From: Streptomyces flavofungini
GTDB lineage: Bacteria; Actinomycetota; Actinomycetes; Streptomycetales; Streptomycetaceae
Reading direction: 5' to 3'
DNA: 64,000 bases
Assembly: GCF_030388665.1 (NCBI RefSeq)
Contig: NZ_CP128846.1
Location: 2,954,001 to 3,018,000 of the forward strand
The stretch's first letter is position 1, and each line of letters starts with the position of its first letter. The translations under genes were made by a program, and so were the position numbers. This document shows, piece by piece, positions 1-64,000 of this stretch. The notes beneath the pieces were generated by a model. That model saw only the letters and a program-made list of their open reading frames with translations, had not been told where the DNA came from and made no database searches.

Positions 1-65
1 ACGCTCGGCACCATGACCACGGCGAACCGCTTCCATCTGGTTCCGCCACGAGCCACGGACTCCAT
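1..65 (-). CDS. DUF6230 family protein, N-terminal fragment cut by window edge
   Basis: Only the first 21 codons lie in the window; the gene runs off the left edge. The start MESVARGGTRWKRFAVVMV follows an AGGAGG ribosome site at 72-77 (minus strand). This N-terminus is the one I recall for Streptomyces DUF6230 proteins, exported proteins of unknown function sometimes labelled cholesterol esterase, where a basic stretch precedes a hydrophobic export segment. The assignment rests on these few residues and is therefore moderate. Confidence 0.6.
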   Translation of the reverse strand, partial: MESVARGGTRWKRFAVVMVPS

Positions 66-442
66 GACTTTCCTCCTTCTCGGACGTACATCTCCGGCCC
101 TGACTGCTCCCGTTCGGGCGGCTCAGCCGGGCGGGGATGGGAGAAGTGCTACGTCCTCGGTTAGGAGAGCGCCCGCGTCAAGGGGCGCGCAGCGCGCCTC
201 GATCACCGGCGATCACCCCCGAGCGACAACCACTGGTCGCGCCTGACGCATCACGCACAACCTTGCTGGACAGGCCCTGTCGGAGACCGGCAGAGACCCC
301 CCTGTCCGAGGTCGGCGACGGTGTCGCCGACCTGCTCGGTGGGGACCCAGAATTCCCGTCTCCCGATTGGCTGTCGGACTGCGGGCAATGGACCGAGCGT
401 GGCCGATCGTGGTGCATTCTCGGCGTCCGCACAAGGGGGTTC

Positions 443-458
443 GTTACTGGCTGGTAAC
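443..458. promoter_or_regulatory. Inverted repeat, possible operator
   Basis: GTTAC and GTAAC arms flank six bases (GTTAC-TGGCTG-GTAAC). It lies about 380 bp upstream of the DUF6230 start. The arms are short, so an operator role is only a suggestion. Confidence 0.25.
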
Positions 459-566
459 GGCGGGATAACCGACCCGGCACCGCCCGACGTCGGGCAACGA
501 CAGACCGTGGCCTCAACAGGCCGCCGAGATCGGGTGATTGACGCGCATAGCCGGACAGATCACCGC

Positions 567-586
567 CTTGGACTTACTCCAAGTAA
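567..586. promoter_or_regulatory. Nested palindromes TTACT-CCA-AGTAA and CTTGGA-N5-TCCAAG
   Basis: TTACT (574-578) and AGTAA (582-586) pair exactly, and overlap a second exact pair CTTGGA (567-572) and TCCAAG (578-583). Read on the minus strand the site contains TTACTTGGA, which is also the left half of the operator in front of icmA at 10667-10690. A TetR-type operator for the DUF6230 gene is plausible but unproven. Confidence 0.4.
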
Positions 587-588
587 CA

Positions 589-626
589 GTGGCCGCGTTT
601 GCCAAGATTCGGCAAAACGCGGCCAC
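589..626. other. Strong 15-bp hairpin
   Basis: GTGGCCGCGTTTGCC (589-603) pairs with 611-626 apart from one bulged base, around a 7-base loop. It has no T-tract. It could be a secondary terminator for the thioredoxin-fold gene upstream or a leader structure of the DUF6230 transcript. Confidence 0.45.
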
Positions 627-752
627 GGTGACACTGTCTCGGCAGGCTTTTCACTTGCGTACCACGACCCGTTACGCATAACCACAGGTCAGCGAACGGG
701 GCGGGGCAAATCCGGCAGAACGCCGGGGTGTTGCGGGAGTGTTGCCGGGGGC

Positions 753-770
753 GGGGGCCCGAAGGCCCCC
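753..770 (-). terminator. Hairpin terminator after the thioredoxin-fold gene
   Basis: GGGGGCC-CGAA-GGCCCCC forms a perfect 7-bp stem about 50 bases past the stop codon of the leftward gene ending at 823. There is no U-tract, which is common for streptomycete terminators. Confidence 0.55.
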
Positions 771-822
771 GTCGGCCGGTCAGTCGGTGATCACCCGTCA
801 GCCGGTGACCGCCGGTCGGTGA

Positions 823-1803
823 TCAGAAGAGCACCCGGGCGAGCGCCGTGCGGGCCGCCGTCACGCGCGGGTCGTCGGCGCCGACGACCTCGAAGAGTTC
901 GAGCAGCCGCACGCGCGCGGTCTCCCGGTCGTCACCGGCGGTGCGCCGGACCGTCTCGACCAGGCGCCCGAAGGCGTCCTCGACATGGCCGCCGACCAGG
1001 TCCAGGTCGGCCGCGGCGATCTGGGCCGCCGCGTCGGCGGGCTTCTCCGCGGCGTCCTTGCGGACCACGGCGGGGTCCAGGTCCTGCACCCGGCGCAGCA
1101 GTTCGGCCTGGGCGAGGCCGAGCTTGGCCTCGGTGTTGCCGGGGTCGTCGCTCAGCACGTTCTTGTACGCCTGGACGGCGCCGCCGAGGTCGCCCGCGTC
1201 CAGGGCCTGGACGGCCGCTTCGAGCAGGGCGTCATAGGGTCCGGCCGGGGCGGGGGCGGGCTGCGACTCGTCACCGGAGGCGTTCGGGTCGACGACGAGG
1301 CCGGTCAGGCCGAAGCGCTCCTCGCCGACCTGGATCAGCTGGTCCAGGGTCTGGCGGATCTGCGCCTCGGGGGCCGCGCCCTGGAAGAGCGGCAGGGCCT
1401 GGCCCGCCACCACCGCGAAGACCGCCGGGATGCCCTGCACCCCGAACTGCTGCATCAGCATCTGGTTCGCGTCGACGTCGATCTTCGCGAGGACGAACCG
1501 GCCGTTGTACTCCTGCGTCAGGCGCTCCAGGAGCGGGCTGAGCTGCTTGCACGGCTCGCACCACTCGGCCCAGAAGTCGATGACGACCGGCACTTCGGTG
1601 GAGCGCTGCAGGACGTCCCGTTCGAAACCCGCCTCGTCGACGTCGATGACGAGACTCGCGGGAGACACCCCGGCACCCGCGCCCGCGCCGCCCTGCCGGG
1701 CCGCTTCGGCGCGCGCCTGCTCCGCCTTCGCCTTGGCCTCCTGGGCCGCCTTCACCGCGGCGAGGTCGACGACTCCGCTCATGGACATGTTCCGTGGCTG
1801 CAT
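823..1803 (-). CDS. Thioredoxin-fold tetratricopeptide protein (YbbN/CnoX-like)
   Basis: A 326-residue cytoplasmic protein. Residues 1-45 are a charged Ala/Glu/Gln-rich leader. A thioredoxin fold follows (about 50-165) with the redox motif WCEPC at 81-85 (Cys82, Cys85) and the cis-proline loop GIPA. The C-terminal half (about 190-326) is helical and TPR-like. This is the layout of the YbbN/CnoX co-chaperone family, which couples thioredoxin and TPR modules in protein quality control; unlike E. coli CnoX, both cysteines are kept, so a redox role is possible. The ATG at 1803 has GGGAGG about ten bases upstream; longer in-frame reading back to 2700 overlaps the divergent TetR gene and is rejected. 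It is transcribed alone and ends at the hairpin at 753-770. Confidence 0.85.
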   Translation of the reverse strand: MQPRNMSMSGVVDLAAVKAAQEAKAKAEQARAEAARQGGAGAGAGVSPASLVIDVDEAGFERDVLQRSTEVPVVIDFWAEWCEPCKQLSPLLERLTQEYNGRFVLAKIDVDANQMLMQQFGVQGIPAVFAVVAGQALPLFQGAAPEAQIRQTLDQLIQVGEERFGLTGLVVDPNASGDESQPAPAPAGPYDALLEAAVQALDAGDLGGAVQAYKNVLSDDPGNTEAKLGLAQAELLRRVQDLDPAVVRKDAAEKPADAAAQIAAADLDLVGGHVEDAFGRLVETVRRTAGDDRETARVRLLELFEVVGADDPRVTAARTALARVLF

Positions 1804-2109
1804 GAGTACATCCTCCCCCAAGCCGCGCGGGAACCGTGCCCGTCCGTGGCCACCCGCCGGATTGCGGTGCCGCCGGTCGAACCGATTCGCCTGTTCCTTC
1901 GCCCCGCAAGGAGGACCGTGAGTCTCGCGGGGTCCCCACCCCGCCCTGTGGTTGCCGCCCGACGGGCGGTGGGACTCGCTCGCAACGGGCCGCCGCCGTA
2001 CGCGGCTTTCGCTACGGCTCGTAGCGTAACTGGAGGACCCGGGAGGCGGCAGCGGGCGTAACGTGATCTGCCTCACTCGGCACTGGCCACGCTGTTCATA
2101 CTGGCCGGT
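1804..2109. other. 306-bp divergent intergenic region
   Basis: It separates the leftward thioredoxin-fold gene from the rightward TetR gene and should carry both promoters. It contains the palindrome at 2010-2026 and a possible leaderless -10 (CATACT, 2097-2102) seven bases before the TetR start. I see no gene in it. Confidence 0.7.
2010..2026. promoter_or_regulatory. CGCTAC-GGCTC-GTAGCG palindrome, candidate TetR operator
   Basis: Two exact 6-bp arms flank five bases, about 85 bp before the TetR start and within the divergent promoter region. Self-regulation by the adjacent TetR protein is the natural guess. Confidence 0.4.
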
Positions 2110-2754
2110 ATGGTCGCGGGCATGCAGAGCCGCAACACACCGCCGACGCGCCCCGGAGGTCGCCCCCGCAGCACCGAGGCGGACACCGCCATCCTCGAAG
2201 CGACCAGACAGGCCCTGGTCGACCTCGGCTGGACCAAGCTGACCCTGGGCGACGTGGCGACCCGGGCGGGGGTCGCCAAGACCACCCTCTACCGGCGCTG
2301 GGCGGGCAAGAGCGAGCTGGTCGTGGACGCGGTGGCCGAGCTCTTCGACGAGCTGGAGCTGCCCGACCGGGGCAGCCTCGCGGCCGACATCGAGGGCGTG
2401 GTGCTCCAGTTCGCCGCGCTGCTCGGGCGCCCCGAGACCAGGACGGCCCTGATGGCGGTGGTCGCCGAGTCCACGACGGACGGCCCGCTGCGCGAGCGGA
2501 TCCGCACGTCCATCGTGGAGCGGCAGAAACGCCTGGTCCTGGAGGGCCGCGAGCGCGCCCAGGCCCGCGGCGAACTTCCCGTGGAGTCCGACCCCGAGAC
2601 GGCGGGCCGCACCGCGGACCTCATCTTCGACGTGACGGCGGGCGCGGTGGTGCACCGGGCGCTGGTCAGCGCGGAACCGGTGGACGTGGAGTGGGCCCAC
2701 CGGTTCACGACGCTGCTGTTGGGGGGCTTGGCGGCGACAACGACAGCCCCTTGA
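2110..2754 (+). CDS. TetR/AcrR family transcriptional regulator
   Basis: A 214-residue regulator. The N-terminal helix-turn-helix spans about residues 20-70 (LTLGDVATRAGVAKTTLYRRW), followed by the usual all-helical ligand-binding domain. The ligand cannot be inferred. No Shine-Dalgarno site precedes the ATG; CATACT at 2097-2102 lies seven bases upstream, so a leaderless transcript is possible. An in-frame ATG at 2122 is an alternative start. Divergent from the thioredoxin-fold gene across a palindrome at 2010-2026. The stop codon sits inside a dispersed intergenic repeat (2747-2794). Confidence 0.88.
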   Translation: MVAGMQSRNTPPTRPGGRPRSTEADTAILEATRQALVDLGWTKLTLGDVATRAGVAKTTLYRRWAGKSELVVDAVAELFDELELPDRGSLAADIEGVVLQFAALLGRPETRTALMAVVAESTTDGPLRERIRTSIVERQKRLVLEGRERAQARGELPVESDPETAGRTADLIFDVTAGAVVHRALVSAEPVDVEWAHRFTTLLLGGLAATTTAP

Positions 2755-2794
2755 GGGGCGCGGGGAACTGCGCGGCCAGCCCCCACCGGCCCGC
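2747..2794. repeat. Dispersed GC-rich intergenic repeat, copy 1
   Basis: It contains the core GGCGCGGGGAACTGCGCG followed by an AGCCCCCAC tail. The same core occurs at 26404-26440 (inverted) and 43893-43945. I know this as a common intergenic element in Streptomyces genomes. This copy overlaps the tetR stop and lies between convergent genes, where it can form a terminator-like stem. Confidence 0.75.
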
Positions 2795-2803
2795 GGCGAA
2801 GAA

Positions 2804-3814
2804 TCAAACCTGGTATCGGTCAGCCGCGAACAGGTGGAGGTTCTCGGCGACCCACGCAGAGGTCAGCTTCAGCCCCTCCCGCAGGGAGACTTCGGGCACC
2901 CACCCCGAAAGCTCTCGCGCCCGCGAGTTGTCGGAGAGCAACCTCTCCACCTCACTCCCAGCAGGCCGCATCCGGGCGGGATCGGCGACGACGACGGCGT
3001 CCCGCCCACTCGCGGCGATGAGCTCCTGGGCCAGGTCCCCGATGGATATCTCCCGGCCCACGCCGAGGTTGACCACCTGGCCCAGGGTCCGCTCGGCCTC
3101 GGCCATCGCGAGGAAGCCGCGCGCCGTGTCCGTGACATAGGTGAAGTCACGGGTCGGCGAGAGCGAGCCCAGCTTGATCTCCCGTGCCCCGGAGTGCAGT
3201 TGGGCCAGGATCGTGGGGATCACCGCGCGCGCCGACTGGCGCGGCCCGTACGTGTTGAAGGGCCGCACGACCGTGACGGGCAGCTCGAAGGCGTGCCAGT
3301 GGGACAGCGCGGTCATGTCGGCGCCGATCTTCGACGCGGAGTACGGCGACTGCGGCTGGAGGGGGTGGCTCTCGCTGATCGGAACGGTCAGCGCGGTCCC
3401 GTACACCTCGCTGGTGGAGGTGTGGACGAGCCGGCGCACGGACGTCCTGCGGCAGGCCTCGGCGATGTTCTCCGTACCGACGACGTTGGTCTGCACGTAC
3501 GCGCCGGGTGAGTCGTAGGAGTACGGGATCCCGATGAGCGCGGCGAGGTGGAAGACGGTGTCGCAGCCGTCGACGGCGTCCATGACGCGCCCGGCGTCGC
3601 GCACGTCACCGGCGATCAACTCGACGCGCGGGTCCCCGGCGAGGTGCGCGAGGTGCCCCTTGTCGCCGTACGGCTTGTAGTGCGCGAAGGCGCGGACCCT
3701 AGCGCCGCGTTCGAGGAGCAGATCGACGAGCGTGGAGCCGATGAAGCCCTCGGCACCGGTGACGAGGACGGTGCGGTCGTGCCAGGAGAAGGGGGCAAGG
3801 GCGAGGGCGTTCAT
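2804..3814 (-). CDS. NAD-dependent nucleotide-sugar 4,6-dehydratase (LegB-like SDR)
   Basis: A 336-residue extended short-chain dehydrogenase. It has the Rossmann motif TGAEGFIG (19-26), the HTSTSEVYG segment (131-139) and the catalytic Tyr158-x3-Lys162 in SPYSASKIGAD. The run NTYGPRQSARAVIPTI and the T-S-E triad are those of LegB-type NAD-dependent 4,6-dehydratases, which act on UDP-N-acetylhexosamines to give 4-keto-6-deoxy sugars. Substrate assignment is inference from those motifs. The ATG overlaps the stop of the MurG-like gene by ATGA (3811-3814), so the two are translationally coupled. No aminotransferase or sialic-acid synthase follows, so this is not a full legionaminate pathway. Confidence 0.8.
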   Translation of the reverse strand: MNALALAPFSWHDRTVLVTGAEGFIGSTLVDLLLERGARVRAFAHYKPYGDKGHLAHLAGDPRVELIAGDVRDAGRVMDAVDGCDTVFHLAALIGIPYSYDSPGAYVQTNVVGTENIAEACRRTSVRRLVHTSTSEVYGTALTVPISESHPLQPQSPYSASKIGADMTALSHWHAFELPVTVVRPFNTYGPRQSARAVIPTILAQLHSGAREIKLGSLSPTRDFTYVTDTARGFLAMAEAERTLGQVVNLGVGREISIGDLAQELIAASGRDAVVVADPARMRPAGSEVERLLSDNSRARELSGWVPEVSLREGLKLTSAWVAENLHLFAADRYQV

Positions 3815-5007
3815 GCGGCGTACTCCAGGTGATCGGTGTGGTGGGTGAGGCGCAGAACCCGCTCAGCGAGCAGGTCGGCGGCGCGGGCGTGCGGCCCGGG
3901 GTCCGCGGCGCCGCTCATCGCGGCGAGCCGCGCGGGCTCGGCGAGCAGCGGTTCGAGGAGCGCGGCGAGCCGGTCGGCGGTGGTCTCGGCGTCGGGCAGG
4001 AGCAGCCCGGCGCCCGCGTCGGAGAGGACTCGCGCGTTGTGGGTCTGGTGGTCGCCGGGGGCGTGCGGGTAGGGCACGAGGACGGCGGGCACGCCGGTCG
4101 CGGCGAGTTCGGCGACGGTGGCGGAGCCCGCGCGGCAGACGACGAGGTCGGCGGCGGCGTAGGCGAGGTCCATCCGGTCCAGGTAGGGCACGGCGTGGGC
4201 GACGGCGTCGCCGCCGTCCTGCGCGAGCCGCCGCCGTGTCTCGTCGAGGGCCGCGGGACCGGTCTTGACCAGCAGGGATACGTCGCCGCGCCACCGCCAG
4301 CGCGCGGCGAGCCCGAGGGCCGCCTCAGTGAGCCGGGCGGCGCCGAGGCTGCCGCCGTTGAAGAGCAGGAGGCGCGCCCCTTCCGGCACGCCGAGGGTGC
4401 GCCGGGCCTCGGCGCGCAGCGCGTCCCGGTCGAGGGCGGCGAGCGCGGCGGCGATGGGCATGCCGGTGGTGGTGGCGCGGTCGCCGCCGGGCAGATGGGC
4501 GCGGCTGCGGTCGAAGGCGACGGCGATGTGCGGGGTGAGGCGGGCGGCGAAGCGGTTGGCACGGCCGGGCACCGCGTTGGACTCGTGGATGAGGCTGGGC
4601 AGGCCTGCCATGCGGGCGCCGACGATGACGGGGGCGCTCGGGTAGCCGCCCATGCCGACGGCGACCTGCGCGCCCTGCTCGCGCAGGATGGCCCGGCACT
4701 GGGCGCCGGACTTCACCAGGGCGGCGGGCAGCAGATAGCGGCGGGCGCCGAGGGACGGGTCGAAGGGGATCATGTCGACGGTGTGCAGCCGGTACCCGGC
4801 CTCGGGGATGAGCCGGGTCTCCAGGCCGCGCTCGGTGCCCACGAAGGAGATCACCGCGTCCGGCACGGCCCGGCGCAGGGCGTCGGCGAGGGCGAGGCCC
4901 GGATAGATGTGGCCGCCGGTGCCGCCCGCGCCGATCACGACGGACAGCGGCCTGTACGTGTGGGTCGCCGCGGCGCGGGCCGTGGCGGAGGTGACGGGAG
5001 TTCTCAT
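3811..5007 (-). CDS. MurG-like UDP-GlcNAc glycosyltransferase (GT28 paralogue)
   Basis: A 398-residue GT-B enzyme. The N-terminal acceptor-side glycine motif GAGGTGGH is at 26-33, HESNAVPGRANR follows in mid N-domain, and the donor-binding motif CRAGSATVAELAATGVPA plus PGDHQTHNA lies in the C-domain. These are MurG signatures: the family moves GlcNAc from UDP-GlcNAc onto lipid I at the inner membrane face. No cell-division or wall genes surround it, so it is probably a second copy rather than the housekeeping murG. Coupling to a nucleotide-sugar dehydratase suggests a dedicated lipid-linked glycan with a modified sugar, which is inference. No clear ribosome site precedes the ATG. It is divergent from a two-component system. 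Confidence 0.82.
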   Translation of the reverse strand: MRTPVTSATARAAATHTYRPLSVVIGAGGTGGHIYPGLALADALRRAVPDAVISFVGTERGLETRLIPEAGYRLHTVDMIPFDPSLGARRYLLPAALVKSGAQCRAILREQGAQVAVGMGGYPSAPVIVGARMAGLPSLIHESNAVPGRANRFAARLTPHIAVAFDRSRAHLPGGDRATTTGMPIAAALAALDRDALRAEARRTLGVPEGARLLLFNGGSLGAARLTEAALGLAARWRWRGDVSLLVKTGPAALDETRRRLAQDGGDAVAHAVPYLDRMDLAYAAADLVVCRAGSATVAELAATGVPAVLVPYPHAPGDHQTHNARVLSDAGAGLLLPDAETTADRLAALLEPLLAEPARLAAMSGAADPGPHARAADLLAERVLRLTHHTDHLEYAA

Positions 5008-5032
5008 GACGCCGGAGCTTCGCGACCCGTCC

Positions 5033-5049
5033 TAAGAGGGTTTTAAGAG
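5033..5049. promoter_or_regulatory. Direct repeat TAAGAG-N5-TAAGAG, candidate response-regulator site
   Basis: Two TAAGAG hexamers start at 5033 and 5044, exactly 11 bp apart, in the divergent region between the MurG-like operon and the OmpR-type two-component genes. One-turn direct repeats are the usual site of OmpR-family regulators, so this could let the adjacent regulator control both operons. Confidence 0.5.
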
Positions 5050-5139
5050 CTGGGTTTGGCACCTTTGGTGCATGAGTTCGTTCCTGTGCCGCACGAGGTG
5101 CGGTTGCCCCGGGACCCGGCCCGCCACGGGCGCCGCCGC

Positions 5140-5871
5140 ATGACGCCGCCGCCCGCGCACGCCGCGCACGCCTCTAAGGTCCTCGTCGTCGACGACGACC
5201 CCGAGGTGCGCGCCGCCGTCGAGGACGCCCTGAGCGTCGAGGGCCATCTGGTGCGCGGTGCCGCCGACGGCCACCGCGCGCTGACCGCGGTGGCCAGGTG
5301 GGAGCCGGACCTCCTGGTCCTGGACGTGAAGATGCCCGTGCTCGACGGCCTTGCCGTGTGCCGCAGGCTGCGCGCGGCGGGCGACCGCACCCCGGTGCTC
5401 GTCCTGACGGCCCTGGACTCGGTGAGCGACCGCGTCGACGGCCTGGACGCCGGCGCCGACGACTACCTGGTCAAGCCGTTCGCCCTGGACGAGCTGGTGG
5501 CGCGGGTCCGGGCGCTCCTGCGCCGCGCCGCCCCGGACCCGACGGGCCCCGGCGGCCCGGAGGCCGACGGCGACGCCCTGTCGTACGGCGATCTGACGCT
5601 CGACACCCGGACCCGCACCGGCGAGCGCGCCGGGCGCCGCATCGAGTTCAGCCGCACCGAGTCCACGCTCCTGGAACTGCTGCTCCGGAACTCCGGGCAG
5701 GTCCTGCCGCGCGAGCTGATCCACGAGGCCGTGTGGGGCCGGGACTTCGGGCCCGACTCCAACTCCCTCGCGGTGTACGTCGGCTATCTGCGCCGCAAAC
5801 TGGAAGCCGGGGGCGAGGCGCGGCTCGTGCACACCGTGCACGGCGTGGGCTACCGGCTCGGTTCGCCGTGA
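5140..5871 (+). CDS. OmpR/PhoB-family response regulator
   Basis: A 243-residue regulator from the ATG at 5140. The receiver domain has the acidic pocket VVDDD, phospho-acceptor Asp62 (LVLDVKMP) and Lys in VKPFALDELV. A winged helix follows (about 145-240), ending in the family motif VHTVHGVGYRLG. The start is uncertain: TTG 5056 and GTG 5086 are in frame upstream, and none has a good ribosome site. The stop overlaps the GTG start of the kinase (5868-5871), so the pair is co-translated. It resembles MprA/CseB-type regulators of envelope stress. Confidence 0.87.
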   Translation: MTPPPAHAAHASKVLVVDDDPEVRAAVEDALSVEGHLVRGAADGHRALTAVARWEPDLLVLDVKMPVLDGLAVCRRLRAAGDRTPVLVLTALDSVSDRVDGLDAGADDYLVKPFALDELVARVRALLRRAAPDPTGPGGPEADGDALSYGDLTLDTRTRTGERAGRRIEFSRTESTLLELLLRNSGQVLPRELIHEAVWGRDFGPDSNSLAVYVGYLRRKLEAGGEARLVHTVHGVGYRLGSP

Positions 5872-7280
5872 GCGCCCCCGGAGGCGGCCGTAGCCGCGCC
5901 CTGGGCGCCCGCTGGCGGCGCCGCCGTCCGCTGCGCACCCGCCTCGCGGTGGCGGCGTCCGCCGCGGTGGCGCTGGTCGCGATCTGCGTCTGCACGGCGT
6001 CGTTCTTCGTGCTCCGCTACAAGCTCTACCAACAGCTGGACCAGAACCTGGCCCAGTCCGCGACCCTGGCCGCACAGCAGCACCGCTCCGAGGAGCAGGG
6101 TTACGGCGTGCTCGCGGGCGAGTGCCGCTTCCTGGGCGCTCCGGCCTGCGCGCAGGTGGTCCCGGCCGCCTCGGCCGACGACCCGAAGAAGCCGTACCTG
6201 CTGCCCGTGGACCGCTCGACACGGCAGGTCGCGGCGGGTGAACTCGCCTCGTACTACTCGAACTTCACCCTCCCCAACGGCAAACCGGGGCGCATGCTCA
6301 CCACCGCCCACGGCAAGGGTGCGGCCGTCCAGGTGGCGCTGCGCGCCGACATCGCCGAGCGCGGGGTGCGGCAGACCGCCGCGATCCTTTCGGTGGTGGG
6401 CGGCGCGGGCGTGCTCCTGTCCGCGCTCGGCGGCTATTGGGTGTCCCGCACCGGCCTCGCGCCCGTCGCGCGGCTGACCGCGACGGCGGAGCGCATCGCG
6501 TCGACCCGGGACGCCCGGCACCGCATCGAGCTGCCGCCCGGGCCGCCCGACGGGCGCGGTGAGGACGAGGTGACGCGGCTCGCCAAGGCCTTCAACACCA
6601 TGCTCGGCGAGCTGGAGGACTCGGTCGCGGCGCGCCGACGGCTCGTCGCCGACGCCTCGCACGAACTGCGTACGCCGCTGACGTCGTTGCGTACGAACGC
6701 GGAACTCCTCGCCCGCGCCGATCGCCTGACGGCGGAGCAGCGGGACCGGGCGTCGACCGCGCTCGGCCGACAGCTGCGCGAGGTCACCGGCATGGTCAAC
6801 GACCTGATCGAGCTGGCCCGCGACGAGGAGCCGCAGCCGCTCCTGGAGGAGGTGCGCCTCGCCCCGCTGGTCGAGCACGTCGTGAACGCGGCGCGTGAGC
6901 ACTGGCCCGCGATCGTCTTCACCTGCGACGTCACTCCCGGCGCGGCCGCCCTCACGCTGCCCGGAGTGCCGTCCCGGCTCTCCCGCCTGGTCACCAACCT
7001 CCTGGACAACGCGGCGAAGTTCAGCCCGGCCGGGGCGGCCGTCGAGGTCTCCCTGACCACGATCGGCCTGACCGTCCGCGACCACGGCCCCGGCATCGCC
7101 CCGGAGGACCTGCCGCACGTCTTCGACCGCTTCTACCGCGCGGAACGGGCCCGCGCCCTGCCCGGCTCCGGCCTCGGCCTGGCCATGGCCCGCCAGATCG
7201 CACGGGCCCACGGCGCGGAACTGACGGCGGAACACGCGCCCGGCGGGGGCGCGCTGTTCCGTCTTACGTGGCCCGCGTAG
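5868..7280 (+). CDS. Membrane sensor histidine kinase
   Basis: A 470-residue kinase. TM1 (about 27-48) and TM2 (about 171-192) flank an extracytoplasmic sensor domain of some 120 residues that carries two cysteines eight apart (Cys86, Cys94), a possible disulfide. HAMP follows, then the H-box [13 protein letters not shown] with His265, and an ATPase domain with N, G1 (DHGPGI) and G2 (GSGLGLAMA) boxes. GTG start in a GTGA overlap with the regulator gene. The layout matches MprB/CseC kinases. The signal is unknown; the divergent MurG-like pair suggests an envelope cue, which is inference. Confidence 0.88.
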
Positions 7281-7292
7281 GGGTGCCGACGG

Positions 7293-7502
7293 TCAGACGG
7301 CGCCGAAGTCGCCGGCCTTCACGCCGCCCACGAAGTCGGCGAACGCGCGGGTGGCGACGGCCAGGACGGGGCCGGTCGGGCGCTTGGAGTCGCGGATGGG
7401 GACTGTGCCGTGTGCGGCGACGAGGTTGGCGGCGATCTCTATGCAGGCGCCGCCGTTGTTGCTGTAGGAGGACTTGAACCAGAGGGGGGATTCAGTCGTC
7501 AC
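7293..7502 (-). CDS. DUF397 domain protein
   Basis: A 69-residue protein with the DUF397 signature: [17 protein letters not shown] at the start, then [14 protein letters not shown] and a phenylalanine-containing helix ending [11 protein letters not shown]397 genes almost always follow an XRE regulator of the Scr1/DUF5753 type in streptomycetes, as here. Its ATG overlaps the regulator stop (7499-7502). It is thought to act as the small partner of that regulator, sometimes modelled as a toxin-antitoxin-like pair; the function is not established. Confidence 0.88.
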
Positions 7503-8329
7503 GAGATGCCCTTTCGTAACTGGTCGAGCATGGCCACGGATGCCGCCTGAGAAGGGGCTTCGGCCTGTAGCTGATGGTAGGACCTCAACAGGGGTAGAAC
7601 GAATGTGCTGTCCCGTTCCAGATGGCCTCGTTGGGCAGATTCCGCGTACGACACCAGCGAGCGGTCCGGCAGCGTCAGGAGGTACACCGGCAAGTCGAAC
7701 GGCCGCCGGGCCCCCATATCGAACGGCACCACCTGCAAGACGGTGTTCGGCATCTCGGCGAACTCAAGAAGCCGGGTGAACTGGGCCCGCATGACGGCGG
7801 GTTCACCGATGGGCCGACGGATGCAGCTCTCGTCCAGCATGGCGAAGATCAGCGGTGGCGGGGTCCGGACGAGCGCGGTCTGCCGCTCCGCCACGAGGTT
7901 GATCCGCTCCTCCGCCTGCTCGTCCGTGATCGCCCCGCGCTTCACCGCGCCCTGCGCGAGCACCGTCGCGTACTCCGGTGTCTGAAGCAGCCCTGGCATG
8001 ACGCCCACTTCATAGAGGCGGATCTCCGCGGCCTCCGCCTCGTGGTCCACGAATTGCGGAAACCCTTCCAGCAGGCCCGCGTTCCGCACCACGCGCCAGG
8101 CGCGTTCGAACGTGTCTCCGGCGCCGAAGGCCACGTCCGCTCGGCGGGCGAGGCGCAAGGTTGGCATCTTTCGTCCAGTTTCGATGGACGAGAGGTGCGT
8201 ACTCGAATACCCCATGCGTTCGGCAAGCTCGTCCTGGGTCCAGCCGCGCTCCTCGCGCCAACTGCGCACACGCGCCCCGAAGGCGGCTTTCGGCGAACTG
8301 TCCGGGTCCAACTCCTTGCGGTTGACCAA
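7499..8329 (-). CDS. XRE-family regulator with DUF5753 (Scr1-type)
   Basis: A 276-residue protein. The N-terminal helix-turn-helix (about 15-70) reads GWTQDELAERMGYSSTHLSS and ends IETGRK; the rest is the DUF5753 domain typical of Scr1-family regulators. I chose the TTG at 8329 because GGGGAGGAAAGG lies directly before it; reading from 8368 would translate the ribosome site. It is followed by DUF397 in an ATGA overlap and faces two small genes across about 90 bp. Homologues influence sporulation and antibiotic production in streptomycetes; this one's targets are unknown. Confidence 0.88.
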   Translation of the reverse strand: MVNRKELDPDSSPKAAFGARVRSWREERGWTQDELAERMGYSSTHLSSIETGRKMPTLRLARRADVAFGAGDTFERAWRVVRNAGLLEGFPQFVDHEAEAAEIRLYEVGVMPGLLQTPEYATVLAQGAVKRGAITDEQAEERINLVAERQTALVRTPPPLIFAMLDESCIRRPIGEPAVMRAQFTRLLEFAEMPNTVLQVVPFDMGARRPFDLPVYLLTLPDRSLVSYAESAQRGHLERDSTFVLPLLRSYHQLQAEAPSQAASVAMLDQLRKGIS

Positions 8330-8422
8330 CCTTTCCTCCCCAACGTCCACGTTGAATGGTTCCCCCACCCTAGGTCACGATGATGTCCCTTGGTAGTGGA
8401 ACCGCTACGGAGAGGTACGGTC

Positions 8423-8644
8423 ATGCGCGACGCCCCACCCCCCGGCACCCTGGTACGAGACGTGTCCCGCGATCTGATCGGCGAGTTCCGGGGGGAGTGG
8501 TGCGGGCTCTGGTCCCTGCGGCCGGTAACGGGCGGGCGGGAGTGGACCGTTGCGCCCGAGGACGTCGAACCGGCCACGCCCGCGCAGGAGTTGCGGGCCG
8601 GGACGGCGCGGGCGAACGCGCGCAGCCGGGGTGAGCTGCTGTGA
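8423..8644 (+). CDS. Small protein, first of a paralogous pair
   Basis: 73 residues starting MRDAPPPGTLVRDVSRD, with GGAGAGG as ribosome site before the ATG. The body has the pattern PG-x2-V-x-D-x3-D-x2-G ... LRPVTGG-x-EW, ending in an Ala/Arg-rich helix. I do not recognise a named family; the pattern resembles short beta-rich proteins common beside XRE/DUF397 genes in streptomycetes. The next gene has the same pattern, so the two look like diverged duplicates. It overlaps that gene by GTGA at 8641-8644 and is divergent from the XRE regulator. Confidence 0.7.
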   Translation: MRDAPPPGTLVRDVSRDLIGEFRGEWCGLWSLRPVTGGREWTVAPEDVEPATPAQELRAGTARANARSRGELL

Positions 8645-8925
8645 CGGCCCGCCACCCCAACGCCGCCCCCAAGAGCCGGGCGCGCCGTACGGCGGCATTC
8701 GACGCACCGGCGGGAATCCGCCCCGGCGCGGTGGTCTTCGACCGGACGTACGACATGCCCGGCACCGTGCGGGAGGTCGACGGCGCGTTCGTCGTCCTGG
8801 ACCGCCCCACAGGCATGACCTGGCGGGCCCACTACCGCCACCTGCGCCGGGCCACGGCCTGGGAACACCGCCAGCTACCGGCCCTGGCCCGGCTGCACGC
8901 GCAACGCCTGCGCGGCGTCGGCTGA
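8641..8925 (+). CDS. Small protein, second of a paralogous pair
   Basis: 94 residues from a GTG overlapping the previous stop. A basic N-terminus (residues 1-24) precedes PGAVVFDRTYDMPGTV and LDRPTGMTWRAHYRHLRRAT, which aligns with the body of the preceding protein: PG, V-x-D, D-x2-G, RP-x0-1-TG and W are in register. No catalytic motif is evident. It may be a small beta-barrel protein that works with its neighbour; no function is known to me. Confidence 0.7.
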   Translation: MTARHPNAAPKSRARRTAAFDAPAGIRPGAVVFDRTYDMPGTVREVDGAFVVLDRPTGMTWRAHYRHLRRATAWEHRQLPALARLHAQRLRGVG

Positions 8926-8927
8926 CG

Positions 8928-8951
8928 GCCGGGGCCGGGGCCGGGGCCGGG
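8928..8951. repeat. GGCCGG hexanucleotide repeat
   Basis: Four head-to-tail GGCCGG units fill the gap between convergent genes. It is a simple-sequence tract and may fold into a GC-rich terminator-like structure. Confidence 0.6.
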
Positions 8952-8957
8952 GGAAGG

Positions 8958-10658
8958 CTAGAACCCGGGCGGCTCCACGTACACGCCCCACTCGTCGCGC
9001 AGCGCCCCACAGATCTCCCCGAGGGTGGCCTCGGCCCGGACGGCGTCCAGCATCGGGGCGATCATGTTGGACCCGTCGCGCGCGGCGGCGAGCATCGCGT
9101 CGAGCGAGGCCCGCACCCGGGCGTCGTCGCGCCGGTCCTTGCGGTCGGCGAGGACGCGCACCTGCTCGCGCTCCACCTCATGGCTGACGCGCAGGATCTC
9201 CAGGTCACCGGTAACGGAGCCGTGGTGGGCGTTGACGCCGACGACCCGCTTGTCGCCCTTCTCCAGGGACCGCTGGTACTGGAAGGCGGACTCGGCGATC
9301 TCGCCGGTGAACCAGCCGTCCTCGATGCCGCGCAGGATGCCGGAGGTGACGGGCCCGATGGGGTGCTGTCCGTCGGGGTGCGCCCGCCGCCCCCGCTCCT
9401 TGATCTGCTCGAAGATCTTCTCGGCGTCGGCCTCGATGCGGTCGGTGAGCTGCTCGACGTACCAGGAACCGCCGAGCGGGTCGGCGACGTTGGCGACGCC
9501 GGTCTCCTCCATGAGGACCTGCTGGGTGCGCAGCGCGATCTCGGCGGCTTGCTCGCTGGGCAGGGCGAGGGTCTCGTCGAGGGCGTTGGTGTGCAGGGAG
9601 TTGGTGCCGCCGAGGACGGCGGCGAGGGCCTCCACGGCGGTGCGGACGACGTTGTTGTACGGCTGCTGGGCGGTCAGCGAGACACCGGCGGTCTGGGTGT
9701 GGAAGCGCAGCCACTGCGCCTTGTCGGACTCCGCGCCGTACACGTCCTTCATCCAGCGGGCCCAGATCCGGCGGGCGGCTCGGAACTTGGCGATCTCCTC
9801 GAAGAAGTCGACGTGGGCGTCGAAGAAGAAGGAGAGGCCGGGGGCGAAGACGTCGACGTCGAGGCCGCGGCTGAGGCCCAGCTCCACGTAGCCGAAGCCG
9901 TCCGCGAGGGTGTACGCCAGCTCCTGCGCGGCCGTCGCCCCGGCCTCGCGGATGTGGTACCCGGAGACGGAGAGCGGCTTGTAGGCGGGGATGTCGCGGG
10001 CGCAGTGCTCCATCAGGTCGCCGATGAGGCGCAGGTGGGGCTCGGGCTCGAAGAGCCACTCCTTCTGCGCGATGTACTCCTTGAAGATGTCGGTCTGGAG
10101 CGTGCCGTTGAGCACGCCCGGGTCGACGCCCTGCCGCTCGGCGGCGACGAGGTACATGCAGAAGACGGGGACGGCGGGGCCGCTGATCGTCATCGACGTC
10201 GTGACGTCGCCGAGCGGGATGTCCTTGAACAGGACCTCCATGTCGGCGGCGGAGTCGATGGCGACGCCGCAGTGGCCGACCTCGCCGAGGGCGCGCGGGT
10301 CGTCGGAGTCACGGCCCATGAGCGTCGGCATGTCGAAGGCGACGCTCAGGCCGCCACCGCCGGCGGCGAGGATCATCTTGTACCGCTCGTTCGTCTGCTC
10401 GGCGTTGCCGAAGCCCGCGAACTGGCGGATCGTCCACGTACGCCCCCGGTATCCCGTGGGGTACAGGCCGCGCGTGAACGGATACTCGCCGGGCCATCCG
10501 ATGCGCTCGAAGCCCTCGTAGGTGTCCCCGGGCCGGGGCCCGTAGGCAGGCTCGACCGGGTCACCGGAGAGCGTCGTGAAATCGGCGTCGCGCTTCTTCG
10601 CGGCGTCGTACCGGGCCTGCCAGCGGCGGCGGCCCTCTTCGATGGCGTCAGCGTCCAT
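8958..10658 (-). CDS. icmA: Isobutyryl-CoA mutase large subunit (IcmA)
   Basis: A 566-residue catalytic chain of the acyl-CoA mutase family without the C-terminal B12-binding domain, so it needs a separate small IcmB subunit not found here. The substrate-specifying residues are those of isobutyryl-CoA mutase: Phe80 (TIRQFAGF) instead of the Tyr of methylmalonyl-CoA mutase, and Gln198 (YIAQKE) instead of Arg. These positions match published IcmA numbering, which also confirms the ATG at 10658. The enzyme interconverts isobutyryl-CoA and n-butyryl-CoA, linking valine breakdown to fatty-acid and polyketide precursors. The start lies just inside a 24-bp palindrome that also covers a leaderless -10. 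meaB, a likely G-protein partner of B12 mutases, is at 29.8 kb. Confidence 0.93.
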
Positions 10659-10666
10659 GCCGCCCA

Positions 10667-10690
10667 ATTTACTTGGACGTCCTAGTAAAT
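10667..10690. promoter_or_regulatory. 24-bp operator palindrome over the icmA promoter
   Basis: ATTTACT and AGTAAAT arms enclose a centre containing GGACGTCC; only the base pair flanking the centre is asymmetric. It overlaps the likely -10 of icmA (TAAATT on the minus strand, 10666-10671), seven bases before the ATG. This is the size and shape of a TetR-family operator, so repression relieved by an acyl-CoA is plausible. The half-site TTACTTGGA also occurs at 578-586 on the minus strand. Confidence 0.65.
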
Positions 10691-10743
10691 GTCGATGGCC
10701 AACCGCCACGGACACGCCGTGGCGGGGGTGCGGCGCGGGTCCC

Positions 10744-11076
10744 TCAGGCCTTGGCGAGCGGGGTCGCGGGCTCCGTGAGCAGCGGCTCGACCTCGCGGAC
10801 GACCTTGCGCTCGACGAAGAAGGCGGCCGTGGGAATGGTGCCGGACACAAGGACCCAGAGCAGCTTGCCGAACGGCCACTTCGCCTTGGAGCCGAGGTCG
10901 AAGGCGAAGACCAGGTAGATGATGAAGAGGACGCCGTGGATCTGGGAGACCGCGAGCGTCAGGCCCTCGCCCTTGTCGAAGCCGTACTTGACCACCATGC
11001 AGACGCACAGGATCAACAACATGACGGCGGTGACGTAGGCCATTACCCGATAGCGGGTCAGCACGCTGCGTTTCAT
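10744..11076 (-). CDS. DUF3817 integral membrane protein
   Basis: A 110-residue membrane protein with about three hydrophobic helices. The DUF3817 hallmarks are visible: a histidine in SQIHGVLFIIYLVFAFDL and PTAAFFVERK near the C-terminus. Function unknown. The ATG at 11076 is preceded at seven bases by TACGCT, a good leaderless -10, inside a GGCTAC-GAGC-GTAGCC palindrome. A longer reading from 11136 lacks support. A paralogue lies at 23114-23458. Confidence 0.85.
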   Translation of the reverse strand: MKRSVLTRYRVMAYVTAVMLLILCVCMVVKYGFDKGEGLTLAVSQIHGVLFIIYLVFAFDLGSKAKWPFGKLLWVLVSGTIPTAAFFVERKVVREVEPLLTEPATPLAKA

Positions 11077-11092
11077 GGCTACGAGCGTAGCC
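11077..11092 (-). promoter_or_regulatory. Leaderless promoter with palindrome before the DUF3817 gene
   Basis: On the minus strand TACGCT (11089-11084) stands seven bases before the ATG, and the whole stretch forms the palindrome GGCTAC-GAGC-GTAGCC. The first transcribed base may therefore be the A of ATG. Confidence 0.45.
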
Positions 11093-11160
11093 CGCTCCCC
11101 CACGCGATCTTCAGCTGCCCCTTTTCTCCCGCCCACCCGCCCCGAATCGCGCTGGCGCGC

Positions 11161-11276
11161 TCGTCCTCAATCGCCGGACGGGCTCAATATTTCCCCCGGC
11201 ACGCTCAGCGATGTCCCCCTCGGGAACGATCAAGCCCGCAGCGGCCGAAATCCAGCCCGTCCGGCGTTTGAGGACG
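11161..11276. repeat. Inverted pair of a dispersed Streptomyces intergenic repeat
   Basis: A unit containing CGTCCTCAA and CGCCGGACGGGCT (11161-11184) recurs in inverse orientation at 11253-11276 with one change. I recall this unit from many streptomycete intergenic regions. The arms could pair as a long stem downstream of the MarR gene. A shorter related hairpin is at 55485-55512. Confidence 0.7.
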
Positions 11277-11324
11277 AGGCCCGAAGGGCTGATGAAGCGG
11301 GGAAAGGGGCGCAGCCCCATCTAC

Positions 11325-11831
11325 CTAGCCGTCGAAGTCCTGCGCAGCAACCCGCAGGGGCCGCAACATCGCGAAAATGTCCCCGCACTCCTCCGCGTCG
11401 TAGACGCCGAGCCCGAAATCCATCGCCATCAGCTCCCGCGTCGCCTCCTCGACGACCTCGCGCCCCTTCTCCGTGATGGAGGCGAGCGTGCCGCGCCCGT
11501 CGTTCGGGTTCGGCCGCTTGTCCACGAGCCCGGACCGGACGAGCCGGTCCACGGTGTTCGTGACGGACGTCGGGTGCACCATGAGCCGCTCGCCGATCTT
11601 GGACATCGGCAGCTCACCCGCCTTGGAGAAGGACAACAGCACCAGTGCCTCGTAGCGCGCGAAGGTCAGTCCGTACGGCTTGACGACCGCGTCGACCTCG
11701 GCGAGCAGGATCTGGTGCGCGCGCATGATCGAGGTGATGGCGCCCATCGCGGGCACGGAACCCCAGCGCTGCTTCCAGAGTTCGTCGGCACGGGCGATGG
11801 GATCGAAGGGGAGACTGAGCGGCTTCGGCAC
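11325..11831 (-). CDS. MarR-family transcriptional regulator
   Basis: A 168-residue protein with the MarR winged helix in the middle: MSKIGERLMVHPTSVTNTVD is the recognition region and KRPNPNDGRG the wing. GTG start at 11831 with AAGG about nine bases upstream. It is ten bases downstream of the MFS gene on the same strand, so the two form an operon. MarR proteins next to exporters usually sense the exported compound; that link is inference. Confidence 0.87.
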   Translation of the reverse strand: MPKPLSLPFDPIARADELWKQRWGSVPAMGAITSIMRAHQILLAEVDAVVKPYGLTFARYEALVLLSFSKAGELPMSKIGERLMVHPTSVTNTVDRLVRSGLVDKRPNPNDGRGTLASITEKGREVVEEATRELMAMDFGLGVYDAEECGDIFAMLRPLRVAAQDFDG

Positions 11832-11841
11832 AGCGTCGACC

Positions 11842-13230
11842 TTAGCCGCCGGTCACATACCGGTCAGCCCCAGTCTCAGGATTCGGCAGCGCGCTCGCCC
11901 CCGGCCGTCCTGTCGACCGGACCTCGCGCACCAGGAGCAGACAGCACACCGTGCCGAGCGCACCGGCGCCCGCGACCACCGTGCTGACGGCGAAGAACTC
12001 GGCGGCGAGCCCGGCGAGCGCCATGCCGACACCCTGGAGGGTCATCAGGCCCGCCGTGTGCACGGTCATGGCGCGGCCGCGCAGCTCCGGCGGCACGGCG
12101 TCCACGAACCAGCGGTCGAGCCCGAGGGTGTACGCCGATCCCGCTCCGGCGAGCACGAGCGCGGGCAGCGCCCAGGCCAGGCCGGGGGCGAAGACGTACG
12201 CGAGCAGGGGGAGCAGGGTCGTCGCGGCCAGCGGGAGCACGATGCGGGAGCGGGTGGCGGGGGTGAGCGCGGAGCCCGCGTACACCTCGGCCGCGATGGT
12301 GCCGACGGGCATCGCGCACATCAGCAGGCCGACCCCGGCGGTGCCGACGCCGATCTGCTCCGCGTACGGGGCGGCGAGGGCCTCCGGGGCGACGACGAAC
12401 ATCGGGGGCGCCCAGAGCAGGAGCAGCAGCGCGCGCATCCGCCGGTGCCCGAGGACCTCACGGGCACCCGCGAGCGAGTACCGCAGGAGCGCGGTCTCCC
12501 CCTCCCCCGCTCCCCCGCTCCCCCGCTCGCCGCCCCGCGCGGGCCGCCGCTTCGTACCGGCCCGAAGCAGCAGCGCCGACGCGAGGAACGTCACCAGCGT
12601 GATGACGAGCGCCCCGCGCGGGGAGACGACGGTGAGCAGCACGCCCCCGAGCCCGAAGCCGACGAGGACGGCGCTCTGCGACACCATCCGCAGCAGCGAA
12701 CGCCCGAGCACGAACAGGTCGCCGTCGCCGAGGACGTCGGTGAGCGTGGCCATCCGGGTGCCGTTGAACACCGGCGAGACGGCGGCGATGAGGCAGCGCA
12801 GCGCCAGCAGTCCGGCGACCGGTGTCACGGGCAGCGCCATCAGCGCGGCGCATCCGGCGCACACGAGGTCGCAGCCGACGAGGACCCGGCGCGGCGGATA
12901 CCGGTCGGCGACCCCGGCGAACAGCGTCCCGCCGACGAGGTACGGCAGCATCCCCAGCGCGAACGCCAGCGCGCTGAGCAACGGCGACCCGGTGAGGTCG
13001 TACACGAGCACCGTCAGCGCGATCTCGCTGACGACGACCCCGAGCAGCGACAGCGCGTGCGCGACGAACACGGCCCGGAACTCGGCGACGGCGAAGACCC
13101 GCCCGTACCCGTCCCTCGGCCCCCTCTCGTCCGAGCCCGCGAGCCGCTCCGCCCCCGGGGTCCCGTCACCCCCGTCGCCCCCGGCCGTCGTGTCCGCACC
13201 CGCCGCCCCGGCCCCGTGTCCGTCTGTCAT
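11842..13230 (-). CDS. MFS transporter
   Basis: A 462-residue major facilitator with about twelve hydrophobic segments starting near residue 52, after a Gly/Asp-rich N-terminal tail. The DRYPPRRVLVGCD loop after TM2 corresponds to the family's motif A. The composition fits an MFS drug or metabolite exporter rather than a sugar importer; substrate unknown. It is co-directional with the MarR gene downstream and divergent from an ArsR-type regulator 91 bp away, a common exporter-regulator layout. Confidence 0.85.
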   Translation of the reverse strand: MTDGHGAGAAGADTTAGGDGGDGTPGAERLAGSDERGPRDGYGRVFAVAEFRAVFVAHALSLLGVVVSEIALTVLVYDLTGSPLLSALAFALGMLPYLVGGTLFAGVADRYPPRRVLVGCDLVCAGCAALMALPVTPVAGLLALRCLIAAVSPVFNGTRMATLTDVLGDGDLFVLGRSLLRMVSQSAVLVGFGLGGVLLTVVSPRGALVITLVTFLASALLLRAGTKRRPARGGERGSGGAGEGETALLRYSLAGAREVLGHRRMRALLLLLWAPPMFVVAPEALAAPYAEQIGVGTAGVGLLMCAMPVGTIAAEVYAGSALTPATRSRIVLPLAATTLLPLLAYVFAPGLAWALPALVLAGAGSAYTLGLDRWFVDAVPPELRGRAMTVHTAGLMTLQGVGMALAGLAAEFFAVSTVVAGAGALGTVCCLLLVREVRSTGRPGASALPNPETGADRYVTGG

Positions 13231-13321
13231 GCGCCCACCCTGGCGGCGCCCGGCACCGGTCCCTAAAGTTTCGGCTCCAGCCGAATCACCGGCACCGGCA
13301 GTGGCGGAGGGAGAACAGGAC

Positions 13322-14302
13322 GTGCCCTTTCAGCTGCGGTTCGGGGAGGACGACCTGCTGCGGTGCCGGTTCGCCGTGTCGCCCTTGTGGGAGACGCAGG
13401 AGGCGGTGCGGACGCTGAAGCGGCGCGAGCGGCACGCGTACCACCCGGGGTGGCTGCGCCGGATCGGGGAGGCGGGAGCCGGGCTCGACCTGGAGGCCGT
13501 GTGGCTGCTCATGCCGTCGCGCGGGCACAGCCCGGACTTCCTCGGGCCGCCGCCGCTCGGCCCCGCGGCGGGGTTCGACGAGGAGATCGCGGCGGTGCGG
13601 GCGGCCGACCCGGAGGCAGCGCGGGACGACATGGCGAAGGCCCTCGCGGAGACGCCGGGGGCGGCGGCGAGCCCGCTCGGCCGGCATCTGCTCGACGATC
13701 CGGCGCGCGCGGTGCGGGAGCTCGCGGACGCCTTGGAGGGAGCCTGGCACGCGCTGGTCGAGCCGTACTGGCCCCGGCTGCGCGCCCTGCTCGAAGCCGA
13801 CGTGGCGTACCACTCCCGGCGCCTCGCCGAGGTCGGCCTCGGCGCCCTGCTGCCCGAGCTGGACCGCCGCCTCGCCTGGGACTCCGGGACGCTGACGGCG
13901 CAGTGGCGCGGGCGGCACGTGCGGGACCTGGACGGGCGCGGCCTGGTCCTGATGCCCAGCGTCTTCAGCTGGCCGGACGTGATCAGCGGCTACGACCCGC
14001 CCTGGCAGCCGACGCTGGTCTACCCGGCCCGTGGCCTCGCCGGACTGTGGAGCGCCCCCGCCGACCACGCCCCGGACGCCCTCGTCGGCCTCCTCGGCCG
14101 CAACCGCGCCGCCGTCCTCACCGCCCTCGCCGAGCCCGCGAGCACCTCGGCCCTCGCCCACCGCCTGGCGCTTGCCCCGTCGTCGGTCTCGGCGCACCTG
14201 AAGGCGCTGCGGGACGCGGGCCTGCTGACCTCGCGCCGGTACGGGCACCAGGTCCTGTACGAGCGGACCCCGCTCGGGATCGCGCTCGCGGCGGGCGGCT
14301 GA
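13322..14302 (+). CDS. ArsR-type winged-helix regulator with DUF5937-like N-domain
   Basis: A 326-residue regulator. The GTG at 13322 follows GGAGGGAGAACAGGAC. About 240 residues form an N-terminal domain of the type called DUF5937 in streptomycetes, and the C-terminus (about 255-320) is an ArsR winged helix: LAHRLALAPSSVSAHLKALR is the recognition region, then RRYGHQVLYERT the wing. No metal-binding cysteine cluster is present, so it is not a classical arsenic or zinc sensor. It faces the MFS gene and probably controls it. Confidence 0.82.
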   Translation: MPFQLRFGEDDLLRCRFAVSPLWETQEAVRTLKRRERHAYHPGWLRRIGEAGAGLDLEAVWLLMPSRGHSPDFLGPPPLGPAAGFDEEIAAVRAADPEAARDDMAKALAETPGAAASPLGRHLLDDPARAVRELADALEGAWHALVEPYWPRLRALLEADVAYHSRRLAEVGLGALLPELDRRLAWDSGTLTAQWRGRHVRDLDGRGLVLMPSVFSWPDVISGYDPPWQPTLVYPARGLAGLWSAPADHAPDALVGLLGRNRAAVLTALAEPASTSALAHRLALAPSSVSAHLKALRDAGLLTSRRYGHQVLYERTPLGIALAAGG

Positions 14303-14412
14303 GGGGGCTCGTACACGCGGTGTCGTACACGGGGGCGAATGATCCCTTATGTCACGATTGCCGCACGACTCGCCTGCCCGTCACCGTCGACACCGTCGCT
14401 CAAGGGGTCTGG

Positions 14413-15438
14413 ATGCACCGGCTGCTCCGTACGTTCACGGCATTCACGGCCGTCGCGGCCCTAGGGCTCGCGGCGGGGTGCTCGTCCGGGTCAGGGCCGG
14501 GCGGGGAGAAGAAGGACGCGGGGACGGCCGCCGTCCGGCCGGAGGCGGCGCGGTCGGCACAGCACCGGTTCTGGGTCGACCCGCAGAGCGCGGCGGCGCG
14601 GCAGGTCAGGGAGTGGCGCCAGGAGGGCCGCACTCAGGACGCCGAGGCGCTGCGCCGGATCGCCGAGCAGCCGATGGCGGTGTGGCCGGCCGGGGACGAC
14701 CCGGCGCCGGACATCGCGAAGGCCACCGAGGGCGCGGCGGCGGAGGGCCGCACGGCGGTCCTCGTCGCGTACAACATCCCGCACCGCGACTGCGGCCAGC
14801 ACTCGGCGGGCGGCGCCCAGGACGCCGCGTACTACCGCCAGTGGCTCGGCGCGTTCGCCGACGCCATCGGGCGGAGCAAGGCCCTGGTGGTCCTGGAGCC
14901 GGACGCCATCCCCCACATCGTGGACGGCTGCACGCCCGCCCAGTACCACGAGGAGCGCTACCAGCTCCTGTCGGAGGCGATCCAGCGCCTCAAGCGGCAG
15001 CCGAACGTCAAGGTCTACCTGGACGCGGGCAACCCGGGCTGGATCGACGACGCCCGCAAGCTCACCCTGCCGCTGAAGCGGGCGGGCATCGACCGGGCCG
15101 ACGGCTTCTCGCTGAACGTCTCCAACTTCCAGAGCGACCGGACGACCAGAACCTACGGCCGCGCCCTTTCCGCCACGGTCGGCGGCAAGCACTTCGTGAT
15201 GGACACCAGCCGCAACGGCAAGGGCCCCCTCGCCGGGGACCGCCAGGACGCCTGGTGCAACCCGCCGGGCCGCGGCCTCGGCACCCCGCCCACCGACCGC
15301 ACCGGCGACCCGCTCCTCGACGCCTACCTGTGGATCAAGCGGCCCGGCGACTCCGACGGCCCCTGCCGCGGCGGCCCCGCCGCGGGGCAGTGGTGGCCCG
15401 ACTACGCGCTCGGGCTGGTGCGCAACGCGAAGGCGTAG
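14413..15438 (+). CDS. Glycoside hydrolase family 6 lipoprotein
   Basis: A 341-residue exported protein. The signal ends in a lipobox, GLAAGC, giving lipidated Cys23. The mature part has GH6 motifs: AYNIPHRDCGQHSAGG, the catalytic-acid region VVLEPDAIPHI, and LDAGNPGW. GH6 enzymes cut beta-1,4-glucans by inversion. AAGGGG precedes the ATG. A cellulose-synthase-like gene pair (glxA-cslA) starts about 1 kb away on the other strand; in S. lividans a GH6 gene (cslZ) belongs to that cluster, so a role in trimming the apical glycan is a reasonable inference. Confidence 0.85.
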   Translation: MHRLLRTFTAFTAVAALGLAAGCSSGSGPGGEKKDAGTAAVRPEAARSAQHRFWVDPQSAAARQVREWRQEGRTQDAEALRRIAEQPMAVWPAGDDPAPDIAKATEGAAAEGRTAVLVAYNIPHRDCGQHSAGGAQDAAYYRQWLGAFADAIGRSKALVVLEPDAIPHIVDGCTPAQYHEERYQLLSEAIQRLKRQPNVKVYLDAGNPGWIDDARKLTLPLKRAGIDRADGFSLNVSNFQSDRTTRTYGRALSATVGGKHFVMDTSRNGKGPLAGDRQDAWCNPPGRGLGTPPTDRTGDPLLDAYLWIKRPGDSDGPCRGGPAAGQWWPDYALGLVRNAKA

Positions 15439-15545
15439 CCGATCTGTTGATCGAGTGGACGGCCTGTGGAGGTCAACTCACTGACGGGGAAAGGCCCTTG
15501 ACCAAGCTGGCCAAAGGCCGAGGCCGCCTGGCAGCCTGAGGGCGC

Positions 15546-16304
15546 ATGGGGCGCGAAGACTTCTCGCAGGCGGGCTACGGCGTACGGTTCGAGTGGGGCA
15601 CGGCCGGAGCGAAACGCCTCGCGCCCGCCGTCTCCACTCTGGTGATCGTCGACGTCCTCTCGTTCACCACGTCGGTGTCGGTCGCCGTGGAGTCCGGCTC
15701 CCGGGTCTTCCCGTACCCCTGGCGCGACGAGAGCGCGACGGCGTTCGCCCGCCAGATGGACGCCCGGCTCGCGGTGGGGCGCAGGGCCGTCACGGCGGCC
15801 AGCCCCTGGTCGCTGTCCCCGGCCGCCCTGCGGCGCGCCCCGCTCGCCCCGCGCCTGGTCCTGCCCTCGCCGAACGGCTCGGCCATCGCCGCGTCGGCGG
15901 GCGGTGCGGAGATCGCCGCCGGGTCGCTGCGCAACGCGACCGCCGTGGGCCGGTGGCTCGCGGACCGGGGCCACGGCACCCCCGAGCACCCCGTCGGCGT
16001 GATCGCCTCGGGCGAGCGCTGGCCCGACGGCACGCTGCGGCCCGCCCTGGAGGACCTGCTCGGCGCCGGGGCCGTGATCACCGCGCTGCGGGACCGCGGC
16101 GGCACGGCGCTCTCGCCGGAGGCCGCGTCGGCGGCTTCGGCCTTCGTCGCGGCGGTGGACGTGGGGGACGCGGTCGCGTCCTGCTCCTCGGGCCGGGAGC
16201 TGGCCGACGGCGGCTTCGCGGAGGACGTGGCCGTCGCGACGGAGCTGGACGCGAGCGCGGTGGTGCCGGTGCTCACGCACGGGGCGTTCGTGGCGGCCGA
16301 GTGA
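15546..16304 (+). CDS. 2-phosphosulfolactate phosphatase family protein (ComB-like)
   Basis: A 252-residue protein with ComB-family motifs: VIVDVLSFTTSVSVAVE near the start, LPSPNGSAIA in the middle, and VIASGERWPDGTLRPALEDLLGAG. ComB hydrolyses 2-phosphosulfolactate in coenzyme M synthesis, but many actinobacteria carry homologues without coenzyme M, so the true substrate is unknown. It stands 107 bp after the GH6 gene on the same strand. The TGA is part of the long terminator stem at 16301-16346. Confidence 0.82.
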   Translation: MGREDFSQAGYGVRFEWGTAGAKRLAPAVSTLVIVDVLSFTTSVSVAVESGSRVFPYPWRDESATAFARQMDARLAVGRRAVTAASPWSLSPAALRRAPLAPRLVLPSPNGSAIAASAGGAEIAAGSLRNATAVGRWLADRGHGTPEHPVGVIASGERWPDGTLRPALEDLLGAGAVITALRDRGGTALSPEAASAASAFVAAVDVGDAVASCSSGRELADGGFAEDVAVATELDASAVVPVLTHGAFVAAE

Positions 16305-16346
16305 GGGGCGGGGCCGGGTGCGGGACGCCCCGGCCCCGCCCCTCAC
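16301..16346. terminator. Bidirectional terminator with 18-bp perfect stem
   Basis: GTGAGGGGCGGGGCCGGG (16301-16318) pairs exactly with 16329-16346 around a 10-base loop, between the convergent ComB-like and glxA genes. It includes the ComB-like stop codon. Confidence 0.75.
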
Positions 16347-16359
16347 CTCGCGGGGGCCG

Positions 16360-18339
16360 CTACTTCACGTGCACCCACTTCGCCTCCGAGGAGGCCCCCG
16401 CCGCGTCCGTCACGAACAGCATGTACCAGCCGGGCGGCACCAGGGCCGCGTCCTCGCGGGGCACGTCCACCGTCACCGAGCCCGGCCCCTTGGTCAGCCC
16501 GAGCGCGATCGAGCGCTGCTCCACGTCGGTGGTGTGCGTGACGGCGCTCGGCCGCATGAGCCGGGCCGAGACCAGCTTCTCCGGGTGCGCGGTGCGGAAG
16601 GTCGCACGGCCGTCGGCGGGCAGCACGCCGGGGCCCGCGCCGAGCACGGGCCGGTTCTTGCCGGACTTGTGCAGGGCCGGCGGCGTGAAGATCTCCATGC
16701 GCTGCTCGAAGTGGCCGAGCTTGGTGTTCTGCTCGTCGTCGAAGAGCGGGTCGGAGCCGAAGGTGGCGACCCGCCCGTCGGGCAGGAGCAGCGCCTCGGA
16801 GTGGTAGTTGCGGCCGACCTCGGGGTCGGCGGCGGGGCGGAAGGCGCCCCGGCCCCCGTTGCCCTTGGGGTCGTAGAACTGGGCCTTGAGGATGTTGCTC
16901 GCGCTGCGGCCGCGGTAGTCGGACGAGCCGTTGGTGGTGAACACCGAGTCGTCCGGCATCAGGACGCTGTTCAGGTAGCGCGTGCCCTGGGGCAGTTCGG
17001 GCCCGGTCCGGAAGGCGGGTTTGTCCTGCTTCAGGTCGATGACCGCGGTGCGCTTGGTGGACTTCTTGGACTCGCCGACCCCGCCGCCGCCGAGGATCAT
17101 CACCTTCTGGTCCTGGGCGGGCGGGAGCAGCACGGACGCCGACGTCTCGGTCTGGTCGAGGTCGGTGAGGCCGGGCACCTTCTCGAACTTGTTGGTCTTC
17201 AGGTCCCACAGGCCGGGCGCGCGGCCCTTCTTGGCGGGCCCGTAGCCGGCGTTGGAGGCGGGGTAGAAGAGCTTGCCGCCCTTGGTGAGGAACAGCGCCG
17301 GGTAGGTGGGGAAGTACCGCTTGGGGCCGTCGGTCCACTTCTTCGTCTTCGGGTCGTAGATCTCGTTGTCGCCGGGGTCGATGACGCCGACGTCGTCGAG
17401 CCCGGACACGGCGAGCACCCGGCCGTCCTCCAGGCCGACCAGGGTGGGGTACCAGCGGGCCTTGTCCATCGGCTCCACGGGGATGTACTTCTCCGCCACC
17501 GGGTCGAACTCGTAGGCGGCCCTGATGCCCTGGAAGTCCTGCTTGTCCATGGTGAGCTTCTCGGCGATGCCGTACGTGTTGTCGGCGTCCTTGCCGGTCA
17601 GGCCCTCGATCTCGTACTGCGCGGACTTCTCCGTGACCGCCGGGGCGCCCTTGCGGACGGCCTCCACGAAGACCCGGGCCTCGCTCGCGACGACCTTCGT
17701 CTTCCAGGGCTGCATCGCGCCGGACTTGGAGTAGGTGATCTCGAAGTCCCGCTTCGCCTTGGGGACCTTCACGTCGAACCGGCTGACGTACTCGACGCCG
17801 GACGGCGAGCGGAACTTGGTGCCCTTCTTCAGGACGACGGGCTTGTCCGGGTTCTCGTTCTTCACCCGCATGCCGCCGCCCGCCCGCTCCACCTCGCCGT
17901 CGAGGAGTTCGTAGCGCGCGGTGCCGCCCGCGACCAGGAGGCGGCCGTCGGGGAGCTGGGCGTGGCCCGAGCAGAAGAAGTCCTCGGGGGTCTCGATCTT
18001 CTTGAAGGTGTTCTTCTCCGGGTCCCACAGCACGGTGTCGAAGGACCCGGCGTCGAACTTCTCCTGCTCGTTCCCGGACCCGGCGACGATCAGGACCTTC
18101 CCGGTGTGCAGGAGGGCGGCGTGGATGGCGTTGGTGCGGAACTCCTCGGGAATGCCGACCTGCTGCCACGACCCGTACTTCTTCATGTAGCCGGGCCGGG
18201 AGATCTTGTACTCGTGGTACTTCTCCTCGGCGAAGGAGACCGCGGCGGGGGCGTTGAGGCCGATGAGCACGGCGCCCGCGCCCACGCCGAAGACGATCTT
18301 CTTGGTGCGCTGGGAGAACTCGGGGGGCCGAAAGGACAT
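16360..18339 (-). CDS. glxA: Copper radical oxidase GlxA (galactose-oxidase fold)
   Basis: A 659-residue protein with an N-terminal signal anchor (about 14-36), a seven-bladed Kelch propeller and a C-terminal Ig-like DUF1929 domain. Active-site features of the galactose-oxidase family are present: Cys123 in FFCSGH and Tyr297 in RWYPT for the Cys-Tyr cofactor, the Tyr-His pair in NYHSEALLLPDG, and His in VTHTTDVEQ. GlxA acts at the hyphal tip with CslA to deposit a glycan needed for development. It starts four bases after cslA, with GGAGG inside the end of cslA, so the two are co-translated. Confidence 0.9.
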   Translation of the reverse strand: MSFRPPEFSQRTKKIVFGVGAGAVLIGLNAPAAVSFAEEKYHEYKISRPGYMKKYGSWQQVGIPEEFRTNAIHAALLHTGKVLIVAGSGNEQEKFDAGSFDTVLWDPEKNTFKKIETPEDFFCSGHAQLPDGRLLVAGGTARYELLDGEVERAGGGMRVKNENPDKPVVLKKGTKFRSPSGVEYVSRFDVKVPKAKRDFEITYSKSGAMQPWKTKVVASEARVFVEAVRKGAPAVTEKSAQYEIEGLTGKDADNTYGIAEKLTMDKQDFQGIRAAYEFDPVAEKYIPVEPMDKARWYPTLVGLEDGRVLAVSGLDDVGVIDPGDNEIYDPKTKKWTDGPKRYFPTYPALFLTKGGKLFYPASNAGYGPAKKGRAPGLWDLKTNKFEKVPGLTDLDQTETSASVLLPPAQDQKVMILGGGGVGESKKSTKRTAVIDLKQDKPAFRTGPELPQGTRYLNSVLMPDDSVFTTNGSSDYRGRSASNILKAQFYDPKGNGGRGAFRPAADPEVGRNYHSEALLLPDGRVATFGSDPLFDDEQNTKLGHFEQRMEIFTPPALHKSGKNRPVLGAGPGVLPADGRATFRTAHPEKLVSARLMRPSAVTHTTDVEQRSIALGLTKGPGSVTVDVPREDAALVPPGWYMLFVTDAAGASSEAKWVHVK

Positions 18340-18343
18340 GGCG

Positions 18344-20170
18344 TCAGTTACCTCCAGTCGTCGTGCCGGTGGCGAAGGCGGGCTCCGGCTCGCCGTCGGC
18401 GTCCGCGCCGCTGTTCTGCCGCTGCCGGGCCGTGGCGGCCTTGCGGGCCCGCTGCTCGCGCACCGCGGTGACGGACCAGACCGCGACCGGCGCCAGCGAG
18501 ATGACCATGGCGAGCACCGCCCAGGTACGCATCGCGACGTGGGTGTGGTCGAGCACGAACGACGCGACGAGCGAACTGGCGAGCACCACCGCCCAGAACA
18601 GATGGATGCGGAAGGTCAGCAGCCGGTCGGGGGTGGCCCCGCTGCCCTTGGGGGTGACGACGAAGCGGCACGGGCGGCGCAGCACGGCGGCGCCGAGCGA
18701 CTTGGCGTAGATGGGCGCGGACAGCGCGGACATCGCCATCCCGGCGAGCCCGCCGGAGCCCTCGGGTTCGTGCGGCGAGACGTTGTGGCGCCGGTTCCAC
18801 AGGTACAGCCCGATCTGCAGGGCGGCGGCGTCGCCGTAGAGCATCAGCCACACGGAGGCGGCGACCTGGGTGCCGGAGGCCCCGAACCACAGGAACAGCA
18901 CGCAGCTGAGGATGCCGAGCAGCCAGTTGACGGCCGTCATCGGGTAGTAGACGAGCATCAGCGTGTACGAGAACAGCCGCCCGGGCGGCATCGTGAACGG
19001 TGCCTTCCAGTACTGCTTGATCAGCGTCTCGTACGTGCCGCGCGACCAGCGGAGCTGCTGGGTGAAGAAGTCCGTCCAGGAGGCCGGGCCCTCGCCCACG
19101 GCGAGCACGTCCGGGGTGTACACCGAGCGCCAGTACCTGCCGGTGCCCGGGTTCTTGTGCCGGTGCAGCTCGAAGCCGGTGGCCATGTCCTCGGTGATCG
19201 AGTCGTGGAGGCCGCCGACCTGGCGCAGGGCGGCGATGCGCACGACGTTGTTGGTGCCGACGAACATGGGCGCCCGGTAGCAGTTGCCCGCCCGCTGGAT
19301 CAGGGCGTGGAAGAGGAACTGCTGGGACTCGGCGGCCTTGGTGACGGGTGAGACGTAGTTCCCGTACACCTGCGGGCCCACGACGAACGCCACGTCCGGG
19401 TCGCGGAAGAACCCCATCATCCGCTCCAGGAAGTTCGGCATCGGCACGTGGTCGGTGTCCACGGAGGCGAAGAAGTCGTAGTCGCCGCCGTGCATGGCGA
19501 GCCAGGCGTTGTAGTTGCCGTGCTTGGTACGGGTCTTGTGGGGGCCCTTCGCGCGGTTCCACTCCGGGACGCCGAGGCGGGTGAAGTGGCGTACGCCCAG
19601 TTCCTCGCAGAGCGCCTTGGCCTGGTCGTCGTCGCCCTCGTCGAGCAGCCAGACGTCGAGGGGGCCGGTGTGGTGTATCCGCACGGCGCCCTCCAGCGTG
19701 GCGCGGACCATCGCGATCGGTTCCTTGCCCGGTACGTACGTCGTGAGGAAGGCGACGCGGGTGCCCTCCTCGGGCACGACCGGGACGGGGTCGCGGGCGA
19801 CCATCGTGGCGTGGGCGATGGACACCACGTTGACCAGCATGAACAGCTCGATCAGGCCGATCGCGACGAGCATCGTCACATCCAGGCCGACCAGCCAGCG
19901 GTCGCCGCCCTCACGTTCCGTCCAGTGGGTGGGCCAGACGAGGTACACGAGCAGGGCGCCGGTCAGGAGGGGGGCCAGCGTCATCAGCAGGAGGGCGCGT
20001 ATTCGGTGGGGCTCGCGGGCGAGGAGCGGCCGGTACTGCACCCGGTAGTCGGCGTGGCCGGTGCCGGTGTCCGTGCCGCCCTCCGGCTCGGTGAGCGGCC
20101 CGGCGAGCCGGCTGTGGGTGTCGTAGTCGTAGCCCTCCGGCCGCACAGTGCCCTCCAGGTGATCGAACAA
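18344..20170 (-). CDS. cslA: Cellulose synthase-like glycosyltransferase CslA (GT2)
   Basis: A 608-residue membrane enzyme. Two N-terminal helices precede a GT2 domain with FASVDTDHVP (DxD), the catalytic ITED and the QQLRWSRG motif (Q-x2-RW), followed by several C-terminal helices. There is no PilZ domain, so cyclic-di-GMP activation in the proteobacterial manner is not indicated. CslA makes a beta-glucan at hyphal tips in streptomycetes. I take the TTG at 20170, which has GAGGG eight bases upstream; a GTG eight codons in is possible. First gene of the cslA-glxA operon. Confidence 0.88.
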   Translation of the reverse strand: MFDHLEGTVRPEGYDYDTHSRLAGPLTEPEGGTDTGTGHADYRVQYRPLLAREPHRIRALLLMTLAPLLTGALLVYLVWPTHWTEREGGDRWLVGLDVTMLVAIGLIELFMLVNVVSIAHATMVARDPVPVVPEEGTRVAFLTTYVPGKEPIAMVRATLEGAVRIHHTGPLDVWLLDEGDDDQAKALCEELGVRHFTRLGVPEWNRAKGPHKTRTKHGNYNAWLAMHGGDYDFFASVDTDHVPMPNFLERMMGFFRDPDVAFVVGPQVYGNYVSPVTKAAESQQFLFHALIQRAGNCYRAPMFVGTNNVVRIAALRQVGGLHDSITEDMATGFELHRHKNPGTGRYWRSVYTPDVLAVGEGPASWTDFFTQQLRWSRGTYETLIKQYWKAPFTMPPGRLFSYTLMLVYYPMTAVNWLLGILSCVLFLWFGASGTQVAASVWLMLYGDAAALQIGLYLWNRRHNVSPHEPEGSGGLAGMAMSALSAPIYAKSLGAAVLRRPCRFVVTPKGSGATPDRLLTFRIHLFWAVVLASSLVASFVLDHTHVAMRTWAVLAMVISLAPVAVWSVTAVREQRARKAATARQRQNSGADADGEPEPAFATGTTTGGN

Positions 20171-20479
20171 GCCGATACCCTCACAAAAGTGGAGATTCCT
20201 TGGCGTGTCGAACCGGACGCGTCCGTGCGAGCGGTTTTACCCTGCGGCTCGCTTCAGGACGGGGCTCGCCCCGGGCCCCTTGCCCGCGTCCCCGGTGGCC
20301 CCCGGCCCGCTCCGCGGCGGGGATCTCCCACCCGCCCACCCGTTTCCACCCGACCGCAGCCCTCGGGCCGCCTGTGCCGCTCGGGGTCGTTCGGCGTCAG
20401 CGGGTCGGCTGTGGGCGGCGGGGCCGCCAGGGGCGAGGGTGGGCACAGCCCCGGGCCGGCGGAGCCATGACCGTGCGGG
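20171..20479. other. 309-bp region upstream of cslA
   Basis: It lies between the cslA start and the stop of a TetR gene, both leftward. It must hold the cslA promoter. I see a perfect 12-bp palindrome CGGACGCGTCCG at 20214-20225, about 45 bp before the start, and no credible gene. Confidence 0.6.
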
Positions 20480-21124
20480 TCAGGGACGCGTCGCTCGGCG
20501 CAGGCGGTGGCGGACCGCTCGTTGGGCCACGGGACCCAGGTCGTCCAGGGCCGCGGCCACCGCGCCCAGCTGCTCCAGGGCGTCCAGAGCCCGCGACGCC
20601 CCGTCCCGGTCGACGCCTTCGTACAGTTCGATGCCGACGAACGAGGCCGCGACGGCCCGCGCGAGGCCGACGGGGTCGGCGAACTCGCCGAGCGGGGTCG
20701 AGGCGAGGACCCGCACGAGGACCTTCTCGACCTCGGCGACCCACAGGGAGAGCCCCGCGGAGGTCGCGGCGGCGAGCCGAGGCTGCGTCTGCGCCCCGGC
20801 GAGCAGTTGGGCGAGCACCGCCACGTGCCCCGCGTCCCGCTCCTCCTCGTGCATCTCCCGCCCGAAGGCGAGGAGTTCGGTGAGGGAGGAGATCGCGGCG
20901 AGCCGCTCCCGGTAGCGGCCGACCCGCTGCTCCGTCGCGTACCGGCACGCCTCGGAGAGCAGGTCGTCGACCGAGCCGAAGTGGTAGAAGACGAGCGCCT
21001 GGTTCACCCCGGCGGCAGCCGCCACGCTCCGCGCCGACGTCTTGGCGATCCCCTGCTCGGTGAGCGTCCGCACGGCCCCTTCGAGGAGCTTCTCCCGCGT
21101 CCCGGGCCCCGCCTGCGGACTCAC
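20480..21124 (-). CDS. TetR-family regulator, last gene of a three-gene operon
   Basis: A 214-residue regulator with the helix-turn-helix at about 22-65 (TSARSVAAAAGVNQALVFYH). GTG start at 21124 in a GTGA overlap with the DUF4166 gene, with GAGGAGG upstream. As third gene of a coupled operon headed by an SRPBCC protein, it probably represses its own operon through the paired palindromes at 22596-22613 and 22640-22657. A gene reading on to 21172 would overlap the upstream gene and is not supported. Confidence 0.86.
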   Translation of the reverse strand: MSPQAGPGTREKLLEGAVRTLTEQGIAKTSARSVAAAAGVNQALVFYHFGSVDDLLSEACRYATEQRVGRYRERLAAISSLTELLAFGREMHEEERDAGHVAVLAQLLAGAQTQPRLAAATSAGLSLWVAEVEKVLVRVLASTPLGEFADPVGLARAVAASFVGIELYEGVDRDGASRALDALEQLGAVAAALDDLGPVAQRAVRHRLRRATRP

Positions 21125-21801
21125 GCGCGCACCTCCTCGCGCACGGGCCGCAGACCGCGCCGCACCCCGCACTCCCGCACGTCGCGGTACGTCGCCGCGA
21201 ACGACCCCTCGTACCCGAAGAGCGGCCCGAAGTACCGGTTCACCACCCGCACGCGGATCCGGAAGCGCCCGGACCGGTCGTCGTACGACTCGCGCACCTC
21301 CGCGTCCGCCCCGATCAGGCCCGGAACCCGCACGTCCACCGGCCCCTCCCGGAACCGGTGCGTCCCGGACCGGATGACGAGCGACCCGTCGGCCGCGGCC
21401 GCGAAGTGCAGATCGCTCGCGAGGTGCTGATGGGTGCCCAGGTAGTCGAGCACGCGGTCGCCCCGGGGGCCGAGGACCATCTGGGCGTCGAAGCGCCGGG
21501 CCCGCCCGGGCAGTTGGAAGGTGCGCACGAAGGTCACCGTCTCACGGCCGAAGGAGTCGGCGTACGGCACGTTCTCGATGGTGAAGGGGACGTTACGGCC
21601 CGCGCGCGGGACGAGGATGTTGCGGGTGCCGCCGACCGCGAGGAACGGCTTCACGAAGCTGCCGCCGTGCCAGATCCGGTCCATGACGCCTTGCCCGAAG
21701 CACGCCTCGCCGCTGTCGAGCCCTACGGAGAAGCGCCGTTGGAGCGCCGGGTGCAGCCGCTCGAAGTCGGCGCCCATCGCGGTGCGGAAGATCGACGTCA
21801 T
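21121..21801 (-). CDS. DUF4166 domain protein
   Basis: A 226-residue protein with the DUF4166 pattern: MGADFERLHPALQRRFS at the start, GRNVPFTIENV in the middle, and the C-terminal VNRYFGPLFGYEGSF. The family has no known reaction and is often next to lipid-type SRPBCC proteins. Here it overlaps both neighbours by four bases (ATGA at 21798-21801, GTGA at 21121-21124), so the three products are made together. It is probably a soluble protein with a lipocalin-like beta fold; that is inference. Confidence 0.82.
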   Translation of the reverse strand: MTSIFRTAMGADFERLHPALQRRFSVGLDSGEACFGQGVMDRIWHGGSFVKPFLAVGGTRNILVPRAGRNVPFTIENVPYADSFGRETVTFVRTFQLPGRARRFDAQMVLGPRGDRVLDYLGTHQHLASDLHFAAAADGSLVIRSGTHRFREGPVDVRVPGLIGADAEVRESYDDRSGRFRIRVRVVNRYFGPLFGYEGSFAATYRDVRECGVRRGLRPVREEVRA

Positions 21802-22571
21802 GCGTGCGGCTCCTCGGAGTCGGCCGGGTGGTGGTCGGTGGGTACGGCGAGCCGGTCGAGCACGCGCGGGGCGCGCACCGGCACGGGGGGCGTGCGCAGG
21901 CAGCGCCGCGCCGCCGGAGTCGTCGGCAGCGGCGGTACGAGGCATGCGAGGACGGTGGCGCCGAGCGCGGCCATCAGTGCGAGCAGCGCCCCGGACGCCG
22001 GTTCTGCGAGAAGTCCGGCCGCCACGACCACCAGAGCGCGGACGACGGCCTCGCAGAGGCCGTGCGCGAGCCCCCGCCGAGGGCTGATCCCGCGCTCCAG
22101 CCACAGCCGCAGCCGGTCGAAGGACCAGGCCGTCGCCCAGCCCATGAGGGGTCGCAGCAGGAGGCGGTCGGCGAGCGCTCCCCACCGCCCCCAGCGCGGC
22201 CGGTAGTCGTAGCCGGTGAGGAAGCGGACGCCGTCGCCGGTCGGCACGTAGCGCCAGTAGCCGCTGCCCTCGGCGAGGAGGGAGAGCGGGTGCGGCGAGG
22301 CGAACCGGAGCGCCGAGGTCCTGGTTCCGTCGGGCCTGCGCTTCTCGCCCGCGCTGACGCCGGTCCCGGCGATGGTGAGGAAGGGCAGGACACGCGTCGC
22401 GTACCGGAAGCGCCGCGGCTCGTCGGGGGCGGCGGGCAGGTAGTCGATCTCCGTGAAGCGCAGGTCCCAGCGCTGGTGGGCCGCGGGCTCCTGCGTGCGC
22501 TCCCACAGCGCGTCGAGGTCGGCGCGGATGAGCGCCTCGACGTACAGACTCGGCGGACTCCCGCGCCCCAT
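21798..22571 (-). CDS. SRPBCC-fold protein with C-terminal membrane segment
   Basis: A 257-residue protein. Residues 1-150 fit the START/SRPBCC hydrophobic-ligand fold (SLYVEALIRADLDALWERT, then WDLRFTEIDYLP). A hydrophobic stretch near 190-215 suggests membrane attachment. ATG at 22571; the longer frame to 22628 would run into the operator and is less likely. First gene of the SRPBCC-DUF4166-TetR operon, controlled by two matching palindromes directly upstream. Role unknown; lipid or polyketide-like ligands are typical of the fold. Confidence 0.75.
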   Translation of the reverse strand: MGRGSPPSLYVEALIRADLDALWERTQEPAAHQRWDLRFTEIDYLPAAPDEPRRFRYATRVLPFLTIAGTGVSAGEKRRPDGTRTSALRFASPHPLSLLAEGSGYWRYVPTGDGVRFLTGYDYRPRWGRWGALADRLLLRPLMGWATAWSFDRLRLWLERGISPRRGLAHGLCEAVVRALVVVAAGLLAEPASGALLALMAALGATVLACLVPPLPTTPAARRCLRTPPVPVRAPRVLDRLAVPTDHHPADSEEPHA

Positions 22572-22595
22572 GGCAAACCCCCAGGCGGACCGGTG

Positions 22596-22657
22596 TTTGA
22601 GCGACTGCTCAAATCGTGTGGGCCGCAATCTACAGCGGGTTTGAGCAGTCGCTCAAG
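22596..22657. promoter_or_regulatory. Paired TetR-type operators TTTGAGC-N4-GCTCAAA
   Basis: Two near-identical 18-bp palindromes, at 22596-22613 (perfect 7-bp arms) and 22640-22657 (one end mismatch), lie 44 bp centre to centre, four helical turns. They sit just before the SRPBCC start and are the obvious binding sites for the TetR protein of the same operon. Confidence 0.75.
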
Positions 22658-22755
22658 TCCGGGTTCGCGCCCTCTCGCTCGTGGGGCATCGCTCTCCTAC
22701 GAGGGCGACACCTGCACGCCGGGCCCCACGGGGCGCCCGTCCGTGGGCATGCGAA

Positions 22756-22785
22756 AGCCCCCGCCGGGGATTCCCGGCGGGGGCT
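22756..22785 (-). terminator. Terminator with 13-bp perfect stem
   Basis: AGCCCCCGCCGGG-GATT-CCCGGCGGGGGCT lies about 40 bases past the stop of the leftward thiamine-binding gene. Confidence 0.75.
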
Positions 22786-22823
22786 CGGGCCGTGCGTGGC
22801 AGAGGTGCCGAACAGGGCGGCGG

Positions 22824-23117
22824 TCAGACGGACAGGTGGCGCTCCACCGTCTCGACCTTGGAGGTCATCCCGTCCGTCACGCCCGGGCGGATGTCGGCCT
22901 TGAGGACGACGGAGACGCGCGGCGCCCGCTCCTCGACGGCGGCGACGGCGCGCTTGACGACGTCCATCACCTCGTCCCACTCGCCCTCGACGGAGGTGAA
23001 CATCGCGTCGGTGCGGTTGGGCAGCCCGGACTCGCGGACCACGCGGACGGCGTCGGCGACGTACTCGCCCACGTCCTCACCGACGCCGAGCGGCGTCACG
23101 GAGAAGGCGACGATCAT
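22824..23117 (-). CDS. MTH1187/YkoF-type thiamine-binding protein
   Basis: A 97-residue protein of the MTH1187 (DUF77) family: [20 protein letters not shown] at the start and [13 protein letters not shown] near the end, with a ferredoxin-like fold and tetramer formation in known members. The family binds thiamine or its pyrimidine part. The ATG overlaps the DUF3817 stop by ATGA (23114-23117), so the two are coupled. Confidence 0.85.
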
Positions 23118-23458
23118 GCGTTCACGACCCCTTCGCGGCGGGCGCGCGAGGCGATGACCGCGGCCTCGGCCTCGCGCTTCAGCTTGCGGTCGGCGAAGAA
23201 GCCGCCGGCGGGCAGCACGGAGAGGACGAAGTAGAGGATGCCCGTCTTGGCGTCCCACTTCGTGCGGTTCCAGGCGTCGAGCCAGAACAGGACGTACAGG
23301 ACGAACAGCAGGCCGTGGATCATCCCCATCGCCGGGACGGCGTTGAAGTCCGTGGTCCGCTTCAGCACCGAGCAGACGATGAGCAGCAGGAAGGACACGG
23401 CCTCGGGGATGGAGACCAGGCGGAGGCGGCGGAGTGCGGAGGCGGTCTTGATGTCCAC
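23114..23458 (-). CDS. DUF3817 integral membrane protein (second copy)
   Basis: A 114-residue membrane protein with three hydrophobic helices and the family residues [20 protein letters not shown] and [13 protein letters not shown] start with GAAGG upstream. Same family as the protein at 10744-11076, though clearly diverged. Coupling to a thiamine-binding protein is suggestive but the family has no known function. Confidence 0.85.
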
Positions 23459-23612
23459 GGGTCACCTTCGGGGCGGGGGCGGCGTCGATCTTGTGAACGG
23501 ATGCACAAGCGCCCCCCATTGTGGCATCAGGGACTCCTCGGGGAGTTTCCGGGGTGCGGTCAGGGTCGGTGACCCTGTCGCCGGGCACCGCGCTGCGGAT
23601 ACCTTCGCCTTC

Positions 23613-24251
23613 GTGGCTACGTTCCGATTGCAGGGCAGCAGAGTGCTCGCCGTCGACATGACAGGCGACGCCGTCAAGGCAAAGAACGGCTCGATGGTCG
23701 CCTACGACGGCACGATGACCTTCAAGAAGCTGACGGGGGGCGGTGAGGGCATCCGCGGCATGGTCACGCGGCGCCTCACCAATGAGCAGATGACGGTGAT
23801 GGAGGTGAAGGGGCACGGCACGTGCTGGTTCGCCGACCACGCGACGGAGATCAGCCTGGTCGGGCTCCAGGGCGACAAGCTCTACGTGGAGTCGAGCAAT
23901 CTCCTGTGCACCGAGGCGAGCCTGCGCACGGGCACGACGTTCACGGGCCTGCGCGGCGCGACCCAGGGCAACGGCGTCTTCACCACCACGGTCGAGGGCA
24001 CGGGCCAGGCGGCCCTGATCTCGGACGGCCCCGCGGTGATCCTGCGCGTCACGAAGCAGTACCCCCTCCACGTGGACCCGGGGGCGTATGTGGCGCACCA
24101 GGGCAATCTCAAGCAGAGCTTCCAGTCGGGCGTCACCTTCCGCACGTTCATGGGAGAGGGCGGCGGCGAGGCCTTCCAGATCCGCTTCGAGGGCGAGGGC
24201 CTCGTCTACGTCCAGGCCAGTGAGCGCAACACGATCGCGGGAGACGTGTGA
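23613..24251 (+). CDS. AIM24 family protein, first of three
   Basis: 212 residues from the GTG at 23613, starting [25 protein letters not shown] (23600-23605) stands seven bases before the start and no ribosome site is visible, so a leaderless mRNA is likely. The body is the AIM24 (TRAP-like) beta fold: [42 protein letters not shown] and a closing GLVYVQAS. The family is named for a yeast mitochondrial protein; its bacterial role is unknown. Followed one base later by a second AIM24 gene. Confidence 0.87.
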
Positions 24252-24252
24252 C

Positions 24253-24903
24253 ATGCCGTTCCGTGAGGTCAACGCGAAGATGGTCGAGGCGACCGTCCAG
24301 CCGGGCACCAAGATGTTCAGCCAGCGCGGCGCCATGCTCGCCTACAAGGGCGACGTCTCCTTCACACCCAACGTGACCGGCGGTCAGGGCGGTCTGATGT
24401 CCATGATCGGCCGCAGGCTCGCCAACGAGTCGGTCCCGCTGATGACGGTGGAGGGCAACGGCACGGTCATGTTCGGGCACGGCGGCCACCATGTGCACGT
24501 GATCAGCCTGACCGGCGACACGATGTACGTGGAGGCGGACCGCCTGCTGGCCTTCGACGGCACCCTCCAGCAGGGCACGATGTTCCTCGGCTCGCAGGGC
24601 GGCGTCCTCGGCATGGTGCGCGGCCAGGTCTCGGGTCAGGGTCTGTTCACGACGACCCTCAAGGGGCACGGGGCGGTGGCCGTGATGGCGCACGGCGGCG
24701 TGGTGGAGCTGCCGATCACCCCCCAGCGCCCGGTGCACGTCGACCCCCAGTCGTACGTGGCGCACCACGGCGACGTGCGCAACAAACTGTCCACCGCGCT
24801 CAGCTGGCGCGACATGGTGGGGCGCGGCTCGGGCGAGGGCTTCCAGCTCGAGCTCAGCGGCAACGGCGTGGTGTACGTCCAGGCATCGGAGGAGAAGCTG
24901 TGA
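24253..24903 (+). CDS. AIM24 family protein, second of three
   Basis: 216 residues, paralogous to the preceding protein with the same landmarks in the same order: [43 protein letters not shown] and [13 protein letters not shown]. One base separates it from the first gene and its TGA overlaps the GTG of the third, so all three are translated together. Confidence 0.87.
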
Positions 24904-25718
24904 GCACCCCCGCGATCTTCGACCCGATGACGCTGCCGAGCGACGACAACGTCAACGCCTACACCTTCTGCGTGGAGCTGGCGGGCAGCCAGTGGTTCCT
25001 GCAGAAGGGCAAGATGATCGCCTACTACGGGCGCATCGACTTCAACGGCATCGGACACGGCCGCCTCGACCGCCTCGTGCGGACGTCCTTCCACTCGCCG
25101 CTGCACGCGAGCGACTGGGTGGTGGCCGAGGGCGAGGGCAAGATGCTGCTCGCCGACCGCGCCTTCGACGTGAACTCCTACGACCTTCAGGACGGCAACC
25201 TCACCATCCGCGCGGGCAACCTCCTCGCTTTTCAGCCAACTCTCGCGCTGAAGCAGTCCATCGTCCCCGGTTTCCTGACCCTCATCGGGACCGGCAAGTT
25301 CGTGGCGGTGTCGAGCGGTCCCGTGGTGTTCATGGAGCCGCCGATCCGGGTCGACCCGCAGGCGCTCGTCGGCTGGGCGGACTGCCCCTCGCCCTGCCAT
25401 CACTACGACCACCAGTACATGACCGGCGTGATCGGCGGCCTGCGGGCGCTCACCGGGATCGGCGGCGCCTCCGGGGAGGAGCACCAGTTCGAGTTCGTGG
25501 GCGCGGGCACGGTGCTGCTGCAGTCCTCGGAGGCGCTGATGGCTCAGACGGCGACGGGTGCGGTGCCGCACCAGGACGGGGTGCCGGGCGGAGGAAGCGG
25601 CCAGGGCGCCCCGGGCTCATCGGGACAGCGGGGGCAACATGGCCAACGTGGACAGCAGCCGCAGGGACCGCGCCTTCCCGGACAACTAGGGGACCTCCAG
25701 CGTCGCTTCGGCCTGTGA
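24900..25718 (+). CDS. AIM24 family protein, third of three, with Gly/Gln tail
   Basis: 272 residues from a GTG overlapping the previous stop. The AIM24 core is recognisable (GKMIAYYGRIDFNG, LTIRAGNLLAF, IRVDPQALVGW, AGTVLLQSSEAL) but more diverged. It has extra CPSPCHHYDHQY, a Cys/His cluster absent from the other two, and a disordered Gly/Gln/Pro-rich tail (about 225-265). Likely a subunit of a hetero-oligomer with the other two. Confidence 0.85.
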   Translation: MSTPAIFDPMTLPSDDNVNAYTFCVELAGSQWFLQKGKMIAYYGRIDFNGIGHGRLDRLVRTSFHSPLHASDWVVAEGEGKMLLADRAFDVNSYDLQDGNLTIRAGNLLAFQPTLALKQSIVPGFLTLIGTGKFVAVSSGPVVFMEPPIRVDPQALVGWADCPSPCHHYDHQYMTGVIGGLRALTGIGGASGEEHQFEFVGAGTVLLQSSEALMAQTATGAVPHQDGVPGGGSGQGAPGSSGQRGQHGQRGQQPQGPRLPGQLGDLQRRFGL

Positions 25719-25822
25719 GCGGTAGTCTGCGGAGTGTGACGGCGAACGTCTGTACCCCTCGAAATCCGAGGGGTGCGAGGCGTGTCACACCCCGACACTC
25801 GTTCACCATTCAACTTCTTAGG

Positions 25823-25834
25823 TAGAATCGATTC
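25823..25834 (+). promoter_or_regulatory. absC leaderless -10 with GAATCGATTC palindrome
   Basis: TAGAAT (25823-25828) lies seven bases before the absC ATG and overlaps the perfect palindrome GAATCGATTC (25825-25834). There is no ribosome site. Autorepression by AbsC at this palindrome is possible. Confidence 0.5.
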
Positions 25835-25835
25835 C

Positions 25836-26312
25836 ATGGAGACCGAGACGGCCCCGCAGTGGCTGACCGACGAGGAACAGTGCGCCTGGCGCACCCACGT
25901 GGAGGTCAACAGGATGCTGACGTACCAGCTGGAGAAGGATCTCCAGCCGTTCAACCTCACCATGAACGACTACGACATCCTCGTACATCTCTCCGAGTCC
26001 GAAGACCACAGGATGCGCATGAGCGACCTCGCGGCCGCCACCCTGCAGTCCAAGAGCCGGCTCTCCCACCAGATCACCCGCATGGAGAACGCGGGCCTGG
26101 TCCGCCGGGAGAACTGCGAGTCCGACCGACGCGGCCTGTTCACCGTGCTCACCGACGAGGGCATGGACACCATGAAGCGCGTCGCACCGCACCATGTCGC
26201 CTCCGTGCGGCAGCACTTCGTCGACCTGATCTCACCCGAGGCGCTCAGCGACCTCCACAAGGCACTGACGCCGATCGCGGAACACCTGCGCGGACTGCGC
26301 GGCAAGCCATGA
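25836..26312 (+). CDS. absC: MarR-family regulator AbsC
   Basis: A 158-residue MarR protein, the length of S. coelicolor AbsC. It starts METETAPQWLTDEEQCAWRT; the winged helix covers about 55-105 (MSDLAAATLQSKSRLSHQIT, then RRENCESDRRG as the wing). AbsC is a zinc-linked regulator of antibiotic production that controls coelibactin and zinc-uptake genes in S. coelicolor. Identification is by remembered sequence similarity and by scy, filP and nucS lying further on in the expected order. It reads alone, downstream of the AIM24 operon, from a leaderless-type promoter. Confidence 0.9.
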   Translation: METETAPQWLTDEEQCAWRTHVEVNRMLTYQLEKDLQPFNLTMNDYDILVHLSESEDHRMRMSDLAAATLQSKSRLSHQITRMENAGLVRRENCESDRRGLFTVLTDEGMDTMKRVAPHHVASVRQHFVDLISPEALSDLHKALTPIAEHLRGLRGKP

Positions 26313-26403
26313 CGCTGTCGCTGTGACGTAGCGGGGCAGGGCGGGCGAACCCCGCCGCTTCAGCGCTCCCCCGGAGGCACACTGTCACACTGCGGGCCGT
26401 CAG

Positions 26404-26440
26404 TGGCTGGGCGCGCAGTTCCCCGCGCCCCTTCGGGGCG
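26404..26440. repeat. Dispersed GC-rich intergenic repeat, copy 2 (inverted)
   Basis: Reverse complement of the 2747-2794 element, with core CGCGCAGTTCCCCGCGCC. It lies between the convergent absC and kinase genes and may serve as a terminator. Confidence 0.75.
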
Positions 26441-26441
26441 C

Positions 26442-28022
26442 TCACCCACCGCGAGGCTCGGCGATCGGTAGGCGCAGGGTGAAGCGGGCTCCGCCGGTCG
26501 GGGCTTCGTCGACCGTGAGGGTGCCGCCGTGGCGCGTGGCCACATCGCGGGCGATGGCGAGACCGAGACCCGCGCCTCCCTCATCACGGCTGCGCGCGTC
26601 GTCGAGCCGTACGAACCGCTCGAAGATGCGTTCCCGCTCCTCCCGCGGCACCCCGCCGCCGTCGTCCGCCACCTCAAGCACGGCCCAGACCCCGTCGGCC
26701 CGCGTGGTGACCGTGACCCGGGAGCGGGTGTGCCGCTGGGCGTTGGTCACGAGGTTGCCGAGCACCCGCGCCAACTGACCGCGGGAACCGGCCACTTCGA
26801 CGCTCTTGAGGTCCGTCGTCACAGCCACCCTGTCCCCCGTGCGCTGCGACAGCTCCTCACGGGCCAGGGCCGCCAGATCCACCCGGCCCCGGCCGGGCTT
26901 CTCACCGGCGTCGAGGCGGGCGAGCAGCAGCAGGTCGGCGGCCAGCTCCTGGAGGCGCACGGTGTCCTCGACGGCGCCGGGCACGTCCAGGAGGTCCGGG
27001 TGGGCGGCGCCCACCTCCAGCTGGGTGCGCAGCGAGGCGATGGGGCTGCGCAGCTCGTGGGAGGCGTCGGCGACGAAGCGGCGCTGGCGCTCCACCGAGG
27101 TCTGGAGGGCCGCCAGGGTCTCGTTCGTGGTCCGGGCCAGGCGCGCGATCTCGTCGTGCGTGTCCGGCTCGGGCACCCGGCGCGCCAGGTCCTCGGACGC
27201 GGTGATCGCTGCCATCTCGGCGCGGATCGCGTCCACGGGCCCGAGCGCGCGGCGCGTGACCAGCCAGGTCACGCCCGCGATCACGGCGAGAAGCACCGGG
27301 AAGCCGATGAGCATCGCGGTCAACGCGGTGTTCACGGCGCTCCGTTCGGCGGTCAGGGGGGCGCCGGCGTGGACGGTGAGCTCGCCTCTGGCGTCGGTGT
27401 TCACGCGCACGCTGGCGAAGCGGTAGTCCTGGGTCTCGCCGTCGACGGTGGCCGAGCCCTCGCCCGTGCGGGTCTCGTCGGAGATGTCTCCGGGCTTGAG
27501 CGCGTCGCCGTCGCTGCCGGAGTCCTCGGCGGCGTCCTCAGCGGCGTCCTCAGCGGCCTCCCGGCGGTCCTCGGCGGCTTCGCTCTCGCTGTCGGAGTCG
27601 TCCGCGTCATCCCCGTCGTCGTCGGAGTCGGTCTCCGTCGGCGTGGGCTTCGGCGACTGCGGGGACTTCGAGGCGTCGGGCTTCGGGGTCCGGGCGGCGG
27701 GATCGGGTCGTACGGCGCCGACTCCCGTGCCCGTCACCCGCTCCAGCTCGTCGCTGGCCGCGACCAGCTTGCCCTTCTCGTTCACGACCTGGACGGGGTT
27801 GTCCTCGCCGTCCGGGAGCTTCAGCTTGTCGTAGGCCGCGTTCCCCGCGAACTGCGCGGCCACCTCGCGGGCGGCCGAGTCGGCCTGCGCGTCGGCCTGG
27901 TCGATGAGGCTCGCGCGCAGCGAAAGGAGCACGGCGGCCCCGGCGGCGACCAGGGCGAGCGCCACGACGAGGGTCGCGCCCACGGTCGCGCGGGCGCGCA
28001 CGGAGCCCAGCAGCCTCCTCAT
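26442..28022 (-). CDS. Sensor histidine kinase with acidic extracytoplasmic insert
   Basis: A 526-residue kinase. TM1 (13-34) and TM2 (235-256) enclose a 200-residue sensor region whose centre (about 105-172) is low-complexity: a Pro/Lys/Ser part, then a Glu/Asp run with AAEDAAEDAAED encoded by 12-bp repeats. HAMP, the H-box [13 protein letters not shown] with His322 and a full ATPase domain (DDGGGV, GAGLGLAIA) follow. The start overlaps the regulator stop by ATGA (28019-28022). The acidic insert resembles the acidic part of the divergent PepSY protein, suggesting a shared cation or basic ligand; that is inference. Confidence 0.88.
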   Translation of the reverse strand: MRRLLGSVRARATVGATLVVALALVAAGAAVLLSLRASLIDQADAQADSAAREVAAQFAGNAAYDKLKLPDGEDNPVQVVNEKGKLVAASDELERVTGTGVGAVRPDPAARTPKPDASKSPQSPKPTPTETDSDDDGDDADDSDSESEAAEDRREAAEDAAEDAAEDSGSDGDALKPGDISDETRTGEGSATVDGETQDYRFASVRVNTDARGELTVHAGAPLTAERSAVNTALTAMLIGFPVLLAVIAGVTWLVTRRALGPVDAIRAEMAAITASEDLARRVPEPDTHDEIARLARTTNETLAALQTSVERQRRFVADASHELRSPIASLRTQLEVGAAHPDLLDVPGAVEDTVRLQELAADLLLLARLDAGEKPGRGRVDLAALAREELSQRTGDRVAVTTDLKSVEVAGSRGQLARVLGNLVTNAQRHTRSRVTVTTRADGVWAVLEVADDGGGVPREERERIFERFVRLDDARSRDEGGAGLGLAIARDVATRHGGTLTVDEAPTGGARFTLRLPIAEPRGG

Positions 28023-28753
28023 CGGGGAGCCTCCAGTCGGTATCCGGCGCCGCGGACGGTCTTGATGAGCGGGGCGCCGAGCTTGCGGCGCAGCGCGCTC
28101 ACGTACACCTCGACGATGTTGGGGTCGCCCTCGTACGCGAAGTCCCAGACGTGGTCCAGGATGTCGGCCTTGGACACCACCTGGCCCGCCTTGACGAGGA
28201 GCTGCTCCAGGACGGCGAACTCCTTCGCGGTGAGGGTGATCTCCGTGCCGGGTTCGCCGTCGCCCGCGCCGCGCACCACGCGCCGGGCCGCGGTGTCGAT
28301 CCGCAGGTCGCCGAGGACGTGGACGGGCGAGGGGGACGATGCGCGGCGACGCAGCAGGGCCTTCACGCGGGCGACGAGGACGACGTACGAGAACGGCTTC
28401 GTCAGGTAGTCGTCGGCGCCGGTGTCCAGGCCCTCGGCCTCGTCGTACTCGCCGTCCTTCGCCGTGAGCATCAGGATCGGTACGTCGTGGCCCGCGGCGC
28501 GCAGGGTCGAGCAGACGCGGTAGCCGTTCATGCCCGGGAGCATGATGTCCAGGATCAGCAGGTCGTACGAGCCCTCCGTGGCGCGGTGCAGACCGTCCAC
28601 GCCGTCGTGGACGACGTCGACGGCGTAGCCCTCGGCCATCAGGCCCTTGGCCAGGGAGAGGGCAAGACGCTTCTCGTCTTCCACGATCAGCAACCGAAAG
28701 GGGTGACGCGCAGCGTCTCGAACAGGGTGGTGGTGGGAGACGGGCGGGAGCAT
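28019..28753 (-). CDS. OmpR-family response regulator
   Basis: A 244-residue regulator. Receiver with phospho-acceptor Asp69 (LLILDIMLPG) and TKPF lysine; winged-helix output domain ending IKTVRGAGYRLEAPR. The N-terminus has a short His-rich lead (VSHHHP). An internal start near residue 17 is possible, since the receiver begins FRLLIVEDE. It is divergent from the PepSY gene over a cluster of TTCAGG hexamers, its likely own binding sites. Confidence 0.9.
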   Translation of the reverse strand: MLPPVSHHHPVRDAARHPFRLLIVEDEKRLALSLAKGLMAEGYAVDVVHDGVDGLHRATEGSYDLLILDIMLPGMNGYRVCSTLRAAGHDVPILMLTAKDGEYDEAEGLDTGADDYLTKPFSYVVLVARVKALLRRRASSPSPVHVLGDLRIDTAARRVVRGAGDGEPGTEITLTAKEFAVLEQLLVKAGQVVSKADILDHVWDFAYEGDPNIVEVYVSALRRKLGAPLIKTVRGAGYRLEAPR

Positions 28754-28756
28754 GCG

Positions 28757-28824
28757 TTCAGGATGCCCGAGCCGACCTGAAGAGTTCTTCAGGTTCCTTC
28801 AGGAGCGCTTCAGGAACGTTCAGG
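28757..28824. promoter_or_regulatory. TTCAGG hexamer array between regulator and PepSY genes
   Basis: Four head-to-tail TTCAGG hexamers start at 28788, 28798, 28809 and 28819 (spacing 10, 11, 10). A fifth is at 28757-28762, 31 bp (three turns) upstream, and an inverted copy CCTGAA at 28776-28781. Helical phasing on one DNA face is what two tandem OmpR-type dimers would use. The array lies between the divergent regulator and PepSY genes. Confidence 0.75.
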
Positions 28825-28887
28825 CAACTTGGTTCTCGTCGGAACGGAGGGCCCCGCCGAGGGGCCAACCACTCGGGAGGAACCCTC

Positions 28888-29601
28888 ATGAAGCGCAACA
28901 TCGTCATCGCCACCGTCGTCGCCGCCACGCTCGTCGGAGGCGGAACCGCGGCAGCCTTCGCGCTGGGCGGCGACGACGAGTCGTCGGCGGACAAGTCGAG
29001 CGTGCAGCTGAAGCACGACGACAGCAGGGTGAACGACGACCGGGACGACGCGGACGACGCCGCTGAGGACGCCGCGGACGACGACCGGGACGACGCCCGT
29101 GAGGACGCCCGCGAGGCCCAGGGCGACAAGGCCGAGAACGCCGCCGAGGCGAAGGGCGCGAAGGTCGACGCCGCCGAGGCCGTCGCCGCCGCGCTGAAGG
29201 CGAAGTCCGGCACCGCGGTCTCCGTCGACCTCGACGACGACAACGGCGGCCTGGTCTGGGACGTCGACGTCCTCGGCAAGGACGGCCGGACCTGGCACAG
29301 CGTCCAGGTCGACCCGGGTACGGGCAAGGTCCTCGGCTCGCACGTCGAGCGGGACGACGACGGGGACGACGCCGCGGAGGACGCGCGGATCGCGGCCGCC
29401 CTCAAGGGCGCGTCGGTCACCGCGGGCGAGGCAGCGAAGGCCGCCGCCGACAAGGGCAAGGTGACCTCCGTGGACGTCGACGACGACGGCGCCCGCCTGA
29501 ACGTCTGGGACGTCGAGACCACGTCGGCCGACGGCACCGAGGCCCACTGGAACGTGGACCTCAAGACCGGCAAGGTCACCGCCGACCGCTACGACGACTG
29601 A
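28888..29601 (+). CDS. Exported acidic PepSY-domain protein
   Basis: A 237-residue protein with a signal peptide (1-26, MKRNIVIATVVAATLVGGG) and GGAGGAA before the ATG. A long Asp/Glu-rich region follows (about 28-90), then two PepSY-like repeats, each with a W-x-V(D) strand and a D-x-GTGKV or D-x-KTGKV turn (VDPGTGKVLG and VDLKTGKVTA). PepSY proteins often inhibit proteases or bind ligands at the envelope. It is divergent from a two-component system over the TTCAGG array and is its likely main target. Confidence 0.86.
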   Translation: MKRNIVIATVVAATLVGGGTAAAFALGGDDESSADKSSVQLKHDDSRVNDDRDDADDAAEDAADDDRDDAREDAREAQGDKAENAAEAKGAKVDAAEAVAAALKAKSGTAVSVDLDDDNGGLVWDVDVLGKDGRTWHSVQVDPGTGKVLGSHVERDDDGDDAAEDARIAAALKGASVTAGEAAKAAADKGKVTSVDVDDDGARLNVWDVETTSADGTEAHWNVDLKTGKVTADRYDD

Positions 29602-29638
29602 CCTCCGGCGGCCTGAGCCGCACCCTTCCACAAAGCCG

Positions 29639-29670
29639 GCCCCCGCCACTGCCCCCCCGGTGGCGGGGGC
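29639..29670. terminator. Bidirectional terminator between PepSY gene and meaB
   Basis: CCCCCGCCAC (29640-29649) pairs perfectly with GTGGCGGGGG (29660-29669); a flanking G-C pair extends it. It lies between convergent genes. Confidence 0.7.
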
Positions 29671-29680
29671 TTCCCCTGTC

Positions 29681-29791
29681 CGCCCAAGCCGACGCGAGCC
29701 CCTCCACCAGCGAAGCCCGCCCAAGCCGACGCGAGCCCCTCCACCAGCGAAGCCCGCCTAAGCCGACGTGAGCCCCTCCACCAGCGAATCC
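29681..29791. repeat. 37-bp tandem triplication covering the meaB 3' end
   Basis: Three head-to-tail 37-bp units at 29681-29717, 29718-29754 and 29755-29791. The first two are identical and non-coding; the third, differing at three positions, encodes the last residues and stop of meaB. Since 37 is not a multiple of three, extra copies would shift frame if translated. Confidence 0.9.
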
Positions 29792-30714
29792 GCCGCCGCG
29801 TAAGGGTCGAGCTCCCCCGCCACGATCCGCTCGGCCAGTGCGCCGAGGCGTACGTCCCCGTGCAGGTCCGCGATCCGCTCCCGCAGGGCCGTGACGGCGA
29901 TCGCCTCGACCTCGCCCGCCGCGCGGGCGGTCCGGCGGGAGGCGAGGACGCCCCGCTCCTCCATCCACGCCCGGTGCTTCTCCAGGGCCTCGACGAGTTC
30001 GTCGGTGCCCTCACCCCGGGCGGCGACCGTCTTGACGATGGGGGGCCGCCAGTCCCCGGGGGAGCGGGACTCCCCGAGGCCCAGCATGTGGTTCAGCTCG
30101 CGCGCGGTCGCGTCCGCGCCGTCGCGGTCGGCCTTGTTGACGACGTACACATCGCCGATCTCCAGGATTCCGGCCTTCGCCGCCTGGATCCCGTCGCCCA
30201 TGCCGGGCGCGAGCAGGACCACCGACGTGTCGGCCTGCGCGGCGATCTCCACCTCGGACTGCCCGACGCCGACCGTCTCCACCAGGATCACGTCGCAGCC
30301 GGCGGCGTCGAGCACGCGAATGGCCTGGGGCGCGGCCCAGGCCAGCCCTCCGAGGTGGCCGCGGGTGGCCATGGAGCGGATGTAGACGCCGGGGTCGGAC
30401 GCGTGGTCCGACATCCGGACGCGGTCGCCGAGCAGCGCGCCGCCGGAGAACGGCGACGACGGGTCCACGGCGAGTACCCCGACCCGCTTCCCGGCCCGCC
30501 GGTACGCGCTGACCAGCGCCGACGTCGACGTGGACTTGCCGACGCCGGGCGATCCGGTGAGGCCGACGACGTACGCGTGCCCGGCGAGCGGAGCCAGCGC
30601 CGCCATCACCTCGCGCAGCTGCGGCGACGCCCCCTCGACCAGCGAGATGAGCCGGGCCACGGCCCGCGGCCTGCCCTCTCGGGCCTGCGCGACGAGGGAG
30701 GGGACGTCCTGCAT
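29758..30714 (-). CDS. meaB: Methylmalonyl-CoA mutase-associated GTPase MeaB
   Basis: A 318-residue G3E GTPase. Walker A GSPGVGKST at 54-62, switch and base motifs DPSSPFSGGALLGDRVRM, ETVGVGQSE (metal-binding switch) and NKAD at 193-196. MeaB guards adenosylcobalamin mutases, controlling cofactor loading and protecting against inactivation. It is downstream of a thiolase on the same strand (84-bp gap) and could serve icmA at 9-10.7 kb or a methylmalonyl-CoA mutase elsewhere. GGAG six bases before the ATG. Its 3' end is tandemly triplicated. Confidence 0.93.
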   Translation of the reverse strand: MQDVPSLVAQAREGRPRAVARLISLVEGASPQLREVMAALAPLAGHAYVVGLTGSPGVGKSTSTSALVSAYRRAGKRVGVLAVDPSSPFSGGALLGDRVRMSDHASDPGVYIRSMATRGHLGGLAWAAPQAIRVLDAAGCDVILVETVGVGQSEVEIAAQADTSVVLLAPGMGDGIQAAKAGILEIGDVYVVNKADRDGADATARELNHMLGLGESRSPGDWRPPIVKTVAARGEGTDELVEALEKHRAWMEERGVLASRRTARAAGEVEAIAVTALRERIADLHGDVRLGALAERIVAGELDPYAAADSLVEGLTSA

Positions 30715-30798
30715 TGCGGCTCCGTTCCGTGCGTACGTCTACATCTGCGACTGCGACTGCGACTGCGAGAAGGCGTCAGCGGTACCGAGGGACCGGCC

Positions 30799-32001
30799 TC
30801 AGCTCTTCGCCACCTTCAGGATGAGCGCGTCACCCTGGCCACCGCCGCCGCACAGCGCCGCCGCGCCGACGCCGCCGCCGCGCCGCTTCAGCTCCAGGGC
30901 CAGGTGCAGGACGAGGCGGGCGCCGGACATGCCGATCGGGTGCCCGAGGGCGATGGCCCCGCCGTTGACGTTCACCTTTTCCGTGGACACCCCGAGGTCC
31001 TTCATTGACTGGACCGCGACGGCGGCGAAGGCCTCGTTGATCTCGATGAGGTCGAGGTCGTCGACGGTCAGGCCCTCCTTCTTCAGGGCGTGCCGGATGG
31101 CGTTCGACGGCTGCGACTGGAGGGAGTTGTCGGGGCCCGCGACATTGCCGTGCGCGCCGATCTCCGCGATCCAGGCGAGGCCGAGCTCCTGGGCCTTGGC
31201 CTTGCTCATCACGACGACGGCGGCGGCGCCGTCGGAGATCTGCGAGGCGGTGCCCGCGGTGATGGTGCCGTCCTTGGCGAAGGCGGGGCGCAGCTTGCCG
31301 AGCGACTCGGCGGTGGTCTCGGCGCGGATGCCCTCGTCGCGGGAGACGAGGACCGGGTCGCCCTTGCGCTGCGGGACCTCGACGGGGGTGATCTCGGCGT
31401 CGAAGGTGCCGTTCTTCTGGGCGGCGGCGGCGCGCTGGTGGGAGAGGGCGCCGATCTCGTCCTGCTCGGGGCGGGCGATGCCGAGGCGGGTGTTGTGCTT
31501 CTCCGTGGACTCGCCCATGGCGATGTGCTCGAAGGGGTCGGTGAGGCCGTCGTGGGCCATCGCGTCGAGCATCTCGATCGCGCCGTACTTGTAGCCCTCG
31601 CGGGACTTGGGGAGCAGGTGCGGGGCGTTGGTCATGGACTCCTGGCCGCCCGCGACGACGATGTCGAACTCACCGGCGCGGATCAGCTGGTCGGCGAGGG
31701 CGATGGCGTCGAGGCCGGAGAGGCACACCTTGTTGACGGTGAGCGCGGGGACGTTCATGGGGATGCCCGCCTTGACGGCGGCCTGGCGCGCCGGGATCTG
31801 CCCCGCCCCGGCCTGGAGCACCTGCCCCATGATCACGTACTGCACCTGGTCGCCGCCGATGCCCGCCCGGTCCAGCGCCGCCTTGATCGCGAAGCCGCCG
31901 AGGTCCGCGCCGGAGAAGGACTTGAGCGAGCCGAGCAGACGCCCCATGGGCGTGCGCGCGCCCGCGACGATCACTGAGGTGGTTCCGGTCGTTCCAGACA
32001 T
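30799..32001 (-). CDS. Acetyl-CoA C-acetyltransferase (thiolase)
   Basis: A 400-residue type II thiolase. Nucleophile Cys93 is in [12 protein letters not shown]; the C-terminal catalytic motifs are [17 protein letters not shown] (His) and CGGGGQG (Cys). It condenses two acetyl-CoA to acetoacetyl-CoA or reverses this, feeding butyryl-CoA and ethylmalonyl-CoA routes. A CTGCGA microrepeat lies between it and meaB. Divergent from mce across about 150 bp containing TTTACTCGAATGTACTGAG. Confidence 0.92.
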
Positions 32002-32148
32002 GTGGCACGGCCCCTTCCAGCTGGGGAGCTGAGGAGAGTGAACGAGGGTTTACTCGAATGTACTGAGCGGTACGGCGCACGTCACCGGGCAGCCGGTGTG
32101 ATCGCGCGCACGTTGCGTAATCACGGTCGGGGGCGCTGCACTTGAAGC

Positions 32149-32589
32149 ATGCTGACGCGAATCGACCACATCGGGATCGCCTGCCGGAACCTCGACGAGA
32201 CCGTCGAGTTCTATCGTGCTACGTACGGTTTCGAGGTGTTCCACACCGAGGTCAACGAAGAGCAGGGCGTGCGCGAGGCCATGCTGAAGATCAACGAGAC
32301 CTCGGACGGCGGCGCCTCCTACCTCCAGCTCCTCGAACCCACGCGCGAGGACTCCGCCGTCGGCAAGTGGCTGGCCAAGAACGGCGAGGGCGTGCACCAC
32401 ATCGCCTTCGGCACGGCCGACGTCGACGGCGACGCCGCGGCCATCAGGGACAAGGGCGTGCGGGTGCTCTACGACCAGCCGCGCATCGGCTCCATGGGGT
32501 CCCGGATCACCTTCCTGCACCCGAAGGACTGCCACGGCGTCCTCACCGAACTCGTGACTTCCGCGCCCGCCGAAGAGACGGAGCACTGA
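32149..32589 (+). CDS. mce: Methylmalonyl-CoA epimerase
   Basis: A 146-residue vicinal-oxygen-chelate protein made of two beta-alpha-beta3 modules. Metal ligands of the family are visible: His7 (IDHIGIA), Gln60 (YLQLLEP), His83/84 (VHHIAF) and Glu134 (LTELV). It interconverts (2R)- and (2S)-methylmalonyl-CoA, needed both for propionate breakdown and for polyketide extender supply. Divergent from the thiolase; meaB and icmA are nearby, a short-acyl-CoA neighbourhood. Confidence 0.93.
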   Translation: MLTRIDHIGIACRNLDETVEFYRATYGFEVFHTEVNEEQGVREAMLKINETSDGGASYLQLLEPTREDSAVGKWLAKNGEGVHHIAFGTADVDGDAAAIRDKGVRVLYDQPRIGSMGSRITFLHPKDCHGVLTELVTSAPAEETEH

Positions 32590-32838
32590 CCCCCACATAT
32601 CCGGGCCGGTAGGGTTGGGGGCGGCCGTCCGAACCGCTGGGCGGTCGCTTGCCGGGGTCCGGGTTTCGGGGGACGAGCATCGGGGCAGCAGCCCGAGCTC
32701 CGCTGTTGATCTGACACCATTCTCCGGGGGCCCCGTTCTGCGGACGGACGGGGCTCGTGCGTCAGGGACATGAGACCAGGATCGGGGTCTCCCCTGCTCG
32801 AGCGAAGCCGAGAGCTTGGGGAAGGATGGGACCGCGCA

Positions 32839-35800
32839 GTGCGGGGCTACGAGAGCCAGGACAGCCGACGACCGGCTGAGGCCGACCATCTCTCGCGGTT
32901 CGAAGCCGAGATGGACCGGCTGAAGACCGAGCGGGAGAAGGCCGTCCAGCACGCCGAGGACCTCGGCTACCAGGTCGAGGTGTTGCGCGCCAAGCTGCAC
33001 GAGGCGCGCCGCAACCTCGCGTCCCGGCCTGCCTACGACAGCGCCGACATCGGCTATCAGGCCGAGCAGCTGCTGCGGAACGCGCAGATGCAGGCCGAGC
33101 AGCTGCGTGCCGACGCCGAGCGCGAGCTGCGCGACGCCCGCGCCCAGACGCAGCGCATCCTCCAGGAGCACGCCGAGCAGCAGGCCCGCCTGCAGTCGGA
33201 GCTGCACGCGGAGGCCGTGTCCCGGCGCCAGCAGCTCGACCAGGAGCTGAACGAACGCCGCCAGACCGTCGAGTCGCACGTCAACGAGAACGTGGCCTGG
33301 GCCGAGCAGCTGCGCGCCCGCACCGAGCAGCAGGCCCGCCGCCTCCTCGACGAGTCGCGCGCCGAGGCCGACCAGGCCCTCGCCGCCGCCCGCGCCGAGG
33401 CCGAGCGCGTCGCCGAACAGGCCCGCCAGCGGCTCGCCTCCGACGCCGAGAGCGCCCGTGCGGAGGCCGAAGCGATCCTGCGCCGGGCCCGCACCGACGC
33501 CGAGCGCCTCCTGAACGCCGCCTCCACCCAGGCCCAGGAGGCCACCGAGCACGCCGAGGCGCTGCGCTCGTCCACGGCCACCGAGTCCGACCAGGCCCGC
33601 CGCCAGGCCGCCGAGCTGAGCCGCAGCGCCGAGCAGCGCATGGCGGAGGCCGAGGCGGCGCTGCGCGAGGCGCGCGCGGAGGCCGACAAGGTCGTCGCCG
33701 AGGCCAAGGAGGCGGCGGCCAAGCAGCTCGCGACCGCCGAGGCCGCGGGCGAGCAGCGCACGCGCACGGCCAAGGAGCAGGTGGCGCGGCTCGTCGAGGA
33801 GGCCACCAAGGAGGCGGAGGCCGCGAAGGAAGCGGCCGAGCAGAAGGTCCAGGACGCCCGCGCCGAGGCCGAGAAACTGATCGCGGACGCCGCGGAGAAG
33901 GCCCGTTCGATCACCGCCGAGGAGACGGCGTCGCAGATCGCGAAGGCCGCCCGGACCGCCGAGGAGGTCCTGGACAAGGCGTCCGAGGAGGCGAAGGCGA
34001 CCACGCGCGCCGCCACCGAGGAGGCCGAGCGGGTCCGCGCCGAGGCGGAGGCCGAGGCCGACCGGCTGCGCGGCGAGGCGCACGACATCGCCGAGCAGCT
34101 CAAGGGCGCGGCGAAGGACGACACCAAGGAGTACCGCGCCAAGACCGTCGAGCTCCAGGAGGAGGCGCGGCGGCTGCGCGGCGAGGCCGAGCAGCTGCGG
34201 GCCGACGCGGTCGCCGAGGGCGAGAAGATCCGCGGCGAGGCCCGGCGCGAGGCCGTCCAGCAGATCGAGGAGGCGGCACGCTCCGCCGAGGAGCTGCTCG
34301 CCAAGGCCAAGGCCGACGCCGAGGAGGCCAGGCAGGCCGCGACCACCGAGGCCGAGCGGGTCCGCACGGAGGCCATCGAGCGGGCCACGTCCCTGCGCAA
34401 GCAGGCCGAGGAGACCCTGGAGCGCACCCGCGCGGAGGCCGAGCGGCACCGCACGGAGGCCGCCGAGCAGGCCGAGGCGGTCAAGTCCGAGGCACAGACG
34501 GCGGCCGAGACGCTGCGCGCGGAGACCGAGCGCGCGGTCGCGGACCGCAAGGCCGAGGCCGAGGCCGAGCTGACCCGCCTGCACACGGAGGCCGAGGAGC
34601 GCCTGGCCGCGGCCGAGCAGTCGCTGAGCGACGCCCGCGCCGAGGCCGAGCGGATCCGCCGCGAGGCCACCGAGGAGACGGAGCGGCTGCGCACGGAGGC
34701 CGCCGAGCGGATCCGGACGCTGCAGTCGCAGGCGGAGACGGAGGCCGAGCGGCTGCGCACGGAGGCCGCCGCGGACGCCTCGCAGGCGCGCGCCGAGGGT
34801 GAGAACGTCGCGGTGCGGCTGCGCTCGGAGGCGGCCGCCGAGGCGGAGCGTCTGAAGACCGAGGCGCAGGAGTCCGCGGACCGGGTGCGCGCGGAGGCCG
34901 CCGCGGCCGCCGAGCGGGTCGCCGCGGAGGCCGCCGAGGCCCTCGCGGCCGCGCAGGACGAGGCCGCCCGGCGCCGCCGCGAGGCCGAGGAGACCCTGGG
35001 CGCGGCGCGCACGGAGGCCGACCAGGAGCGGGAGCGGGCACGCGAGCGGAGCGAGGAGCTCCTCGCCTCGGCGCGCAAGCGCGTGGAGGAGGCCCAGGCC
35101 GAGGCGGTCCGCCTGGTCGAGGAGGCCGAGGCGCGGGCCACGGAGCTGGTGTCGGCGGCCGAGCAGAAGGCGCAGTCGGTCCGGGACTCGGTGGCGGGTC
35201 TGCAGGAGCAGGCGCAGGAGGAGATCGCGGGCCTGCGGTCGGCGGCCGAGCACGCCGCGGAGCGCACCCGCGCGGAGGCGCAGGAGGAGGCGGACCGCGT
35301 CCGCGCCGACGCGCACGCCGAGCGGGAGCGGGCCGGCGAGGACGCCGGCCGTATGCGCAGCGAGGCGACGCAGGCGGCGGAGGCGGCCAAGGCGCTGGCC
35401 GAGCGCACGGTCGCGGAGGCGATGGCGGAGGCCGAGCAGCTGCGCTCGGACGCGTCCGAGCACGCCCAGCGGGTGCGCACGGAGGCGTCGGACACCATCG
35501 CGACGGCCGAGCAGGACGCCGCCCGCACCCGCGCCGACGCCCGCGACGACGCCAACCGCATCCGCAACGACGCGGCGAGCCAGGCCGACACCCTGATCGG
35601 CGAGGCCCGCAGCGAGGCCGAGCGGCTCACCGCGGAGACGATCACCGAGACCGACCGGCTGAAGGCCGACACGGCCGCCGAGGCCGAGCGGATGCGGGCC
35701 GAGTCCGTCGCGAAGGCCGAGCAGCTGATCTCGGACGCCTCGGGCGACGCCGAGCGGCTGCGCGCGGAGGCCGCGGAGAACGTGGGCTCGGCGCAGCAGC

Positions 35801-36723
35801 AGGCCGAGCGGATCCGCAGCGAGTCCGCGCGCGTCAAGGAGGAGGCCGACGCCGAGGCCGAGCGGGTCAGGGCGCAGGCCCGCGAGGAGGCCGAGCGCAC
35901 CCTCGACGAGGCGCGCAAGGAGGCCAACAAGCGGCGCACGGAGGCCGCGGAGCAGGTCGACAAGCTCATCACGGAGGCCGCGGCCGAGGCGGAGAAGCTG
36001 ACCGCGGACGCCCAGGAGAAGGCGCTCAAGTCGGCGACGGACGCGGAGGCGCAGGCCGACACGATGGTCGGGGCGGCCCGCAAGGAGGCCGAGCGCCTGG
36101 TCAGCGAGGCCACCGTCGAGGGCAACTCGCTGGTGGAGAAGGCGCGTACGGACGCCGACGAGCTGCTCGTCGGTGCTCGCAGGGACGCGACCGCGATAAG
36201 GGAGCGCTCCGAGGAGCACCGCGACCGCATCACCTCGGAGATCGAGGAGCTGCACGAGCGGGCCCGGCGCGAGTCGGCGGAGGCGATGAAGACCGCGGGC
36301 GAGCGCTGCGACGCGCTGGTCAAGGCCGCCGAGGAGCAGCTCGCGGAGGCCGAGGCGAAGGCCAAGGAGCTGGTCGCGGACGCCAATTCGGAGGCCAGCT
36401 CGGTGCGGATCGCCGCCGTGAAGAAGGCCGAGGGCCTGCTCAAGGAGGCCGGGACGAAGAAGGCCGAGCTGATCCGGGAGGCCGAGCGGGTCCGCGACGA
36501 GGCGCGGGCCGAGGCGGAGCGGATGGTCGACGAGGGCAAGCGGGAGCTCGAGGTCCTCGTGCGGCGCCGCGCGGACATCAATGCGGAGATTTCCCGTGTC
36601 CAGGACGTGCTCGAGGCGTTGGAATCCTTTGAGGCCCCGCAGACCGGGGGCAAGGACGGTGGCGTCAAGGCGGGGGCCGCGGCGGGTGCGACTCGTTCGG
36701 GTGGCAAGCAGTCAGAAGGCTAG
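32839..36723 (+). CDS. scy: Coiled-coil polarity scaffold Scy
   Basis: A protein of about 1294 residues made almost wholly of coiled coil. The N-terminal 50-60 residues (DHLSRFEAEMDRLKTEREKA, then YQVEVLRAKLHEARR) form a canonical heptad segment; the rest is a long non-canonical repeat rich in AEAERLRTEA-type units, the 51-residue/hendecad repeat described for Scy and FilP. Scy organises the polarisome at hyphal tips with DivIVA and FilP, setting tip number and branching. I take the GTG at 32839 (MRGYESQD); ATG 32770 in the same frame is less likely. filP follows. Two very long antisense frames are by-products of its composition. Confidence 0.93.
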   Translation: MRGYESQDSRRPAEADHLSRFEAEMDRLKTEREKAVQHAEDLGYQVEVLRAKLHEARRNLASRPAYDSADIGYQAEQLLRNAQMQAEQLRADAERELRDARAQTQRILQEHAEQQARLQSELHAEAVSRRQQLDQELNERRQTVESHVNENVAWAEQLRARTEQQARRLLDESRAEADQALAAARAEAERVAEQARQRLASDAESARAEAEAILRRARTDAERLLNAASTQAQEATEHAEALRSSTATESDQARRQAAELSRSAEQRMAEAEAALREARAEADKVVAEAKEAAAKQLATAEAAGEQRTRTAKEQVARLVEEATKEAEAAKEAAEQKVQDARAEAEKLIADAAEKARSITAEETASQIAKAARTAEEVLDKASEEAKATTRAATEEAERVRAEAEAEADRLRGEAHDIAEQLKGAAKDDTKEYRAKTVELQEEARRLRGEAEQLRADAVAEGEKIRGEARREAVQQIEEAARSAEELLAKAKADAEEARQAATTEAERVRTEAIERATSLRKQAEETLERTRAEAERHRTEAAEQAEAVKSEAQTAAETLRAETERAVADRKAEAEAELTRLHTEAEERLAAAEQSLSDARAEAERIRREATEETERLRTEAAERIRTLQSQAETEAERLRTEAAADASQARAEGENVAVRLRSEAAAEAERLKTEAQESADRVRAEAAAAAERVAAEAAEALAAAQDEAARRRREAEETLGAARTEADQERERARERSEELLASARKRVEEAQAEAVRLVEEAEARATELVSAAEQKAQSVRDSVAGLQEQAQEEIAGLRSAAEHAAERTRAEAQEEADRVRADAHAERERAGEDAGRMRSEATQAAEAAKALAERTVAEAMAEAEQLRSDASEHAQRVRTEASDTIATAEQDAARTRADARDDANRIRNDAASQADTLIGEARSEAERLTAETITETDRLKADTAAEAERMRAESVAKAEQLISDASGDAERLRAEAAENVGSAQQQAERIRSESARVKEEADAEAERVRAQAREEAERTLDEARKEANKRRTEAAEQVDKLITEAAAEAEKLTADAQEKALKSATDAEAQADTMVGAARKEAERLVSEATVEGNSLVEKARTDADELLVGARRDATAIRERSEEHRDRITSEIEELHERARRESAEAMKTAGERCDALVKAAEEQLAEAEAKAKELVADANSEASSVRIAAVKKAEGLLKEAGTKKAELIREAERVRDEARAEAERMVDEGKRELEVLVRRRADINAEISRVQDVLEALESFEAPQTGGKDGGVKAGAAAGATRSGGKQSEG

Positions 36724-36795
36724 CCACGGAGCCAGTTCCGTGCTCGGCGAGGACCTTCGGCCCTGTCGCTGGCAAGCAGTCTGCCGGTTAGCCAC
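36703..36795. repeat. 25-bp duplication spanning the scy stop codon
   Basis: GGCAAGCAGTC-N7-TAGCCAC occurs at 36703-36727, covering the scy stop, and again at 36771-36795 with the same internal spacing (20 of 25 bases identical). The second copy is non-coding. Confidence 0.8.
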
Positions 36796-36906
36796 TCAAA
36801 AGGGGTGTCATTCTCCAGATCAAACGGGCATACGCTCGATGACACGCCGCAACGCCCCCTAGGATTCCCTCTATCACCTCACCCGGTCTCATTCGACAGG
36901 AACCCC

Positions 36907-37842
36907 ATGAGCGACACTTCCCCCTACGGCTTCGAGCTTGTGCGGCGTGGGTACGACCGCGCTCAGGTGGACGAACGTATCTCCAAGCTCGTCTCCGACC
37001 GAGACTCCGCTCTCACCCGTATCACTGCTCTGGAAAAGCGCATCGAGGAACTCCACCTCGAGACGCAGAACGCCCAGGCTCAGGTGGCCGACGCCGAGCC
37101 GTCGTACGCCGGTCTCGGTGCCCGCGTCGAGAAGATCCTCCGCCTCGCCGAGGAAGAGGCGAAGGACCTGCGCGAGGAGGCCCGGCGCGCCGCCGAGCAG
37201 CACCGTGAGCTCGCCGAGTCGGCGGCCCAGCAGGTGCGCAACGACGCCGAGTCGTTCGCCGCCGAGCGCAAGTCCAAGGCCGAGGACGAGGGCGTCCGCA
37301 TCGTCGAGAAGGCCAAGGGCGAGGCGAACGCGCTGCGTGCCGAGGCGCAGAAGGACGCGCAGTCCAAGCGCGAGGAGGCGGACGCCCTCTTCGAGGAGAC
37401 CCGCGCCAAGGCCGCCCAGGCCGCTGCCGACTTCGAGACGAACCTCGCCAAGCGGCGGGAGCAGTCCGAGCGCGACCTCGCATCGCGTCAGGCCAAGGCC
37501 GAGAAGCGCCTCGCGGAGATCGAGCACCGCGCGGAGCAGCTGCGCCTGGAGGCGGAGAAGCTGCGCACGGACGCCGAGCGCCGCGCCCGCCAGACCGTCG
37601 AGACGGCCCAGCGCCAGGCCGAGGACATCGTCGCGGACGCGAACGCCAAGGCGGACCGGATCCGCAGCGAGTCGGAGCGGGAGCTGGCGGCCCTCACCAA
37701 CCGCCGCGACTCCATCAACGCCCAGCTGACGAACGTCCGCGAGATGCTCGCGACGCTCACCGGCGCGGCTGTCGCCGCCGCGGGCACGCCCACGGAGGAC
37801 GAGCCGATCTCGCGGGGGGTCCCGGCCCAGCAGAGCCGCTGA
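36907..37842 (+). CDS. filP: Filament-forming coiled-coil protein FilP
   Basis: A 311-residue protein, matching FilP in length. The N-terminus SPYGFELVRRGYDRAQVDER is the DivIVA-like segment; the rest is coiled coil with the same type of repeat as Scy (AEQLRLEAEKLRTDAERRAR). FilP forms intermediate-filament-like networks behind the hyphal tip, interacts with DivIVA and Scy, and supports hyphal rigidity. AGGA precedes the ATG. It lies 183 bp after scy and ends at a strong terminator. Confidence 0.94.
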   Translation: MSDTSPYGFELVRRGYDRAQVDERISKLVSDRDSALTRITALEKRIEELHLETQNAQAQVADAEPSYAGLGARVEKILRLAEEEAKDLREEARRAAEQHRELAESAAQQVRNDAESFAAERKSKAEDEGVRIVEKAKGEANALRAEAQKDAQSKREEADALFEETRAKAAQAAADFETNLAKRREQSERDLASRQAKAEKRLAEIEHRAEQLRLEAEKLRTDAERRARQTVETAQRQAEDIVADANAKADRIRSESERELAALTNRRDSINAQLTNVREMLATLTGAAVAAAGTPTEDEPISRGVPAQQSR

Positions 37843-37875
37843 CGCGGAGAGCGCCATCACGGGGTGAACGACGAC

Positions 37876-37910
37876 GGAGCCCCCTGCCACGCCAAGTGGC
37901 AGGGGGCTCC
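37876..37910 (+). terminator. Terminator after filP (15-bp perfect stem)
   Basis: GGAGCCCCCTGCCAC-GCCAA-GTGGCAGGGGGCTCC lies about 35 bases past the filP stop and just before the promoter of the next operon. Confidence 0.85.
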
Positions 37911-37919
37911 GTCCCGTCT

Positions 37920-37925
37920 TAGCGT
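37920..37925 (+). promoter_or_regulatory. Leaderless -10 before the first ABC operon
   Basis: TAGCGT stands six bases before the ATG at 37932, and no ribosome site is present. Confidence 0.45.
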
Positions 37926-37931
37926 GTGCGC

Positions 37932-38963
37932 ATGATCGAGCTCGAGGGGCTGACCAAGCGATACGGCGAGAAGGTCGCCGTCAACAACCTCACCTTCACC
38001 GTCCACCCGGGCACCGTCACGGGCTTCCTCGGGCCGAACGGCGCGGGCAAGTCGACGACGATGCGGATGATGCTGGGACTCGACAACCCGACCGCGGGCG
38101 ACGTGCGCATCGACGGCAAGCACTACGCCCAGCTGAAGGACCCGCTGAAGTACATCGGCGCGCTCCTCGACGCCAAGGCCATGCACGGCGGCCGCAGCGC
38201 CTTCAACCACCTGCTGTGTCTCGCGCAGTCCAACGGCATCCCGCGGGCCCGGGTCCACGAGGTCCTGGACACCGTCGGTCTGACCGCGGTCGCCAGGAAG
38301 AAGGCCAAGGGCTTCTCGCTCGGCATGGGCCAGCGCCTGGGCATCGCGGGCGCGCTGCTCGGCGACCCCGAGATCCTGATGTTCGACGAGCCGGTGAACG
38401 GGCTCGACCCCGAGGGCATCCACTGGATCCGCAATCTGATGAAGTCCCTCGCCGCCCAGGGCCGCACGGTCTTCGTCTCCTCGCACCTGATGAGCGAGAT
38501 GGCGCTCACCGCCGAGCACCTCGTCGTCATCGGTCAGGGCCGCCTCCTCGCCGACACCTCCATGTCGGAGTTCATCCGGCAGAACTCCCGCTCCTACGTC
38601 CGACTGCGCTCCCCACAGCGCGAGCGGCTGCTCGACGTGCTGCACGAAGCGGGCATCACCGCGGTCGAGGCGGGCAACGGCACCCTCGAAGTGGACGGCG
38701 CGGGCCCCGAGCAGCTCGGTGAGCTGGCCGCGCAGCACCAGCTCGTCCTGCATGAACTCAGCCCGCAGCAGGCCTCGTTGGAGGAAGCGTTCATGCAGCT
38801 CACGGCCGAGTCGGTGGAGTACCACGCACACACGGACCATCGGCCCCCGACCGCCGCGGACCCCGGCTCGACGCCGCCACCGGGCGGGGCGCCGCCCAGT
38901 GGCGGGACTCCCCCGGGGCAGGGCTGGGGCGCGGGCTGGCAGCAGCCGGGGAAGGGGAACTGA
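37932..38963 (+). CDS. ABC transporter ATP-binding protein, first pair
   Basis: A 343-residue ATPase. Walker A GPNGAGKST, signature SLGMGQRL (LGMGQ rather than LSGGQ) and Walker B ILMFDEPVNGLDPEG are present, followed by an export-type C-terminal domain and a Pro/Gly tail. It is of the BcrA/CcmA-like ABC-2 class used for lipid, peptide or drug export. The permease follows after 3 bp. Strongly similar to the ATPase at 39947, so the two operons are a tandem duplication. Confidence 0.9.
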   Translation: MIELEGLTKRYGEKVAVNNLTFTVHPGTVTGFLGPNGAGKSTTMRMMLGLDNPTAGDVRIDGKHYAQLKDPLKYIGALLDAKAMHGGRSAFNHLLCLAQSNGIPRARVHEVLDTVGLTAVARKKAKGFSLGMGQRLGIAGALLGDPEILMFDEPVNGLDPEGIHWIRNLMKSLAAQGRTVFVSSHLMSEMALTAEHLVVIGQGRLLADTSMSEFIRQNSRSYVRLRSPQRERLLDVLHEAGITAVEAGNGTLEVDGAGPEQLGELAAQHQLVLHELSPQQASLEEAFMQLTAESVEYHAHTDHRPPTAADPGSTPPPGGAPPSGGTPPGQGWGAGWQQPGKGN

Positions 38964-38966
38964 GCC

Positions 38967-39737
38967 ATGGCCGCGACGCAGGTACTCAGATCGGAGTGGA
39001 CCAAGATCCGCTCGGTCGCCTCGACCGTCTGGACGCTCGGCCTCGCCGCCGTCGTCACGATCGCCCTCGGCATGCTGATCAGCATCCTGTCCAAGAACGA
39101 CTACGACAACCTCAGCCGCGAGGACAAGATCACCTTCGACCCGACGTACACCAGTTTCGCCGGGACGTCCCTCGGCCAGCTCGCGATGATCGTCTTCGGT
39201 GTCCTGGTCGTCTCCAACGAGTACAACACCGGCATGATCCGCACCTCCCTTGCGGCGGTCCCGCAGCGCGGCACGTTCCTGTTCAGCAAGGTCACGGTCG
39301 CCGCGCTGCTCGCGCTCGTGGTCGGCCTCGCCACCAGCTTCGTCTCGTTCTTCCTCGGCCAGGCCATGCTCGGCGAGTACAAGGCCCACCTCGGCGACCC
39401 GGGCGTACTGCGGGCGGTCTTCGGCGGCGGGATCTACATGATGCTGATCGCGATGTTCTCGATGGGCGTCGCCGCGATGCTGCGCAGCCCGATGCTGTCC
39501 CTCGGCATCCTGATGCCGTTCTTCTTCCTGATCTCCAGCATCCTCGGCAACGTGTCGGCGACGAAGAAGATCGGCCGCTACCTCCCCGACCAGGCCGGAA
39601 GCAAGATCATGCAGGTCAAGACGCCCTTCGACGACGACACCCCGTACGGACCCTGGGGCGGTCTCGGCATCATGGTGGCGTGGACGGCCCTGGCCCTCAT
39701 CGGCGGCTACGTCCTGCTGAAGAAGCGCGACGCCTGA
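38967..39737 (+). CDS. ABC-2 type permease, first pair
   Basis: A 256-residue permease with about six membrane helices. It opens LRSEWTKIRSVASTVWTLGL, shared with the permease at 41119, and has the ABC-2 loop VSNEYNTGMIRTSLAAVP, the conserved coupling region of the type. Partner of the preceding ATPase; substrate unknown. Confidence 0.9.
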   Translation: MAATQVLRSEWTKIRSVASTVWTLGLAAVVTIALGMLISILSKNDYDNLSREDKITFDPTYTSFAGTSLGQLAMIVFGVLVVSNEYNTGMIRTSLAAVPQRGTFLFSKVTVAALLALVVGLATSFVSFFLGQAMLGEYKAHLGDPGVLRAVFGGGIYMMLIAMFSMGVAAMLRSPMLSLGILMPFFFLISSILGNVSATKKIGRYLPDQAGSKIMQVKTPFDDDTPYGPWGGLGIMVAWTALALIGGYVLLKKRDA

Positions 39738-39946
39738 CGCGCGCCTCAGCCGCTCCCCGACGACGACCTGCCTCCGCCGGACGGCTCCCTGACCGGAGGG
39801 ACGGCCTCCTGGCCGGAGGGGCCGCCCTCTCGGGCTTGACCGGAGCTTTACTCGCTCTTGGCTGGAACCGTCAGCCCACAGATATCCTCCTAACCCTTAC
39901 GGGGGCGTGTGCCCCGACGTCCTGAACCATTCGATGGGTGCGGAGA

Positions 39947-41122
39947 ATGATCGAGGCAGTCGGCCTGACGAAGCGCTACGGCGCCAAGACAGCCGTGTAC
40001 AACCTTTCCTTCCAGGTGCGGCCCGGCACCGTGACCGGCTTCCTCGGCCCCAACGGGTCCGGCAAGTCGACGACGATGCGCATGATCCTCGGGCTCGACG
40101 CGCCCTCGCAGGGGCAGGTGACGATCGGCGGCTACCCGTACCGCAAGCTGCCGAACGCGCCCCGCCAGGTCGGCGCCCTGCTCGACGCCAAGGCGGTGCA
40201 CGGCGGCCGACACGCCCGCAACCACCTGCTGTGCCTGGCGCAGCTCTCCGGCATCCCCGCGCGGCGCGTGGACGAGGTGCTCGGGGTCGTCGGCCTGCAG
40301 GACGTGGCGCGCAAGCGCTCCAAGGGCTTCTCGCTCGGCATGGGCCAGCGCCTCGGCATCGCCGCCGCGCTGCTCGGCGACCCGCAGGTGCTGCTGTTCG
40401 ACGAGCCGGTCAACGGTCTCGACCCCGAGGGCATCCTCTGGGTGCGCAACCTGATGAAGTCGCTCGCCGCGGAGGGACGTACCGTCTTCGTCTCCTCGCA
40501 CCTGATGAGCGAGATGGCGCTGACCGCCGAGCACCTGATCGTGATCGGCCGCGGCCAGCTGCTCGCCGACATGAGCGTCAGGGACTTCATCTCGACGAAC
40601 TCCGCCGACTTCGCCCGGGTGCGCACCCCGGACACCGACCCGCAGCAGCGCGAGAAGCTCACCGCCGCGCTCACCGAGGCCGGCGGCCAGGTGCTGCCCG
40701 AGCAGGACGGCGCGCTCCGCGTCACCGGCCTGCCGCTGCCCCGCATCAGCGACCTCGCGCACGGCGCGGACGTCCGCCTGTGGGAGCTCTCGCCGCACCA
40801 GGCCTCGCTCGAAGAGGCGTACATGCGCATGACGCAGGGCGCCGTCGACTACCGCTCCACCGCCGACCAGCGCGCGGGCCTGCAGCAGCAGCTCCCGCCC
40901 GGCGCCATGGCGCAGCAGCCCCAGCTGCCGGTGCCCGGCCAGGGCCAGCCCGGCTGGTACGCCCCGCCGTCGCCCCAGCAGGGCGGCCAGCCCTTCGCGA
41001 TGCCGCAGGGCGCGCCGCCCGCCGACGCGACCCCGTACGCCGCCGCCCCCCAGCCCCCGGCCGCCGCCCCCTCCCCCGAGATGACCAAGCGCGCCACCGA
41101 CAACGAGGATGCAGCCCGATGA
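39947..41122 (+). CDS. ABC transporter ATP-binding protein, second pair
   Basis: A 391-residue ATPase closely similar to the one at 37932 over its first 220 residues (MIEAVGLTKRYGAK, GPNGSGKST, SLGMGQRLGI, VLLFDEPVNGLDPEG). The C-terminus adds a long Gln/Pro-rich tail (about 310-391). The ATG at 39947 matches the start of its paralogue; GTG 39938 in frame is the alternative. Its stop overlaps the permease ATG (41119-41122). Confidence 0.9.
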   Translation: MIEAVGLTKRYGAKTAVYNLSFQVRPGTVTGFLGPNGSGKSTTMRMILGLDAPSQGQVTIGGYPYRKLPNAPRQVGALLDAKAVHGGRHARNHLLCLAQLSGIPARRVDEVLGVVGLQDVARKRSKGFSLGMGQRLGIAAALLGDPQVLLFDEPVNGLDPEGILWVRNLMKSLAAEGRTVFVSSHLMSEMALTAEHLIVIGRGQLLADMSVRDFISTNSADFARVRTPDTDPQQREKLTAALTEAGGQVLPEQDGALRVTGLPLPRISDLAHGADVRLWELSPHQASLEEAYMRMTQGAVDYRSTADQRAGLQQQLPPGAMAQQPQLPVPGQGQPGWYAPPSPQQGGQPFAMPQGAPPADATPYAAAPQPPAAAPSPEMTKRATDNEDAAR

Positions 41123-42144
41123 CCACGCCTCCGACTCCGCAGCAGCCGCAGGCGCAGCCCCAGCAGCCCCCGCAGCCGCAGGACCAGGCTGCGGCCCTCG
41201 CCGCCCCGGCCCCGCAGGACCAGCCGCCCGCGCAGCAGCCCCAGCAGGCCTACGCGCACGCCGGCGCCCCGGTGCCGCAGGGCGCCCCGGCCATGGCGGC
41301 CGCCCCCGCGCCCGCCGCCCCGGCCCCGCCGTCGGCCTGGCAGCAGGCGATGAACAACGCCTACACCTCGCCGATCCCGATCAAGAAGACCAACCTGGGT
41401 CACGCCCTCGCCTCCGAGTGGACGAAGATCAAGTCGGTCCGCTCCACGGTGTGGACGCTGAGCATCTTCCTGCTCCTCGTCATCGGCATCGGCCTGCTCG
41501 CCGTCGCCAACACGCAGGCCGACGACTACCGCGACGTGCCGTTCACGGTCCCCGCGTTCTTCGGTCTGATGCTCGGCCAGATCTGCCTGATCACGCTGGG
41601 CGTCCTGGTGACGTCGTCCGAGTACGGCACCGGCATGATCCGCACCACCTTCACGGCGTCGCCGCAGCGCCACCGCGTCCTCGCGGCGAAGGCCCTGATC
41701 TTCTTCATCGTCGCCTTCGTGGCGTCCGCGGGCTCGATCCTCCTCGTGGGCCTGATGGCGTCGGGCGCGCACAGCGGCCCGGAGGCGGGCGACATCGCCT
41801 GGGGCGGCACGGTCGTCAAGGGCGCCCTGTACGTCTCGCTGCTCGGGGTGCTCGCGCTCGCGGTCGGCTCCATGCTGCGCCACTCCGCCGGTGCCATCAC
41901 GACGATGCTCGGCGTGGTCCTGGTCCCCGCGATCCTGCCGGGCTTCCTCGGCATCTGGGAGAGCACCCAGAAGCTCGGCGACAAGATGGCCGACTACAAC
42001 GCCATCAACTCGCTCGCCAAGATCTTCCGGGTCGACGGCCTGGACAGCACCAGCACGGGGACGTCGCAGCTGATGCTGCTCGTCGTGATCACGGCCGCCG
42101 CCGTGATCGGCGCCTTCGCCCTCCTGGAGAAGCGCGACGTCTGA
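41119..42144 (+). CDS. ABC-2 type permease with Pro/Gln-rich N-terminus, second pair
   Basis: A 341-residue permease. The first 80 residues are Pro/Gln/Ala-rich and disordered, probably cytoplasmic, like the tail of its ATPase partner. Then LASEWTKIKSVRSTVWTLSI opens the membrane domain and SSEYGTGMIRTTFTASPQRH matches the coupling loop of the first pair. Two Pro/Gln-rich tails in one transporter may interact with each other or with a polar scaffold; that is inference. Confidence 0.9.
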   Translation: MTTPPTPQQPQAQPQQPPQPQDQAAALAAPAPQDQPPAQQPQQAYAHAGAPVPQGAPAMAAAPAPAAPAPPSAWQQAMNNAYTSPIPIKKTNLGHALASEWTKIKSVRSTVWTLSIFLLLVIGIGLLAVANTQADDYRDVPFTVPAFFGLMLGQICLITLGVLVTSSEYGTGMIRTTFTASPQRHRVLAAKALIFFIVAFVASAGSILLVGLMASGAHSGPEAGDIAWGGTVVKGALYVSLLGVLALAVGSMLRHSAGAITTMLGVVLVPAILPGFLGIWESTQKLGDKMADYNAINSLAKIFRVDGLDSTSTGTSQLMLLVVITAAAVIGAFALLEKRDV

Positions 42145-42170
42145 CCGGACCGGGGTCCGTCGAAAGGGCC

Positions 42171-42512
42171 TCAGTACCTCGGCGCGTTACGGGACCGCCG
42201 CACCCGCGTGGTGCGGCGGTCCTTCGCGTTCCAGCACGCCGTGTGCCAGTGCCTGCGCTCGTCCACGCCCGAGTGCTCGGGCCAGGCGACCACGTGCGCG
42301 AGCCCGGAGGGGATCTCCTGGTCGCAGCCCGGGCAGCGGTAGGTCTTGCCTGCCGCGCTCGCGCCCGCGACGTGGCGCACGCTCCAGTCCTCGCCCTGCC
42401 AGCTCTCGGCGCGCTGGAAGCCGCCGTAGCGGCCGGACGGCTCCGCGCCCCCGGCGGCCTGGCCGGGCCTCGGATCTGCGGCGCCCTTGGGGCGGTTGCG
42501 ACGCGGCGACAC
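42171..42512 (-). CDS. Small Cys/His zinc-finger-like protein
   Basis: 113 residues. A basic, disordered N-terminus precedes YRCPGCDQEIPSGLAHVVAW and RRHWHTACW, giving Cys-x2-Cys...His...His-x2-Cys ligands for one zinc. The C-terminus is Arg-rich. Streptomycete homologues have been labelled ATP/GTP-binding protein without visible motifs for that. GTG at 42512 with GAGG seven bases upstream is preferred over 42524. Probably a nucleic-acid or protein-binding domain. Confidence 0.75.
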   Translation of the reverse strand: MSPRRNRPKGAADPRPGQAAGGAEPSGRYGGFQRAESWQGEDWSVRHVAGASAAGKTYRCPGCDQEIPSGLAHVVAWPEHSGVDERRHWHTACWNAKDRRTTRVRRSRNAPRY

Positions 42513-42747
42513 GGGACACCTCACGAAGGGACGGGGCTCGGCTGGGGCTGCCGCCGACAGCGGGCGGGGCTGTGTCCAGCCTACGCACCGCGCGGAGGGG
42601 TAGTCGTCAAGGACCGATCCCCACAGATCCCCCTGCGCCGCGCAGAAAATCTGTCAATCCGCCCGCGAAGCCGTGCCTTTGGCACTTGTCACGCGTTGTT
42701 GCCGGTAGGGGAGTGCCTGCGTCGGCGCCAAGGAGGCAGGAAGTTCG

Positions 42748-43836
42748 ATGCGCTTAGGAAGTTTTGTGCTGGCCGCCCAGTTCCCGGGCCAGGGCCACGG
42801 GGAAGCACTGCACCGCGCCGTGCGGTCCGTCGAAGTGGCCGAGGAAGCGGGTCTCGATTCGGCCTGGCTCGCCGAACACCACTTCGTGCCGTACGGCACC
42901 TGTCCTTCCGCGATCACACTCGCGGCCCTGCTGCTCGGACGCACCCGGCGCATCCGCGTCGGCACGGCCGTCAGCGTGCTGCCCACCGTCCACCCCGTGG
43001 CCCTCGGCGAGCAGGCCGCGCTGCTGCACCTCACCTCCGGCGGGCGCTTCTCGCTGGGCGTGGGCCGCGGCGGCCCCTGGGTGGACCTGGAGGTCTTCGG
43101 CTCGGGCCTCGAGGCGTACGAGAAGGGGTTCCCGGAATCCCTCGACCTGCTGCTCAGCTGGCTCAGCGGGGCGGGCCGGGTGGCGGGCCCCGGCGGCCGG
43201 TTCGCCTTCCGTGACGTCGCGGTCGTGCCCCGCCCGACCGAGCCCGTCGGCGGCTCCTCGGCCCCGTTCCCCGACCTGCCCGAACCGCCGGCGCCCGACC
43301 GCATCGGGCCGTCCGCGGGCCCCGAGGTGATCGTCGCGTGCACCTCGCCGTCCAGCGTCCGCCTCGCCGCGGCCCGCGGCCTTCCGATGCTGCTCGGCAT
43401 GCACGTGGGTGACGAGGAGAAGGCCGAAATGGTGGCGTTGTGGGGCAGGCACGCGCGAGCCGCGGGGCGCACGCCGGACGAGGTGGCGCGGGCCGCGCAC
43501 GTCTCGGCCGGGGTCGTGCAGATCGCGGACCGCCGCGTGGAGGCCAACGAGACGCTCACGAAGGCGATGCCGGGCTGGCTGAAGTACGGCCTGGACGCCC
43601 ATGTCACGGTCGACGGCCGTGTCCGAGCCATGCGCGACCCGCTCGGATACACGGAACTGCTCTGCGGCATCCACCCCGTGGGCACACCCCAGGTCTGCGC
43701 GGACCGCCTCGCGGCGACCTCGGAGCGTACCGGCATCACGCGCTTCGCGTTGCTCGTGGAGGGCTCGGGCGACCTGGCGACCACAGAGGAGAACGTACGC
43801 CGCCTGGGCACGGAAGTACTCCCACAACTGACATAG
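42748..43836 (+). CDS. Luciferase-like flavin-dependent oxidoreductase
   Basis: A 362-residue LLM-class enzyme with a TIM barrel: SVEVAEEAGLDSAWLAEHHF, then RIRVGTAVSVLPTVHPVALG and LGVGRGGPWVDLEVFG, motifs that bind reduced flavin (F420 or FMN). GGAGG lies nine bases before the ATG. Stand-alone gene; substrate unknown. Confidence 0.87.
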   Translation: MRLGSFVLAAQFPGQGHGEALHRAVRSVEVAEEAGLDSAWLAEHHFVPYGTCPSAITLAALLLGRTRRIRVGTAVSVLPTVHPVALGEQAALLHLTSGGRFSLGVGRGGPWVDLEVFGSGLEAYEKGFPESLDLLLSWLSGAGRVAGPGGRFAFRDVAVVPRPTEPVGGSSAPFPDLPEPPAPDRIGPSAGPEVIVACTSPSSVRLAAARGLPMLLGMHVGDEEKAEMVALWGRHARAAGRTPDEVARAAHVSAGVVQIADRRVEANETLTKAMPGWLKYGLDAHVTVDGRVRAMRDPLGYTELLCGIHPVGTPQVCADRLAATSERTGITRFALLVEGSGDLATTEENVRRLGTEVLPQLT

Positions 43837-43892
43837 CAAAACCCGGAACACCCCCGAGGGGGCGCCCCGCAAGGGGCGCGCCCCGAAGAGGA

Positions 43893-43945
43893 GCGCCCCG
43901 TAAGGGGCGCGGGGAACTGCGCGCCCAGCCCCCACAACCCCGCAC
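43893..43945. repeat. Dispersed GC-rich intergenic repeat, copy 3
   Basis: Same core as at 2747-2794, with AGCCCCCAC following. Nearby GCGCCCC/GGGGCGC units (43860-43905) and a run of nine A at 43948-43956 fill the gap between convergent genes and may terminate both. Confidence 0.75.
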
Positions 43946-44063
43946 GCAAAAAAAAAGGGGGGCCCGCCCCCCAAGGGGCACCCCACACAAGGCGCCCCCG
44001 CCAGAAGATTGCTGCCGCCCCGGACTGAAACACCTCCCGCGTACGGAGCGGCAGCAAGTGCCC

Positions 44064-44456
44064 TCAGCAGTCGCGAAGCTCGGGCGACTGATTCAGCAAC
44101 TGGCCACGGATCGATGTGAACTTGGCCAGCCTGTCGTCCGCGGAGCCGTCCAGCGGGAAGACCGCCACACGGTGGCAGTTCTGGAACGCCAGGCGGACCC
44201 CGAAGTGGCGCTGCAGGGCGCCGCGAATCGCGTCACTCGCGAGCGCGCGGAGCAACTGACCGCGCGCCTGCTCGTCCGGCGGCGGCGTCTGGTTGTCGGC
44301 GAACTCGCCGCCGTCGACCTTCAACTGAGCCACCAGGGAGCTGACCATCTCCCACGCGTAAGGCAGGGAGGTCCGGACGCAGTCGACGAATGCTGCTTCG
44401 TCGACCTCGCCTCGCTCGGCCTGTTCCAACAGTGCCGGTGAGACGTCGAGCGACAT
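44064..44456 (-). CDS. Small acidic protein of unknown function
   Basis: 130 residues, predicted soluble and helical, starting MSLDVSPALLEQAERGEVDE. GAGGAGAAC is an ideal ribosome site for the ATG at 44456. The patterns DCVRTSLPYAWEMVSSLVAQ and GALQRHFGVRLAFQNCHRVA contain no known catalytic motif. I believe it is conserved beside nucS in streptomycetes, but I cannot name a family. Confidence 0.75.
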   Translation of the reverse strand: MSLDVSPALLEQAERGEVDEAAFVDCVRTSLPYAWEMVSSLVAQLKVDGGEFADNQTPPPDEQARGQLLRALASDAIRGALQRHFGVRLAFQNCHRVAVFPLDGSADDRLAKFTSIRGQLLNQSPELRDC

Positions 44457-44698
44457 GAGTTCTCCTCTCGCACCCCCAGGGAGCAGGGGCTTACGGACAG
44501 GGAAGGAGCTCGCATACGCAGCGTGCACGCGCGACGACCTCCTGCTTATACGGTAGGCAACGGCTCGGTGGACCACCAGGAGATTGGGCGCATAACCGGC
44601 CAGGATCGAACGTGTTCATCGTTGGACAAGTGGTGCGGTCCAGGGGGCTGCCGAGCCGGGCGCGACGCACGGAATTCGCCGCACCACCCCGCGTCGAG

Positions 44699-44704
44699 TA
44701 GCGT
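44699..44704 (+). promoter_or_regulatory. Leaderless -10 of nucS
   Basis: TAGCGT lies eight bases before the nucS ATG, with no ribosome site between. Confidence 0.45.
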
Positions 44705-44712
44705 TGCCGACC

Positions 44713-45384
44713 ATGCGTCTCGTCATCGCCCGCTGCTCCGTGGACTACGCGGGCCGGCTCACCGCCCACCTCCCGTCGGCCCCCCGCCTGATCCTCGTCA
44801 AGGCGGACGGAAGCGTCTCCATTCACGCTGACGACCGGGCCTACAAGCCCCTCAACTGGATGTCGCCGCCGTGCACCCTGAAGGAGGGATCCGGCGACGA
44901 CGCCGGTGTGTGGACCGTCGTCAACAAGGCGGGCGAGAAGCTCATCATCACCATGGAGGAGGTCCTGCACGACTCCTCACACGAACTGGGTGTCGACCCC
45001 GGCCTCATCAAGGACGGCGTGGAAGCACACCTGCAGGAGCTGCTCGCCGACCGGATCGAGACACTCGGTGAGGGATATACGCTGATCCGTCGCGAGTACA
45101 TGACGGCGATCGGCCCGGTCGACATCCTCTGCCGCGACGCCGACGGGCAGACGGTCGCCGTCGAGATCAAGCGCCGCGGCGAGATCGACGGCGTCGAGCA
45201 ACTGACCCGGTATCTGGAGTTGTTGAACCGCGACCCGCACCTGGCTCCGGTCAGGGGCGTCTTCGCCGCCCAGGAGATCAAGCCGCAGGCACGCGTACTC
45301 GCCACCGACCGCGGCATCGGCTGCGCCGTCCTCGACTACGACGCGCTGCGCGGCATCGAGGACGACAAGCTGCGCCTGTTCTGA
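44713..45384 (+). CDS. nucS: Mismatch-specific endonuclease NucS (EndoMS)
   Basis: A 223-residue nuclease. N-terminal DNA-binding/dimer domain ([20 protein letters not shown]) and C-terminal PD-(D/E)xK nuclease domain with [20 protein letters not shown] (Asp, then Glu-x-Lys) and QLTRYLELL. NucS carries out non-canonical mismatch repair in actinobacteria lacking MutS/MutL, cutting both strands at mismatches with help from the beta clamp. The C-terminal LRLF looks like the clamp-binding tail. ATG 44713; TTG 44704 is in frame but unnecessary. Confidence 0.94.
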
Positions 45385-45420
45385 ACCGTCCGCCCCCACC
45401 GGGGCGACCCGCAGCACCGA

Positions 45421-45458
45421 CGAAGGGGCCGGACTCCCGGGGGAGTCCGGCCCCTTCG
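45421..45458. terminator. Bidirectional terminator, 17-bp perfect stem
   Basis: CGAAGGGGCCGGACTCC (45421-45437) pairs exactly with 45442-45458 around a 4-base loop. The left edge gives the leftward transcript, and TTCG the rightward one, a modest U content. It separates nucS from the convergent ATPase gene. Confidence 0.85.
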
Positions 45459-45473
45459 CGCGTGCACGACCCG

Positions 45474-48101
45474 TCAGGCCACCGACGAGGAGGCGGACCC
45501 GGACGTGCCGCCCGTCGCCGGGTCGGAGGTGACCGGGCTCGACGTCGACGGGCCGCTCGCCGAGGTGGAGGTGTCCGGTGAGGACGGCGGCGTCGTCGGG
45601 GTGGTCGGCGGCGGCGTCGTCGGCGTGGTGGGCGGGGTCGTCGGCGGAGTCGTGGGCGGCTTCGTCGGCGGCTTCGTGGGCTTGGTCGGCTTGTGCGTCG
45701 GCTTCGTGGGCTTGTCCGTCGGCTTGGTCGGCTTGCCGCTCGGCTTGTCCGACGGCTTCGTCGGCTTGCCGCTCGGCTTGTCCGACGGGTCCTTAGGGTC
45801 GTCGCTCCGCGAAGGCCTGCCGCTCGGGCCGGGCTTCGGGTCGTCGGAGGTGCCGGGCACCCCGTCCTTGCCGGGGTCGGCCGGTCCTGCCGAGTCGCCG
45901 TCGCTCGGCTTGTCCGCGCCGAGGCCGCCGTCGTCGTCGCCCGCGCTGGCCGACTGGTCGGTGCGCACCCGTTCGGGCGGCCCGTCGTCCTTGTCGGAGG
46001 TCGCGCCGAGCGTCACCACCGTGCCGAGCACCGCGACGAGCAGCGCGCCCGCCCCGGCCGCGACCAGGTTGCGCCGCGTACCGCGCACGATCGAGCGGCG
46101 CGTCGATCCGGAACCGGCCCCGGAGCCCGCGGCCGAGCCGTGGCCCGCGGGGACGGGCTGGCGGGTGACGACGGTGTCGGGCTCCGGCGGTGGCGGTGGC
46201 GCGGGCAGAGCGAACGCGGTGGGGATGCCGCCGGGCGGGGACGCCGACTCCTCGTACCGGGCGTCCGGCACCTCCTCGCCCGCCATCGCGTGGCCGTCCG
46301 GCAGCAGCCCGCCGGAGCGGTCGGCGACCAGGGCGAGCGCCCTGCGGCCCGCGATCATGCCGCGCTTGTCGGCGAGCGCGCCGCGCAGGCCGATGGAGGC
46401 TTCCAGCTCGGCGCGGGCCCGGTCGAGGCGTCCGGCGCAGAGCGCGAGGATGCCGAGCTCATGGTGGAAGTAGGCCTCTTCGGCGACCTCGCCGGAGGTC
46501 CGTGAGGCCTCCTGCCCGGACCGCAGCGCCCGCTCCCAGGCGCCCCAGTTCAGTCCCCCGGCGAAGGCGGGCGCGGCGGTGCGGGCCAGGAGCACCGCGG
46601 CGGACGGCTCGGTTCCGCCGCTGTCGGCCCCGGCGCCGGGGCCGGTGACCAGGGCGGTGAGCGCGGCGAGGACCGCGTCGGACTCGGCGGCGACCCGCTC
46701 GGGGGACACCGAGGGGTGCCCGGCCCACCAGGCGTAGTGCCGGGCGGCGGACTGGGCGTTCGCGGCGGCGTCGTCGGCGTATCCGGCGCCCTCCAGCTGG
46801 GTGCGCACCCCGGCCGCGAGGCGGTAGTGGCCGCCGACCGGGGTGACGAGGGCGCAGTCGACCAGCTCGGCGAGCGCGGCGTCGGCGTGGGTGTCGCCGA
46901 CGAGCGCGGGCAGGTGGGCGGGGTGCGGCAGTTCGCCGCCGAGCGCGACGGCGAGGCGCAGCGCGGCGCGCGCGGAGGCGCTGAGCCGGGAGGCGAGCAG
47001 CGCGGCGGGCGCGGCGCCGTCGGCGAGGGACGGCAGCGGGACGTCGTGGTCGGCGGCGTCGAAGGGCGCGTCGTAGCCGCCGGGGCCCTGGTCGGGGCCG
47101 TACTCGTCGAAGGCGCCGGGGTCGGCGAGGAGCCGGTCGCGCTGGCGCAGCAGGGCTCCCGCCTGGACGAAGCGCAGCGGCAGGCCCTCCGACTCGAACC
47201 AGAGGTCCCCGGCCCAGTTGGCCTCGTCGTCGGTGAGGACGCGGCCGACGACGCGCTCGAGGAGTTCCAGGCCGCCGCCGCGGCCGAGGCCGCCGAGGAA
47301 GACCTCTTCGAGGTGGGACTCGGGCGCGGGTGCGGCGATGTCGGGCGTCGCGGCGACGAGGAAGGCGCACTCGGGAGTCGCGTCCAGGAGCTCTTCGAGG
47401 GCGGCGCCGCCGAACTCCAGGTCGTCGAGGACGACGACGGCGCCGATGTCGCGGAGCAGTTCGCGCAGCAGGGCCGGGTCGGGGCGGTGCAGGGGCGCGT
47501 CGTAGACGGCGGCGAAGAGGTCGTACAGGAGGTCGCCCACGGTGCGGTGGTAGCCGCTGAGGCGGATCACGCCGTCGGGGGCGAGGTCGGCGCAGTCCTC
47601 GGCGACGGCGGCGAGCAGCGCCGTGCGGCCGGATCCGGCGGGGCCGGTGAGGCGCACGGAGCGGCCGCGGGCGAGGAGGCGCACCAGGCGTTCGCGCTCC
47701 TCCTGCCGTTCGAGCAGCGGCAGCCGGGGCAGGGCGGGGCCCGGCGGCACGGGCGGCTGCGCGGCGCGGCGGCGTTCGGCGCGCTCGACGGCGGAGTGCC
47801 TGGGCGGGTGGCCGGGCTGCTCCCCCGGCGGGCAGGGCTCTATCTCGCTGCCGTCGACGGGGTTCACGGTGAGCAGGAAGTCGCCGGACACCACTTGTAC
47901 GGTGCGGGCGACGGTGGGCGGCCCGAAGTCGGCCGTGGCCGAGGGGCCCGGTGCGGGCGGGCCCGGCGGTGCGTCCTGCGGGCTCTGGTGCTCGGGTGCT
48001 GTCGCGCTGTCGTCGTGCGTGCCCTCGCGGCCGATCCCCGCGTCGTCGCGGTCGTCACCGTCGTGGCCGTACTCTTCGGGTCCCCGGTTCATCGGGTCCA
48101 T
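45474..48101 (-). CDS. Membrane-anchored ATPase with Pro/Thr-rich extracytoplasmic stalk
   Basis: An 875-residue protein. Residues 1-125 are disordered; an AAA/STAND-type NTPase follows with Walker A GPAGSGRT (153-160) and Walker B AVVVLDDLEF (Asp226/227), then a helical TPR-like region (about 500-620). One membrane helix (about 680-701, NLVAAGAGALLVAVLGTVVT) leads to a 174-residue outside tail with KPTKP and PTTPP repeats, a wall-spanning stalk. STAND ATPases usually sense and oligomerise; here the stalk could couple wall state to the ATPase. It is adjacent to a STAS gene. No named function known to me. Confidence 0.82.
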   Translation of the reverse strand: MDPMNRGPEEYGHDGDDRDDAGIGREGTHDDSATAPEHQSPQDAPPGPPAPGPSATADFGPPTVARTVQVVSGDFLLTVNPVDGSEIEPCPPGEQPGHPPRHSAVERAERRRAAQPPVPPGPALPRLPLLERQEERERLVRLLARGRSVRLTGPAGSGRTALLAAVAEDCADLAPDGVIRLSGYHRTVGDLLYDLFAAVYDAPLHRPDPALLRELLRDIGAVVVLDDLEFGGAALEELLDATPECAFLVAATPDIAAPAPESHLEEVFLGGLGRGGGLELLERVVGRVLTDDEANWAGDLWFESEGLPLRFVQAGALLRQRDRLLADPGAFDEYGPDQGPGGYDAPFDAADHDVPLPSLADGAAPAALLASRLSASARAALRLAVALGGELPHPAHLPALVGDTHADAALAELVDCALVTPVGGHYRLAAGVRTQLEGAGYADDAAANAQSAARHYAWWAGHPSVSPERVAAESDAVLAALTALVTGPGAGADSGGTEPSAAVLLARTAAPAFAGGLNWGAWERALRSGQEASRTSGEVAEEAYFHHELGILALCAGRLDRARAELEASIGLRGALADKRGMIAGRRALALVADRSGGLLPDGHAMAGEEVPDARYEESASPPGGIPTAFALPAPPPPPEPDTVVTRQPVPAGHGSAAGSGAGSGSTRRSIVRGTRRNLVAAGAGALLVAVLGTVVTLGATSDKDDGPPERVRTDQSASAGDDDGGLGADKPSDGDSAGPADPGKDGVPGTSDDPKPGPSGRPSRSDDPKDPSDKPSGKPTKPSDKPSGKPTKPTDKPTKPTHKPTKPTKPPTKPPTTPPTTPPTTPTTPPPTTPTTPPSSPDTSTSASGPSTSSPVTSDPATGGTSGSASSSVA

Positions 48102-48328
48102 GGTCTCAGCCCCCCAGATGCGTCGTGTGCGAAGCCCCCTCCGGCCTTGAGCACACCGCGCTGTCGCTTCTGGTCCGGTGCCCCCCGTGCGGGTTCGTCT
48201 ATCGGCAGGCGACCGAACCCTAAACCTTCTTCAGTATCCCCGTGGAGGGCGGGGTACCGCCCGGTCCGAGACGTCACAGTCTCGTGAGGATTGTGCGTGA
48301 GGGAGCGCTCCCGCCCCCCTCGCGCGGC

Positions 48329-48652
48329 TTATACGCGAGGGAGGGATTCGACCCCGATGCCGCCTTCGATGGCGAGGATGCGGTGGAGTCGGGTGGCGAC
48401 GAGGAGTCGCTGCATCTGCGGGGGTACGCCGCGCAGCACGAGGCGGCGGCCGCAGCGTCCGGCGCGCCGGTGGGCGCCCATGATGACGCCGAGTCCCGTG
48501 GCGTCCCACGAGTCGAGTTCGGACAGGTCGAGCACAAGGTCGCCGGCGCCGTCGTCGACGGCCGAGTGCAGGACCGTACGGGCGTCCGCCGCGCTGCGTA
48601 CGTCGAGGCGTCCCCCGACGACCAGCTGGGCCTGGTCGCCCCTGATGTGCAT
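48329..48652 (-). CDS. STAS-domain anti-anti-sigma factor
   Basis: A 107-residue single STAS domain. The phospho-site loop reads LDSWDATGLGVIMGA: where classical antagonists have Asp-Ser-Ser-Gly, this has Asp50-Ala51-Thr52-Gly, leaving Thr52 as the possible phospho-acceptor. Antagonists of this type bind an anti-sigma kinase and free a sigma factor. GGAG five bases before the ATG. No kinase or sigma gene is adjacent; the ATPase downstream is the nearest gene on the strand, 227 bp away. Confidence 0.87.
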   Translation of the reverse strand: MHIRGDQAQLVVGGRLDVRSAADARTVLHSAVDDGAGDLVLDLSELDSWDATGLGVIMGAHRRAGRCGRRLVLRGVPPQMQRLLVATRLHRILAIEGGIGVESLPRV

Positions 48653-48859
48653 ATGCGCTCCCCAAGAGTGCGGTGTCGTATGTGACGCCTGTGCCGCGAG
48701 GCGTCTGTGTATGTCACAGCAACTGACTGCCGCTCGGGGGAGGAAGTTGCCGTCTGTAAGCGAACCGATACCGAATTCACCCCGAGGGGTGATCCCAGGA
48801 GGCGTACAGGCGTCGGTATGCGCCGTCAGTGCTCATAGAGGCTCAGTGCTTGTGGAAGC

Positions 48860-49708
48860 TCAGTGCTTGTAGAAGCCCTGCCCGCTCTTGCGCCCGATGT
48901 CACCGGCGTCAACCATCCGGCGCATCAGCTCCGGCGGGGCGAACTTCTCGTCCTGGGACTCCGTGTAGATGTTGTCGGTGGCGTGCAGCAGGATGTCGAC
49001 GCCGGTGAGGTCGGCGGTGGCGAGCGGGCCCATGGCGTGGCCGAAGCCCAGCTTGCAGGCGATGTCGATGTCCTCGGCGCTGGCAACGCCCGACTCGTAG
49101 AGCTTGGCGGCCTCGACGACGAGGGCGGAGATGAGGCGGGTGGTGACGAAGCCCGCGACGTCGCGGTTCACGACGATGCAGGTCTTGCCGACGGACTCGG
49201 CGAACTCCCGCGTGGTGGCGAGGGTTTCGTCGCTCGTCTTGTGGCCGCGGACCAGCTCGCACAGCTGCATCATGGGCACCGGCGAGAAGAAGTGGGCGCC
49301 GACGACGCGCTCCGGACGGTCCGTCACGGCCGCGATCTTGGTGATCGGGATGGCGGAGGTGTTGGAGGCGAGCACGGTCTCGTCGCGCACGATCTTGTCG
49401 AGGGTGCGGAAGATCTCGTGCTTGACCTCGAGCTTCTCGAACACCGCCTCGACGACGACGTCCGCGTCGGCGGCGGCGTCCAGGTCGGTGGTGGTCGTGA
49501 TGCGGCCGAGCGCGGCTTCGGCGTCGGCGGCGTCGAGCTTGCCCTTGCTGACGAACTTCTCGTACGAGGCCTTGATGCCGTCGGTGCCGCGGGTCAGCGC
49601 CTCGTCGGTGACGTCGCGCAGGACGACGTCCCAGCCCGCCTGTGCGGATACCTGGGCGATCCCGGACCCCATGAGTCCGGCTCCGATGACGGCGAGCTTC
49701 CGTGCCAC
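48860..49708 (-). CDS. 3-hydroxyacyl-CoA (3-hydroxybutyryl-CoA) dehydrogenase
   Basis: A 282-residue NAD(P)-dependent enzyme. Rossmann motif VIGAGLMGSGIAQ at the start; catalytic His-Glu pair in GAHFFSPVPMMQLCELV; conserved NRDVAGFVTTRL and C-terminal GRKSGQGFY. It oxidises 3-hydroxybutyryl-CoA to acetoacetyl-CoA or the reverse, the step next to the thiolase at 31 kb. GTG at 49708 with AGGGGAG upstream. Confidence 0.92.
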   Translation of the reverse strand: MARKLAVIGAGLMGSGIAQVSAQAGWDVVLRDVTDEALTRGTDGIKASYEKFVSKGKLDAADAEAALGRITTTTDLDAAADADVVVEAVFEKLEVKHEIFRTLDKIVRDETVLASNTSAIPITKIAAVTDRPERVVGAHFFSPVPMMQLCELVRGHKTSDETLATTREFAESVGKTCIVVNRDVAGFVTTRLISALVVEAAKLYESGVASAEDIDIACKLGFGHAMGPLATADLTGVDILLHATDNIYTESQDEKFAPPELMRRMVDAGDIGRKSGQGFYKH

Positions 49709-49878
49709 GTTACGACTCCCCTTACTTACCGACGACTGAGCGCTTACCCGCTGTTTACGTTTCGCTCTGGCCCGGACATTAGCGCTCACAGCCGCTCAGG
49801 GGACCGCTAAGAGACGCACGCCACGTCCCATTTGACGGACATCACACCGGCAGGGGTCCCGGGGCGGCCGTCGGGGTC

Positions 49879-50517
49879 TCATGTGGCCGTGCGGATCCCG
49901 TAGTTGAGGACCTGCTCGCCGAGCAGGTCCTCCAGTTCGTCGAGCAGGTCGAGGGCTTCGCGGGAGACCTCCTCGGGCGCCCTGCGCTTCATCATCTCGG
50001 CGCCGATCCAGGCGAAGACGGTGCCGTACGCCCAGCTGAGCTGGCCCGCGACGAGTTCGGGGAGGTGGCCGGGGGCGGGGCCCGCCTCCGCGCGCAGGGT
50101 GGCCTCCAGGTCCTTGAGGGTCTCCTGCTGCAGGGCCCAGAGGCGGGAGCGCAGGGCGGGCGACTCGGCGATGACCTTCATGAAGTCGGCGTACCCGTCG
50201 AACAGGCCGACGGTCGGCGACACCCCCTCGACCAGGGCGCGCAGCTCGCGCAGGACGGCGGCGGCGGGCGACTCCCCCACCCGGCGCCCGCGCACCCACC
50301 GGGAGAGCCGGTCGACCATCTCGACGCCGCGGTCGAGGAACAGGTCCTCCTTGGCCGGGAAGTAGTTGTAGACCGTGTTGACCGAGACGTCGGCGGCTTC
50401 GGCGATCTCCGCGACGGTCACGGTGACGAAGCCGTGCTCGACGAACAGACCGGTCGCGATGTCCGAGATCCGCTGCTTGGTCTGCCGCTTCTTCCGCTCC
50501 CTGAGCCCCTCAGTCAT
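49879..50517 (-). CDS. TetR-family regulator of the adjacent ABC exporter
   Basis: A 212-residue TetR protein with the helix-turn-helix at about 30-72 (VTVAEIAEAADVSVNTVYNY) and a helical C-domain. GAGGGC is the ribosome site. It is divergent from a DrrA/DrrB-type exporter across about 100 bp containing AT-rich half-sites, so local repression of the exporter is likely. Confidence 0.9.
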   Translation of the reverse strand: MTEGLRERKKRQTKQRISDIATGLFVEHGFVTVTVAEIAEAADVSVNTVYNYFPAKEDLFLDRGVEMVDRLSRWVRGRRVGESPAAAVLRELRALVEGVSPTVGLFDGYADFMKVIAESPALRSRLWALQQETLKDLEATLRAEAGPAPGHLPELVAGQLSWAYGTVFAWIGAEMMKRRAPEEVSREALDLLDELEDLLGEQVLNYGIRTAT

Positions 50518-50614
50518 GCCCTCATCGTAGCTTCGCTGGCCTCCATGAAAACTTGAGCCCACCGAAAATTTGGGGGCGTTGCAAAATTTCAGAGACTCTG
50601 TTTTTGTGGCCTCC
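50518..50614. promoter_or_regulatory. Divergent promoter region with AAAATTT repeats
   Basis: GAAAATTT and CAAAATTTC, about 19 bp apart, are strikingly AT-rich for this genome, and GGCCTCCATG occurs twice, near each end of the region. Likely operator for the TetR protein. Confidence 0.45.
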
Positions 50615-51397
50615 ATGGCAATCATCAGCACGGCCGGACTGGCCAAGACGTTCACGACGAAGGCGGGCCCCGTCGAAGCCGTGCGCGGCATCGACCTGAC
50701 CGTCTCCCCCGGCGAGATCCTCGGCTTCCTCGGCCCGAACGGCGCGGGCAAGACGACCACCCTGCGCATGCTCACCACGCTCCTGCCGCCCACCGGCGGC
50801 GCCGCCACCGTCGCGGGCTTCGACCTGGCCCGCGAGCCCGCGGCCGTGCGCGGCCGGATCGGGTACGTGGCCCAGTCCGGCGGCGTCGACCTGAACATCT
50901 CGCTGCGCGAGGAACTGGTCACCCAGGGGCGGCTCTACCGCCTCCCCAAGGCCGAAGCCGTCGCCCGCGCCGAGGAGTTGGCCCGCGACCTCGGCCTGAC
51001 CGACCTGCTCGACCGCAAGTGCGCGGCCCTCTCCGGCGGCCAGCGGCGGCGGCTCGACATCGCCATGGGCCTGATGCACCGGCCCGCGGTCCTCTTCCTC
51101 GACGAGCCGACGACGGGCCTCGACCCCGGCGCCCGCGCCGACCTCTGGGACCTGGTGCGCCGCCTGCGCGACGAGCACGGCACGACGGTGTTCCTGACCA
51201 CGCACTATCTGGACGAGGCGGACGCCCTGGCCGACCGGATCGTGGTCGTGGACCAGGGCGTCGTGGTCGCCGACGGCACCCCGAGCGCCCTCAAGCTCCG
51301 CTACGCGGGCTCGGCCGACGCCGCCCTCCAGGACGCGTTCCTCGCCATCACCGGCCGCGACCCGGCCCCCGCCGACCGGGCCCCCGTCGCCGTCTGA
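50615..51397 (+). CDS. Drug-type ABC transporter ATP-binding protein (DrrA-like)
   Basis: A 260-residue ATPase. GPNGAGKTT Walker A, LSGGQRRRLDIAMGL signature, and LFLDEPTTGLDPGAR Walker B. The domain after the ATPase core is shorter than in classical DrrA proteins of about 330 residues. ATG 50615; GTG 50606 is in frame. It precedes the permease by about 100 bp that contains a tandem 17-bp repeat. Confidence 0.9.
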   Translation: MAIISTAGLAKTFTTKAGPVEAVRGIDLTVSPGEILGFLGPNGAGKTTTLRMLTTLLPPTGGAATVAGFDLAREPAAVRGRIGYVAQSGGVDLNISLREELVTQGRLYRLPKAEAVARAEELARDLGLTDLLDRKCAALSGGQRRRLDIAMGLMHRPAVLFLDEPTTGLDPGARADLWDLVRRLRDEHGTTVFLTTHYLDEADALADRIVVVDQGVVVADGTPSALKLRYAGSADAALQDAFLAITGRDPAPADRAPVAV

Positions 51398-51441
51398 CCC
51401 GGACGCCCCCGCACCCGGGCCGCCCCCGGCACCGGCTCGCG

Positions 51442-51480
51442 CACGACCTCAGCCCGCTCACGACCTCAGCCCGCTCACGA
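51442..51480. repeat. 17-bp tandem repeat between exporter genes
   Basis: CACGACCTCAGCCCGCT occurs twice in tandem (51442-51458, 51459-51475), then a partial third copy runs into the permease ribosome site. Confidence 0.75.
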
Positions 51481-51495
51481 CGCCAGGACACCCCC

Positions 51496-52251
51496 ATGCC
51501 CACGTTTCTCTCCGACACCGCCCTGGTCTTCGGGCGCTACGCCCGCCAGACCCTGCGCTCCAAGTTCCAGATGCTCTTCGGCGTGCTCACGCCGCTGCTC
51601 TACCTGCTCTTCTTCGGGCCGCTGCTCACCGACCTGCCGCTGGGCTCGCGCGGCGACTCCTGGCAGGTGCTCGTGCCGGGGCTGCTGCTCCAGCTCGGCC
51701 TCTTCGGGGCGACGTTCAGCGGTTTCGCGATCATCATCGAGAAGCAGTTCGGGGTGGTGGAGCGGATGCGGGTGACGCCCGTGAGCAGGCTCGCGCTGCT
51801 GCTCGGGCGGGTGCTGCGGGATGCCGCGCTGTTCGTGTTCCAGGCGGTGCTGCTGGTCCTCGCGGCGCTCGCCATGGGGCTGCGGGCACCGCTCGCGGGC
51901 GTCCTCATCGGCTTCGCCTTCGTGGGCGTCCTGACGCTGTCGCTCGCCGCGCTGTCGTACTCCCTGGCCCTGAAGGTCTCCAAGCCGCACGAGTTCGGGC
52001 CCGTGGTGAACGCGGTGAGCATGCCCTCCATGCTGCTCTCCGGCCTGATGCTGCCGATGGCCCTCGCGCCGGGCTGGCTGGACGTCCTGTCGCACTTCAT
52101 GCCGTTCCGCTACCTCGTGGACGCGGTGCGGGCGGCGTACGTCGGCGACTACGCGAGCGGGGCGCTGCTGTACGGCGTCGTGACGGCGGTGGCGTTCGCC
52201 GCGCTGTCCGTGATCGTCGGCACACGCGTGTTCCGGACGGCCGGGGCCTAA
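51496..52251 (+). CDS. Drug-type ABC-2 permease (DrrB-like)
   Basis: A 251-residue permease with six hydrophobic helices. Starts MPTFLSDTALVFGRYARQTL; ERMRVTPVSRLALLLGRVLRD is the typical ABC-2 coupling motif and PFRYLVDAVRAAYVG the C-terminal signature. AGGA precedes the ATG. Works with the preceding ATPase; probable efflux of a hydrophobic compound. Confidence 0.9.
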   Translation: MPTFLSDTALVFGRYARQTLRSKFQMLFGVLTPLLYLLFFGPLLTDLPLGSRGDSWQVLVPGLLLQLGLFGATFSGFAIIIEKQFGVVERMRVTPVSRLALLLGRVLRDAALFVFQAVLLVLAALAMGLRAPLAGVLIGFAFVGVLTLSLAALSYSLALKVSKPHEFGPVVNAVSMPSMLLSGLMLPMALAPGWLDVLSHFMPFRYLVDAVRAAYVGDYASGALLYGVVTAVAFAALSVIVGTRVFRTAGA

Positions 52252-52252
52252 C

Positions 52253-52258
52253 TACGCT
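52253..52258 (+). promoter_or_regulatory. Leaderless -10 of the adenosyltransferase gene
   Basis: TACGCT lies six bases before the ATG at 52265, immediately after the permease stop, so the gene probably has its own leaderless transcript. Confidence 0.45.
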
Positions 52259-52264
52259 GGCCGC

Positions 52265-52837
52265 ATGGTCAATCTGACGCGCATCTACACCCGGACCGGC
52301 GACCAGGGCACCACCGCCCTCGGCGACATGAGCAGGACCGCCAAGACCGACCTCAGGATCTCCGCGTACGCGGACGCCAACGAGGCCAACGCCGCCATCG
52401 GCACCGCCATCGCCCTCGGCGGCCTGGCCCCGGAGGTCGTGGCGGTCCTCACCCGGGTCCAGAACGACCTCTTCGACGTGGGCGCCGACCTGTGCACCCC
52501 CGTCGTCGAGGACCCGAAGTATCCGCCGCTGCGCGTCGAGCAGGCTTACGTCGACAAGCTGGAGGCGGACTGCGACCGCTTCAACGAGGACCTGGAGAAG
52601 CTGCGCAGCTTCATCCTGCCGGGCGGTACGCCGGGCGCGGCGCTGCTGCACCAGGCGTGCACGGTGGTCAGGCGGGCCGAGCGGTCCACGTGGGCCGCGC
52701 TCGACACCCACGGCGAGAGCATGAACGCGCTCACCGCGACCTACCTCAACCGCCTCTCCGACCTCCTCTTCATCCTCGCCCGGACGGCGAACAAGGAGGT
52801 CGGAGACGTGCTCTGGGTGCCGGGCGGGGAGCGCTGA
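52265..52837 (+). CDS. Cob(I)alamin adenosyltransferase, PduO type
   Basis: A 190-residue enzyme. The PduO-type ATP-binding N-terminus IYTRTGDQGTTALGD and the conserved LPGGTPGAALLHQACTVVRR-type helix are present, with NRLSDLLFILAR near the C-terminus. It transfers the adenosyl group of ATP to cobalamin, producing the coenzyme B12 needed by mutases such as IcmA. Close behind the exporter but probably separately transcribed. Confidence 0.93.
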   Translation: MVNLTRIYTRTGDQGTTALGDMSRTAKTDLRISAYADANEANAAIGTAIALGGLAPEVVAVLTRVQNDLFDVGADLCTPVVEDPKYPPLRVEQAYVDKLEADCDRFNEDLEKLRSFILPGGTPGAALLHQACTVVRRAERSTWAALDTHGESMNALTATYLNRLSDLLFILARTANKEVGDVLWVPGGER

Positions 52838-52856
52838 CCGGCGCGGCGGGCGGGCT

Positions 52857-53438
52857 TCAGACCTTGGTGAGGTCGTGCGGCCGCTCGTCGCGCTCCTCCG
52901 GGCCCGGCGCCGGCTTCCGCTTGGGGAACAGCGCGTAGCTCAGCGCGATCAGGCCGTGGATGCCGGCGGCGCGCCACGCCATGTACATCCACGAGTCGAG
53001 CGAGCCGGTGCGGCCCGGGTCGTCCACGTACCACTTGGCGAGCAGGAGCAGCCCGGAGGCGACCGCCGCCGCGAGGACCGTGCCCAGCCAGACCTTGCCC
53101 TCGTGCTGGGCGCGCGCCATGCCGTAGCGCGGCGGGCGCGGCACCGGGGTGCCGTTGAAGCGGTGCGCGGCGTGGCCGTCGAGCCACTTCACGGTGCGGT
53201 GGCCGTGGCCGACGGTGTAGCCGATGTAGACCGCGGCGAGGCCGTGCTTCCAGCTCGGGTCGGCCCCGTTCTTCAGGTCGATGGCCGTGACCACGAGCAG
53301 GAGCAGTTCGAGCACCGGCTCAAGGAGCAGGATCGCGAGGCCGAGGCGGGGCATCCGCAGCAGGTAGCGGGCGCCGAGGCCCGCGGCGAGGATCACCCAG
53401 AAGCCGACCTCGCAGATGATGATCAATGTGACGATCAC
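52857..53438 (-). CDS. Integral membrane protein of unknown function
   Basis: A 193-residue protein with about four to five hydrophobic helices (1-25, 31-55, 118-138 and others). A conserved-looking VYIGYTVGHGHRTVKWLDGH segment lies between helices 2 and 3; the C-terminus is charged. I cannot name a family. It is convergent with the adenosyltransferase and divergent from chiS, with 182 bp between. Confidence 0.75.
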   Translation of the reverse strand: MIVTLIIICEVGFWVILAAGLGARYLLRMPRLGLAILLLEPVLELLLLVVTAIDLKNGADPSWKHGLAAVYIGYTVGHGHRTVKWLDGHAAHRFNGTPVPRPPRYGMARAQHEGKVWLGTVLAAAVASGLLLLAKWYVDDPGRTGSLDSWMYMAWRAAGIHGLIALSYALFPKRKPAPGPEERDERPHDLTKV

Positions 53439-53620
53439 GGCTCGTTCCTCCTGACGTCGGCCCCGTGGGCCCTGGTCCTCGTACTCACCTCTCCAGGCTC
53501 CCGCCGGGAACGCCGGGGATCGTCGTCGCGAGTGACGAATCGCGGCTGCATCCTTCGATGTACCGCGGCTTCACCCGGTATAGGGAGGCCAGGGCGCGCC
53601 GGGCCGTGTTGGATGGAGTC

Positions 53621-54820
53621 ATGCCGCTGCCGCTCCCCCGCCGCCCGGACGTCGTCGACGTCCGCATCTGTGTGGTCAGCCTGGTCAGCGGCCTCGGCCT
53701 GTACGCGCTCGGCATCACGATGCAGTCCCGTGTGCTCGGCCCGAACTGGTCCCTGATTCCGCTGTTCGTCATGGCGGGTCTGGAGCTGACGCGCCGCACG
53801 GCCCCCCAGTTCGCGCTCGGCGCGGGCACCGTCGCGGTCATCGCCGACCAGTTCACGACCGGGAATCTGGCGACGGTCGTGATGTTCACGGACCTGGTGT
53901 ACGCGGCCGTGGTGTACGGCACGCCCGCCCAGGCCCGACGCATCCCGGTCACGACTGGCCTGATCACGGTCGCCGTGACCGTCGGCTTCCTGGCCTGGTT
54001 CCGGCAGGCCGACGCGATCCTCGTGGGCGCCGTGACCGCGCTCGTGTCGTTCGCACCCGCGACCACAGGCGTCCTGGTCCGCAACCACAGGGAGGCCGCG
54101 GACCTGGCCAGGCTGCGCGCCGAGCAGACCGCCCTGCTCGCCGAGAAGGACCGCGCGCAGGCCGTCACCGCCGAGCGCGCGCGGATGGCCCGCGAGCTGC
54201 ACGACATGGTCGCCAACCACCTGTCGGCCATCGCCATCCACTCCACGGCCGCGCTGTCCCTCGACGACCCGCGCACCACGAAGGACGCGCTCACCGTCAT
54301 CCGCGAGAACAGCGTGGAGGGCCTCGCCGAGATGCGCCGCCTCATCGGCATCCTGCGCGACTCCAGCGGCGACCTGGAACCGGCCGCCGCGCCCACCCTG
54401 GACGGCCTCGGCGCGCTCGCCGAGAACGCCCGCACCAACGGCCTGGACGTCCGCCTCGACGACGCCCGCACCCCGGACGACGCGCCCCTGCCGGCGCCGG
54501 TCGAGCTGGCCGCGTACCGCATCGTCCAGGAGTCCCTCACCAACGCCCTCAAGCACGCCGCGCCCGGCCTGGTCACCGTGGCCCTCGTCCGGGAGCGCGA
54601 CGGGCTCCGCGTGCGGGTGACCAGCCCGTTCGGCGAGGTCAAGGGGCCGCGCGCACCCGGCTCCGGCGCCGGTCTCGTCGGCATGGAGGAGCGGGCCGCG
54701 CTGCTCGGCGGGACCTTCGATTCCGGCCCCGAGGCGCACCCGGACGTGCCCGGCGCCAAGGTGTGGCGGGTCGAGGCCCGACTGCCCATCGACCCCAAAG
54801 ACCAAGGAGTCCCCGAATGA
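53621..54820 (+). CDS. chiS: Sensor histidine kinase ChiS
   Basis: A 399-residue NarL-partner (HisKA_3) kinase. Four to five N-terminal membrane helices (about 15-150) lead to the dimer/phosphorylation box RMARELHDMVANHLSAIA (His194) and an ATPase domain with a GLVGMEERA motif. GGAG before the ATG. Upstream of chiR and chiC, it corresponds to the ChiS sensor of the chitinase system of S. coelicolor, by context and order. How it senses chito-oligomers is not visible. Confidence 0.87.
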   Translation: MPLPLPRRPDVVDVRICVVSLVSGLGLYALGITMQSRVLGPNWSLIPLFVMAGLELTRRTAPQFALGAGTVAVIADQFTTGNLATVVMFTDLVYAAVVYGTPAQARRIPVTTGLITVAVTVGFLAWFRQADAILVGAVTALVSFAPATTGVLVRNHREAADLARLRAEQTALLAEKDRAQAVTAERARMARELHDMVANHLSAIAIHSTAALSLDDPRTTKDALTVIRENSVEGLAEMRRLIGILRDSSGDLEPAAAPTLDGLGALAENARTNGLDVRLDDARTPDDAPLPAPVELAAYRIVQESLTNALKHAAPGLVTVALVRERDGLRVRVTSPFGEVKGPRAPGSGAGLVGMEERAALLGGTFDSGPEAHPDVPGAKVWRVEARLPIDPKDQGVPE

Positions 54821-55467
54821 TCCGCGTGCTCGTCGCCGAGGACCAGTCCGCCGTGCGGGCGGGCCTGGTCCTGATCCTGCGCAGCGCGCCCGACATGGAG
54901 GTCGTCGGCGAGGCCGCGGACGGCGAGCAGGCCGTGGCCCTGGCCCGGGAGCTGCGGCCCGACCTGGTCCTCATGGATGTGCAGATGCCCCGGCTCGACG
55001 GCGTCTCCGCGACCCGCCAGGTGGTGGCCGAACAGCTGGCGGACGTGCTCGTGCTGACCACGTTCGACCTCGACGAGTACGTCTTCGGGGCGCTGCGCGC
55101 GGGCGCGTCCGGCTTCCTCCTGAAGAACACGGAGGCGAAGGACCTCCTGGAGGCGGTGCGCACGGTGGCCCGCGGCGAGGGCCTGATCGCCCCCGCGGTC
55201 ACCCGCCGCCTGATCGCCGAGTTCGCCACGCCGCAGCGCACCCCGCGCCAGGGCAGCACGGTGGATCCGGCGGTGCTCGACACCCTCACCCGCCGCGAAC
55301 GCGAGGTCCTCTCCTGCCTCGGCGAAGGCCTCTCCAACGCGGAGATCGCCGGCCGCCTGGACATGGCGGAGGCGACGGTGAAGACCCATGTGAGCCGCCT
55401 GCTCGGCAAGTTGGAGCTGCGCAGCAGGGTGCAGGCGGCCGTGCTCGCCCAGGAGCTCGGCGTCTGA
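54817..55467 (+). CDS. chiR: NarL/LuxR response regulator ChiR
   Basis: A 216-residue regulator. Receiver with phospho-acceptor Asp54 (LVLMDVQMP) and a LuxR-type helix-turn-helix at the C-terminus (LTRREREVLSCLGEGLSNAE, then ATVKTHVSRLLGKL). The ATG overlaps the chiS stop (54817-54820). ChiR activates chiC through the direct repeats in its promoter in S. coelicolor. Confidence 0.88.
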   Translation: MIRVLVAEDQSAVRAGLVLILRSAPDMEVVGEAADGEQAVALARELRPDLVLMDVQMPRLDGVSATRQVVAEQLADVLVLTTFDLDEYVFGALRAGASGFLLKNTEAKDLLEAVRTVARGEGLIAPAVTRRLIAEFATPQRTPRQGSTVDPAVLDTLTRREREVLSCLGEGLSNAEIAGRLDMAEATVKTHVSRLLGKLELRSRVQAAVLAQELGV

Positions 55468-55484
55468 CCGCCGATCGGCCTGAC

Positions 55485-55512
55485 GGCCCCGTCCGCCATC
55501 GCCGGACGGGCC
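55485..55512 (+). terminator. Terminator of the chiSR operon
   Basis: GGCCCCGTCCG and CGGACGGGCC form a GC stem with one bulge, about 20 bases past the chiR stop. The sequence is related to the dispersed unit at 11161-11276. Confidence 0.65.
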
Positions 55513-55552
55513 ATTTCCACCCCGTTCCATCCAACTCCCGCTCTTCGGGCAT

Positions 55553-55593
55553 TGGTTCAGACCCTTGACCGTTGGTCCAGACCTTTCTATTCT
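55553..55593 (+). promoter_or_regulatory. chiC promoter with two 12-bp chitinase direct repeats
   Basis: TGGTTCAGACCC (55553-55564) and TGGTCCAGACCT (55573-55584) are 20 bp apart and match the chitinase direct repeat of Streptomyces (consensus TGGTCCAGACCT), target of chitin induction, glucose repression and DasR-type binding. TTGACC (55565-55570) and TATTCT (55588-55593), 17 bp apart, form the -35 and -10; the repeats overlap both sides of the -35. Confidence 0.88.
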
Positions 55594-55698
55594 CGCGGCA
55601 CTGCGGTGGGCACAAGGAAGGCACAGCACGTGCACAACGTGCTCACGGGCGTCGCAGGGCTCAGCCCCCACCCCCGGAACTCGACCGAGGAGCACCCC

Positions 55699-57576
55699 TT
55701 GCGCGTCAGACACAGGTCAAGACATCGGCTGACAGCCGGGCTCACCACCCTCCTGCTCCCCTTCGCCACCCTCGTCGCACTCGGCGGATCCGCCGAGGCA
55801 GCCCCGGCCACGGCGCCGAAGAGTGCGCAGGCCGCGCCGAAGGCCGCCGCCGGGGCCACCGCCACGTACGCCAAGACCCAGGACTGGGGCTCCGGCTTCG
55901 AGGGCAAGTGGACCATCAAGAACACCGGCACCACCGCCCTCAGCTCCTGGACGGTCGAGTGGGACTTCCCCGCCGGCACCAGGGTGACGTCGGCGTGGGA
56001 CGCGACGGTCACCAACTCGGGCAACAAGTGGACCGCGAAGAACCTCGGCTGGAACGGCTCCCTCGCCCCCGGCGCGACCGTCTCCTTCGGCTTCAACGGC
56101 TCAGGCCCCGGCTCCCCGTCCAACTGCACGCTGAACGGCGAGAGCTGCGACGGCGGCGGCCAGCCCGGCGACAACCCGCCCTCCGCCCCCGGCACCCCGA
56201 CCGCGTCCGACATCACCGACACCTCGGTGAAGCTGGACTGGAAGGCCGCGACGGACGACAAGGGCATCAAGAACTACGACGTGCTGCGCGACGGCGCGAA
56301 GGTCGCGACGGTCACCGGCACCTCGTACGCGGACTCGGGCCTCACCAAGGGCACCGACTACTCGTACAGCGTCCAGGCCCGCGACACCGCGGACCAGACC
56401 GGGCCCGCCAGCGGCTCGGTGAAGGTGCGCACCACCGGCGGCGGCACGGACCCCGGCCCCGGCGACAAGGTGAAGCTCGGATACTTCACCAACTGGGGCG
56501 TCTACCAGCGCAACTACCACGTGAAGAACATCGTGTCCTCCGGCTCCGCCGAGAAGATCACGCACATCAACTACGCGTTCGGCAACGTCCAGGGCGGCAA
56601 GTGCACCATCGGTGACGCCTACGCCGACTACGACAAGGCGTACACCGCCGACCAGTCCGTCGACGGCGTCGCCGACACCTGGGACCAGCCGCTGCGCGGC
56701 AACTTCAACCAGCTGCGCAAGCTGAAGGCCAAGTACCCGCACATCAAGGTCCTCTGGTCGTTCGGCGGCTGGACCTGGTCCGGCGGCTTCACGGACGCCA
56801 TGAAGAACCCGGAGGCGTTCGCGGACTCCTGCTACAAGCTGGTCGAGGACCCGCGCTGGGCGGACGTGTTCGACGGCATCGACCTCGACTGGGAGTACCC
56901 GAACGCGTGCGGCCTGAGCTGTGACTCCAGCGGCCCGGCCGTGATGAAGACGATGATGCAGGCGTTCCGGACCAAGTTCGGCGCGAACAACCTCGTCACC
57001 GCCGCCATCACCGCCGACGCCTCCCCCGGCGGCAAGATCGACGCGGCCGACTACGGCGGCGCCGCGCAGTACACCGACTGGTACAACGTGATGACGTACG
57101 ACTTCTTCGGCGCCTGGGACGCCAAGGGTCCGACGGCCCCGCACTCGCCGCTGACCGACTACCCGGGCATCCCGAAGGGCGGCTTCAACTCCGCGGCGGC
57201 GATCAACAAGCTCAAGGCCAAGGGCGTACCGGCCAAGAAGCTCCTGCTCGGCATCGGCTTCTACGGCCGCGGCTGGACCGGCGTCACCCAGAAGGAGCCA
57301 GGAGGCACGGCCACCGCGGCCGCGCCGGGCACCTACGAGGCGGGCATCGAGGACTACAAGGTCCTCAAGAACTCCTGCCCGTCCAACGGCACGGTCGCGG
57401 GCACTGCCTACGCCCACTGCGGCAACAACTGGTGGTCGTACGACACCCCGGCGACGATCCGCGCCAAGATGGCCTGGGCGAAGGAGCAGGGCCTCGGCGG
57501 CGCCTTCTTCTGGGAGTTCAGCGGCGACACCGCGAACGGCGAACTGGTGACAGCGATCAATGACGGCCTGAAGTAA
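55699..57576 (+). CDS. chiC: Secreted GH18 chitinase ChiC (CBM2-Fn3-GH18)
   Basis: A 625-residue secreted enzyme. TTG start at 55699 with GAGGAG seven bases upstream. Signal peptide (about 1-34, cleaved near SAEA), family 2 carbohydrate-binding module (about 52-150), fibronectin III (about 162-247), and a GH18 catalytic domain (about 257-625) with FDGIDLDWEYP; Glu399 is the catalytic acid. It endo-hydrolyses chitin. Preceded by chiS-chiR and a chitin-type promoter, as for chiC of S. coelicolor/S. lividans. Confidence 0.93.
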   Translation: MRVRHRSRHRLTAGLTTLLLPFATLVALGGSAEAAPATAPKSAQAAPKAAAGATATYAKTQDWGSGFEGKWTIKNTGTTALSSWTVEWDFPAGTRVTSAWDATVTNSGNKWTAKNLGWNGSLAPGATVSFGFNGSGPGSPSNCTLNGESCDGGGQPGDNPPSAPGTPTASDITDTSVKLDWKAATDDKGIKNYDVLRDGAKVATVTGTSYADSGLTKGTDYSYSVQARDTADQTGPASGSVKVRTTGGGTDPGPGDKVKLGYFTNWGVYQRNYHVKNIVSSGSAEKITHINYAFGNVQGGKCTIGDAYADYDKAYTADQSVDGVADTWDQPLRGNFNQLRKLKAKYPHIKVLWSFGGWTWSGGFTDAMKNPEAFADSCYKLVEDPRWADVFDGIDLDWEYPNACGLSCDSSGPAVMKTMMQAFRTKFGANNLVTAAITADASPGGKIDAADYGGAAQYTDWYNVMTYDFFGAWDAKGPTAPHSPLTDYPGIPKGGFNSAAAINKLKAKGVPAKKLLLGIGFYGRGWTGVTQKEPGGTATAAAPGTYEAGIEDYKVLKNSCPSNGTVAGTAYAHCGNNWWSYDTPATIRAKMAWAKEQGLGGAFFWEFSGDTANGELVTAINDGLK

Positions 57577-57590
57577 CGGGCCCGCACGAC

Positions 57591-57631
57591 GAAGCCGGGA
57601 AGGCGGGAACGCCCCCCGCCTCCCCGGCTTC
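57591..57631. terminator. Terminator between chiC and the MMPL gene
   Basis: GAAGCCGGG-A-AGGCGGG pairs with CCCGCCT-C-CCCGGCTTC, one mismatch, between convergent genes. Confidence 0.75.
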
Positions 57632-57645
57632 TCCACACCCTCCCG

Positions 57646-59982
57646 TCAGCGGCGCAGCTCCGAACCGTAGTCCGATCCGTACGGCGGCCCGTACTGCGAT
57701 CCGTACTGCGATCCGTACTGCGATCCGTATGAGGAGCCGTGCTCCTGCCGCTGGCAGGTCTCCGCGTACACCCCGAACTGCGCGGGGACGGGCACCTGGT
57801 GGCCGTGGCCGCCGTGAGCGCCGCCGGATCCGCGGCCCGACCGCGAGGGCCACCACGTCGCCCGGCCGAGCATCGCCACCACCGCGGGCACCAGGACGAT
57901 CGAGAGGACGAGCGACGACAGACCGATGCCGAGCGCGGTGACGAGGCCTATCTCCTGGGTGGCCGGGGACGGGTTCACGGCGAGGCTCGCGAAGGAACCC
58001 GCGAGGACGACTCCGGCGGTGACGATGGCCGGGGCCGTGTGCCGCACCGCGTCGGCCACCGCCTGCCGGGCCGAGCCCGGCCGTCCCATCTCCTCCCGGA
58101 TGCGGTCACTGATCAGGATGTTGTAGTCGGTGCCGAGGGCGACGACGAACAGGAAGAGGACGAGCGGCAGCGTGAAGGACACGCCCGGCCGGTCCAGGAG
58201 GTGCTGGAAGACGAGCACGCCGGACCCGAGCGTCGCCGTGAAGCCGAGCCCGATGGCGAGCATGAGCACCAGCGGCGCGAGCAGGCTGCGCAGCAGGGCC
58301 ACCAGGATCAGGGCGATCAGCCCGGCGGCGACCGGGAAGACCACTTTGAGGTCCTTCGACACCGCCTCGGAGATGTCCGAGAAGATCGCGGCCTGGCCGG
58401 AGACGTGGGCCTCGGTGCCGGGCGGCGCCGCCTTGGAGACGACCGGCCGCACCTCGTCGGAGACAAGGTCGCGGGCCCGCTGCGACTGCACGTCCACGTC
58501 CAGGTAGAAGTCCACCTTCGCGGCCGTGTGCTCCTTGTTGAGCACCGGCGGCGCCACGCGCCCGACGCCCTTGACCGCCTTCAGGTCCTTGGTGAGTCCG
58601 GCAAGGCCCGCCCGGTCGATCGTGCCCTTCTTCGTCCCGTCAGCCGCGACGTACACGGTGTGCGGGCTGTCCACGCCGCCGGGCAGCGCCTTGGAGATCT
58701 CCTTGGCGGTCACGGCCGCGGGGGTGTCGTCGGGGCCCGAGTCCGTGCCGTAGTCCATCTTCATGCCGAGCGCGCCGGCGCTCAGCGCGAGAAGCAGTCC
58801 GACGCTCGCGGCCACGAAGAGGAACGGACGCCGGGCCACGCGCTCCCCGAGCCGCGCGCTCGTCCCCGGCCGCGGCTCCTTGCGCAGCGACCGCGACGGC
58901 CAGAACATCTTGCGCCCGGACACCGCGAGCAGCGCGGGCATGAAGGTGAGGCTGGCGACGAGCATCACCAGGACGCACACCGCGATGGCTGGGCCGAGCA
59001 CCTGGAACTGTCCGAAGCTGGCGATGCCCAGGGTGGCGAACGCCGCCACGATGGTGAGCGCTGCCGACGCGATCGCCGCGCCGACCCGGCCCGCGCACTC
59101 CGCGGCCACGTCCCGGGGGCGCGCCGCCGGATCGGCCCTCAACAGCTCGCGGAAGCGGAACAGCAGGAACAGGAAGTAGTCGATGCCGATGCCCAGGAGC
59201 ACCACGGTGATCAGGGACGGTGTCGACGGGTCGAGCTTGAAGTCGAACAGCATCGCCGCACCGACCACCGCGCCGGTCGCGGCGCCGCCGATGACCGTGA
59301 CCGCGAGCAGCGGCAGGAGCGCGGCGAGCACACTGCGGAACGCGAGTACGTTCAGGAGCACGATGAGCCCCATGGTCAGGATCCCGACCAGCTTCTCGGT
59401 GTCCTCCTGGTCGTCCGCCGTATCGGCGAGGTCCGCGAGGCCGCCGGTGAACCCGGTGCGCAGGTCCGCCCGGCCGAACTCCTGCTCGGCGCGGTCGCGG
59501 AAGTCACGGAAGAGGTCCTGGAGCGCGGGGTCGTTCCTGTTGCCGTCGAGCGAGACGGAGACGAGCCGGAAGGAGTGGTCGGGCGCGTCGGACAGCGGCC
59601 GCACGACGGGCGTCTGGGAGTGGTCGTCAAGCAGGAACGACGGCATGTCGTCGGGGTTGGGCATCTTCAGGCGGTGCTTGCCGAGCCCGGCCGCGATCCT
59701 GTCGATGCGCGCACGGTCGCCCGCGGCGAGATCGCGCCCGTCCTCGCGGGCAACGAGCACGGTGACGGCGTTGTCGTCGGGCTTCGCCCCGAACTCGTCC
59801 TCGGCGATGCGCAGCGCGGCCGCCGAGTCGTACGACTTCGGCAGGAAGCCCGCGACATCGGGCTCGGTGACGCTGTTCAGCTTGGCCTGGCCGACCAAAG
59901 TCAGCGCGATGCCGACGACCGCCCAGAGCAGGATGAACTTCCAGGCATGGCGTGTGGTGCAGGCCGTCAGGGATCTGATCAC
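57646..59982 (-). CDS. MMPL/RND-family membrane transporter with YGSQ tail
   Basis: A 778-residue transporter of two related halves, each with one helix, a large outside domain and five helices. The transmembrane proton-relay Asp-Tyr occurs in GIGIDYFLFLLFRFRE and the second half has ALGTDYNILISDRIREE. GTG start at 59982 with GGAGGAACC upstream. The C-terminus has a His/Gly stretch and SSYGSQYGSQYGSQYG from 12-bp repeats (57691-57728). Streptomycete members export lipids or complex metabolites; substrate unknown. Confidence 0.9.
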   Translation of the reverse strand: MIRSLTACTTRHAWKFILLWAVVGIALTLVGQAKLNSVTEPDVAGFLPKSYDSAAALRIAEDEFGAKPDDNAVTVLVAREDGRDLAAGDRARIDRIAAGLGKHRLKMPNPDDMPSFLLDDHSQTPVVRPLSDAPDHSFRLVSVSLDGNRNDPALQDLFRDFRDRAEQEFGRADLRTGFTGGLADLADTADDQEDTEKLVGILTMGLIVLLNVLAFRSVLAALLPLLAVTVIGGAATGAVVGAAMLFDFKLDPSTPSLITVVLLGIGIDYFLFLLFRFRELLRADPAARPRDVAAECAGRVGAAIASAALTIVAAFATLGIASFGQFQVLGPAIAVCVLVMLVASLTFMPALLAVSGRKMFWPSRSLRKEPRPGTSARLGERVARRPFLFVAASVGLLLALSAGALGMKMDYGTDSGPDDTPAAVTAKEISKALPGGVDSPHTVYVAADGTKKGTIDRAGLAGLTKDLKAVKGVGRVAPPVLNKEHTAAKVDFYLDVDVQSQRARDLVSDEVRPVVSKAAPPGTEAHVSGQAAIFSDISEAVSKDLKVVFPVAAGLIALILVALLRSLLAPLVLMLAIGLGFTATLGSGVLVFQHLLDRPGVSFTLPLVLFLFVVALGTDYNILISDRIREEMGRPGSARQAVADAVRHTAPAIVTAGVVLAGSFASLAVNPSPATQEIGLVTALGIGLSSLVLSIVLVPAVVAMLGRATWWPSRSGRGSGGAHGGHGHQVPVPAQFGVYAETCQRQEHGSSYGSQYGSQYGSQYGPPYGSDYGSELRR

Positions 59983-60221
59983 GGTTCCGGTTCCTCCGGC
60001 GGGTGGGTGGAGCCCGGTCCCACCGGGCCCTTCCAGAAGATCACCGGCACCCCGCCGGATCCTCACCCGCGGCGACGAAACCGCCCCGGGACCAGGGCCA
60101 CGGCCCGCCGCCGGGGCAGGACCCTGCTCCCAGCCGCGAGCTCCCCCCGAAGGATGACGCCCGCACCGGCCCCGCAGACTGGAATGGACCCAAACGTCCC
60201 CGCGGTAAGGAGTACGACGGC

Positions 60222-61403
60222 ATGCTCGCGCGCAGCCACCCGCCACGGCCCGGCGGCCTGAGGCCCAGCCGCCGTGAGGTCCAGGTGGCGCTCGGCGCCC
60301 TGGTGCTCGACCTCACCGCGTACACACTGAACGTGGGGACCAACGGCGTGAACTGGAACGCGGGCGTCTTCGCGCTGCACTTCCTGTTCCCCGTCTGCCT
60401 GGTCGTGCTCCGGCGCCACCCCCTGGCCGCCCTCGCCGCCGTGCTCGTCACCCTGACCGTCATCAGCTGCGTCGCCGCCAACGCGTACGGGCTGTCCATC
60501 TCCCTCGTCGTCGCCCTGTTCACCGTGGGCCTGGAGCGGCCGCAGCGCGTAGCGGTGGCCGCGGGGGCGGTGGCCGTCGTCGCGCTCCAGGCGACCGGGA
60601 TCGGCGCGGACGAGGAACTGGTGCGCGCGCTCGTCGGGGACGTGGTGGGCGTCGGCATGGCGGTCGTCGCGGGCTGTGCCGCGCGCCAGTGGCAGCGGCA
60701 ACTCGCCGCCCACCGCGAGCTGCTCGCCGCGGGCGCGGTCGCCGCCGAGCGCCGCCGCATCGCCCGCGAACTGCACGACGTCGTCGCGCACCACATCACC
60801 GCCATGCAGCTGATGGCGGGCGGCGCCCGCAAGGTGGTCCAGCACGACGTGGACCTCGCCCAGGACGCCCTGAAGTCCCTGGAAGACTCCGGCCGCCTCG
60901 CGCTCAGCGAGATGCGCCAGCTCCTGGACGTCCTGCGCACCGACGAGGACGCCGAGGGCAGCCCGGCCGCTCCCCAGCCGGACGTGACCGACCTGCCTCG
61001 GGTGATCGTCGAATCGCGCCAGGCGGGGGTGGACACCGAACTGCTCGTCGACGGCGTCCGCCAGGAGCTCGCCCCCACCCTCGGCCTCACCGTGTTCCGG
61101 ATCGTCCAGGAAGCCCTCACCAACATCCGCAAGCACGCGGGCGCCGCCCGCGCCACGGTGCGCCTCGACTACGGGCCCGAACTGCTCACCGTCGAGATAC
61201 GCGACGACGGCCCCGGCACCACCGCCCCGCGCAGGGGCCGCGCCGGACACGGCCTCGTCGGCATGCGCGAACGCGTGGCCCTGCACGGGGGCACGCTGGC
61301 GACGGGCCCCCGGCCCGAAGGCGGCTTCCGGGTCCTTGCGACACTGCCCCTGCCCGCCGCCGAGCAGGCCCCCGCGCCCCACCAGAGAGCGACGATCCGT
61401 TGA
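60222..61403 (+). CDS. NarL-type sensor histidine kinase
   Basis: A 393-residue kinase. About four helices (22-150) then the box RRRIARELHDVVAHHITAMQ (His185) and HATPase (FRIVQEALTNIRKHAGAARA, GHGLVGMRERVALHGG). AAGGAG lies about a dozen bases before the ATG. The following regulator overlaps by TTGA. Divergent from the MMPL transporter across 239 bp, so control of that transporter is plausible. Confidence 0.9.
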   Translation: MLARSHPPRPGGLRPSRREVQVALGALVLDLTAYTLNVGTNGVNWNAGVFALHFLFPVCLVVLRRHPLAALAAVLVTLTVISCVAANAYGLSISLVVALFTVGLERPQRVAVAAGAVAVVALQATGIGADEELVRALVGDVVGVGMAVVAGCAARQWQRQLAAHRELLAAGAVAAERRRIARELHDVVAHHITAMQLMAGGARKVVQHDVDLAQDALKSLEDSGRLALSEMRQLLDVLRTDEDAEGSPAAPQPDVTDLPRVIVESRQAGVDTELLVDGVRQELAPTLGLTVFRIVQEALTNIRKHAGAARATVRLDYGPELLTVEIRDDGPGTTAPRRGRAGHGLVGMRERVALHGGTLATGPRPEGGFRVLATLPLPAAEQAPAPHQRATIR

Positions 61404-62074
61404 CCGCAGCCGAAAGCCCCCTGACCGTCCTGATCGCCGACGACCAGCCACTCGTACGCAGGGGACTCACGCTCATCTTCCACGCCAACCCCGGCGTGAG
61501 CGTCGTCGGCGAAGCCGGGGACGGCCGCGAGGCCGTGGACCTCGCGCTCCGGCTCCGGCCCGACGTGGTCCTCATGGACATCCGCATGCCCCGCCTCGAC
61601 GGAGTCGAGGCGACCGCGGCCCTCGCCGCCGAGCTGCCCGACTGCCGCGTCCTCGCCCTGAGCACCTTCGACATGGACGAGTACGTGGTCGGGGCGCTGC
61701 GCGCGGGCGCCGCGGGCTTCCTGCCCAAGGACGTGTCACCCGAGGAGCTGGTGGCCGCGGTCCACACCGTGAGCCGCGGCGAGGCGGCGGTGGCCCCGCG
61801 GCTGCTCACCCGGCTCATCTCGGCCTACGTCACCACACCGGCGCCCCGGGTCGCGACGCGGCACATCCGCCCCGACCTCACGTCCCGCGAGACGGACGTC
61901 TGGACGCTCATCGCCCGGGGGCACGACAACACGCAGATAGCCGAGGAACTCCGGATCAGCCCCTCCACGGTGAAGAACCACGTCACCGCAGTCTTCGCCA
62001 AACTGGGTGCCCGCGACCGCGCCCAGGCGGTCATAGCGGCCTACGAATCGGGCCTGGTCACGGCGGGCGAGTAG
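61400..62074 (+). CDS. NarL/LuxR response regulator
   Basis: A 224-residue regulator. TTG start overlapping the kinase stop (61400-61403). Receiver with Asp60 (VVLMDIRMP), acidic pocket IADDQ and C-terminal helix-turn-helix (LTSRETDVWTLIARGHDNTQ, then STVKNHVTAVFAKLG). Cognate of the preceding kinase. Confidence 0.91.
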   Translation: MTAAESPLTVLIADDQPLVRRGLTLIFHANPGVSVVGEAGDGREAVDLALRLRPDVVLMDIRMPRLDGVEATAALAAELPDCRVLALSTFDMDEYVVGALRAGAAGFLPKDVSPEELVAAVHTVSRGEAAVAPRLLTRLISAYVTTPAPRVATRHIRPDLTSRETDVWTLIARGHDNTQIAEELRISPSTVKNHVTAVFAKLGARDRAQAVIAAYESGLVTAGE

Positions 62075-62099
62075 GCTTCGCGGGCCGCCCCGGGGCGGC

Positions 62100-62558
62100 C
62101 TACGCCACGTTCACCCGCTGGCCGGGCGGTGCGGCCTCCAGCCAGGCCAGGAAGCCGGTCAGCGCGTCCTCGCTCATCGCGAGCTCAAGGCGCACCCCCC
62201 GGTGCAGGCAGCCGAGCACCACCGCGTCGGAGAGCAGCGCCAGCTCCTCCTCGCCGTCCGGGGCACGCCGGTCCACGACCTCGATCGCCGAGCGCTCCAG
62301 GATGCGGCGCGGCCGGGGCGCGTACGAGAAGACGCGGAACCACTCGACCCGGTCGCCGTTGTAGCGGGCGACGCCGTAGCCCCAGCCCTTGCCGGAGACG
62401 CCCGCGGACTCCTTGGGGTCGGGGGCGTGCCAGCGCAGGCTGCAGTCGAAGGTGCCCCCGGAGCGCTGGATCAGCCGACGGCGCAGTCCGAAGACGAAGA
62501 GCCCCAGCAACACCAGCGCGATCAACACAAGTCCGCACACGAGCAGAACGAGGATCAT
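62100..62558 (-). CDS. DUF2550 membrane protein
   Basis: A 152-residue protein with one N-terminal helix (1-25, ILVLLVCGLVLIALVLLGLF) then a soluble domain beginning RSGGTFDCSLRW and with GKGWGYGVARYNGD. This is the DUF2550 family that follows atpC in actinobacteria; function unknown. ATG 62558 with GAGGAGG nine bases upstream; GTG 62564 is the alternative. Confidence 0.88.
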   Translation of the reverse strand: MILVLLVCGLVLIALVLLGLFVFGLRRRLIQRSGGTFDCSLRWHAPDPKESAGVSGKGWGYGVARYNGDRVEWFRVFSYAPRPRRILERSAIEVVDRRAPDGEEELALLSDAVVLGCLHRGVRLELAMSEDALTGFLAWLEAAPPGQRVNVA

Positions 62559-62707
62559 CGGCACCGACCTCCTCGCCTCAACACGACTTCTCGAAACGGA
62601 CCAAACAACCGCACCCGGAACCGCACCCGCATCGCCTCAGCCGCGACCAGGTCCGGAAGGCTCCGGTCCTGGCCGCGGCTGAGTCACGTTACGCCGCGCG
62701 CCGGGGG

Positions 62708-63082
62708 TCAGCGCGCCGCCACCGCGCGAAGTCGGACGTCGGCGCGCCGCTCGGCGGAGGCGTCGGCCTCCGACTTGGCACGCTCGAGCGCCCGCTCAGC
62801 ACGCTGGACGTCGATCTCGTCGGAGAGCTCGGCGATCTCGGCGAGCAGCGACAGCTTGTTGTCGGCGAACGAGATGAATCCGCCGTGCACCGCGGCGACG
62901 ACCGTCCCGCCGTCGCTCGTACGAATGGTCACCGGGCCCGACTCCAGCACACCGAGCAGCGGCTGGTGACCGGGCATGACGCCGATGTCGCCGGACGTGG
63001 TGCGCGCGACGACCAGGGTGGCCTCGCCGGACCAGACACTGCGGTCCGCGGCGACCAGCTCGACATGCAGCTCAGCAGCCAA
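62708..63082 (-). CDS. atpC: ATP synthase F1 epsilon subunit
   Basis: A 124-residue protein: the N-terminal beta-sandwich (MAAELHVELVAADRSVWSGE, GDIGVMPGHQPLLGVL) and a C-terminal two-helix hairpin (AERALERAKSEADASAE). It sits on the central stalk and modulates hydrolysis. TTG start with GAGGAG upstream. Last gene of the atp operon, 132 bp after atpD. Confidence 0.94.
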   Translation of the reverse strand: MAAELHVELVAADRSVWSGEATLVVARTTSGDIGVMPGHQPLLGVLESGPVTIRTSDGGTVVAAVHGGFISFADNKLSLLAEIAELSDEIDVQRAERALERAKSEADASAERRADVRLRAVAAR

Positions 63083-63147
63083 GGGTGGCTCCTCGGGTCA
63101 CCACCCGGCGGTTCAGCCGGGTGTTGGGTCAAATTCTAGTGGGCGTA

Positions 63148-63199
63148 GGGAGAAGGGCGGACACGACCCCGTCGTGCGGGGTGTACCCGCCCCTCTCCC
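63148..63199 (-). other. Hairpin in the atpD-atpC intergenic region
   Basis: GGGAGAAGGGCGG (63148-63160) pairs with CCGCCCCTCTCCC (63187-63199), one mismatch, and an inner ACCCC/GGGGT or CACGAC/GTCGTG pairing extends it. It could attenuate atpC expression or protect the upstream mRNA. Confidence 0.6.
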
Positions 63200-63214
63200 G
63201 GTGAGCTGCTTGGC

Positions 63215-64000
63215 TCAGGAGACGCCGAGCTCCTTGGCGTTCTTCTTCAGGTCCTCGAGACCACCGCACATGAAGAACGCCTGCTCCGGGAAGTGGTCGT
63301 ACTCGCCGTCGCAGATCGCGTTGAAGGCCGCGATCGACTCGTCGAGGGACACGTCCGAACCGTCCACGCCGGTGAACTGCTTGGCGGCGTGGGTGTTCTG
63401 GGAGAGGAAGCGCTCCACACGACGGGCACGGGACACGACGAGCTTGTCCTCTTCGCCGAGCTCGTCGATACCGAGGATCGCGATGATGTCCTGGAGGTCC
63501 TTGTACTTCTGCAGGATTCCCTTGACGCGCATGGCGGCGTCGTAGTGGTCCTGCGCGATGTAGCGCGGGTCCAGGATGCGGGACGTGGAGTCCAGCGGGT
63601 CCACGGCCGGGTAGATGCCCTTCTCGGAGATCGGACGGGAGAGCACCGTCGTCGCGTCGAGGTGGGCGAAGGTGGTGGCCGGGGCCGGGTCGGTCAGGTC
63701 GTCCGCGGGGACGTAGATCGCCTGCATCGAGGTGATCGAGTGACCACGGGTCGAGGTGATGCGCTCCTGGAGGAGACCCATCTCGTCGGCCAGGTTCGGC
63801 TGGTAGCCCACCGCGGAGGGCATGCGGCCGAGCAGGGTCGAGACCTCGGAACCGGCCTGGGTGAAGCGGAAGATGTTGTCGATGAAGAACAGCACGTCCT
63901 GCTTCTGCACATCGCGGAAGTACTCCGCCATGGTCAGACCGGCCAGGGCCACGCGCAGACGCGTGCCCGGCGGCTCGTCCATCTGGCCGAAGACCAGCGC
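63215..64000 (-). CDS. atpD: ATP synthase F1 beta subunit, C-terminal part
   Basis: The last 261 residues; the gene continues beyond the right edge. From the window end it reads [14 protein letters not shown], then the beta-subunit landmarks [14 protein letters not shown] (Walker B), [15 protein letters not shown] loop here written [34 protein letters not shown] and the DELSEED-region [11 protein letters not shown]. Catalytic subunit of F1, synthesising ATP. Strongly conserved. Confidence 0.97.

Follow-up and report, generated by a model that had tools for sequence, protein, structure and literature searches.

A second MurG-type glycosyltransferase paired with a LegB-like dehydratase in Streptomyces flavofungini: a candidate self-regulated unit for a lipid II variant

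Could a Streptomyces genome hold a regulated means of changing the sugar of lipid II? A four-gene locus in a 64-kb stretch of the Streptomyces flavofungini genome (the window) raises this question. A GlcNAc-MurNAc backbone is considered close to universal, and the lipid II remodelling best known for resistance, that of the van systems, acts at the peptide end. If the MurG subfamily described here is indeed tied to a sugar dehydratase, lipid II would be open to exchange of its sugar too, under sensor control, and such a pair could take over the essential MurG step. The consequences would extend to antibiotics and enzymes whose recognition of lipid II or the wall depends on GlcNAc.

Two of the four genes lie on the minus strand. 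The first encodes a MurG-type glycosyltransferase of 398 aa, here called MurG2 (3811..5007; TIGR01133, PF03033+PF04101), and the second a LegB-like SDR dehydratase of 336 aa (2804..3814; TIGR04180, PF16363, PF01370). The reading frames in the window share an ATGA at 3811-3814, bearing out the overlap reported in the preliminary description. That description also placed an OmpR-type pair divergent from these genes, and this arrangement was confirmed (5140-7280 on the plus strand, 2804-5007 on the minus strand). The response regulator (5140..5871; PF00072 + PF00486) has an open frame from TTG 5056, with ATG 5140 as its likely start. The sensor histidine kinase of 470 aa (5868..7280; HAMP PF00672, HisKA PF00512, HATPase_c PF02518) starts at GTG 5868, where a GTGA overlaps the regulator stop. 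With a receiver and a winged helix in one protein and HisKA and HATPase domains in the other, the two are of the OmpR two-component type.

Both enzymes fall slightly short of their nearest curated families. MurG2 scores 244.2 bits against TIGR01133, narrowly below the equivalog cut-off of 250.25. The best family match of the dehydratase is LegB, the NAD-dependent 4,6-dehydratase of legionaminic acid synthesis, but at 430.3 bits it stays below the cut-off of 475, which we describe as a narrow miss, and no legionaminic acid genes are conserved beside it. Thr-x-Glu together with Tyr-x-x-x-Lys is the motif of NDP-sugar 4,6-dehydratases. The corresponding residues are kept: Thr134, Ser135, Glu136, Tyr158 and Lys162 are invariant in 14/14 sequences, and the Thr-Ser, Tyr and Lys columns are invariant in 33+4+15 aligned sequences.

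MurG2 and the dehydratase occur in an identical set of 30 of 150 Streptomyces genomes and, across the host's order, in an identical set of 61 of 293 genomes, adjacent in all 61. Seven of the order's genomes match MurG2 partially, six over ~250-265 residues and one (G233) at a contig end. Because related genomes share ancestry, these counts do not represent that many independent events. The pairing also has a limit: it is strict only for dehydratases of ~69% identity or above, while those of 50-61% identity found elsewhere had no MurG2 nearby (15 loci, L144-L150 and L155-L162), and genome G482 carries a 60% identical dehydratase with no adjoining MurG2. At the 33 loci read, window included, all four genes are present, so that they are co-conserved, as the idea in the preliminary description required; the regulator has a homologue at every one. 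Our neighbour gene calls used a simple score by codon position, which fuses or overlooks genes and sometimes takes the wrong strand, and four-gene presence was therefore based on tblastn. Around the unit, the neighbours change from locus to locus, and conservation across the settings is limited to the four genes. No aminotransferase or reductase, and no polymerase, flippase or further glycosyltransferase, is conserved with it across the settings compared. Searches of the open-licence PMC literature on a second MurG, on MurG together with a dehydratase or 6-deoxy sugars and on quinovosamine in peptidoglycan showed no description of this pair among the entries listed. We also considered plasmid spread of MurG2, but the PLSDB matches (63 records) were all below 60% identity, the best among those listed reaching 46%, and so no plasmid carrier was found.

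The preliminary description had allowed that MurG2 might be the only, housekeeping MurG of the genome. It is not: a second full MurG, 42% identical to MurG2, is encoded at G000:C1:6950104-6951171. MurG2 resembles canonical MurG (TIGR01133) in its fold domains, its catalytic residues and an identity of 38-47% to housekeeping actinomycete MurGs (41-43% to the six Streptomyces MurGs compared), and differs from it in more than a score just below the cut-off. In the tree, the MurG2-type proteins, 37 in number, fall into a single clade (support 100/97). In the alignment, Arg164, a reported UDP-GlcNAc donor-site contact of MurG (PMC10966019), is present in 0/37 MurG2-type proteins and 38/38 housekeeping MurGs, the window's MurG2 having Ala at this position; Asn199 is present in 0/37 and 37/38, respectively. 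Residue numbers follow the literature, the alignment count being one lower. The catalytic residues His19, Tyr106, Ser192, Glu269 and Gln289 are kept in at least 36/37 MurG2-type and at least 36/38 housekeeping proteins. Asn292 is kept as well, and most known UDP-GlcNAc contacts, including Glu269 and Gln289, are retained. By tree and alignment, these comparisons establish the MurG2-type enzymes as a distinct MurG subfamily, which in the samples searched was not seen without a LegB-like dehydratase.

The strongest evidence came from outside Streptomyces, from the dcw cluster of Frankiaceae-type genomes. The preliminary description had the pair lying outside any wall cluster, but relatives of the pair do sit in one. 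In four Frankiaceae-type draft genomes from two genera (68-91% complete), the murG of the dcw cluster is of the MurG2 type and is followed by a CBS-nucleotidyltransferase gene and then by the dehydratase gene, while nine related genomes have an ordinary murG and no dehydratase. A dcw-located MurG2 relative also just misses the TIGR01133 cut-off (245.6 bits), and a dehydratase relative scores 441.8 bits against TIGR04180 (cut-off 475). By homology and gene order, the MurG2/dehydratase pair in this second lineage takes the place of the ordinary murG. In the four drafts no second full MurG was found, nor any further MurG scoring more than 46 bits against PF04101. In genomes G474 and G529 the MurG2 type is the sole MurG found, suggesting that it may replace MurG in vivo. 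Since relatives of the pair lie in the dcw cluster, the likely lipid carrier is lipid I/lipid II.

Replacement of MurG has a precedent in MglA, an alternative enzyme of lipid II synthesis known from Kitasatospora and Streptomyces (Zhang et al. 2021, PMC8092295). Like MurG2, MglA is an extra, non-dcw MurG-type enzyme found in part of the Streptomycetaceae, with both GT28 domains (PMC8092295). It is a known alternative MurG, probably different from MurG2; the comparison covered identities to housekeeping enzymes, which are 31.2% for MglA to S. coelicolor MurG (PMC8092295) and 41-43% for MurG2 to six Streptomyces MurGs. The main text of that paper contains none of the words dehydratase, epimerase, operon or two-component. 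As MglA can stand in for MurG in Kitasatospora and S. coelicolor, giving normal peptidoglycan (PMC8092295), MurG2 might likewise be a reserve enzyme for lipid II synthesis that works with ordinary UDP-GlcNAc and is induced by envelope stress, with the dehydratase supplying a different glycan produced in those conditions. The six conserved residues listed above (His19 to Asn292) and the apparent lack of any other MurG in the four drafts fit such an enzyme. However, it would leave unexplained both the co-occurrence of MurG2 and dehydratase (61/293 genomes, adjacent, two lineages) and the fact that Arg164 and Asn199 have been lost throughout the group, and we consider it unlikely.

The HEQN acceptor loop of MurG is altered to HESN in Streptomyces MurG2 and to HESG in the four Frankiaceae-type drafts. 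GT28 enzymes with other acceptors exist, and extra MurG-like proteins are spread over many groups (PMC8092295), so that MurG2 could instead use another lipid-linked acceptor and, with the dehydratase, start a minor surface glycan or secreted product. Such a pathway is quite improbable given that no polymerase, flippase or other glycosyltransferase is conserved alongside the unit and that the second lineage has the pair within dcw, with the MurG2 type seemingly its only MurG.

Our main reading, to which we assign a probability of about 0.5, is that the four genes form a transferable, self-regulated unit making a lipid II variant, in which MurG2 transfers a sugar derived from the dehydratase reaction. 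The dehydratase would act on a nucleotide-linked GlcNAc and turn it into a HexNAc of 6-deoxy-4-keto (or further changed) form, MurG2 would add this to lipid I instead of or besides GlcNAc, and the host flippase and polymerases would then use the altered lipid II. A sugar lacking a free 4-OH would allow glycan strands only to be started or capped; were the keto group reduced by a host enzyme, the sugar could join the backbone. A MurG version combined with a sugar enzyme and its own sensor and switch suggests that wall precursors with an unusual sugar are possible. More tentatively, with the odds somewhat against it, a different sugar, a 6-deoxy HexNAc originating from the dehydratase, may occupy the GlcNAc position of natural peptidoglycan: in one Frankiaceae lineage it would be the standard precursor, and in about one fifth of Streptomyces an alternative under sensor control.

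In favour of the lipid II variant we count, all from comparative sequence analysis, the co-occurrence and adjacency of the pair, the joint presence of all four genes amid changing neighbours, the dcw placement of the pair in four drafts with no other MurG found while nine relatives have ordinary MurG and lack the dehydratase, the MurG2 clade, the loss of Arg164 and Asn199 despite retained catalytic residues, the dehydratase motif residues and the spaced repeat described below. Against it we count the lack of a reductase or aminotransferase in the unit and of the 4-OH that chain growth needs in a 4-keto sugar, which is awkward where the MurG2 type is the only MurG. The two narrowly missed family cut-offs, the draft state of the Frankiaceae-type genomes, the G482 dehydratase without MurG2, the UDP-GlcNAc contacts kept in MurG2, with which it may transfer plain GlcNAc, and the MglA precedent of normal lipid II from an extra enzyme also count against it. 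The earlier proposal of a regulated pathway placing a deoxy amino-sugar on a lipid carrier thus holds in part: regulated transfer of a dehydratase-derived sugar fits the data, while an amino-sugar beyond N-acetylglucosamine chemistry is unsupported, as the unit has neither an aminotransferase nor a reductase conserved beside it.

Regulation is suggested by an 11-bp-phased direct repeat, CTAAGA-GGGTT-TTAAGA, between the divergent starts (5032..5048, no strand). The repeat noted in the preliminary description is the only copy in the window. Base composition predicts ~0.09 copies in 9.36 Mb, whereas two places in the S. flavofungini genome match a slightly stricter search pattern. An exact [CTG]TAAGA-N5-[CT]TAAGA occurs at the same place in 32/33 loci, the exception (L141) having a 2-mismatch version only. 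In 30/33 loci, 22-24 bp separate it from the closest ATG on the MurG2 side; in the other three the distance is 11, probably because a spurious CAT lies closer. The corresponding distance towards the regulator is 23-24 bp in only 20/33 loci. On these counts the repeat is more than chance, and it is the probable, predicted operator of the regulator for both sides; its conservation and spacing fit the control of both sides suggested earlier, which stays a prediction. In Streptomyces, the kinase would sense an extracytoplasmic signal, and the regulator would bind the CTAAGA repeat, switching on the pair and itself. A wider regulon was considered and rejected: YTAAGANNNNTYTAAGA matches the unit in 9/12 carriers and in none of 8 non-carriers, with 3 further sites elsewhere, but across these 20 genomes the backward control pattern matched 5 times, and the additional sites therefore look like chance.

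The kinase has an extracytoplasmic PAS/Cache-like domain with two cysteines invariant in 28/28 aligned sensor parts; its structure model has a pLDDT of 85.2. VanO-type and other van clusters likewise contain a murG-like gene, within a lipid II-modifying set under two-component control (PMC8698665); the change proposed here lies in the sugar of lipid II, in contrast to the peptide in van clusters. Compatible with the lipid II variant, a van-like unit could sense a wall-active compound or muralytic enzyme and exchange the lipid II sugar as protection. We regard this candidate purpose as rather doubtful. Foldseek gave no sensor match with an E of 0.001 or less, the scores of chemoreceptor Cache domains are nearly as high, and the four Frankiaceae-type genomes showed neither a regulator nor a kinase homologue in the stretches read.

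It should also be noted that a dedicated CBS-nucleotidyltransferase, as found with the paired genes in the Frankiaceae-type dcw cluster, was sought in Streptomyces and dismissed. Matches of 28-36% occurred in 23/23 genomes tested, carriers and non-carriers alike. Nearly all were to the nucleotidyltransferase half, apart from a match in G023 that covers 27-338 and contains a stop; among the genomes tested, the only full-length gene was that of G474.

In the window (G000:C1:2954001-3018000, from the 9.36-Mb S. flavofungini genome), a 398-aa MurG-type glycosyltransferase, here called MurG2 (3811-5007, minus strand), is paired with a 336-aa LegB-like SDR dehydratase (2804-3814, minus strand). Divergent from this pair, on the plus strand, are the genes of an OmpR-type regulator (likely 5140-5871) and of a sensor kinase of 470 aa (5868-7280). 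The preliminary description had the first two genes overlapping by ATGA, and these four bases are indeed common to both frames; the regulator and kinase genes overlap likewise. It also proposed searching the genome for another murG, which we found: PF04101 gave three places, namely a 366-aa MurG at ~6.95 Mb that is 42% identical to MurG2, the window protein itself, and a weak third (41.6 bits). The window protein is thus a second MurG. Similarly, all 30 Streptomyces carriers gave at least two matches to MurG2, i.e. MurG2 and another MurG. Some Streptomyces genomes (G019, G056, G134 and others) gave 3-5 matches at E up to 0.001, so MurG2 is not the only additional MurG-like group. In a published survey, 38% of Streptomyces and Kitasatospora strains had MurG-like proteins in addition to MurG, belonging to many sequence groups (Zhang et al. 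2021, PMC8092295), and one of these, MglA, was shown to act as a lipid II synthase (PMC8092295). A second 2021 paper noted MurG-like genes next to van genes (PMC8698665).

MurG2 and the dehydratase occur together. MurG2 orthologues (identity at least 73%; next best match 43%) are present in 30 of 150 Streptomyces genomes, and dehydratase orthologues (E up to 1e-100) in the identical 30. Across 293 genomes of the order, a set overlapping with the Streptomyces sample, MurG2 and the dehydratase (identity at least 71%) were each detected in the same 61 genomes, always on a single contig and strand, with MurG2 upstream and the matched stretches 0-564 bases apart; since related genomes share ancestry, these counts are not independent events. 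A more distant dehydratase (52-57% identity) is found in ~70 further genomes of that sample, and no MurG2 was detected near it in the seven loci read. In all three such loci examined (L144, L146 and L148; 54-55% identity), it lies beside a nucleotidyltransferase and a second SDR. In L146 the group (5037-12153) also includes a GH114 protein and a DUF3492 glycosyltransferase, a set that we take to resemble Pel polysaccharide clusters.

Co-conservation, on which the preliminary description had made its idea depend, extends to the whole group: all four genes are present in 33 of 33 loci read (30, being the window plus 20 plus 9, and three divergent loci, two of them from another family). Among the 30, 18 share the window's thioredoxin-TPR/TetR flank, seven occupy another site and five have neither. 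Because the neighbours vary while the four genes stay together, they form a unit that was moved or kept in one piece. In five of the seven second-site loci (L059 of G038, L052 of G054, L053 of G074, L057 of G083 and L055 of G134), a mere 17-19 kb separates the unit from the ordinary murG of that genome, which is on the opposite strand.

In a tree of 76 MurGs, 37 MurG2-type proteins (30, the three divergent ones and four from Frankiaceae-type genomes) are split from the rest by a branch with support 100/97. None of the 38 housekeeping MurGs falls within this set; their own grouping is weaker (71/92), and E. coli forms a long branch. MurG2-type proteins keep His19, Tyr106, Glu126, Ser192, Glu269, Gln289 and Asn292 (literature numbering). 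However, Arg164, reported as a UDP-GlcNAc contact (PMC10966019), is Arg in 38 of 38 housekeeping MurGs and in none of the 37 MurG2-type proteins. Asn199 is Asn in 37 of 38 and 0 of 37, respectively, and at position 265 housekeeping MurGs have Met, Asn or Ser and the MurG2 type has Ala, Ser or Gly. Asn128 belongs to the HEQN loop, which PMC8256705 assigns to acceptor binding; it is kept in 33 MurG2s, but the four Frankiaceae-type proteins have Gly instead. Given this assignment, the acceptor side may differ as well.

Among 394 genomes of the class, the dehydratase was found outside the order at 69-73% identity in four small Frankiaceae-type drafts from two genera of one family: G474, G529, G538 and G547 (91%, 86%, 86% and 68% complete). 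Here the dehydratase loci are dcw clusters. The order in L152 is murF-mraY-murD-ftsW-murG-[CBS + NTP_transferase]-dehydratase-murC-ftsQ-ftsZ, with murG, transferase and dehydratase named by search and the other genes by reading of the proteins. The CBS-domain nucleotidyltransferase occupies 6612-7664 in L152 and 4449-5543 in L151; murC follows the dehydratase in both, and the contigs of L153 and L154 stop within the dehydratase. The murG products share 54-58% identity with Streptomyces MurG2 (scores of 347-378 bits over both search directions), compared to 41-45% (195-209 bits) for MurGs of the nine other genomes of the same order, in which no dehydratase was detected at E up to 1e-90. When 197 class genomes were searched with the G474 MurG, the scores of the matches listed left a gap from 226 to 347 bits; above it are eight proteins, query included, from G474, G529, G538, G547, G000, G167, G067 and G056, all genomes with the dehydratase. 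In G442 and G520, two related genomes that lack the dehydratase, murG directly precedes murC, and identity to L152 is 80-81% for mraY and 70-71% for murC but only 40% for murG. With similar neighbours and a divergent murG, the dcw murG of this lineage was thus swapped together with the gain of the nucleotidyltransferase and dehydratase.

This placement in the dcw cluster of a second lineage ties the unit to lipid II synthesis, and an exchanged sugar is the likeliest, though unproved, reason for the MurG2/dehydratase pairing. The dehydratase, whose top family score is LegB (below cut-off), retains Thr-Ser-Glu and Tyr-x-x-x-Lys, a signature typical of 4,6-dehydratases and not of 4-epimerases. 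A 4,6-dehydratase without a reductase would yield a 4-keto-6-deoxy sugar lacking the 4-OH. Lipid II with such a sugar could serve to begin or cap a glycan strand, but could not be extended by transglycosylation. PF04101 gave one place each in G474 and G529; in addition to the dcw gene, it gave one weak place in G538 (45 bits) and two in G547 (33 and 26 bits). Where another MurG seems absent, MurG2 might also use UDP-GlcNAc, the keto group might be reduced by a host enzyme, or the dehydratase product might keep its 4-OH, as does the 5,6-ene of the tunicamycin pathway. The CBS-nucleotidyltransferase has a domain layout like that of the glucosamine-1-phosphate guanylyltransferase with which Campylobacter makes legionaminic acid, a lead towards a possible GDP-sugar in the Frankiaceae-type lineage; no full-length counterpart was found in the Streptomyces carriers tested.

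The unit is real and conserved, and probably self-regulated. Between the divergent starts lies the repeat CTAAGAGGGTTTTAAGA (5032-5048), the only copy in the 64-kb window. The exact form [CTG]TAAGA-N5-[CT]TAAGA occurs in all but one of the 33 loci. On the MurG2 side, the nearest ATG is 22-24 bp away in 30 of 33; on the regulator side, the first ATG is at 23-24 bp in 20 of 33. Across 20 genomes, a slightly stricter pattern matched the unit in nine of 12 carriers and gave no match in eight non-carriers; its three matches outside the unit were not above the five of a backward control. These distributions suggest a local, self-regulated switch with the repeat as putative operator. We found no prior description of the dehydratase pairing, repeat, arginine loss or dcw exchange in the open-licence literature, consulted mostly as listings.

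The extracytoplasmic part of the kinase, a predicted PAS/Cache-like domain, has two cysteines that are invariant in all 28 sequences aligned. Its nearest solved relatives include WalK receptor domains, with scores that a common fold alone might also give. A 23-codon frame (window 5072-5143) opens at the ATG that, by our reading, starts the regulator itself in L034 and other relatives. In the window this ATG is out of the regulator frame, and the short frame ends GCATGA, overlapping the ATG at 5140, so that translation of the regulator may here proceed by re-initiation. In L054 (G071:C74), an insert of ~1.2 kb (~6290-7490) separates the repeat from the start of the regulator gene; we read it as an insertion sequence, and it seems to have duplicated the CTAAGAGG end.
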